Assembly: GCA_020725805.1 (NCBI GenBank)
Contig: DYEF01000095.1
Span: 1-27,716 of the forward strand
Reading direction: 5' to 3'
Length of the DNA stretch: 27,716 nt
Source of the DNA: Bdellovibrio sp.
GTDB taxonomy: Bacteria > Myxococcota > SpSt-1050
In this document: positions 1-27,716 of the stretch, one piece after another
Layout: every line of letters starts with the position of its first letter
Numbering within the stretch: the first letter of the stretch is position 1
Program-made: the position numbers and the translations under genes
Notes under the pieces: model-generated
What the model was told of the DNA's origin: nothing
The model's input: only the letters and a program-made list of their open reading frames with translations
Databases searched by the model: none

Positions 1-220
1 AAAAATCATCAAAGAGTTCAGAATCACTCTCATCTGTTCCCTCGCTTGAATTCAGATAAAACATCTTTATACGAGAACAAAACTCGCTATTACAGCTATC
101 AATCAACTCCATAGCCTGCTTTACCAAATCCATATGAGTTGACTCTTTATATGCATTAGCCTCTCCAGAGAATAAAAAGTAAAAGAACACAATCCCCACA
201 ATAAAATTATAGTATCTCAT
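1..220 (-). CDS. N-terminal part of a secreted protein (runs off the window)
   Basis: Reading from an ATG at 220 there are 73 open codons to the window edge. A GGGAGG ribosome binding site lies 7 bases before the ATG. Residues 1-23 form a signal peptide: MRYYNF, a hydrophobic stretch rich in V, F, L and I, then SGEANA as a plausible cleavage site. The mature part begins YKESTHMDLVKQAMELID and continues with a Cys-containing segment and an acidic Ser/Asp/Glu stretch. The start of the mature part, with an early His followed by a helix, resembles the beginning of secreted zinc-dependent phospholipase C-like proteins, but too little is present to assign a family. No partner gene is visible. A promoter with a long A tract lies just upstream. 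Confidence 0.6.
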   Translation of the reverse strand, partial: MRYYNFIVGIVFFYFLFSGEANAYKESTHMDLVKQAMELIDSCNSEFCSRIKMFYLNSSEGTDESDSELFDDF

Positions 221-295
221 AAACTTGCCTCCCTATTTCAAAATCAATTTTTTCTTCTATTTTTCTCAATCTCTTTCCATCCATTTTTATAACAA

Positions 296-326
296 AATAT
301 ACCATTTTTTTTTTTTTTGATGTCAA
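296..326 (-). promoter_or_regulatory. Candidate promoter with an A14 homopolymer in the spacer
   Basis: On the minus strand a perfect -35 box TTGACA (326-321) is followed by TC, fourteen A residues (318-305), TGG and then TATATT (301-296), a five-of-six -10 box with an extended-10 TG. The spacer is 19 bases, two longer than optimal. It drives towards the secreted-protein gene starting at 220 and would give a leader of about 70 bases. Slippage in the A tract would change the spacing and so the promoter strength. The boxes are seen; the function is inferred. Confidence 0.45.
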
Positions 327-464
327 TAGAAAATTTTATGTTTGTTGTTCCAAGATGAGCTTTTTGCGATGCTCGGGGATATATGGAAAATAGGGTATCT
401 AAGAAGACTTAATAAAAAAATTCGAGCCTAAGTTATATAATTGTGTCTTTATTGCATATCTAAA

Positions 465-1202
465 TTAGGACTTTGCAAGAAGAAAATACTCCTGATTTCC
501 TTTTGAGCCCCTGACTCTTGATGGTTTTATATCAACAACAAAAAGGTCTAAAGAGGTAAGAAAATCCTGAATATTACTGAGTACAGAATTTATAGTCTCA
601 GGTTCATCAATTAGTCCACCCTTTTTTACCTCATCTCTTTTTGCCTCAAATTGAGGTTTTACAAGAATAAGCATCAACCCGCCCTTTTTAAGTAATTTTA
701 CTGCATTGGGAATAATTTTTTTTACCGAAATAAATGACACATCCATAACAATCAGGTCAAATTTATCTTCTATCACAGAGACATCAAAATTTCTGAAATT
801 ACACCTCTCAAAAAGGATTACTCTCTTATCCTTTCTGAGGGAATAATCTAAAATCCCATATCCTACATCAAAGCCGTATACTCTTATAGCGCCATGTTTT
901 AACAAGCAATCTGTAAATCCTCCCGTAGAAACACCTATATCCGCGCAGATAAGCCCTCTTACATCCAGATTGAAATCAGAGAGAGCCCCCTCTAACTTCT
1001 CGCCTCCCCGCGAGACATATCTCTTCTTTTTTAAGACTATTTCTGCATCTTTTTCAATTAAGCGGTGAGGAGTCTTTATTGTCTCATTATTTACAGATAC
1101 TTCCCCTGAAAAAACAAGTGACTGAGCCTCTTTTCTATCCTTAGTTAGTCCCCTTTCAACAAGCAGGTCATCAAGCCTTATCTTCTTTGTTTTCTCTTTC
1201 AC
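465..1202 (-). CDS. tlyA: TlyA-family rRNA 2'-O-methyltransferase (hemolysin-A-like)
   Basis: The TlyA family methylates the 2'-OH of cytidines in 16S and/or 23S rRNA using SAM. The 245-residue product has an N-terminal S4 RNA-binding domain (about residues 7-65, RLDDLLVERGL onward), the linker motif SRGGEKLEGAL (64-73), then an FtsJ-type Rossmann domain with SAM motif DIGVSTGGFTDC (88-99). K69, D154 (VMDVSFIS) and K182 (LVKPQFE) match the catalytic residues of the family. I chose GTG at 1202 because it begins just before the S4 domain and 13 bases after the ssnA stop; a TTG at 1280 in the same frame would add 26 residues overlapping ssnA and lies outside the domain. No strong Shine-Dalgarno precedes the GTG. 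Last gene of the DPD-like/ssnA operon; a functional link with those genes is not obvious. Confidence 0.9.
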   Translation of the reverse strand: MKEKTKKIRLDDLLVERGLTKDRKEAQSLVFSGEVSVNNETIKTPHRLIEKDAEIVLKKKRYVSRGGEKLEGALSDFNLDVRGLICADIGVSTGGFTDCLLKHGAIRVYGFDVGYGILDYSLRKDKRVILFERCNFRNFDVSVIEDKFDLIVMDVSFISVKKIIPNAVKLLKKGGLMLILVKPQFEAKRDEVKKGGLIDEPETINSVLSNIQDFLTSLDLFVVDIKPSRVRGSKGNQEYFLLAKS

Positions 1203-1215
1203 TTTACAAAAAAGT

Positions 1216-2541
1216 CTAAAATCTCTCCCAGAGTTTCTTCGAAAGCTCTCTCGATTTTCTGTATATCTCCTCTTCATCAATATCCAGATTAAGTTTTTTA
1301 TTTTTCATCAGGACCCTTCCGCCCACGATGGTCGTATCAACAACCTCCTCAGATATACCATAAATTATATGACCCAAAACAGTATTCTCATTAAACTCAG
1401 TAGGCGGGATATAGTCAATCAATACTATATCAGCAACAGCACCTTCGCTAATCTCTCCAAGCCTGACCCCAAAATGCTCTGATGCAAACTCGGGATTATT
1501 AAAAAGAAGTGTACGGGCAACTTCCATAAAACCGGCACTCGGATTATTCTGTCTCAGATGCTGTGTCCAGAGAGCAACACGGAGTTCCTCGGGCATATTG
1601 ACTGTCATTGCATCGGTGCCAAGCAGAACCTTTATACCTTTTTTGCTCATACCCACCACATCAGCAATTCCAACTGCATTATTCAGGTTTGACTGAGGAT
1701 TGTGGGCAACATAGGAACCCCTTCTGGCAATTATGTCCATCTCCTTTTTATCAATATGAACACAATGCGCGAGTATGCTCTTGTCATTTAATATCCCAAA
1801 TTTATTCAGTCTCTCAACCACTCTCATACCGAATCTTTTCAGCGAATCCATTTCGTCCGATATTGCCTCTGCACAATGGATATGAAACCCGGCACCAAGA
1901 CTATTGCCGGTATCCGATACTTTCTCCAGTGTATCATCATTCAAAGTAAAAGAGGCGTGAAGCCCGAACATCGCCTTTATGTATTCCGAATTTTCCTTCT
2001 TTGACCATCTGATGAACTCCTCATTCTCCCTTATACCTTCATCTCTGACCTTTTTGCCGTCTCTGTCGGAGACCTCATAGCAGCAGGAGACCCTGAGTCC
2101 CGCAATCGTTGCCGCCTTTGCAATTTCGAAAAGTGAGCCGCTGATTGCAAACGGACTTGCGTGGTGGTCTATCAGTGTCGTCGTCCCGTGCTTTATTGCA
2201 TTTATCATCATAACAATTGCAGAGTAATAAACATCCTTTAAAGACAATTTCTTGTCGAGTCTCCACCAGAGATTTTTCAGGACCTCGTTGAAATCCTTCG
2301 AGGGTTTTGCCTTTCCGAGCCCTCTCACCATTGTAGAATAGAAATGCATATGATTATTTATAAAGCCCGGCATAACCACTTTGTTTTCCGCATCTATTAC
2401 TGTTGTATACCTGCCCATAAGCTTCTTCGACGGGGCAATCATTAATATTCTTCCGTTCTCGATCAGAACAGAATGATTCTTCAGTACTCTGTTATTCTTA
2501 CCGAGTGTAATCACTGTTCCGTTCTTTATCAGTATCGACAT
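1216..2541 (-). CDS. ssnA: SsnA-type aminohydrolase (amidohydrolase superfamily)
   Basis: A 441-residue cytosolic metal-dependent hydrolase of the cytosine deaminase/chlorohydrolase group. Metal ligands are visible: H64 and H66 (NNHMHFY), H220 and H222 (FHIHCAE), H259 (LAHC) and D310 (LLGTDAM). The segments LKNLWWRLD (88-96) and LIDHHASP (123-130) are, from my knowledge of the family, characteristic of E. coli SsnA, as is the length (442 in E. coli). SsnA belongs to gene clusters for anaerobic purine/uric-acid breakdown, where it is thought to hydrolyse a purine-derived amino or amide group; its exact substrate is unsettled. ATG at 2541 has a strong GGAAGGAG site. It starts 14 bases after the DPD-like gene and is surely co-transcribed with it. 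Family call is firm, substrate is not. Confidence 0.88.
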   Translation of the reverse strand: MSILIKNGTVITLGKNNRVLKNHSVLIENGRILMIAPSKKLMGRYTTVIDAENKVVMPGFINNHMHFYSTMVRGLGKAKPSKDFNEVLKNLWWRLDKKLSLKDVYYSAIVMMINAIKHGTTTLIDHHASPFAISGSLFEIAKAATIAGLRVSCCYEVSDRDGKKVRDEGIRENEEFIRWSKKENSEYIKAMFGLHASFTLNDDTLEKVSDTGNSLGAGFHIHCAEAISDEMDSLKRFGMRVVERLNKFGILNDKSILAHCVHIDKKEMDIIARRGSYVAHNPQSNLNNAVGIADVVGMSKKGIKVLLGTDAMTVNMPEELRVALWTQHLRQNNPSAGFMEVARTLLFNNPEFASEHFGVRLGEISEGAVADIVLIDYIPPTEFNENTVLGHIIYGISEEVVDTTIVGGRVLMKNKKLNLDIDEEEIYRKSRELSKKLWERF

Positions 2542-2555
2542 AAAAAACTCCTTCC

Positions 2556-5045
2556 CTATTTTTCATTTAGCATTTTCAGTTCCTTTTCGGTTCTCTCCCT
2601 CATATACAATGCCCCGGCAAAGCACTTCTGAACACATATAGAACATCCGATACACTTCGCAGGGTCTGTATAGGGGATTTTTTTGCTATTGAGTGAAATC
2701 GCAAGATACGGACATCTTGTACAGTTGCCACAGTGCTGACACAATTCTTCTATTACCTGAGAAATCTTCTTTTTAGAGCTCAGTTCCATAAACGGCCTTA
2801 TCGGATCCGGCAGTGCAGCACCCCTGAGTTCAGCGATAGAGTTAAATCCACGCGCCTTCATCAGATAACTGACACCCATCATAAGGTCGTCGATAATTCC
2901 GTATCCGTACTTCATCACTATCGTGCAGAACTGCACCGTATTTACCCCGAGCGCAAGAAAGTCTGCCGCAGCCTTGTAATCCATAGGACCGCCGTTACCT
3001 GATACCTCCACACTCATTTTCGAGACGTTTGCCAGTGTAAGGTAACTTATCGGCAGAACCCCTTCACCGCTCATTCCAACAATAATACCCTCTTCCCACT
3101 TTGTTTTTTCACCCTTCCTGAAAGCAAGTGTCGGGAATGTATTTGCAAGAGTGATTCCGGCCTTCTTTCCCGGATACTTCTCAAAGACCTCCTTTATTGC
3201 ACTGACAATCGGATAAATGGAAGTAACTGCAGCGGTCAGCTTGAAGAGTTTCGGCACATCGGGGTCTGAGACCTGCATAACCCAGTCTATTATCTTTGCC
3301 GTAAGTTCGGGGTCCTGCGAGACAATATCCCCTTTTGTACCGTCTCCGCCCTGCGGACAGCTGAGACTATATTCAATCGCTTTAACACCAGCCCCTTCAA
3401 GTTTCTTTGTATTCGACTGCCAGACCCTGCTGTCCTCCTCGTCGTGCCCTGTAACAGGCCCTCCTGTGGATACAATAGTAAGTCTGTCGGGAAATTCCTT
3501 TACAAGCCTCTCAGCCTCCTTTGCAACCCTCTCAAGCGGATGTGCAGATACATTATCGCAGTTTGCATAGGTGGATTTCGAGAACGCAAACATATACTCG
3601 GACGGGATATGAATCGGCACGTTGTCAAATGTAGTTTTCATTACACCACCTGCCCAGCCCGCCTCATAAGCCTTTCTCATCTGTTCATAACCGTCGGACG
3701 GGGGTGCCGCCGAGAGAATAAACGGAGATATAATATCCTGCCCGAAAAACCTTGCATTCACAGGAACCGGTGTCTTTACGAGCCCCTTCAGCACATATAC
3801 ACTCTTGAAATCCTTTCTGAACTTCATCTGTCTCTCACCCTTAAGATATGCATCAATTTTCATTGCTGCGTTCTTCCCGCTCGCCACCGCCTCGACCACT
3901 GTCTTCGGACCATTTACTAAATCCCCGGCATAGAAGATTCCCTTCTTCTCGACCTTATTAAACGAACCCCTCGCACCTATTGACTGGACTATCAGGTCAA
4001 ACCCATCCCTTCTCTGCTCCGAGCCTTTTACATCTTTTACGAGTGAAGGATGAAATTTTTCATTCTCTTTCAGGAAGACCTTTATAGTTGAAAACGAGAG
4101 TTTTTTACCTGTCTTTTTAATATGAGTAAGTCTTGTCCGGGTTGTAATGTGTATATTATACTCAATGAGTTCCTCAAACTCCTTTTTGGTCAACGGAAGT
4201 TCAGAGAGATTTTCGAGGGCAAATAATTCTACCAGATTTGCACCATTCTCTCTTGCAACAATAGCACAATCCACGGCAACGGCCCCTCCGCCAACGATGG
4301 CGATATTCTTACCCCTAAGTTTCAGTCTCTTATGCTCTCTCAGAAAAGTTATCCAGTCGACTGTATTTTCTATACCTTTGATGTTTAGACTAAACGGTTT
4401 GTCAAGACCTGTTGTCACAAGGACTGCATTGAATTCGCCAAGAAGCGTTTCTGCGTTTTCGATTCTGGTCTTACTCTTTACCTTTATATTACCGAGCGAA
4501 AGCAGAAATTCGATGTCGGAATTCAGGACTCTCCTGTCAAGTCTCGAATCAGGTATAAGATTGCACATACCTCCAAGACTGCCTGACTCTTCAAAGATTG
4601 TGACCTCATACCCCATCTGGGCGAGGAGAGCCGCGGCTCCGAGTCCAGCCGGACCTCCACCCACAATTGCCACCGGGAACGAATTGGGCTCTGCCATATC
4701 GAACCTGGGGAGTGCACCCATCTCTTTGGCCTTCTCAATGATAGTTGCCTGAACCGCAGGGATATTGACCGGATTGTCAAATGTCTTTTTCGAACAGGCC
4801 GCCATACAGTGTCTGTCGGGACATACAGCACCGCAGATTCCGCCGAGAGGATTTGCCGAATAGATCAGTGCAGCTGCTCTCTCGAAATCAGACGGATAAA
4901 ACTTCTTTGCGGCCATAATAAAGTCTGCGGGAGAGCAGTGGGAGGGACAGGCCTCTCTGCATGGTTTCTCCTCACAAAACTCACACCTCTCAATCTCAGA
5001 TTTCAGCTGTGCATCAGTCAGAAATTTTATTTCTTTTCTCTTCAT
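2556..5045 (-). CDS. Dihydropyrimidine-dehydrogenase-like flavoprotein (PreT-PreA type fusion)
   Basis: An 829-residue multi-cofactor oxidoreductase. Order: N-terminal GltD/DPD-type Fe-S domain with CEFCEEKPCREAC (21-33) and CGAVCPDRHCMAAC (71-84); FAD site VGGGPAGLG (128-136); NAD(P) site VGGGAVAVDC (251-260); FAD closing motif FYAGDL (371-376); a DHODH-like FMN barrel (about 425-745) with the catalytic-Cys motif LSCPQGGDG (561-569) and ANT (634-636); then two [4Fe-4S] motifs, C769-C772-C775-C778 and C798-C801-C804-C808. This is the domain order of mammalian DPD in one chain; E. coli splits it as PreT and PreA. The catalytic Cys is kept (C563), but the substrate Asn before it (N668 of human DPD) is Ser560 and the N609 region differs, so uracil may not be the substrate. 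Start is ATG 5045 (AAAGGAG, spacing 6); the frame stays open to 5081 without a site. First gene of an operon with ssnA and tlyA. Confidence 0.85.
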   Translation of the reverse strand: MKRKEIKFLTDAQLKSEIERCEFCEEKPCREACPSHCSPADFIMAAKKFYPSDFERAAALIYSANPLGGICGAVCPDRHCMAACSKKTFDNPVNIPAVQATIIEKAKEMGALPRFDMAEPNSFPVAIVGGGPAGLGAAALLAQMGYEVTIFEESGSLGGMCNLIPDSRLDRRVLNSDIEFLLSLGNIKVKSKTRIENAETLLGEFNAVLVTTGLDKPFSLNIKGIENTVDWITFLREHKRLKLRGKNIAIVGGGAVAVDCAIVARENGANLVELFALENLSELPLTKKEFEELIEYNIHITTRTRLTHIKKTGKKLSFSTIKVFLKENEKFHPSLVKDVKGSEQRRDGFDLIVQSIGARGSFNKVEKKGIFYAGDLVNGPKTVVEAVASGKNAAMKIDAYLKGERQMKFRKDFKSVYVLKGLVKTPVPVNARFFGQDIISPFILSAAPPSDGYEQMRKAYEAGWAGGVMKTTFDNVPIHIPSEYMFAFSKSTYANCDNVSAHPLERVAKEAERLVKEFPDRLTIVSTGGPVTGHDEEDSRVWQSNTKKLEGAGVKAIEYSLSCPQGGDGTKGDIVSQDPELTAKIIDWVMQVSDPDVPKLFKLTAAVTSIYPIVSAIKEVFEKYPGKKAGITLANTFPTLAFRKGEKTKWEEGIIVGMSGEGVLPISYLTLANVSKMSVEVSGNGGPMDYKAAADFLALGVNTVQFCTIVMKYGYGIIDDLMMGVSYLMKARGFNSIAELRGAALPDPIRPFMELSSKKKISQVIEELCQHCGNCTRCPYLAISLNSKKIPYTDPAKCIGCSICVQKCFAGALYMRERTEKELKMLNEK

Positions 5046-5165
5046 AAAAAACTCCTTTAAGCAGTATGGTATATAATCCAAAACAGAAAGGATAATTTAT
5101 TACAATAATTGAAAAATTGCAAGGAAGGGATTAAGACGATTAACTTCTAAAATACTGCCTTGATA

Positions 5166-8100
5166 TTACTCCAGCAGACTGCACGAGCAGGCATAAATAT
5201 CTTCCTCCGTACTCCCCTTTCCACCTGCATCCTTCTCAACGTCGAAACTATCTATGTATACTGTATCATTTGTCTTAATATCCGCAAAAACATCATTTAT
5301 TGCATCCGTCAGGGATGTATCTGACATTACATCTGACACCCCATCCGAAAGAATATCCTCTGTTGCATCCACAACTATATCAGAGGTATCACTTACAATG
5401 TCAGCAGTTGATGTATCTTCCAATGCATCCTCAACAGAGACATCCTCTGCCGTATCAACACCTGCATCTGTATTCGACTCCCGGCCAAAGATTGCCTCAC
5501 AGATCATATCTCTGCTGATTGTAATATTACAATCTACATTCGAACCGCAGATAGAGCAGTCCCTTTTCCAGACAGTGAAGACTGAACCTTCATCTGCCTC
5601 CGCATGCAGTTTTACTGTTTTCATAGCCTCGAATTTAGCATCACAGCTATCTCCGCAGTTTATCAATAAATCTTCACTTGTGACCAACCCCGAACCGGTA
5701 CCTGTTTTGATAATGCTCAGCTGATAAGGTTCGGCCGTATCGAAGTGAGCCTCGACAGTGCAGCTGGAAGTTATCTGATTTGTCGTGTAAACTTTTCCGC
5801 TTAAATTCCCGCCGCAGCTGCCGGAGACATAAGATAAAATGTATCCCGGATTTATATCTATATTGCAGACTGACTGATTCCCGTGTTCTACCGGATTCGG
5901 AGAGCAATTTACAGTACCTCCTTCCGGCGGAACGGCTGAGGTTGTTATAGTATATATATTCCTTGCAAAAACCGGCTTAATTGTCTTGTCTTCATCAAGA
6001 TTATTAAATGTGCATACTGCAGAACCCGTGCCATTTCCCGTTTCATTCCCCCCCGAAGCTAAACAACTACCATTGAAACTTACTGTCGACCCTAAATCGG
6101 CATTGGCATATAAGATCAGATTTGTACCATAGATATAATATCTGCTGAATGTGTTATTCTGTGGATAACTAAAACTGATTCCTGTCGGGTCAGAATCGAT
6201 AACGCCCGAACCAGTTCCGAAGGCACTAACTGTGATAAGATATTTGTTTATATTGAATGTTGCCGTTACCGATGAATCATAATTGATATTAAACGCACAA
6301 TCCGCGGTGCCGGAACAGGACTGAGCAGAACCATCACCGTTTGACCACCCTACAAATGTTGAACCGGTATTTGCAACACCTGAGAGTGAAATCACTGTTC
6401 CGTAATTTACGGTACAAGTACCAACTAATCCGTTCCAGCTAAGAGTACAGGTTGTCCCGGTATTCACAGTACCGTAACCAGTACCTGCCTTATAAACTGT
6501 CAGTGTACGTTGTATGGGATTAAATGCTGCTGTACAGTTTTTATCGTTATTCATTGTTACCTGACAGGTCTTATTTGTCCCGCAGGAAGCGCAATCTCCG
6601 CCCCAGCCGCCAAATACCGAGCCCTCATTAATACTTGCCGTCAGAGTCACAACAGTACCGGTATCATATTCTCCCACACAGTCAGCGCCGCAGTCTATTC
6701 CGGCAGGATTACTTGATATGACATTATCTGTTATCCCTGATTTATTGACCACGAGGCTGTAAATAGCGGCAACCTTCGTCACAAAGACATCCGTGCCACC
6801 GGCATTTCCTGTCTGATATGCGCTTACAACCGGAAAATCCGTAGATACCGTATAACCGACGACATAGATATTTTTTGATGAATCAACAGCAATATCAGTT
6901 GCATAATCAAGATTACTTCCTCCGAGGTAAGTTGAGAAGACAAGATTATTGCTTACACAATTGAGTTTTGTTATAAAAGCATCAACAGCCCCTTTAAGAC
7001 TCCCCTGAAAGAGATTTTTCAGAGGGAAATTTGCAGAAGAAGTTGTCCCCGTTATATACACATTATCTGCCGAATCAGCAACTATGCCGTAACTCCCGTC
7101 ATCACCACTCCCGCCAAAATAGGTTGAATATAAAATATCATTGCCGGAGGAATTGAGCTTCGTAATAAACACATCGGAATTTCCTGAAAAAATGCTTTTG
7201 TAGGCATTTTTGACAGGGAAATCTGACGAATAAGTTCTGCCTGTTACATAAAGATTGCCTGATGCATCCAGCGATATATTACCGAATTCCTCACTACCAC
7301 TCCCCCCGAGATACGTGGAATATATAAGGGTATCACCATTGGGTCCGATCTTGGCAACAAAGATATCATTATTACCCTTCTTGCTTCCCTGATAGGCATT
7401 ACTGACCGGAAAGTTTGATGAATTCGTATAACCTGCAATATAAGCATTCCCGGAACCATCTATTGCTACACGCCTTGAATAATCCTCACTACTCCCTCCG
7501 AGAAATGTTGAATAGATCAGGTCATTCCCCTCTGTATTCAGTCTCAGAAGAAAGGCATCCGGATAGTAAACCCCTGAATTGTAATTACAATTGTTGCTTC
7601 CATCCGCTCCGCAGGTTGAATCGTAGGCATTCTTTACAGGGAAGTTTGGTGACTTTGTTGACCCCGTCACATACACAGCACCGGTGTTATCCACAGCAAT
7701 ATCAGCACCGTAATCCTCATTACTTCCTCCTATATATGTGGAATATACGAGACTATTTCCTCCGGATGAGAGTTTTGTAACAAAGGCATCATAGCTGCCA
7801 CCTATACTGCTCTTGTATGCACCAAGTACAGGGAAATCATTGGAGTCTGTCTTCCCTGTGATATATACGTTTCCGGATGAATCGACTTTTATCCCCCAAG
7901 CCTCATCCTCACTGCCTCCCCCCAGAAACGTAGAATAAACGAGGTTGCTGCCAGTAGAATCCAGCTTTGTAATAAATATATCAGTCGCAAGAGCCTTACT
8001 GGGCTGATATGCATTTTTCAGAGGAAAATTCGAAGAGCTTGTATAACCCGTGATATAAACATTGTTTGAGGTGTCCAGTGCGATCCTCAGACCGGTATCA

Positions 8101-8972
8101 CCACCACTTCCTCCGATATATGTTGAATAATTCAGGACAGGGTCTATCACAAGTGCATATTCCCTCTTAAATTCCTTTATATCAAAACCAAGCAGAAAGC
8201 CCTCTTTATCCTTTCTGATAACATAATTGCCGCTGATGTCTACTCTGACACCATTAATCTCCTGATAAATATCAGGCCTCTTCTGGATAATAAGACCACC
8301 TGAGAGATATATCTCTATGTCCCCGTTTTCATTCATCTTCAAATCCCGTGCATTTTCAATCCTGATTGCCACCTCATTCAGGTCTGCACCGGGTCTTAAT
8401 ACAATATCATATTCGAGATTCCTCTGATTCCCGTAAAAGAGTATATCCGTATTTCTGTAAACCTCCCTGTATCTCACTTTCCTGTATGCCGGAATATCTG
8501 TAATCCAGCCAGACGGGTCATTGCCGATGAAATAATTAACCTTACCTGCAATCTCCTCTTCAGCAAGAATCTCGTCAGGTCTTCCGTTCACCGGTCTTAT
8601 TACTACAAAATCGGTTAGCGGATTTACCCCGTCTCTCTCCTTTTTGCCGTTTCCAGTCAGTCTTTTGCCCTCATTCTCATCTTCTGTTTTCTTATTCCCT
8701 GTCCTGCTAAGACTAATATACACCCCGTCAACCGTAAAGAAAGTCGTATGCCCCTGACCCCTTTCGTAATATCTCACCGGCTTATCATATTGTCCCTTAT
8801 TTTCCACGAATAACAACGGAAGCGCAAAAAACGAGGTCTGTAAACCTGATTCCTTCAACTCTGATTTATTATGTTTTATATTCCCCGACAAAGGCCTGTA
8901 CTCATAACCCAGACAAAGAGTGAAAAATACAAAGGAGAATGAAAAGATATAATACCACCAGCCTTTTCTCAT
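5166..8972 (-). CDS. Large secreted seven-bladed beta-propeller (SBBP) and InlB-type repeat protein
   Basis: A 1268-residue exported protein. Residues 1-22 are a signal peptide (MRKGWW plus a Phe/Leu-rich core). About 50-280 is the domain that usually precedes SBBP repeats (LFVENKGQY, YFIGNDPSGW, LEYDIVLRPGAD, ending VIDPVLNYSTYIGG). Residues 281-735 hold seven units beginning [VIL]YST[YF][LI]GG and carrying NVYITG and FP, enough for one closed propeller. Residues 738-1162 hold five Cys-containing InlB B-like/Flg_new-type repeats (for example GGWGGDCASCG). Residues 1166-1268 are an acidic Asp/Thr/Ser/Val-rich linker ending ACSCSLLE. ATG 8972 follows GGAGG by 5 bases. The architecture suggests a surface adhesin or structural protein; the partner is unknown. 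It lies 64 bases downstream of the small membrane protein gene and may share its transcript. No catalytic motif is seen. Confidence 0.88.
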   Translation of the reverse strand: MRKGWWYYIFSFSFVFFTLCLGYEYRPLSGNIKHNKSELKESGLQTSFFALPLLFVENKGQYDKPVRYYERGQGHTTFFTVDGVYISLSRTGNKKTEDENEGKRLTGNGKKERDGVNPLTDFVVIRPVNGRPDEILAEEEIAGKVNYFIGNDPSGWITDIPAYRKVRYREVYRNTDILFYGNQRNLEYDIVLRPGADLNEVAIRIENARDLKMNENGDIEIYLSGGLIIQKRPDIYQEINGVRVDISGNYVIRKDKEGFLLGFDIKEFKREYALVIDPVLNYSTYIGGSGGDTGLRIALDTSNNVYITGYTSSSNFPLKNAYQPSKALATDIFITKLDSTGSNLVYSTFLGGGSEDEAWGIKVDSSGNVYITGKTDSNDFPVLGAYKSSIGGSYDAFVTKLSSGGNSLVYSTYIGGSNEDYGADIAVDNTGAVYVTGSTKSPNFPVKNAYDSTCGADGSNNCNYNSGVYYPDAFLLRLNTEGNDLIYSTFLGGSSEDYSRRVAIDGSGNAYIAGYTNSSNFPVSNAYQGSKKGNNDIFVAKIGPNGDTLIYSTYLGGSGSEEFGNISLDASGNLYVTGRTYSSDFPVKNAYKSIFSGNSDVFITKLNSSGNDILYSTYFGGSGDDGSYGIVADSADNVYITGTTSSANFPLKNLFQGSLKGAVDAFITKLNCVSNNLVFSTYLGGSNLDYATDIAVDSSKNIYVVGYTVSTDFPVVSAYQTGNAGGTDVFVTKVAAIYSLVVNKSGITDNVISSNPAGIDCGADCVGEYDTGTVVTLTASINEGSVFGGWGGDCASCGTNKTCQVTMNNDKNCTAAFNPIQRTLTVYKAGTGYGTVNTGTTCTLSWNGLVGTCTVNYGTVISLSGVANTGSTFVGWSNGDGSAQSCSGTADCAFNINYDSSVTATFNINKYLITVSAFGTGSGVIDSDPTGISFSYPQNNTFSRYYIYGTNLILYANADLGSTVSFNGSCLASGGNETGNGTGSAVCTFNNLDEDKTIKPVFARNIYTITTSAVPPEGGTVNCSPNPVEHGNQSVCNIDINPGYILSYVSGSCGGNLSGKVYTTNQITSSCTVEAHFDTAEPYQLSIIKTGTGSGLVTSEDLLINCGDSCDAKFEAMKTVKLHAEADEGSVFTVWKRDCSICGSNVDCNITISRDMICEAIFGRESNTDAGVDTAEDVSVEDALEDTSTADIVSDTSDIVVDATEDILSDGVSDVMSDTSLTDAINDVFADIKTNDTVYIDSFDVEKDAGGKGSTEEDIYACSCSLLE

Positions 8973-9036
8973 CAAAACCTCCTAAAGATTATCAATAGGC
9001 TTTTTTACCAGCTTTTAATACGGTTTGCAAGTTGAT

Positions 9037-9777
9037 TCATTCCCGCTTTAATTTACCGAAATTCTCCTCTATTCCGGCTAACTTATCAACTATATTCTTA
9101 CTGCACTTTTCTGACTCGAGTCTTTGTCGTATATTTCTTAGAAATATTCGGTCTTCCTTGAGATTACTGAGATAAGACAATCTTTCGGCAGCCAGTACTA
9201 CGATATAATCACAGGAGGCATTCTCAATTATATACCTGTAATCATCGATACTTGCAGGTTCTCTCTCCCTTAATTTCTCGAATTTACTTCTGGACGGAGC
9301 AACCATCCCCCACCCGGCAATATATTCCTTATCACTCCTGTTCAGGTTTATGTAAACCGAAAATACAAAAAACATAAACATGAAAAAAACAGCAGTAAAA
9401 CCCAGATATCTTATGGCATTTAATCTCCCGGGTTCAACAGACACACATTTCTTTAGCGACACTGAACATAAAAATTGCCTGAAGGAGAAGATACAGAGAA
9501 TTATAAATGGTATCGGTCCTAAAAAGACTGCACCAAGAACGAATGAAAGAAAAAGGAGTATAACCAACAGAAAGAACCTGAGCAAAAATCCGGAATTTTT
9601 CAGAAACATAGGAGAGATAAGATTTGCCAAAAAAAACCATATTGCTCCCAGAAAACACCAGTTTCTTACAGGAGGTATGAACTTGTCGAAGTATGCCATA
9701 ACACATAGTCCGCAGGCGTATAAATCTTCAGGGATAATGCATAATAATAAAGATGTTGTCCATACAGGTAATTTCAC
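9037..9777 (-). CDS. Membrane protein of unknown function with a cytosolic or periplasmic C-terminal domain
   Basis: I do not recognise the family. The 246-residue product starts with a hydrophobic segment that could be a signal peptide or first membrane span and continues YACGLCVMAYF. Membrane spans lie at about 40-55, 63-90 (with a run of L, F and V), 92-106 and 125-146 (very Phe/Met rich). The rest (about 150-246) is soluble and charged, with helical character, including SRSKFEKLREREPASIDDY and a helix-rich end. Start is uncertain: GTG 9777 has no ribosome binding site and a TATAAT box ends only 3 bases before it, so it may be leaderless or start downstream, for example at ATG 9711. The SBBP protein gene follows after 64 bases on the same strand. 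Confidence 0.6.
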   Translation of the reverse strand: MKLPVWTTSLLLCIIPEDLYACGLCVMAYFDKFIPPVRNWCFLGAIWFFLANLISPMFLKNSGFLLRFFLLVILLFLSFVLGAVFLGPIPFIILCIFSFRQFLCSVSLKKCVSVEPGRLNAIRYLGFTAVFFMFMFFVFSVYINLNRSDKEYIAGWGMVAPSRSKFEKLREREPASIDDYRYIIENASCDYIVVLAAERLSYLSNLKEDRIFLRNIRQRLESEKCSKNIVDKLAGIEENFGKLKRE

Positions 9778-9780
9778 AGG

Positions 9781-9786
9781 ATTATA
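9781..9786 (-). promoter_or_regulatory. Perfect TATAAT just upstream of the membrane protein start
   Basis: Minus-strand TATAAT at 9786-9781 is followed by CCT and then the GTG at 9777. No good -35 box sits at 16-18 bases; TAGACA is 20 bases away. If used, the transcript would begin at or just inside the annotated start, giving a leaderless mRNA or pointing to a later start codon. Confidence 0.3.
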
Positions 9787-9851
9787 ATAAAATTATTCAT
9801 CAACATTGTCTATAAAATTGAAACAGAAGATAATCTACCCGAAGGCAAAAA

Positions 9852-9873
9852 TGCCAGCAAAAGTGCCAGGCAC
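9852..9873. repeat. Copy of a short GTGCCAGG-type repeat with a palindromic end
   Basis: The intergenic stretch contains TGCCAG at 9852 and GTGCCAGGCAC at 9863-9873. The latter is an inverted repeat of GTGCC/GGCAC around one base. The two-unit layout (TGCCAG, about five bases with AAAG, TGCCAGG) recurs at 21954-21976 inside spoIID, and a single unit is at 17439. It looks like a short dispersed palindromic (REP-like) element. Genome copy number cannot be judged here. Confidence 0.45.
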
Positions 9874-9941
9874 ATTTTTTAACTGCTTGATTTTATTGTG
9901 TTTTATCAGACTATACTGCGTTGCGGGAGGTAGGCAGGAAC

Positions 9942-9968
9942 AAAAAAAGGGCACACAAAAGTGTGCCC
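9942..9968 (-). terminator. Rho-independent terminator of acs
   Basis: On the minus strand GGGCACAC pairs perfectly with GTGTGCCC (9968-9961 with 9956-9949) around a TTTT loop, directly followed by seven T residues (9948-9942). It begins 24 bases past the acs stop codon. On the plus strand the A run precedes the hairpin, so it acts only for acs. Confidence 0.95.
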
Positions 9969-9992
9969 TCTTGTAAACGGAATTTATCAGAA

Positions 9993-11957
9993 TTACAGTC
10001 TGTTCTTTACGAGGTCATCGACTACCGTCGGGTCAGCAAGTGTCGAGGTATCGCCAAGGCTGGAGACATCTCCTTCTGCAACCTTTCTCAGAATTCTTCT
10101 CATAATCTTACCTGATCTGGTCTTGGGAAGTCCCGGTGTAAACTGAATCTTGTCCGGTTTTGCGATAGGTCCGATCTCCTTTGCAACATGTGCTGAGAGC
10201 TCTTTCTTGAGCTCATCGGACGGATTGAATCCTGTCTTGAGGATTACATATGCATAGAGTCCCTGACCTTTGATATCGTGCGGGAAACCGACAACTGCCG
10301 CCTCTGCAACTGCCTTATGTGAAACGAGCGCGCTCTCGACCTCTGCGGTTCCGATTCTGTGTCCGGAGACATTGACCACATCGTCGACTCTTCCCATCAG
10401 CCAGTAATAACCGTCTTCATCCTTTCTCGCACCGTCACCGGTGAAGTAATATCCCGGATACTGGGTAAAATACGTATTCTTGAATCTCTCGGGGTCGCCG
10501 TAAACACCTCTCATCATTCCGGGCCAGCTTCTCTTTATTACGAGATAACCTCCCTCGTTTACTGCACAGGAGGACCCGTCCTGCCTGATTACATCAGGGA
10601 CAACACCGAAGAACGGGAGTGTAGCAGCACCCGGTTTGAGCGGCCATGCACCCGGAAGCGGGGTAATGAGGATTCCGCCTGTCTCTGTCTGCCACCATGT
10701 ATCAACAATCGGGCACTTCCCTTTGCCTATCACGTTATAATACCATATCCAGGCCTCGGGGTTGATCGGCTCACCGACCGAGCCAAGGAGTCTCAGACTC
10801 GACAGGTCGTGCTTGTTGGGCCACTCCTCTCCGTCCTTCATAATGGCTCTGATCGCAGTGGGTGCTGTATAGAAAGTATTAACCTTGAACTTCTCAACTA
10901 TATGCCAGAATCTGTCGGGTTTCGGGAAGTTCGGGACACTCTCGAACATTACGGATGTTGCAGCATTTGCAAGCGGTCCGTAAACGATGTAGCTGTGACC
11001 GGTTACCCAGCCGATATCCGCTGTACACCAGAAGATATCCTCATCGTGATAGTCGAAGATATACTTGAATGTGGTCGCCACATATACCATATAACCGCCG
11101 GTTGTATGCATAACTCCCTTGGGTTTCCCTGTCGAACCGGAAGTATAGAGAATGAATAACGGATCTTCTGCATCCATCTCTTCTGCCGGGCAGTTTGCAT
11201 CTACCTTTGCCATTTCATCATGCCACCATACATCTCTGCCTTCCTTCATCGGGGTCTCGGCCTCTGCTCTCTTAACAACTATACACTTCTCAACACCCGG
11301 ACACATCTCCATTGTCTTATCGGCTGTAGCCTTCTGTGTAATAAACTTGCCGCCTCTGTAATAGACATTTGCTGTCACCAGAATCTTCGAACCGCAGTCC
11401 AGAATTCTGTCTCTTAGAGCCTCTGCACTGAATCCGCCGAAGACTACCGAGTGAATTGCACCTATCCTTGCGCAGGCAAGAAGGGCTATCGGGAGTTCAG
11501 GAATCATCGGCATATAGAGGGTAACCCTGTCACCCTTCTTTACACCGTGCTTTTTAAGTACATTTGCGAATTTGCAGACTTCCTGATGAAGTTCCTTGTA
11601 GGTAAGTTTTCTTACATCGTCCTCAGGCTCACCCTGAAACAGAATTGCCACCTTGTTTTCGTTCTTTGTACCCAGATGTCTGTCAAGGCAGTTATAGGAC
11701 AGATTGGTCTTGCCACCGATAAACCATTTGATCTTTGCATTTGCAAAATCTTCCTCATTTACCTTATCCCACTTCTTGAACCAGTGGAACTGAGATGCAA
11801 TCTCACCCCAGAACCCCTCGGGGTCTTCGATGGAACGTTTGTACATCTCCTCATACTGCTTGCGGGACTTGATATAAGCCCTCTCGACAAATGAGGCCGG
11901 CGGTGGGAAAGTTCTGTTCTCCTGACTCATTGAAGTAATGGTCTTTTGTTCCGACAT
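9993..11957 (-). CDS. acs: Acetyl-CoA synthetase (AMP-forming)
   Basis: Makes acetyl-CoA from acetate, ATP and CoA through acetyl-AMP. The 654-residue protein matches the usual length (about 650). Visible motifs: phosphate loop [11 protein letters not shown] (271-281), WWQTETGG (421-428) with the Trp that limits the acyl pocket to acetate, [20 protein letters not shown] (504-523), the hinge Asp in GRVDD, and PKTRSGK (611-617), where K617 is the adenylation-half lysine controlled by acetylation in Acs enzymes. ATG 11957 follows AAGGAGG by 7 bases. It is monocistronic, with its own terminator, and lies downstream of feoB after 221 bases. No acetyltransferase or deacetylase gene is nearby. Assignment is secure. 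Confidence 0.97.
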
Positions 11958-12046
11958 ACTATACCTCCTTAAATTGTTTTGTCGTTAACCCAAGATGGCA
12001 ATTGGTCTGCCAACAGGTTTTCTGAGGTATCATTTTAATAAATCCC

Positions 12047-12076
12047 TGTCAATAAAATTTGACACATTGAGTCAAA
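12047..12076 (-). promoter_or_regulatory. Possible acs control region: TTGACA box beside an inverted repeat
   Basis: Upstream of acs, minus-strand TTGACA (12052-12047) is a perfect -35 box, but the -10 position 15-17 bases on is poor (TGATAC/TACCTC). Just upstream, TTTGACACATTGAGTCAAA (12058-12076) is a 6-base-arm inverted repeat with a 7-base centre. It resembles an operator for a dimeric regulator; the spacing does not fit a standard FNR/CRP site. No regulator is assigned. Confidence 0.3.
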
Positions 12077-12178
12077 AAATTAAATCTCTTTCCGGCCATA
12101 TATTCCGGCAGAACAGTTGTATATTACTTCACAAAACAGAGGTCTGCATTTCTTCTGATTTGCCGGACAGGGTTTGTC

Positions 12179-14101
12179 TCAGAGCAGAAGGGAAAAGGCT
12201 ACAGCGAGCAGAAGTGCAACTCCCATATTCAGCATTATTGAAAAAACAGTAAGTCTGATACCGCCTTCCTTGTAAGTGGCGGATATGGTCGCAATACAGG
12301 GAATATAGAACGTTATAAAGACTACGAGGACCCATATCTGTGAACCGGATAAAACCGTTGAAACATCCTCGGTTCCGAGGGCCTGATATAGCATTACGAG
12401 AGATAACTCCTTACGGAATACCCCGAGAAACAGCGAGATTCCGAGTTCTTCGGGTAGTTTCAGAATATAGGTTGTTACCGGACTTAGCAGATGATTGATG
12501 AAATGACTTATTCCCCAATGGTCAAAAAATCCGAGCAGAATACTTGAAAGCATTATTACGGGCCAGGCAAAGATGATAAATTCACCCATTCTGTGCCAGA
12601 GTTTTTTCAAAAGCGCCTTAGGGTACGGGCTTCTCAGAGGCGGGACGTCCATAATAAACCCCTCGGATTCGACCCTTCTGTAGTGCGCAATCAGGGTAGA
12701 GATTACAAAAACAACGGCAAGATTCATAAAATACAGCAGTAGTGTAGGTTTCCATCCCAGAAATTTCGTTACAAGAGCAAGGATTACTACGGTCCGAGCT
12801 GAGCAGGGAATAAATGAGGAGAGAAGGATTACAATCTTTCTGTCCCAGCTGTTTTCAAGTGTCCGGGCTGTCATAATTGCGGGAACATTGCAGCCGTATC
12901 CCAGAAGAAAGGGAATAATCGACTTACCGTGAAGACCAAACCTGTGCATAATACCGTCGAGCATAAATGCTATTCTGGGCAAAACCCCCGAATCCTCAAG
13001 AAGGGCAAGCAGAAATATAAGTGGTACAAAATACGGGATAACTATACCAAGACCGCCCCTTATTCCGTCAAAAATACCGGCAACAATTATTCTGAGATTT
13101 CCTTTCAGATCAGAGATCGCATAGTCGGTAAACCTGCTTAACGGTTCTTCAAGTATCCCCGACAGGATGTCTCCCAGATAAAATGTGATAAAGAAGATAG
13201 CACCAAACACAAGCGAGATGGAGATAAATCCCCCTACCGGATTTATCAGAAATCTGTCGAGCTCTTCCGCAAAATTCTTCCCCGGCCGGCTTCTTACACT
13301 TGAAATCTTCTCATACATATCCAGCACATAGGCATGTCTGTGGGATGCAAAGACACTCTCCTCCGGCCAGTTGTGTAGTTCTGCAAGTTCGGCCCTCTTT
13401 TTTCTGACATAATCCGGAAAGGCAGCATCCACGGATGCCGCAATCTGTTCAAAATGCTCATCCATCTCCAGCAATCGTATAATGAAAAAACGCCTGTCAA
13501 TTTCAGGAAATTTTTCCGAAAGAGAGGGCGGAAAATGTCTCTCTATATCCGCAATACACTCCTCTACGTCCCTGTCATAGACGGGCATAACCGGATTATA
13601 TGCAGATGGCCCGAACTCAATCAGATAATCAAATAGCTCGGAAATACCCGTACCCTTAATCGAGATAACCGGAAATCCCTTTAGTCCCGTTAATTGATAA
13701 AACTTCCCGAAATCGATTTTCATCCCCTTCTTCTCTGCCTCATCCATCATATTCATTACAACGACCATCGGGATTTTCATCTCGAGGAGCTGAATGGTAA
13801 GTTCGAGCGAACGGGCAAGCATCGTAGTATCGATAACGTTTATTATCAGGTCTATATCCCCTGAAAGAATCTTCTCTCTTGCAAGTTTTTCCGCCTCGTC
13901 ATAGGAGTTTATCGAATAGATTCCGGGCAGGTCCAGAAGTCTGATTCTCTTACCTTTGTAATTGAGTTTTGTCTCCGTAAAGGAGATGGTTGTCCCCGGA
14001 AAATTTCCGCTCTCAACATAGTATCCCGACACGGCCGTAAAGAGAGTCGATTTGCCACAATTTGGCTGACCAACAAGGGCAATTCTCAATTCCTCTTGCA
14101 T
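12179..14101 (-). CDS. feoB: Ferrous iron transporter FeoB (GTPase and permease)
   Basis: Inner-membrane Fe(II) importer. The 640-residue protein has the G domain at 1-165: G1 GQPNCGKST (11-19), G2 Thr37/38 (PGTTIS), G3 DLPG (57-60), G4 NMMD (117-120), G5 around 147-150. A helical GDI-type linker follows (about 170-280), then two Gate regions of the permease, with NVPAIMTARTLE, the Cys motif PCSARTVV and a second PCIATISATYKE near the end. It ends soon after the last span; at 640 residues it is shorter than E. coli FeoB (773) but within the family range. ATG 14101 follows AAGGAGG. It lies 20 bases downstream of the outer-membrane barrel gene and shares its Fur-box promoter. FeoA and Fur are encoded just upstream. 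Confidence 0.96.
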   Translation of the reverse strand: MQEELRIALVGQPNCGKSTLFTAVSGYYVESGNFPGTTISFTETKLNYKGKRIRLLDLPGIYSINSYDEAEKLAREKILSGDIDLIINVIDTTMLARSLELTIQLLEMKIPMVVVMNMMDEAEKKGMKIDFGKFYQLTGLKGFPVISIKGTGISELFDYLIEFGPSAYNPVMPVYDRDVEECIADIERHFPPSLSEKFPEIDRRFFIIRLLEMDEHFEQIAASVDAAFPDYVRKKRAELAELHNWPEESVFASHRHAYVLDMYEKISSVRSRPGKNFAEELDRFLINPVGGFISISLVFGAIFFITFYLGDILSGILEEPLSRFTDYAISDLKGNLRIIVAGIFDGIRGGLGIVIPYFVPLIFLLALLEDSGVLPRIAFMLDGIMHRFGLHGKSIIPFLLGYGCNVPAIMTARTLENSWDRKIVILLSSFIPCSARTVVILALVTKFLGWKPTLLLYFMNLAVVFVISTLIAHYRRVESEGFIMDVPPLRSPYPKALLKKLWHRMGEFIIFAWPVIMLSSILLGFFDHWGISHFINHLLSPVTTYILKLPEELGISLFLGVFRKELSLVMLYQALGTEDVSTVLSGSQIWVLVVFITFYIPCIATISATYKEGGIRLTVFSIMLNMGVALLLAVAFSLLL

Positions 14102-14121
14102 ATAACCTCCTTACGAAAGCA

Positions 14122-14826
14122 TTATATACTATGTTCTGCAGAAAGATATAAGAATATAAAATTCAGACCTAAACTTACATCTCTGTAAAAACCTATCCCC
14201 GGAACAATCTGAAAATTGTCCTTAAGATCTATACCGCTTCTAAATCCTGCCCCAGTAACAAAGGACTTCTTACCAGAATCTTCGAAGCTAAAAATATATT
14301 CATTAAGCAATTCAAAATATTTCAGTATTACAAAAACGTAAGAACCACCAGCAACAAATTCTGTCTTTCCTTGTGTGATATCATATCTTACACCGGCATT
14401 CAGATGCACTGCTATTCTTTTTGAGACGTCAATACTAACCGGCATATTAGACTCGAGTCCCCATTTAGATCCATCTTCAGAAAACCTCTTATCGGCTGTC
14501 GGAAAAATTATTGAAATGCGGGGAGCAAAGGCAATTACCTCATTTAATAACAGCTGATACCTGTAATTTATTAATAAATCACCAATATAATCGCCCCAAT
14601 TGATTGAAAGAGAGAGCTGATGAGATTGTCCGGAGAGCGGCCACTCCTCAGTATAAGATGAAGAGAGAGCTTCAATGTCTTTTACACCTATCGCGAATAT
14701 ATGCTGTATTACATTCTCCTCCTGATTATACCCCTCTTCGATTAGAAAGGAGTTATCATTGAGTTTTTCAGCATATCCCCGGATACAGACCAGAAAAAGA
14801 AAAAATAAAACAAGACAACTCTTCAT
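14122..14826 (-). CDS. Outer-membrane beta-barrel protein in the feo locus
   Basis: A 234-residue protein with a signal peptide (about 1-19, MKSCLVLFFLFLVC...GYA) and a mature part made of alternating hydrophobic/polar strands with aromatic ends (HQLSLSINWG, DLLINYRYQLLL, AVHLNAGVRYDI, IVPGIGFYRDVSLGLNF), as in 'MetA-pathway/transporter' type barrels of this size. This is a fold-level call; no pore residues can be named. ATG 14826 has a GAGAGG site. It sits between feoA (103 bases upstream, across a Fur box) and feoB (20 bases downstream), so it is most probably iron-repressed and co-transcribed with feoB. The natural inference is an outer-membrane route or surface component for iron uptake; direct evidence is lacking. 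FeoC is not encoded here. Confidence 0.7.
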   Translation of the reverse strand: MKSCLVLFFLFLVCIRGYAEKLNDNSFLIEEGYNQEENVIQHIFAIGVKDIEALSSSYTEEWPLSGQSHQLSLSINWGDYIGDLLINYRYQLLLNEVIAFAPRISIIFPTADKRFSEDGSKWGLESNMPVSIDVSKRIAVHLNAGVRYDITQGKTEFVAGGSYVFVILKYFELLNEYIFSFEDSGKKSFVTGAGFRSGIDLKDNFQIVPGIGFYRDVSLGLNFIFLYLSAEHSI

Positions 14827-14863
14827 ATATGCCTCTCAATAGGGTTTGTAAAGGATGTGATAC

Positions 14864-14878
14864 TGATAATCATTATCA
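14864..14878 (-). promoter_or_regulatory. Fur box upstream of the barrel-feoB pair
   Basis: TGATAATCATTATCA is a perfect 7-1-7 palindrome identical to the classic Fur consensus core. It lies 38 bases upstream of the barrel gene ATG and is identical to the box in front of fur. It indicates a second iron-repressed promoter within the locus, although a clean -35/-10 pair is not obvious. Confidence 0.9.
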
Positions 14879-14929
14879 TTAACAGGTTAAAACAAATTAA
14901 ACCAAACATTACTCATAGTACTCACAGAA

Positions 14930-15163
14930 TTAGTTTATTAGCTCTACTTCAATCTTTTGTGCCATTCCGCGCCCGATCATTACTTTGATAGGACTCTCTA
15001 TTCCTTCTATCAGAATTGGTCCCTTAAATGGGGCGTGCCTTATAATTCTGACCTTCATCCCCTCATAGATACCCATTGAATTTAATTTTTCAACAAACCC
15101 CTTCCCCCCGCTCAATTTCTTAATTAAAACCTGATTTCCGCTGTTAGCATCACAAAGTGACAT
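14930..15163 (-). CDS. feoA: FeoA-type ferrous iron transport accessory protein
   Basis: A 77-residue SH3-like protein: KGFVEKLNSMGIYEGMKVRI, then HAPFKGPILIEG and GRGMAQKIEVE, the usual FeoA pattern and length. FeoA is a small cytosolic partner needed for FeoB function. I chose ATG 15163 because it has a GGAGAGGAG site, begins 4 bases after the fur stop codon and gives the normal length; the frame stays open further upstream into fur, adding residues with no FeoA likeness. It is translationally close-coupled to fur and therefore driven by the first Fur-box promoter. feoB is separated from it by the barrel gene. Confidence 0.92.
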   Translation of the reverse strand: MSLCDANSGNQVLIKKLSGGKGFVEKLNSMGIYEGMKVRIIRHAPFKGPILIEGIESPIKVMIGRGMAQKIEVELIN

Positions 15164-15167
15164 AATA

Positions 15168-15623
15168 TCAGCTCCTCTCCCCTCCTTTACTGGCACAGTG
15201 ACTACATATTCCGTAAATCTCAAGTTTATGCCTGATGACCCTAAAGCCCTCTCTTTTGGCCATCTCATTTTGTAATTCTTCTATTTTTTCCGAGAAGACC
15301 TCGATAAATTTTCCGCACTTTATACAAATCAGATGGTCGTGATGAGAATTTTCAAATTTTAATTCATATCTTGTCTTTTGATTTCCAATCTTAATCTCTT
15401 CAATAATTTCAGCCTCACACAAAAGCTTTAAGTTGCGGCATACTGTAGCATATCCAATCAGAGGATTTTTTCTCTTCAGCCTCTCATAAATCTCATCAGC
15501 AGTTAAATGTTCGGCACTCCTAGTAATCTCATTAATAATAATATCCCTCTGCAATGTCCTTCTGAGGCCTTTTGAACTCAAATACTTCTTAAAATTCTTA
15601 TTTATTTTAGCTGCATCCTTCAT
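15168..15623 (-). CDS. fur: Fur-family metal-dependent repressor
   Basis: A 151-residue dimeric winged-helix repressor. Residues 1-85 are the DNA-binding half (LTADEIYERLKRKNP, then GYATVCRNLKLL, a variant of the usual GxATVYRTLxLL). The metal half has HHDH (94-97), C100-x2-C103 and C140-x2-C143, the two CxxC pairs of the structural zinc site, plus H132. Fur is favoured over PerR or Zur by its neighbours feoA and feoB and by the two consensus Fur boxes. ATG 15623 has no Shine-Dalgarno; the Fur box ends only 8 bases upstream, so the leader must be very short. Codons further upstream would be encoded by the operator itself and are unlikely. Probably autoregulated. Confidence 0.92.
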   Translation of the reverse strand: MKDAAKINKNFKKYLSSKGLRRTLQRDIIINEITRSAEHLTADEIYERLKRKNPLIGYATVCRNLKLLCEAEIIEEIKIGNQKTRYELKFENSHHDHLICIKCGKFIEVFSEKIEELQNEMAKREGFRVIRHKLEIYGICSHCASKGGERS

Positions 15624-15631
15624 AATGCTAT

Positions 15632-15646
15632 TGATAATCATTATCA
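15632..15646 (-). promoter_or_regulatory. Fur box at the fur-feoA promoter
   Basis: TGATAATCATTATCA, a perfect 7-1-7 palindrome, sits 8 bases before the fur ATG and covers the presumed -10 box and start site, so bound Fur would block RNA polymerase. It is identical to the box at 14864-14878. Confidence 0.92.
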
Positions 15647-15666
15647 TTAAGACGGGGTATTGTCAA
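15640..15666 (-). promoter_or_regulatory. fur-feoA promoter
   Basis: On the minus strand TTGACA (15666-15661) is followed after 15 bases by GATAAT (15645-15640), a five-of-six -10 box lying inside the Fur palindrome. The predicted start is near 15633, giving a leader of about 10 bases without a ribosome binding site. The spacer is shorter than the ideal 17. Confidence 0.6.
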
Positions 15667-15701
15667 CGTAAATATTTTAGACCAGAGAAATGTCCTTTGT
15701 G

Positions 15702-15899
15702 TTATTCCAACTTTATTTCATCGATGTATATATTGCCATACGGATTAATCAAAGGTGGATATGGAGTACATATCGTTTCCTGAGTGTTTACAATTAAAAT
15801 ATGATAATTATTCCGTCCGACTGCAGGTATAGAATATTCCTGAAATTCGTCTGACGGCTTAATAGACCAATCAGAATTAAATATTACAAACATGAGCAA
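15702..15899 (-). pseudogene. Remnant 3' end of a secreted or carbohydrate-binding-type gene
   Basis: The readable stretch encodes about 65 residues ending GNIYIDEIKLE, which is how many beta-sandwich (jelly-roll, carbohydrate-binding-like) domains end in secreted bacterial proteins. There is no signal peptide, no ribosome binding site and no credible start; an in-frame TAA lies just upstream, and within 60 bases the divergent regulator gene begins. I read it as the surviving tail of a larger gene whose front was lost, perhaps when the neighbouring AT-rich regulator gene arrived. It could instead be a small unknown gene using a TTG or ATG start. Fold call is tentative. Confidence 0.4.
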
Positions 15900-15954
15900 G
15901 AATTCACTTTACTATGTTAATAAATTTAATATTATTCTGTTTTGAGAAACAGAT

Positions 15955-17403
15955 ATGAGACGGATATTAGTAATAAACGAGAAAGAGCCTATTAGGCTTG
16001 GTCTTAAAACCGCCATTGAAAGTGAAGCAACCAGAAATTTTTTAGGTATAACTTATAAAATAGAGGTATACACTGCAAAAAATGGATCTGAAGGGATTGC
16101 TATATTTAAACAAAAGACACCAGATGTGGTTATTACTGATATTAAAATGAAGGATATGTCGGGAGCTAATTTATTAAAAGAGATACTCTCAATTGACAAA
16201 AAGGCAATAGTAATAATGTTAGCAGACCTACCAATTTATAGTGAGGCTATAGAATATATAAAATTAGGTGCATATAATTATGTTGCTAAACCATGGAAGA
16301 TTACAGATATTAGAAAGGAGTTGAAAAAGATATTTTCTATTCAGCAAAACAGTGAGCAGAAATCAAAACTTCTTGAAAACAATACAATATCCAATAATGA
16401 GATCAAGAACCATTTTCAATTAGGAGATTTTATAGGTAGTTCTAAAGGGATAATAGATATTGTTTCAATAATAGAAAAGGTTTCAACAACCGATTTGCCG
16501 GTTCTCATTATCGGGGAGCAGGGAACAGAAAAAGAGATTATCGCAAAATGTATTCATAAGCTTTCACCAAGAAAAAATAACCCATTTATTAAGATAAACT
16601 GTTGGACATCCACTGAGAACTCTCTTGAGAGAGAGATGTTTGGATATGAAGAAGTTGTATTTGATGGAACAACAAAGCACAGGTTGGGCAGATATGAGAT
16701 TGCTAATGACGGGACAATATTTTTAGAAGATATCGAAGAAATGCCTATTAAAACACAAGCTAAGTTATTAAGAGTGATAGAGGAGAACGAATTGGAGAGA
16801 GTTGGAGTTGAAAAGACCATAAAAGTAAATGCTAGAATTATAGCCTCCACCAGTAAAGATCTTCGCAAAGAAATACAGGAAAAGAGGTTTAGCAATGATT
16901 TATACTACAAACTCAATATAGTTCAAATATATGTGCCTCCGCTCAGAGAAAGGAAAGAGGATATTCCTGATATTGCAAGACACTTCATTAAGAGACACAA
17001 GGATAGACTTATTTCTGATGTGACCGATATTTCCGACGAGGCAATTCAATTTCTTCAGAGATATTACTGGCCAGGTAACACCCGAGAACTTGAAAATGTA
17101 ATTGAGCAGAGTATTCTATTAGCATCAGGCAAAATCATAGAACAAGAGAATCTTCCACCATATATAAAAAGAATTTATAATCCAGACAATGATATTATTT
17201 TATCAGCTAATGATTTCCCAAAAAACATGAATCTTAATCAATATATTGCTGAGATAGAAACTAGAATTATAAAGGAGGCGTTAAAACTCTCAGGAAATGA
17301 TAAATCGAAAACCGCAAAACTACTAGGTATAAAGATATCTGCGCTTAATTATAAAATCTCGAAACTTCGCTTGAATGAAGATTTAAGCAAGGAAAAAGAA
17401 TAG
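15955..17403 (+). CDS. NtrC-type response regulator with degenerate AAA+ and GAFTGA motifs
   Basis: A 482-residue protein with receiver, AAA+ and Fis-type HTH domains in the order of sigma-54 activators. Receiver 1-125: phospho-acceptor D62 (VVITDIKM) and K112 (VAKPW) are present, but the acidic pair near the N-terminus (usually DDE) reads NEKE. AAA+ about 155-395: Walker A is GEQGTEKE (187-194; consensus GESGTGKE, Lys kept), the sigma-54 contact loop GAFTGA is replaced by VVFDGT (234-239), and Walker B is GTIFLEDI (253-260) with Asp/Glu order changed. LRERKEDI and WPGNTREL are intact. HTH 443-470 (SKTAKLLGIKISALNYKI) is intact. Without the loop Thr it is unlikely to open sigma-54 promoters normally. 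ATG 15955 has only a weak GAGAAA site. The gene is visibly AT-richer than its neighbours and has no kinase beside it. Confidence 0.85.
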   Translation: MRRILVINEKEPIRLGLKTAIESEATRNFLGITYKIEVYTAKNGSEGIAIFKQKTPDVVITDIKMKDMSGANLLKEILSIDKKAIVIMLADLPIYSEAIEYIKLGAYNYVAKPWKITDIRKELKKIFSIQQNSEQKSKLLENNTISNNEIKNHFQLGDFIGSSKGIIDIVSIIEKVSTTDLPVLIIGEQGTEKEIIAKCIHKLSPRKNNPFIKINCWTSTENSLEREMFGYEEVVFDGTTKHRLGRYEIANDGTIFLEDIEEMPIKTQAKLLRVIEENELERVGVEKTIKVNARIIASTSKDLRKEIQEKRFSNDLYYKLNIVQIYVPPLRERKEDIPDIARHFIKRHKDRLISDVTDISDEAIQFLQRYYWPGNTRELENVIEQSILLASGKIIEQENLPPYIKRIYNPDNDIILSANDFPKNMNLNQYIAEIETRIIKEALKLSGNDKSKTAKLLGIKISALNYKISKLRLNEDLSKEKE

Positions 17404-17438
17404 GTTCTATATTTAGTCAGTTCCATATACAAAAAATC

Positions 17439-17449
17439 AGTGCCAGGCA
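17439..17449. repeat. Single copy of the GTGCCAGGCA repeat
   Basis: AGTGCCAGGCA occurs in the 251-base gap between the regulator and yifB, matching the core of the copies at 9863 and 21954/21969. The same gap also contains related but imperfect pieces (GGCAGGC at 17532-17538 and TGCCCGGCA at 17563-17571), which could be decayed units. The remainder of the gap is AT-rich with no gene visible. Confidence 0.35.
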
Positions 17450-17490
17450 GGCCATAACACCTTAATCAATCTAACCATTTGATATTATTT

Positions 17491-17510
17491 CATAATCATA
17501 AATCATTATG
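17491..17510. promoter_or_regulatory. Inverted repeat in the leader region of the yifB-recA operon
   Basis: CATAAT (17491-17496) and ATTATG (17505-17510) are perfect arms around CATAAATC. This is a possible operator about 145 bases upstream of yifB. It does not match a known SOS box. In such AT-rich sequence the match may be chance. Confidence 0.2.
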
Positions 17511-17654
17511 CAACTCTATTGCTGGTTTCCGGCAGGCTTTAACCAACAATATATAGGCAATCTGCCCGGCATTCACAATAACACCTGTAAAAGACGAGAA
17601 CTGAAAAATCTGGAACAGAAATTGCAGTGACAAAGAAAATATGGAGGTTTTATA

Positions 17655-19190
17655 ATGCTCTCTGTAATAAATTCTGCAACCACATTAGGCATCGACGGAG
17701 TAATAATCAAGGTCGAGGCCGACATCAGCATAGGTCTTCAGAATTTTTCAATCGTCGGACTCCCCGAGGCATCTGTAAAGGAGAGCAAAACCCGTGTCCA
17801 GAGTGCAGTAAAGAACAGCGGATTTGACATACCCCCCAAGAAAATAACAATTAACCTCGCACCGGCAGACCTCAAAAAGGACGGCACAAAATTCGACCTC
17901 CCGATTGCTATCGCCATTTTATATGCACTTCAGAACGTCAGGGAAGAGAGACTCGGCGAGACGGTAATAATCGGGGAGCTCTCCCTCACAGGCGAATTAA
18001 GACCGGTAAAAGGCGTCCTTCCCATTGCAGTAGAGACCCGTGACCGCGGATTCAAATATCTGCTTCTGCCCGAAAAGAACGCCCCCGAGGCATCGGTTGT
18101 TGACAATATATCGGTCATACCGGTTAGCAATCTTGCACAGGCAATAAGCTGGCTGAACAAGGAGACAGAGATAAACTATGACAGGGAAAACAATTGCATA
18201 ATCAGGGACTCGGAGACAGAATATCCCGAAGACTTCCGCGATGTAAAAGGACAGGAGCACGCCAAACGGGCACTTGAGATAGCAGCCTCTGGAGGCCACA
18301 ACATAATAATGGTTGGTCCGCCCGGCTCAGGAAAGACAATGCTCGCAAGGAGGCTACGAACTATTCTGCCACCGATGAACTTCAACGAATCGCTCGAGAC
18401 TACAAAAATCTACTCCGTAATGGGACTTCTGAAAACGGGGATATCCCTCATCCGTAACCGGCCCTTCAGGTCCCCTCACCATACAATATCCGACGTGGGG
18501 CTCATCGGCGGAGGTTCCATACCGAAACCGGGAGAGGTCTCGGTCTCACACAACGGCATTCTCTTTCTGGATGAACTCCCCGAGTTTTCAAAATCCGTCC
18601 TCGAGGTCCTAAGACAACCTATGGAAGACCGGGAGGTCACTATATCGAGGGCGCTTCTTTCCATTACATATCCTGCCAATTTTATGCTGGTAGCCGCTAT
18701 GAATCCCTGTCCCTGCGGATACCTCGGCGACCCCAATCACAAATGTCTCTGTTCGTATCCGACTATCCAGAAATACAGGACGAGAATATCCGGACCGCTT
18801 CTGGACCGGATTGATATCCATATAGACGTACCACCCGTTCAGTACTCCGAACTCTCGAGTCAGAGAGAGGGCGAACCCTCATCCAGAATCAGGGAACGGG
18901 TCATCAGGGCGAGGCAGATTCAGGAAGAGAGGTTCAGAAAGCACAGCAATATCTACTGCAACTCCCAGATGACAACAAGGCTCATACGCAAATACTGTCC
19001 CCTGAACAGCGAGGCACAGGAACTTATCAGGAATGCAATGGAAAAACTGCATATGTCAGCCCGTGCCCACGACAGAATAATAAAACTTGCACGAACAATT
19101 GCGGATATCGAAGAGTCAGAAAAAATCGAGGCACGTCACATTGCAGAGGCAATACAATACAGAACACTCGACAGAAACCAATTCAACTAA
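17655..19190 (+). CDS. comM: YifB/ComM family Mg-chelatase-like AAA+ ATPase
   Basis: A 511-residue protein of the ComM (YifB) family, a hexameric helicase that promotes branch migration during natural transformation in bacteria where it was studied. N-terminal ChlI-type domain 1-170 ([19 protein letters not shown], then [20 protein letters not shown]), AAA+ domain with Walker A GPPGSGKT (221-228) and Walker B GILFLDE (301-307), [17 protein letters not shown] (271-287), the Cys motif [11 protein letters not shown]...CLC (350-366), and a C-terminal helical domain ([30 protein letters not shown]). ATG 17655 follows GGAGG by 7 bases. It lies 11 bases upstream of recA, so the two are co-transcribed. 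Family is certain; whether the host is transformable is not known from this window. Confidence 0.95.
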
Positions 19191-19201
19191 AGGAGGATTT
19201 T

Positions 19202-20203
19202 ATGAAAAATGATGAAAGACAGAAGAGGATTGCAAAGATTATCTCCGATATCGAAAAGCAGTTCGGTAAAGGGGCTATTCTTCAGATGGGAGAGGAGAGG
19301 CATCAGGAGATTCCCACTATCTCGACCGGTTCTATCGCCCTGAACTCTGCACTTGGTAGCGGAGGCTTTCCTCGTGGCAGGGTAGTTGAGATATTCGGTC
19401 CCGAATCTTCGGGGAAGACCACTCTTGCACTTCACGCCATTGCAGAGGCCCAGAAGGCGGGACTGATTACTACCTTCATCGATGCCGAACACGCACTGGA
19501 TATCAATTATGCAATAAAAATCGGAGTCGACCCCAAGAATCTTCTTCTCTCGCAGCCGGACTACGGTGAACAGGCACTCGAAATCGCCGACAACCTGATA
19601 AGAAACAATTCATCCGACCTGATCGTCATCGATTCGGTCGCTGCCCTCGTCCCGAAGGCGGAAATCGAGGGAGAGATGGGAGACTCCCACATGGGTCTTC
19701 AGGCAAGGCTTATGTCACAGGCACTAAGAAAACTCACGGCGATTACCCACAAAACCAATTCAATGGTCATCTTCATCAATCAGGTCAGAAATAAGATCGG
19801 CGTTGTCTACGGCAATCCCGAGACCACAACCGGCGGTAATGCCCTCAAATTCTATGCATCCGTCAGACTTGAGGTCAGAAAGGCAGAAAACATAAAGCAG
19901 GGAGAGAATATCATCGGCAACAGAATCAGGGTCAAGGTGGTCAAGAACAAGATAGCAGCACCTTTCAAGGAAGTAATGCTCGAAGTAATCTACGGTGAAG
20001 GAATAAATGTCAATGCAGAGATTGTGGATCTGGCCACAGAAAAGGGAATAATTACAAAATCCGGCACATGGTATTCATATAAAGACGAACAGCTCGGTCA
20101 GGGGAGAGATAATGTCATAGCATTACTCAAACAGAATCATACCCTGAAAGAGAAATTGGTCAAAGAACTGTTCAGCGACGAAGTCAGGAAGGCTGTAGCG
20201 TGA
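19202..20203 (+). CDS. recA: RecA recombinase
   Basis: Core strand-exchange protein, 333 residues. P-loop GPESSGKT (66-73), the FIDAEHALD segment, [37 protein letters not shown] region, and loop L2 with [20 protein letters not shown] are all intact. The C-terminus ends SDEVRKAVA and lacks the long acidic tail of E. coli RecA (353 residues); a short tail is seen in many lineages. ATG 19202 follows AAAGGAGG by 5 bases. recA is inside an operon: yifB stops 11 bases before it and an NlpC/P60 gene starts 16 bases after it. I see no LexA-type box directly upstream; SOS control, if any, would have to act upstream of yifB. Confidence 0.98.
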
Positions 20204-20219
20204 AAAGAAGGGAGAGGCA

Positions 20220-21074
20220 ATGAATACAAGCACAGTTTCGAACAGCAATTATCCCGAAGACAGGTACAAATATTACAATAATTCAAGTGAATGCATCGAA
20301 CCTGCAGAGACAAACCTGAATACAGTTTCAGTTGAGCACAATAATTCTAAAGTAATACAGGATAATTCCATTCAACCTCAGACAACAGTAGTAGACACCC
20401 TGAGCCCTGCCGGAACAGATATCAGCGCAAACACCCTTAGTCTCGCAAAAACAATAAAGATGAAGACGGAAAAATTCAAACAAGACCATTACGATGAGGC
20501 ATTCGAACTGAAAGGCACAAACCAGAAAAGACCGAACATAAAAAATTATTTGCAGGTAGCAGAGAAATTGCAGAAAAAAGACATTGAAGTAGATGAAAAA
20601 TTTTTAAGGGCAAACAGTACAGACTGCAGCGGATTCATCAAAATGCTCTACGAAAAAAGCGGAATGTCACTGCAACCAAAGATGCAGGCAGAAGAGAAGA
20701 AGCTGATGGATACATACGGCAGCAAATCAGAAAGATTCAGGGAACTGGACAGAGGGGCCGAACTTTTAAGGAGGGCTTCTGAACCTGTAGACCCGGATAA
20801 TGTCAAACCCGGAGACCTTATATTCTTCAAGGAGGTAAAAACATTAAAAAAAGACAGGCAGAACGGAGCCCCGCCCGAACTGCAATTAACCGATTATGCT
20901 ACACACATAGGAATTGTCAGCGAGATAACCAGCGATAAAAACGGCAGGCAAATCTCTTTTATTCACAAATCAACAAACGGCGGAGTGGTAGAGTCGAAAC
21001 TGGACTCGCCTGCAAGAGCCGGACATAGAATCAATTACTCTGATTTGAACCCGACATTCGGGAGAATCGAATAA
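20220..21074 (+). CDS. NlpC/P60-type cysteine peptidase-like protein in the recA operon
   Basis: A 284-residue protein. The C-terminal half has the NlpC/P60 signature: STDCSGFIKMLYE with nucleophile C136, PGDLIFF (197-203), ATHIGIV with H229, and FIHKST with H249 as a possible third residue. Such enzymes usually cut D-Glu-diaminopimelate bonds in peptidoglycan stem peptides. Residues 1-80 are Asn/Ser/Thr/Gln-rich and probably disordered. No Sec signal peptide or membrane span is visible, which is unusual for a wall hydrolase; export by another route, use during lysis, or a cytosolic amidase role are open. ATG 20220 has a GGGAGAGG site and starts 16 bases after recA; a terminator overlaps its stop codon, making it the last gene of the yifB-recA operon. 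Confidence 0.85.
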   Translation: MNTSTVSNSNYPEDRYKYYNNSSECIEPAETNLNTVSVEHNNSKVIQDNSIQPQTTVVDTLSPAGTDISANTLSLAKTIKMKTEKFKQDHYDEAFELKGTNQKRPNIKNYLQVAEKLQKKDIEVDEKFLRANSTDCSGFIKMLYEKSGMSLQPKMQAEEKKLMDTYGSKSERFRELDRGAELLRRASEPVDPDNVKPGDLIFFKEVKTLKKDRQNGAPPELQLTDYATHIGIVSEITSDKNGRQISFIHKSTNGGVVESKLDSPARAGHRINYSDLNPTFGRIE

Positions 21075-21105
21075 GGTGGTGCCTGTGGGGGGAACCACCT
21101 TTTCT
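21073..21105 (+). terminator. Terminator of the yifB-recA-NlpC/P60 operon
   Basis: AAGGTGGT (21073-21080) pairs with ACCACCTT (21094-21101) around a 13-base G-rich loop and is followed by TTCT. The stem starts within the TAA stop codon of the NlpC/P60 gene. On the other strand no T run follows, so it should not stop the convergent spoIID transcript. Confidence 0.8.
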
Positions 21106-22306
21106 AATAAATCTTTTCTATCGTTACGCCCTTGAAGTAGTGAAAGAGGATTTCTCTGTAACCTTTTCCGTCCTCTGCCATTTTTTTTGCCCCGTACTGA
21201 CAGAGCCCTACGCCGTGCCCGAAACCTTTTCCGGAGACTGTCAATTCACCATCTTTATACGAAAGAGAAAAATCTGAACTCTTCAGCACATTAAACCCTA
21301 TCTTCTCTCTGAACTGGTTCTTGGTCAGAAGAGTTGTCTTATCCCCTTTTATCCTGATTTTATCATTCTCTTCGCAGATTTTATCTATATTTTTTAAGCC
21401 TAATATCTTCTTTAATTTTTCGGCCTTAATCTGATATCTCCATCCCTTTCCGTACGGACATTCACCACCGCAACTGCATATAACTGGCACCAAGTAAGGC
21501 TTTTCAAATCCGAAAATTTTACTTGCCGGTAAAGTCCTGCCACCGCAACAGGAGTGATACAGCGCATCAATTATCTCGCCGTTGTACTTCAGCACCTCTC
21601 CTGCTGTACCGGAGACCGCCTGAATAACCTCCAGCGAATCCTCCGAAAAAGTGCCATATACCTGATCTGTTGTAGTATGTCCTATGTCATACAAGCAGTT
21701 CTTCGAACTGTATTTCTTCTTCAGTACGTAGGTCCGGGCAAGGACCGCCTGAGCCTTCAGGGCCTCAAGGGGCCAGTTCGGGTTCATCTCCTTACTGATA
21801 CTATGTCTCAGATAATCTTCAATATCCACCACATTGATTATCTTGAAGCTTCCGGTTACTAATCTAACCTCCAGATCTCCTTTTATAAATCTTCCGTTAA
21901 TCTCAATTGTTGAAGACTCGTTTAGGAATATCAAAGAATTAAACTTTGCATTAGTGCCAGGTAAAGAGGTGCCAGGTAGAATTATTGCATCTTTCAATGA
22001 CAGATTGAATGTCTTTCTTGACTCCACTTCTGCAATCAGTTTCTGTTTCCCTGCAGCTTTCTTATCTTTTGCCGTCATAAGTGAGGATATCTCGTCTGAT
22101 TCTTCTGATTCCCCGCACAATACATTATCCCCTTCTTCCGAATATATTTTTCCCTTCTCCATAGTTATTTTCAGAGAATCTCCCTCAACCGGCATAAGAA
22201 CCCTTACTGACTCGGATGCCAGAATATCAGAAGTCAGTGCAAAAAGAATTACAGAAGAGGCAAGTATTTTATAGATATTTTCGCATATATGTTGTAATAA
22301 TGCCAT
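21104..22306 (-). CDS. SpoIID/LytB-type peptidoglycan lytic enzyme, exported
   Basis: A 400-residue protein. Residues 1-30 form a signal peptide (n-region MALLQHICENIYK, hydrophobic core to ILA). The SpoIID domain covers about 140-400: SKEMNPNWPLEALKAQAVLARTYVL with catalytic-type E173, DQVYGTF, YHSCCGGRT (250-257, zinc-ligand region), and GKGFGHGVGLCQYGA (359-373). SpoIID proteins are lytic transglycosylases acting on denuded glycan; in non-sporulating diderms their relatives are taken to work in septum or wall remodelling. Extra cysteines occur at 277, 279 and 283. Residues 111-118 (PGTSLPGT) are encoded by a copy of the GTGCCAGG repeat. ATG 22306 has no ribosome binding site and lies 10 bases from the divergent glycosyltransferase start; the mRNA is probably leaderless. 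Confidence 0.88.
   Translation of the reverse strand: MALLQHICENIYKILASSVILFALTSDILASESVRVLMPVEGDSLKITMEKGKIYSEEGDNVLCGESEESDEISSLMTAKDKKAAGKQKLIAEVESRKTFNLSLKDAIILPGTSLPGTNAKFNSLIFLNESSTIEINGRFIKGDLEVRLVTGSFKIINVVDIEDYLRHSISKEMNPNWPLEALKAQAVLARTYVLKKKYSSKNCLYDIGHTTTDQVYGTFSEDSLEVIQAVSGTAGEVLKYNGEIIDALYHSCCGGRTLPASKIFGFEKPYLVPVICSCGGECPYGKGWRYQIKAEKLKKILGLKNIDKICEENDKIRIKGDKTTLLTKNQFREKIGFNVLKSSDFSLSYKDGELTVSGKGFGHGVGLCQYGAKKMAEDGKGYREILFHYFKGVTIEKIY
21954..21976. repeat. Two-unit GTGCCAGG repeat inside spoIID
   Basis: GTGCCAG at 21954 and GTGCCAGG at 21969 start 15 bases apart, in the same TGCCAG-(AAAG)-TGCCAGG layout as the intergenic copy at 9852-9873. Read on the coding strand they give LPGTSLPGT in frame, in the poorly conserved region before the SpoIID domain. 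Because 15 is a multiple of three, the reading frame is kept. Confidence 0.45.
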
Positions 22307-22313
22307 AGTATTA

Positions 22314-22341
22314 AGTATGAGTAATTATAGGATTTTGTCAA
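22314..22341 (-). promoter_or_regulatory. Candidate spoIID promoter lying inside the divergent gene
   Basis: On the minus strand TTGACA (22341-22336) is followed after 16 bases by CATACT (22319-22314), four of six matches to TATAAT. The predicted start is near 22307, next to the spoIID ATG at 22306, giving a leaderless transcript. The box lies within the first codons of the divergent glycosyltransferase gene. Confidence 0.35.
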
Positions 22342-23969
22342 AATTTTGGCTCTTTGTAATATTGCTTGCCCCGCTCTTTCTGCTCACTTACTTCAATCAC
22401 TTTCATAAAGACTGGCCTAATCCAAACGAAACTGCCAGACTATACCTGGCACTCGCTATCGCAGAGCGCGGCGAATTCAATATCGACAGCGAAATCAGCA
22501 GGTATGGAGTGATATGGGACAGGGCTGTTTATAAAAACAAAATCTATTCGGACAAGGCACCGGGGATATCATTTGCTTCGGTACCCGCACTCTTTTTGAG
22601 TAAAATAGTCCATAAATATCTTATCGGAAAATCACCTAATCTGAGAACGAGTTACATTCTGGCCATATTGTCAACATCGGTTCTTTTGACACTGATATCT
22701 CTTCTTTTTCTCATAAAACTCTTCAACATTTACAATCTCTCCCTCAATACATCTTTAATTTCATTGCTTACACTTGTAGCCGGCACCTATCTCAATACCT
22801 ATTCGATGCTCTTCTTCGGACATCAGTTCTCATCAGCTCTGCTTCTCATCTCATTCGTCCTTATCGAGATTTATATCAGAGAGAACCGTAAACCTGTCTA
22901 TATAATATCTGCTGCATTTTTTGCCTCTTATGCCTTTATTTCGGAATACCCCACGATCCTGATATCAGCCATTATGTTCCTCTATCTCCTGATAGAGTCA
23001 AAGGAGAAGAAAGTCATTCTATACTCAATATCTGCCGTTGTACCGGTACTCCTGCTTATGCACTACTTCAATACCTGTTTCGGTTCGCCTTTTTCAACAG
23101 GTTATCAGCATCTCGACTCGGAGACATTTGCAAGGATTCACAGGGAGGGATTACTCGGATTCAAGTATCCGGACCCGAAGGCAATCGTAAATCTCCTCTT
23201 CGGTTCACAGCGTGGTCTTCTCTTCTTCTCACCCGTTCTGATATTTGCCTTTGCCGGTCTAATGAAATCCGTATTCAGATCCGGCCTGGCAAGATTCATT
23301 CTGATACTTTCTGTCCTGTACATCCTTCTGATATCCTCATTCGGCTACTGGATCGGAGGAGATGCAGCAGGTGCCAGACACCTGATGCCTCTCAATTACT
23401 TTCTGATAATCCCGCTTGCATTCCTGCTGGAAGAGAAGCAGAAGAGTCCCTTAATTTTATCAGTGTTCTTTGGATTACTTTTTATCTCTGTCCACAATAT
23501 CACTGTTACGAATATAAGCTGGCCGTTCTTCCCGCCGCAGTTTCTAAACCCCATAGGCGACTTTGCATATATCCTGATAAAAGACGGATATGTCACAAAT
23601 TCAGTAGCGAACCTGTTTGACATCTACGGTTACGGCTCTGCCGGAATATTTCTTCTTGTGCTCTTTCTGATTCTGATTACTTCAGCGATATTTTACCTGA
23701 GAGATTACCTCAAAGGATATATCATTGCCGCAGAGATATTCATAATATGGGTCTTAATCATTATGATTCTCTTCCCTTCAAAGCCGGACGAGGGTAATTA
23801 CAGGGAAATAAAGAGAATAGAAAATTCATTCGACCCGAAGCCGGAAACATACCTTCCGTTTGAAAAATACCCCAAATCAGATTATAAAATTTGTATAAAA
23901 AGAGGTAATGTGTTATTAAAAAACAGCAATATTTCTGATGCACTCAGAGAGTACAGGTGTTCAAGATGA
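22317..23969 (+). CDS. GT-C fold membrane glycosyltransferase (GT39/PMT-like)
   Basis: A 550-residue integral membrane protein with about 12 spans (first at about 10-24, last at about 473-490). The first long loop has NETARLYLALAIAERGEFNI (37-56) and a conserved downstream pattern, DRAVYKNKIYSDKAPGISF, that I know from bacterial lipid-linked-sugar-dependent glycosyltransferases of this type; the acidic residue in NET is the likely catalytic position. A later IGGDAAGARHLMPL matches the usual 'GG..GARHL.P' loop. Such enzymes move sugars from polyprenyl-phosphate donors to lipids, glycans or proteins on the outer face of the inner membrane; donor and acceptor are unknown. ATG 22317 is only 10 bases from spoIID and lacks a ribosome binding site, so its start is the less certain part. 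The next gene overlaps its stop codon. Confidence 0.82.
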   Translation: MSNYRILSKFWLFVILLAPLFLLTYFNHFHKDWPNPNETARLYLALAIAERGEFNIDSEISRYGVIWDRAVYKNKIYSDKAPGISFASVPALFLSKIVHKYLIGKSPNLRTSYILAILSTSVLLTLISLLFLIKLFNIYNLSLNTSLISLLTLVAGTYLNTYSMLFFGHQFSSALLLISFVLIEIYIRENRKPVYIISAAFFASYAFISEYPTILISAIMFLYLLIESKEKKVILYSISAVVPVLLLMHYFNTCFGSPFSTGYQHLDSETFARIHREGLLGFKYPDPKAIVNLLFGSQRGLLFFSPVLIFAFAGLMKSVFRSGLARFILILSVLYILLISSFGYWIGGDAAGARHLMPLNYFLIIPLAFLLEEKQKSPLILSVFFGLLFISVHNITVTNISWPFFPPQFLNPIGDFAYILIKDGYVTNSVANLFDIYGYGSAGIFLLVLFLILITSAIFYLRDYLKGYIIAAEIFIIWVLIIMILFPSKPDEGNYREIKRIENSFDPKPETYLPFEKYPKSDYKICIKRGNVLLKNSNISDALREYRCSR

Positions 23970-24808
23970 GAAATTTACCCGGAGTTTTTATAATTGCAGG
24001 TCTGATAATTATATTTGCACTTTTATTTTTCTATCTGTATTTTATCAAGGCAGATATTCTAAGGCTCAAAGAGAACCTCAAAAAAGAGATTAAAAAGGGA
24101 GATATAATCGTATTCTTTCCGGACTGGGAGAAGAACGACATACTCTCGCTCGAAGGATTACCGGTAATAGTCTCACAGGATAGGCAGTATCTGAACCTGT
24201 ACGGCTTCAGACGGGCATTCATTGTAAAAAACACAAAAACCTTTCAGAGCAAGGCTCTCCCTCTCTTAAACGAGATGCTTCTGAACAGAAAGTTCAGTTC
24301 AGGGAGATATGATGTCGAGGAGTATGCACTACCGCTGTGGAACCTCTCTTCACAAATAAACGATATCGGGGTCTATGTATCCGATGAAACTGAAAAAAGA
24401 GCGTGTTTGAAGGAAACCGGAAAATACAGATGCGGCGATATGGGCTGGCAGTATGTGGGTCTGTCTGCAGTAGATATCAACGGACAGCAGGCAGAGTGTA
24501 TCTGGGCACATCCCATCGGAGGGAAGAACATTATTATCGAGACTCAGCTTCCGCGGTCGGTATCCGGAAACTTCATAATCTACCGGGCACTTGCCTCCAC
24601 CTCAGGATTTGATTTCGACAAGCCGGAGGTAATTACAAATCTTTTCATAAATGACGAGAAGGTCTTTTCCTCTGCGATACACAGACAGAAGGAGTGGCAA
24701 AAGGATAAATTTGCCTACAAAAGCGATACCGGCAGGACCCTGAAAATCGAGATTTTCAGCCCGCGGGAATATAAGAACCATTTCTGTTTCAACATAGAAG
24801 CATTCTGA
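23966..24808 (+). CDS. Membrane-anchored protein of unknown function, coupled to the GT-C gene
   Basis: A 280-residue protein: one N-terminal membrane span (about 8-30, FIIAGLIIIFALLFFYLYF) followed by a short helix of charged residues and a large part outside the membrane. Residues about 40-115 are an alpha/beta-looking stretch (DIIVFFPDWEKNDILSLEG, RAFIVKN). About 165-280 looks like a beta-sandwich: WAHPIGGKNIIIETQLPRSV, NFIIYRALAST, LKIEIFSP, HFCFNIEAF, as in carbohydrate-binding jelly-roll domains; this is a pattern impression, not a family hit. Cys residues at about 147, 156 and 179 could be bridged. I chose ATG 23966, whose ATGA overlaps the TGA of the GT-C gene by 4 bases, over GTG 23957. 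The next gene overlaps by one base. The coupling implies a shared envelope-glycan task. Confidence 0.65.
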   Translation: MRNLPGVFIIAGLIIIFALLFFYLYFIKADILRLKENLKKEIKKGDIIVFFPDWEKNDILSLEGLPVIVSQDRQYLNLYGFRRAFIVKNTKTFQSKALPLLNEMLLNRKFSSGRYDVEEYALPLWNLSSQINDIGVYVSDETEKRACLKETGKYRCGDMGWQYVGLSAVDINGQQAECIWAHPIGGKNIIIETQLPRSVSGNFIIYRALASTSGFDFDKPEVITNLFINDEKVFSSAIHRQKEWQKDKFAYKSDTGRTLKIEIFSPREYKNHFCFNIEAF

Positions 24809-25467
24809 TGTTTTACAAGGTCTTTGAAGATATTTATCTTGTAGGAGGAACGGATTTAAGCGGACCGGCTGACTGCTGTGTCTATCTTCTGAACCTGAAA
24901 CCCTGCCTTCTTATCGACTCCGGACTCGGAAAAGTGCCAGAAAGGATTCTGGATAATATAAATGAGGCCGGAGTAAATATCTCCGAAATCAAATATCTCT
25001 TGCTTACACACTGCCACATTGACCATATCGGAGGGGCACCAGAGTTTAGGAAGAGGCTCGGCTTAAAGATTGCAGCGCACGAAAAGGATGCAGACGCCAT
25101 AACAAACGCAGACAGAACGCTCACTGCCGCAGACTGGTATAATATAAATCCGTCTCCCGCAGACGTTGACATTGTTCTCAGAGGAGAGAGAGGTATCATC
25201 GGGGACATATCCGGGCTCAGCTGGATTCACACACCCGGACATACACCGGGTTCTGTTGTATTCGTATACGAAACCGGAGGGAGGAAAATTCTTTTTGGTC
25301 AGGATATCCACGGACCACTTTCAGACGGATTCAGGTCCGACAGAAGGGATTACAAAAACAGTCTGAAAAAACTGATAGAACTGAATGCGGATATTCTATG
25401 TGAAGGTCATTACGGTGTCATAAAAGGAAGGGAAAAAGTGAGAAGTTTCATCGAGCAGTTTATTTAA
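24808..25467 (+). CDS. Metallo-beta-lactamase-fold hydrolase
   Basis: A 219-residue cytosolic protein (no signal peptide) of the MBL superfamily. Metal motif THCHIDH with H68, H70, D72 and H73, then H145 (TPGHTPGS), D166 (GQDIHG) and H201 (EGHYG) complete the dinuclear site. The arrangement resembles the glyoxalase II/lactonase-like branch, but the substrate cannot be read from the sequence. The start codon shares one base with the stop of the preceding gene (TGATG), indicating coupled translation with the membrane-anchored protein. gpsA follows 15 bases later. A role in removing or releasing a product of the same pathway is inference only. Confidence 0.88.
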   Translation: MFYKVFEDIYLVGGTDLSGPADCCVYLLNLKPCLLIDSGLGKVPERILDNINEAGVNISEIKYLLLTHCHIDHIGGAPEFRKRLGLKIAAHEKDADAITNADRTLTAADWYNINPSPADVDIVLRGERGIIGDISGLSWIHTPGHTPGSVVFVYETGGRKILFGQDIHGPLSDGFRSDRRDYKNSLKKLIELNADILCEGHYGVIKGREKVRSFIEQFI

Positions 25468-25482
25468 GAGGAGGAAATCCGG

Positions 25483-26511
25483 ATGGAGAATATAAAGGCC
25501 GGAGTAATAGGCGGTGGTTCGTGGGGGACGGCAATAGCCCAGCACCTCACCACCAACAACATCTCTGTGGACCTCTGGGTCTACGAAAAGGAACTCGTTG
25601 AGGAAATCAATAACAAACACGAAAACACGATCTTCCTGCCCTCAATCAGACTCAGTGAAAACATAAGGGCCTACAACGATATTCAGAGAGTAATCGAAGG
25701 GAAACAACTCATAATCTTCGTAACTCCGTCACATCACACAAAATCAATAGCAGACTCGGTCCACAACTCTCTTCCTGAGGGGGTTCCCGTTGTATGTGCC
25801 TCGAAAGGTATCGAGAATGACACGCTTATGACGATGGACGAGGTCCTTCACTATGTACTCCCGGGAAGATATCACAATTACCTCGCATATTTATCGGGTC
25901 CGACCTTCGCAAAAGAGGTGGCATCAGGGCTTCCTGCCACCTGCGTCGTGGCCAGCAGAAATGAGGAGGTGGCAAAACAGGTTCAGTTCTATTTTGCAAA
26001 CAAATCCTTCAGGATTTACACCTCGAATGACGTAGCCGGCGTCGAGCTGGGCGGGGCCATCAAGAATGTAATTGCGATTGCAGCCGGCATCTGCGACGGG
26101 GCAAGACTTGGCAACAATGCAAGGGCGGCTGTAATAACCAGAGGACTTGCGGAGATGACGAGGCTTGCCGTGAAGAAGGGAGCAAACCCGCTGACTCTTG
26201 CCGGACTTGCCGGCGTGGGAGACCTTGTCCTGACCTGCACCGGAGAGCTTTCGAGGAACCGGACCGTAGGAATCCTTCTCGGACAGGGGAAGAAGATTGA
26301 CGAGATTCTCTCCGGAATGAAGATGGTTGCAGAAGGGGTAAAGACATCCAAATCAGTCTATCAGCTCGCAAAAAAGCTGGATGTCGAGATGCCGATATCC
26401 GAAAAGATTTATCAGATTATCTATGAGGGACTAAACGTAAGGGAGGCGCTTTACACACTTATGACCAGAACGCTCAAGGCAGAGAATGAATATTCATCTC
26501 CGCTCGTTTAG
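25483..26511 (+). CDS. gpsA: Glycerol-3-phosphate dehydrogenase [NAD(P)+]
   Basis: Reduces dihydroxyacetone phosphate to sn-glycerol-3-phosphate, the precursor of phospholipid backbones. The 342-residue protein has the N-terminal nucleotide-binding motif GVIGGGSWGTAIA (7-19), FVTPSHHTKSI, ASKGIEND with K108, LSGPTFAKEV (137-146), GGAIKNVIAIAAGICDG with catalytic-type K194, GVGDLVLTC and ELSRNR (255-260). Length and motifs are those of GpsA throughout. ATG 25483 follows GAGGAGG by 8 bases. It sits 15 bases after the MBL gene and 6 bases before the DUF218 gene, in one long plus-strand operon. Confidence 0.97.
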   Translation: MENIKAGVIGGGSWGTAIAQHLTTNNISVDLWVYEKELVEEINNKHENTIFLPSIRLSENIRAYNDIQRVIEGKQLIIFVTPSHHTKSIADSVHNSLPEGVPVVCASKGIENDTLMTMDEVLHYVLPGRYHNYLAYLSGPTFAKEVASGLPATCVVASRNEEVAKQVQFYFANKSFRIYTSNDVAGVELGGAIKNVIAIAAGICDGARLGNNARAAVITRGLAEMTRLAVKKGANPLTLAGLAGVGDLVLTCTGELSRNRTVGILLGQGKKIDEILSGMKMVAEGVKTSKSVYQLAKKLDVEMPISEKIYQIIYEGLNVREALYTLMTRTLKAENEYSSPLV

Positions 26512-26517
26512 AAAGTT

Positions 26518-27294
26518 ATGCTGATAATAAATACAATAAAAATCGTCACACAGATTCTCCTCCCGCCGGGACTCATTGTACTCCTGCTGCTTCTATCTGC
26601 ATACTTTTTCTACAGAAAGGGAATAAGGATTGCGGCCTATATCAATCTCTTTCTGGGAGTTGCCTCATATCTGCTCTTCATTGAGCCTGTTCAGGATTAT
26701 TTTTACAGGGAGTTAGAGGAGGACCTGACACTGAATGCAAATCCCGACGGAGATGTGATTGTCGTTCTGGGAGGCGGGGTCTATGAAAATTCACCGGATC
26801 TAAGCGGAAATACCGTACCTTCCGATGAGGCACTTGCAAGAATAGTAATGGCCTACAGACTTCACAAAAGACTGAATGTCCCGATTATTACAACCGGCGG
26901 GAAACTCACCGAAGCCGATGCCACGGAGGCCGGAATAGCAAAGAGGTTTCTTATCGATTTCGGTGTGCACGAAAATATGATTATCACGGAGACCTTTTCG
27001 AGAACTACAAAAGAGAACGCAGAATACACCGCAAAGATATTAAAGGAGAAAGGATTCAGAAAGCCGGTACTCGTCACGACTGCTTTCCATATGAAAAGGG
27101 CGATAAACAACTTCAGGCTCTTCGGAATAGATGTAATACCCGCACCCTGTTCGTTCAGGGCTATAAATAAAAAAGAATATAAAATTTTCAATTACATCCC
27201 GGGTCCGTCCAATCCGTTTCCGCCCTTAAAGGAAATGCTCGGAATACTGCATACGGAAATCAGTATTTTTATAAAAGAACAATCCGGAAAATAG
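26518..27294 (+). CDS. DUF218 (YdcF/SanA/ElyC-type) membrane protein
   Basis: A 258-residue protein with two N-terminal membrane spans (about 9-30 and 36-55) and a DUF218 domain (about 78-240): DVIVVLGGGVYE, LHKRLNVPIITTGG, ETFSRTTKENAEYTAKIL, KPVLVTTAFHMKRAINNFRLFGIDVIPAP. This two-span plus DUF218 layout is that of ElyC, which affects handling of the undecaprenyl-phosphate carrier and wall assembly in E. coli. The biochemical activity of the domain is not settled. ATG 26518 lies 6 bases after the gpsA stop codon, with no strong ribosome binding site, so it may rely on coupled translation. It is the last gene of the operon and convergent with the aldolase gene. A terminator is not evident in the 31-base gap. 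Confidence 0.87.
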   Translation: MLIINTIKIVTQILLPPGLIVLLLLLSAYFFYRKGIRIAAYINLFLGVASYLLFIEPVQDYFYRELEEDLTLNANPDGDVIVVLGGGVYENSPDLSGNTVPSDEALARIVMAYRLHKRLNVPIITTGGKLTEADATEAGIAKRFLIDFGVHENMIITETFSRTTKENAEYTAKILKEKGFRKPVLVTTAFHMKRAINNFRLFGIDVIPAPCSFRAINKKEYKIFNYIPGPSNPFPPLKEMLGILHTEISIFIKEQSGK

Positions 27295-27325
27295 AATTTT
27301 CTCTAAATTGCATAATCTGCCTTAA

Positions 27326-27716
27326 TCAGAACAATCCCTTAAGTTCCCTGAACTCTCTCTGTGTGAGCATTTCCGGTCTTACACCTGCCATCAGAAGTCT
27401 CAATGTAATATCAGCGGCCTTGTTGGCTATATCCAGATGTTCAAATGCCGTCATCACATCCCTTTCGACCGATAATGCACCGTGCCGCTCCCACACAATT
27501 AGGGTCTTCCCAGATTCGAGCGCATTCAATGTCGCCTCTGCAAGTCTTTCGGAACCTGTCAGGAGATATTTTACAAAACCGATTCTGTCAGGCAGATTTA
27601 TGAAGACCTCCGGATGTGCCGATACAAGTATATCGCTGAGTTTTTTGGAAGACTGAAACTTTTTTATATGAGAAAGCGCAATCAGCTCTGTGGGATGCGT
27701 GTGCAGGACTACTCTC
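27326..27716 (-). CDS. C-terminal part of a class II (RhaD/FucA-type) aldolase, cut by the window edge
   Basis: The last 129 codons are open to the window edge. VVLHTHPTELIAL carries the HxH zinc-ligand motif of class II sugar-phosphate aldolases, and LIVWERHGALSVERDVMTAFEHLDIANKAADITLRL matches the region of the third zinc histidine, most like rhamnulose-1-phosphate aldolase (RhaD) in pattern and spacing. These enzymes split L-rhamnulose- or L-fuculose-1-phosphate, or related sugars, into dihydroxyacetone phosphate and an aldehyde. Sugar specificity cannot be set without the N-terminal half and the neighbouring genes. The gene is convergent with the DUF218 gene. Confidence 0.8.
   Translation of the reverse strand, partial: RVVLHTHPTELIALSHIKKFQSSKKLSDILVSAHPEVFINLPDRIGFVKYLLTGSERLAEATLNALESGKTLIVWERHGALSVERDVMTAFEHLDIANKAADITLRLLMAGVRPEMLTQREFRELKGLF

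Follow-up and report, generated by a model that had tools for sequence, protein, structure and literature searches.

A DPD-architecture flavoenzyme encoded with SsnA as a probable replacement for YgfK in reductive urate breakdown

Reductases described beside SsnA

The anaerobic pathway of urate breakdown was solved in 2025, in gut bacteria (PMC12507026). Biochemical work on YgfK and SsnA of E. coli has established YgfK as an NAD(P)H-dependent yanthine reductase of this reductive pathway (PMC12507026), and the enzymes described earlier are YgfK, UacX and an F420 enzyme (Li 2025, PMC12507026). A family named "dehydrogenase X1" is presented in Barba 2013 (PMC4016543) as an unknown family of the DHODH/DHPDase type found near ssnA, hyuA, ygeW, ygeY and xdh. 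The locus considered here lies in a window of 27,716 nucleotides, the whole stretch of DNA that was analysed, and carries ssnA next to a reductase gene. It is proposed, with a probability of roughly 0.77, that both genes belong to the reductive urate pathway and that the reductase is a DPD-architecture NAD(P)H-dependent yanthine (2,8-dioxopurine) reductase acting in YgfK's place.

The gene pair and the build of its reductase

Both genes are on the minus strand. The reductase gene (positions 2,556 to 5,045), identified as an open reading frame and by profile and structure matches, encodes a DPD-architecture flavoenzyme of 829 residues counted from its ATG (P0001), whose leader is AAAGGAGTTTTTTATG; ssnA (1,216 to 2,541) encodes an amidohydrolase of 441 residues (P0002) and has a leader of the same type, GAAGGAGTTTTTTATG. 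The TAG of the former is separated from the ATG of the latter by a spacer of 14 bases (2,542 to 2,555, minus strand), which holds the ssnA ribosome-binding site GGAAGGAG; the initial annotation had placed ssnA 14 bases past a single-chain oxidoreductase, and both genes are found at these positions. In profile searches P0002 exceeds both SsnA cut-offs (NF005540, 544 against 444 bits; TIGR03314, 499 against 455.5 bits), and it carries the SsnA metal-site motifs NHMHF (63), GLHASF (193), HIHCAE (220) and LGTDAM (307).

Domain profiles of P0001 follow the order Fer4_20/GltD-like, Pyr_redox, DHO_dh-like barrel and two [4Fe-4S] motifs, and together with a whole-chain alignment to pig DPD they bear out the arrangement read at first from the sequence (GltD-like part, DHODH-like barrel, two [4Fe-4S]). 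The GltD/PreT-like half (residues about 1-403; 3,840 to 5,042, minus strand) is delimited by the Fer4_20 and Pyr_redox_2 profiles and by alignments with PreT, to which it is 32% identical, and with residues 453-848 of YgfK. It contains the N-terminal Fe-S cysteines C21, C24, C29, C33, C71, C75, C80 and C84, and Q99, which is invariant in the reductase family and lines up with the Gln ligand of DPD; by homology, GGGPAG129 and GGGAVA252 would be the FAD and NAD(P)H sites. The DHODH/PreA-like FMN barrel (residues about 424-751; 2,793 to 3,777, minus strand) is assigned by domain profile, alignment, tree and model, and the two C-terminal [4Fe-4S] motifs (C769, C772, C775, C778 and C798, C801, C804, C808; 2,616 to 2,741, minus strand) by profile and invariance. 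The predicted model of P0001 (pLDDT 90) matches pig DPD, with a Foldseek E of 5e-57 and a VIA Z of 36.8 across 785 residues, the whole chain being aligned.

Asn668 lies in the substrate site of DPD; a literature search on Asn668 and Asn609 in DPD returned no useful match. In the reductase barrel K470, N495, S560, C563, K602 and N635 are invariant. The codons of S560-L561-S562-C563 (3,357 to 3,368, minus strand) retain the active-site Cys and carry Ser for Asn668 of pig DPD, both as first noted, and Ser560 and Cys563 are invariant in 47 relatives. The accompanying claim that the N609 region differs needs correction, since pig N609 is conserved in the alignment as N495, although the residues around N495 do differ.

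With mammalian DPYD and bacterial PreT-PreA, P0001 has in common the whole-chain fold, as predicted, the domain order, the cluster cysteines, the conserved Lys residues of the barrel, the catalytic Cys (Cys671, here C563), N609 (N495) and N736. This full-length likeness, and the absence from the source genome of a PreA above cut-off in profile searches, would suit an ordinary single-chain dihydropyrimidine (uracil/thymine) dehydrogenase, a fused PreT-PreA that by chance adjoins a dihydropyrimidinase-like amidohydrolase. Such an enzyme is nevertheless quite unlikely here: the reductase differs in having Ser for Asn668 in 47/47 relatives, a distinct loop, SLSCPQGGDGT, and a clade of its own, it reaches only 199.6 bits with the PreA equivalog model NF006183 against a cut-off of 335, three Myxococcota genomes hold a canonical PreA together with the DPD-like reductase, and the neighbouring genes are ssnA, ygeY, ygeW and xdh. 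In the barrel tree the 25 reductase sequences group in a single clade (SH-aLRT 100), which sits apart from PreA/DPYD on a long branch and whose attachment is unsure given the long branches and a program warning. The clade is sister (99) to Ser-type PreTA fusions that adjoin Xdh and that do exceed the PreA cut-off. A barrel nested within canonical PreA/DPYD, the outcome that the initial annotation had named as contrary to its reading, is thus not what the phylogeny gives, and a canonical PreA/DPYD identity is rejected on the PreA score, the tree, the Ser residue and the genomes in which PreA is also present.

Conservation of the pair and exchange with YgfK

Among 80 related loci, ssnA adjoins the reductase gene in 54, in at least ten phyla and mostly with gaps of less than 130 bases. 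This adjacency exceeds chance, and it rules out a linkage peculiar to the source genome, a point on which the first reading had made itself dependent. Frequent further neighbours are ygeY, ygeW, a hydantoinase gene and a xanthine-dehydrogenase-like gene, and the operons L005, L006, L052 and L055 have the order reductase-ssnA-ygeY-PLP-(hydantoinase)-xdh-ygeW. It might be argued that the reductase works as an oxidising enzyme, or on an unrelated metabolite, and that its proximity to ssnA reflects co-inheritance alone, as ssnA does not adjoin the reductase gene in nine Cloacimonadota loci; however, SsnA scores above cut-off in 4/4 Cloacimonadota genomes tested, and the two genes have stayed adjacent in at least ten phyla at identities of 49-69% for SsnA or 53-68% for the reductase, which makes this explanation scarcely credible. 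Altogether SsnA is above cut-off in 20/20 genomes with the reductase, including the four Cloacimonadota genomes that lack the adjacency, and among 58 relatives within the Myxococcota it is so in 6/6 carriers of the reductase against 3/52 non-carriers.

Other components of the pathway accompany the reductase as well. YgeY was found in 17 of the 18 reductase genomes tested, YgeW at full score in 12/18 with a weaker homologue in the remainder, a MoCo hydroxylase in 16/16 and a hydantoinase-like protein in 18/18. The pathway genes of the source genome are dispersed over four contigs, with YgeY on C72, YgeW on C42 (667 against 500 bits), hydantoinase-xdhL-xdhS together on C48 and two PLP enzymes on C72 and C42; the hydantoinase and Mo-hydroxylase homologues fall under the curated cut-offs (hydantoinase, 300 against 393). 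YgeX (TIGR03528) was missing from all 30 genomes tested, and the downstream end of the pathway must therefore differ.

The relation to YgfK is one of exchange. P0001 scores 160 bits with the YgfK model TIGR03315 (cut-off 835), with the GltD-like part alone aligned, and a divergent YgfK is ruled out by domain order and score. YgfK above cut-off was found in none of the 24 tested genomes that carry the reductase. In two species of the same Myxococcota genus (G037 and G059), whose SsnA proteins are 72% identical and whose flanks are colinear, ssnA is partnered by the DPD-like reductase in one species but by YgfK in its relative, and in the SsnA tree the G059 protein nests among the DPD-paired SsnAs (SH-aLRT 97-99). 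The same-genus exchange and the absence of YgfK from the 24 genomes support the replacement of YgfK, and with it the initial suggestion of a functional substitute acting on a purine-derived ring.

A purine other than yanthine (e.g., xanthine, urate or another 8-oxopurine) might instead be reduced and opened by the pair on a related route of purine degradation. The divergence of the hydantoinase and Mo-hydroxylase homologues and the absence of YgeX would be in line with this, as would the 8-oxoguanine deaminase gene that adjoins in Elusimicrobiota; yet that deaminase would yield urate, the entry compound of the pathway, SsnA, YgeY and mostly YgeW score above the cut-offs of their families, in agreement with the proven yanthine pathway, and the swap with YgfK occurs directly beside an orthologous ssnA. 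Another purine is accordingly considered unlikely.

Proposed function and comparison with known systems

Yanthine reduction in place of YgfK is the preferred reading, and from it we infer the substrate, the electron donor and the role of Ser560. Following Li 2025 (PMC12507026), yanthine is the likely substrate, and the pair would perform the second and third steps of reductive, anaerobic urate breakdown. NAD(P)H would deliver electrons to FAD, and these would travel through the [4Fe-4S] clusters to the FMN of the C-terminal barrel, where 2,8-dioxopurine (yanthine) would be converted to its dihydro form with Cys563 as the acid; Ser560, being smaller than Asn668 of DPD, may give space to the fused imidazolone ring. 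SsnA, from the same operon, would hydrolyse and thereby open the reduced purine ring, and this hydrolysis would drive the unfavourable reduction onward, as has been proposed for YgfK and SsnA. The Mo-hydroxylase with its [2Fe-2S] subunit, the hydantoinase, YgeW, YgeY and a PLP lyase, which would perform the other steps, are encoded elsewhere in the source genome.

Many poorly studied anaerobes, the source organism included, seem to run an oxygen-free urate breakdown in which a DPD relative replaces YgfK. It is rather probable, if less firmly held, that an unnamed class of DPD-architecture NAD(P)H-dependent yanthine reductases, which arose independently of YgfK and UacX when an ancestor of the pyrimidine-reductase type changed at Asn668, sustains the reductive degradation of urate in Elusimicrobiota, Ignavibacteriota, Cloacimonadota, Acidobacteriota, Myxococcota, Chloroflexota and further environmental phyla, whose pathway reductase and final lyase went unrecognised. 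If so, the urate pathway reaches many environmental phyla and its key dearomatising step is explained without YgfK; the class would also offer a clean case of one fold that turned from reducing pyrimidines to reducing purines with a change in a substrate-binding residue, and sequences annotated as 'dihydropyrimidine dehydrogenase' may be purine enzymes.

The DPD-order reductase class, its spread and its swap with YgfK are new. Like the reductase, YgfK (TIGR03315) is partnered by SsnA, holds the same pathway position as judged by gene context, has a GltD-like FAD half about 28% identical to that of the reductase and possesses an FMN site and Fe-S clusters (for YgfK, PMC12507026). Its GltD-like part (453-848 in E. 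coli), however, comes after an N-terminal region of 440 residues, whereas in the reductase the GltD-like part is first and the barrel second, and the barrels are hardly comparable in sequence. The initial annotation had a TIM barrel preceding the GltD-like part of YgfK: the position of the latter agrees, but the 440 residues ahead of it show only a weak match to barrels of the DHODH type. In hhalign the YgfK N-terminal region gives E 0.0065 against PreA (probability 6%) and 0.022 against the reductase family (2%), weak matches that are consistent with direct homology to the reductase barrel. UacX of C. difficile (PMC12507026) similarly combines a DHODH/PreA-type barrel with two [4Fe-4S] and is encoded with SsnA, and in a Cetobacterium plasmid homologue Ser aligns with Asn668; the barrel of this homologue is, however, about 23% identical, its active-site Cys loop falls in an alignment gap, and UacX lacks the FAD/NAD(P)H half, ferredoxin having been suggested (PMC12507026), while P0001 has the full GltD-like half. 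Dehydrogenase X1 (Barba 2013, PMC4016543), as described in the text, resembles the reductase in family type and gene neighbourhood and may correspond to UacX, to the DPD-order reductase family, or to both.

Architecture and active site of the DPD-like enzyme

The 829-codon gene of the flavoenzyme P0001 (5045-2556, minus strand, contig C92 of this genome) is followed after 14 bases by ssnA (2541-1216, minus strand), which encodes P0002, and both genes have the strong leader AAGGAGTTTTTTATG in common. In profile searches P0002 scored above both SsnA cut-offs. The domain search gave for P0001 a Fer4_20/GltD-like part, a DHO_dh-like barrel and two [4Fe-4S] motifs, which is the order of dihydropyrimidine dehydrogenase (DPD), pig DPD being the best solved relative; the domain order and spacing described in the initial annotation agree with these results. 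Beside the pair, a TlyA-like rRNA methyltransferase ORF (465-1280, minus strand) overlaps the 3' end of ssnA by 65 bases if translation is taken to begin at the first TTG, although the real start is probably located further in.

An AlphaFold2 model of P0001, built from an alignment of 47 relatives, has a mean pLDDT of 90.1, and the sole inner stretch below 50 comprises residues 566-572, right behind the active-site Cys. DPD has a mobile loop just after this residue. The top 39 Foldseek matches of the model are pig DPD chains (best E 5e-57, TM 0.82 on query), and VIA-align superposed it on 1gt8 with Z 36.8 and rmsd 3.3 over 785 residues; the whole predicted chain, not one domain alone, thus has the DPD architecture.

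Residues were compared across the family alignment, pig DPD, 22 PreA-model proteins of the window's phylum and E. coli PreA. Pig DPD Cys671, Asn609 and Asn736 correspond to C563, N495 and N635 of P0001, all invariant in the family alignment, while the position of Asn668 is Ser560 in 47 of 47 members. Ser560 and Cys563 had been correctly read from the sequence at the outset; the N609 region had been thought to differ, which does not hold for this Asn itself, the invariant N495. The Cetobacterium UacX likewise has Ser at the Asn668 position, as does a group of Myxococcota PreT-PreA fusions; two of these fusions were observed to adjoin a xanthine-dehydrogenase-like gene, and most genomes of the group have an SsnA homologue. 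Since three SsnA-associated barrels carry Ser where pyrimidine enzymes have Asn, the comparison suggests that this residue may be linked to a purine-type substrate, an inferred role for Ser560. The single-chain, Ser-type PreT-PreA family f5 of Myxococcota (L155:7023-9512, minus strand; L156:506-3037, plus strand), whose genes directly adjoin xdhL-xdhS and whose genomes encode an SsnA homologue, is possibly yet another purine reductase mislabelled PreA.

The barrel phylogeny proposed in the initial annotation, run here with 25 members of the P0001 family together with 23 PreA, pig DPD, UacX and PyrD, recovered this family as a single clade (SH-aLRT 100), neither nested among Asn-type PreA nor next to DPYD, whose stem branch measures about 3 changes per column. 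Its sister is the Ser-type PreT-PreA fusions (support 99); the tree program issued a long-branch warning, which leaves the exact attachment unsure. Canonical PreA occurs together with the DPD-like enzyme in three Myxococcota genomes (G036, G037 and G052).

Linkage to ssnA and exchange with YgfK

Scanning GTDB genomes with P0001 yielded 80 loci (53-82% identity), 54 of which contain ssnA, in most cases immediately downstream at a distance of 7 to 130 bases, so that the linkage, for which a survey had been suggested, is not confined to the window's genome. The 54 loci include ten named phyla: Ignavibacteriota, Bacteroidota, Verrucomicrobiota, Elusimicrobiota, Myxococcota, Chloroflexota, Hydrogenedentota, Acidobacteriota, Kiritimatiellota and Lentisphaerota. 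Many of the remaining loci are contig ends and nine are from Cloacimonadota, where ssnA lay elsewhere in the genome in 4 of 4 genomes tested. Among 58 phylum relatives, the six with the DPD-like enzyme (>50% identity) all have SsnA over cut-off, as against 3 of the 52 that lack it (hypergeometric chance 2e-6, relatedness ignored). One Bacteroidota cluster holds a second SsnA (L009:1213-2517, plus strand) besides the DPD-paired one, 43% identical to E. coli SsnA, compared with 33% for that of the window.

The YgfK model was searched in 30 genomes, and in none of the 24 with the DPD-like enzyme did YgfK exceed the cut-off, matches spanning the GltD-like part only. The sole near-complete YgfK below cut-off is in G059, a Myxococcota genome (assembly 86% complete) without the DPD-like enzyme, and lies with ssnA on one contig. 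G037 is a member of the same genus as G059; the ssnA genes of the two are 72% identical and their flanks colinear, the partner beside ssnA being the DPD-like gene in G037 and YgfK (36% to E. coli) in G059. As an SsnA tree nests the G059 SsnA among DPD-paired SsnAs (support 97 with G037, 99 with G052), the simplest history is an exchange of partner beside a vertically inherited ssnA.

Pathway context and proposed reaction

Other recurrent neighbours are ygeY, ygeW, hydantoinase, an XdhA-like Mo-hydroxylase with a [2Fe-2S] subunit, and MocA-like, XdhC/YqeB-like, threonine-synthase-like and 485-residue PLP enzyme genes, the same gene set as in the reductive urate pathway that was established in E. 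coli and C. difficile (PMC12507026). An 8-oxoguanine deaminase, an added neighbour in Elusimicrobiota, adjoins the pair in Elusimicrobiota and Holophagaceae (L056:6521-7888, minus strand, 655 bits against a cut-off of 532; L019:6537-7931, minus strand; L021:12026-13420, plus strand) and is a possible local source of urate. In outline the pathway is complete in the window's genome, though its genes are spread over four places: besides the window contig, YgeY is found on C72, YgeW (667 bits, cut-off 500) on C42, and hydantoinase, xdhL and xdhS together on C48. On the Cloacimonadota contig L107 these genes, starting with ssnA, lie in a single run. The E. coli-type diaminopropionate ammonia-lyase YgeX (TIGR03528) was absent from the 30 genomes searched and the hydantoinase and Mo-hydroxylase homologues are divergent, so the downstream part probably relies on other PLP enzymes. 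Two of these recur across clusters, the threonine-synthase-like enzyme after ygeY (L101:8282-9481, minus strand, on C72) and the 485-residue cysteine-synthase-like enzyme after ygeW (L102:7856-9313, minus strand, on C42), and one of them may be the replacement ammonia-lyase.

By homology to DPD and YgfK, electrons would pass from NAD(P)H through FAD, [4Fe-4S] clusters and FMN to the substrate, whose identity we infer, like that of the donor. Where the second strand of the NAD(P) domain ends (P0001 residues 275-281; window 4203-4223 on the minus strand; alignment A1), the sequence reads Leu-Glu in most members, as in NADH enzymes, and Tyr-Arg-Arg in some, as in NADPH enzymes, which suggests that both forms occur within the family; P0001 has Leu-Glu, so NADH would be the better guess. 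Li et al. detected no product from yanthine (2,8-dioxopurine) with E. coli YgfK on its own, whereas YgfK and SsnA with NAD(P)H formed ureidomethyl-hydantoin, and they suggest that hydrolysis pulls reduction (PMC12507026). The tight P0001-ssnA operon would fit such coupling.

Comparison with known SsnA partners

Three kinds of SsnA partner are described in the available text of Li et al. 2025 (PMC12507026), namely YgfK, UacX, which has barrel and Fe-S parts only, and a luciferase-family F420 enzyme of Chloroflexota; SsnA in Elusimicrobiota is noted there, and a single-chain partner of DPD order was not found in that text, whose PF01180 label would lump such an enzyme with UacX. Two Chloroflexota loci (L026:4117-12933 and L029:2507-11973) combine the DPD-like enzyme and SsnA in one place with a PF00296 gene of luciferase type and with the F420 biosynthesis genes CofC, CofD and CofE, whereas such lineages were said to have the F420 enzyme only. 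The DPD architecture, the spread and the in-place exchange with YgfK appear not to have been described in the literature consulted. The 'dehydrogenase X1' of Barba et al. 2013 (PMC4016543), a DHODH/DHPDase-type family reported near ssnA, hyuA, ygeW, ygeY and xdh, might include the P0001 family.
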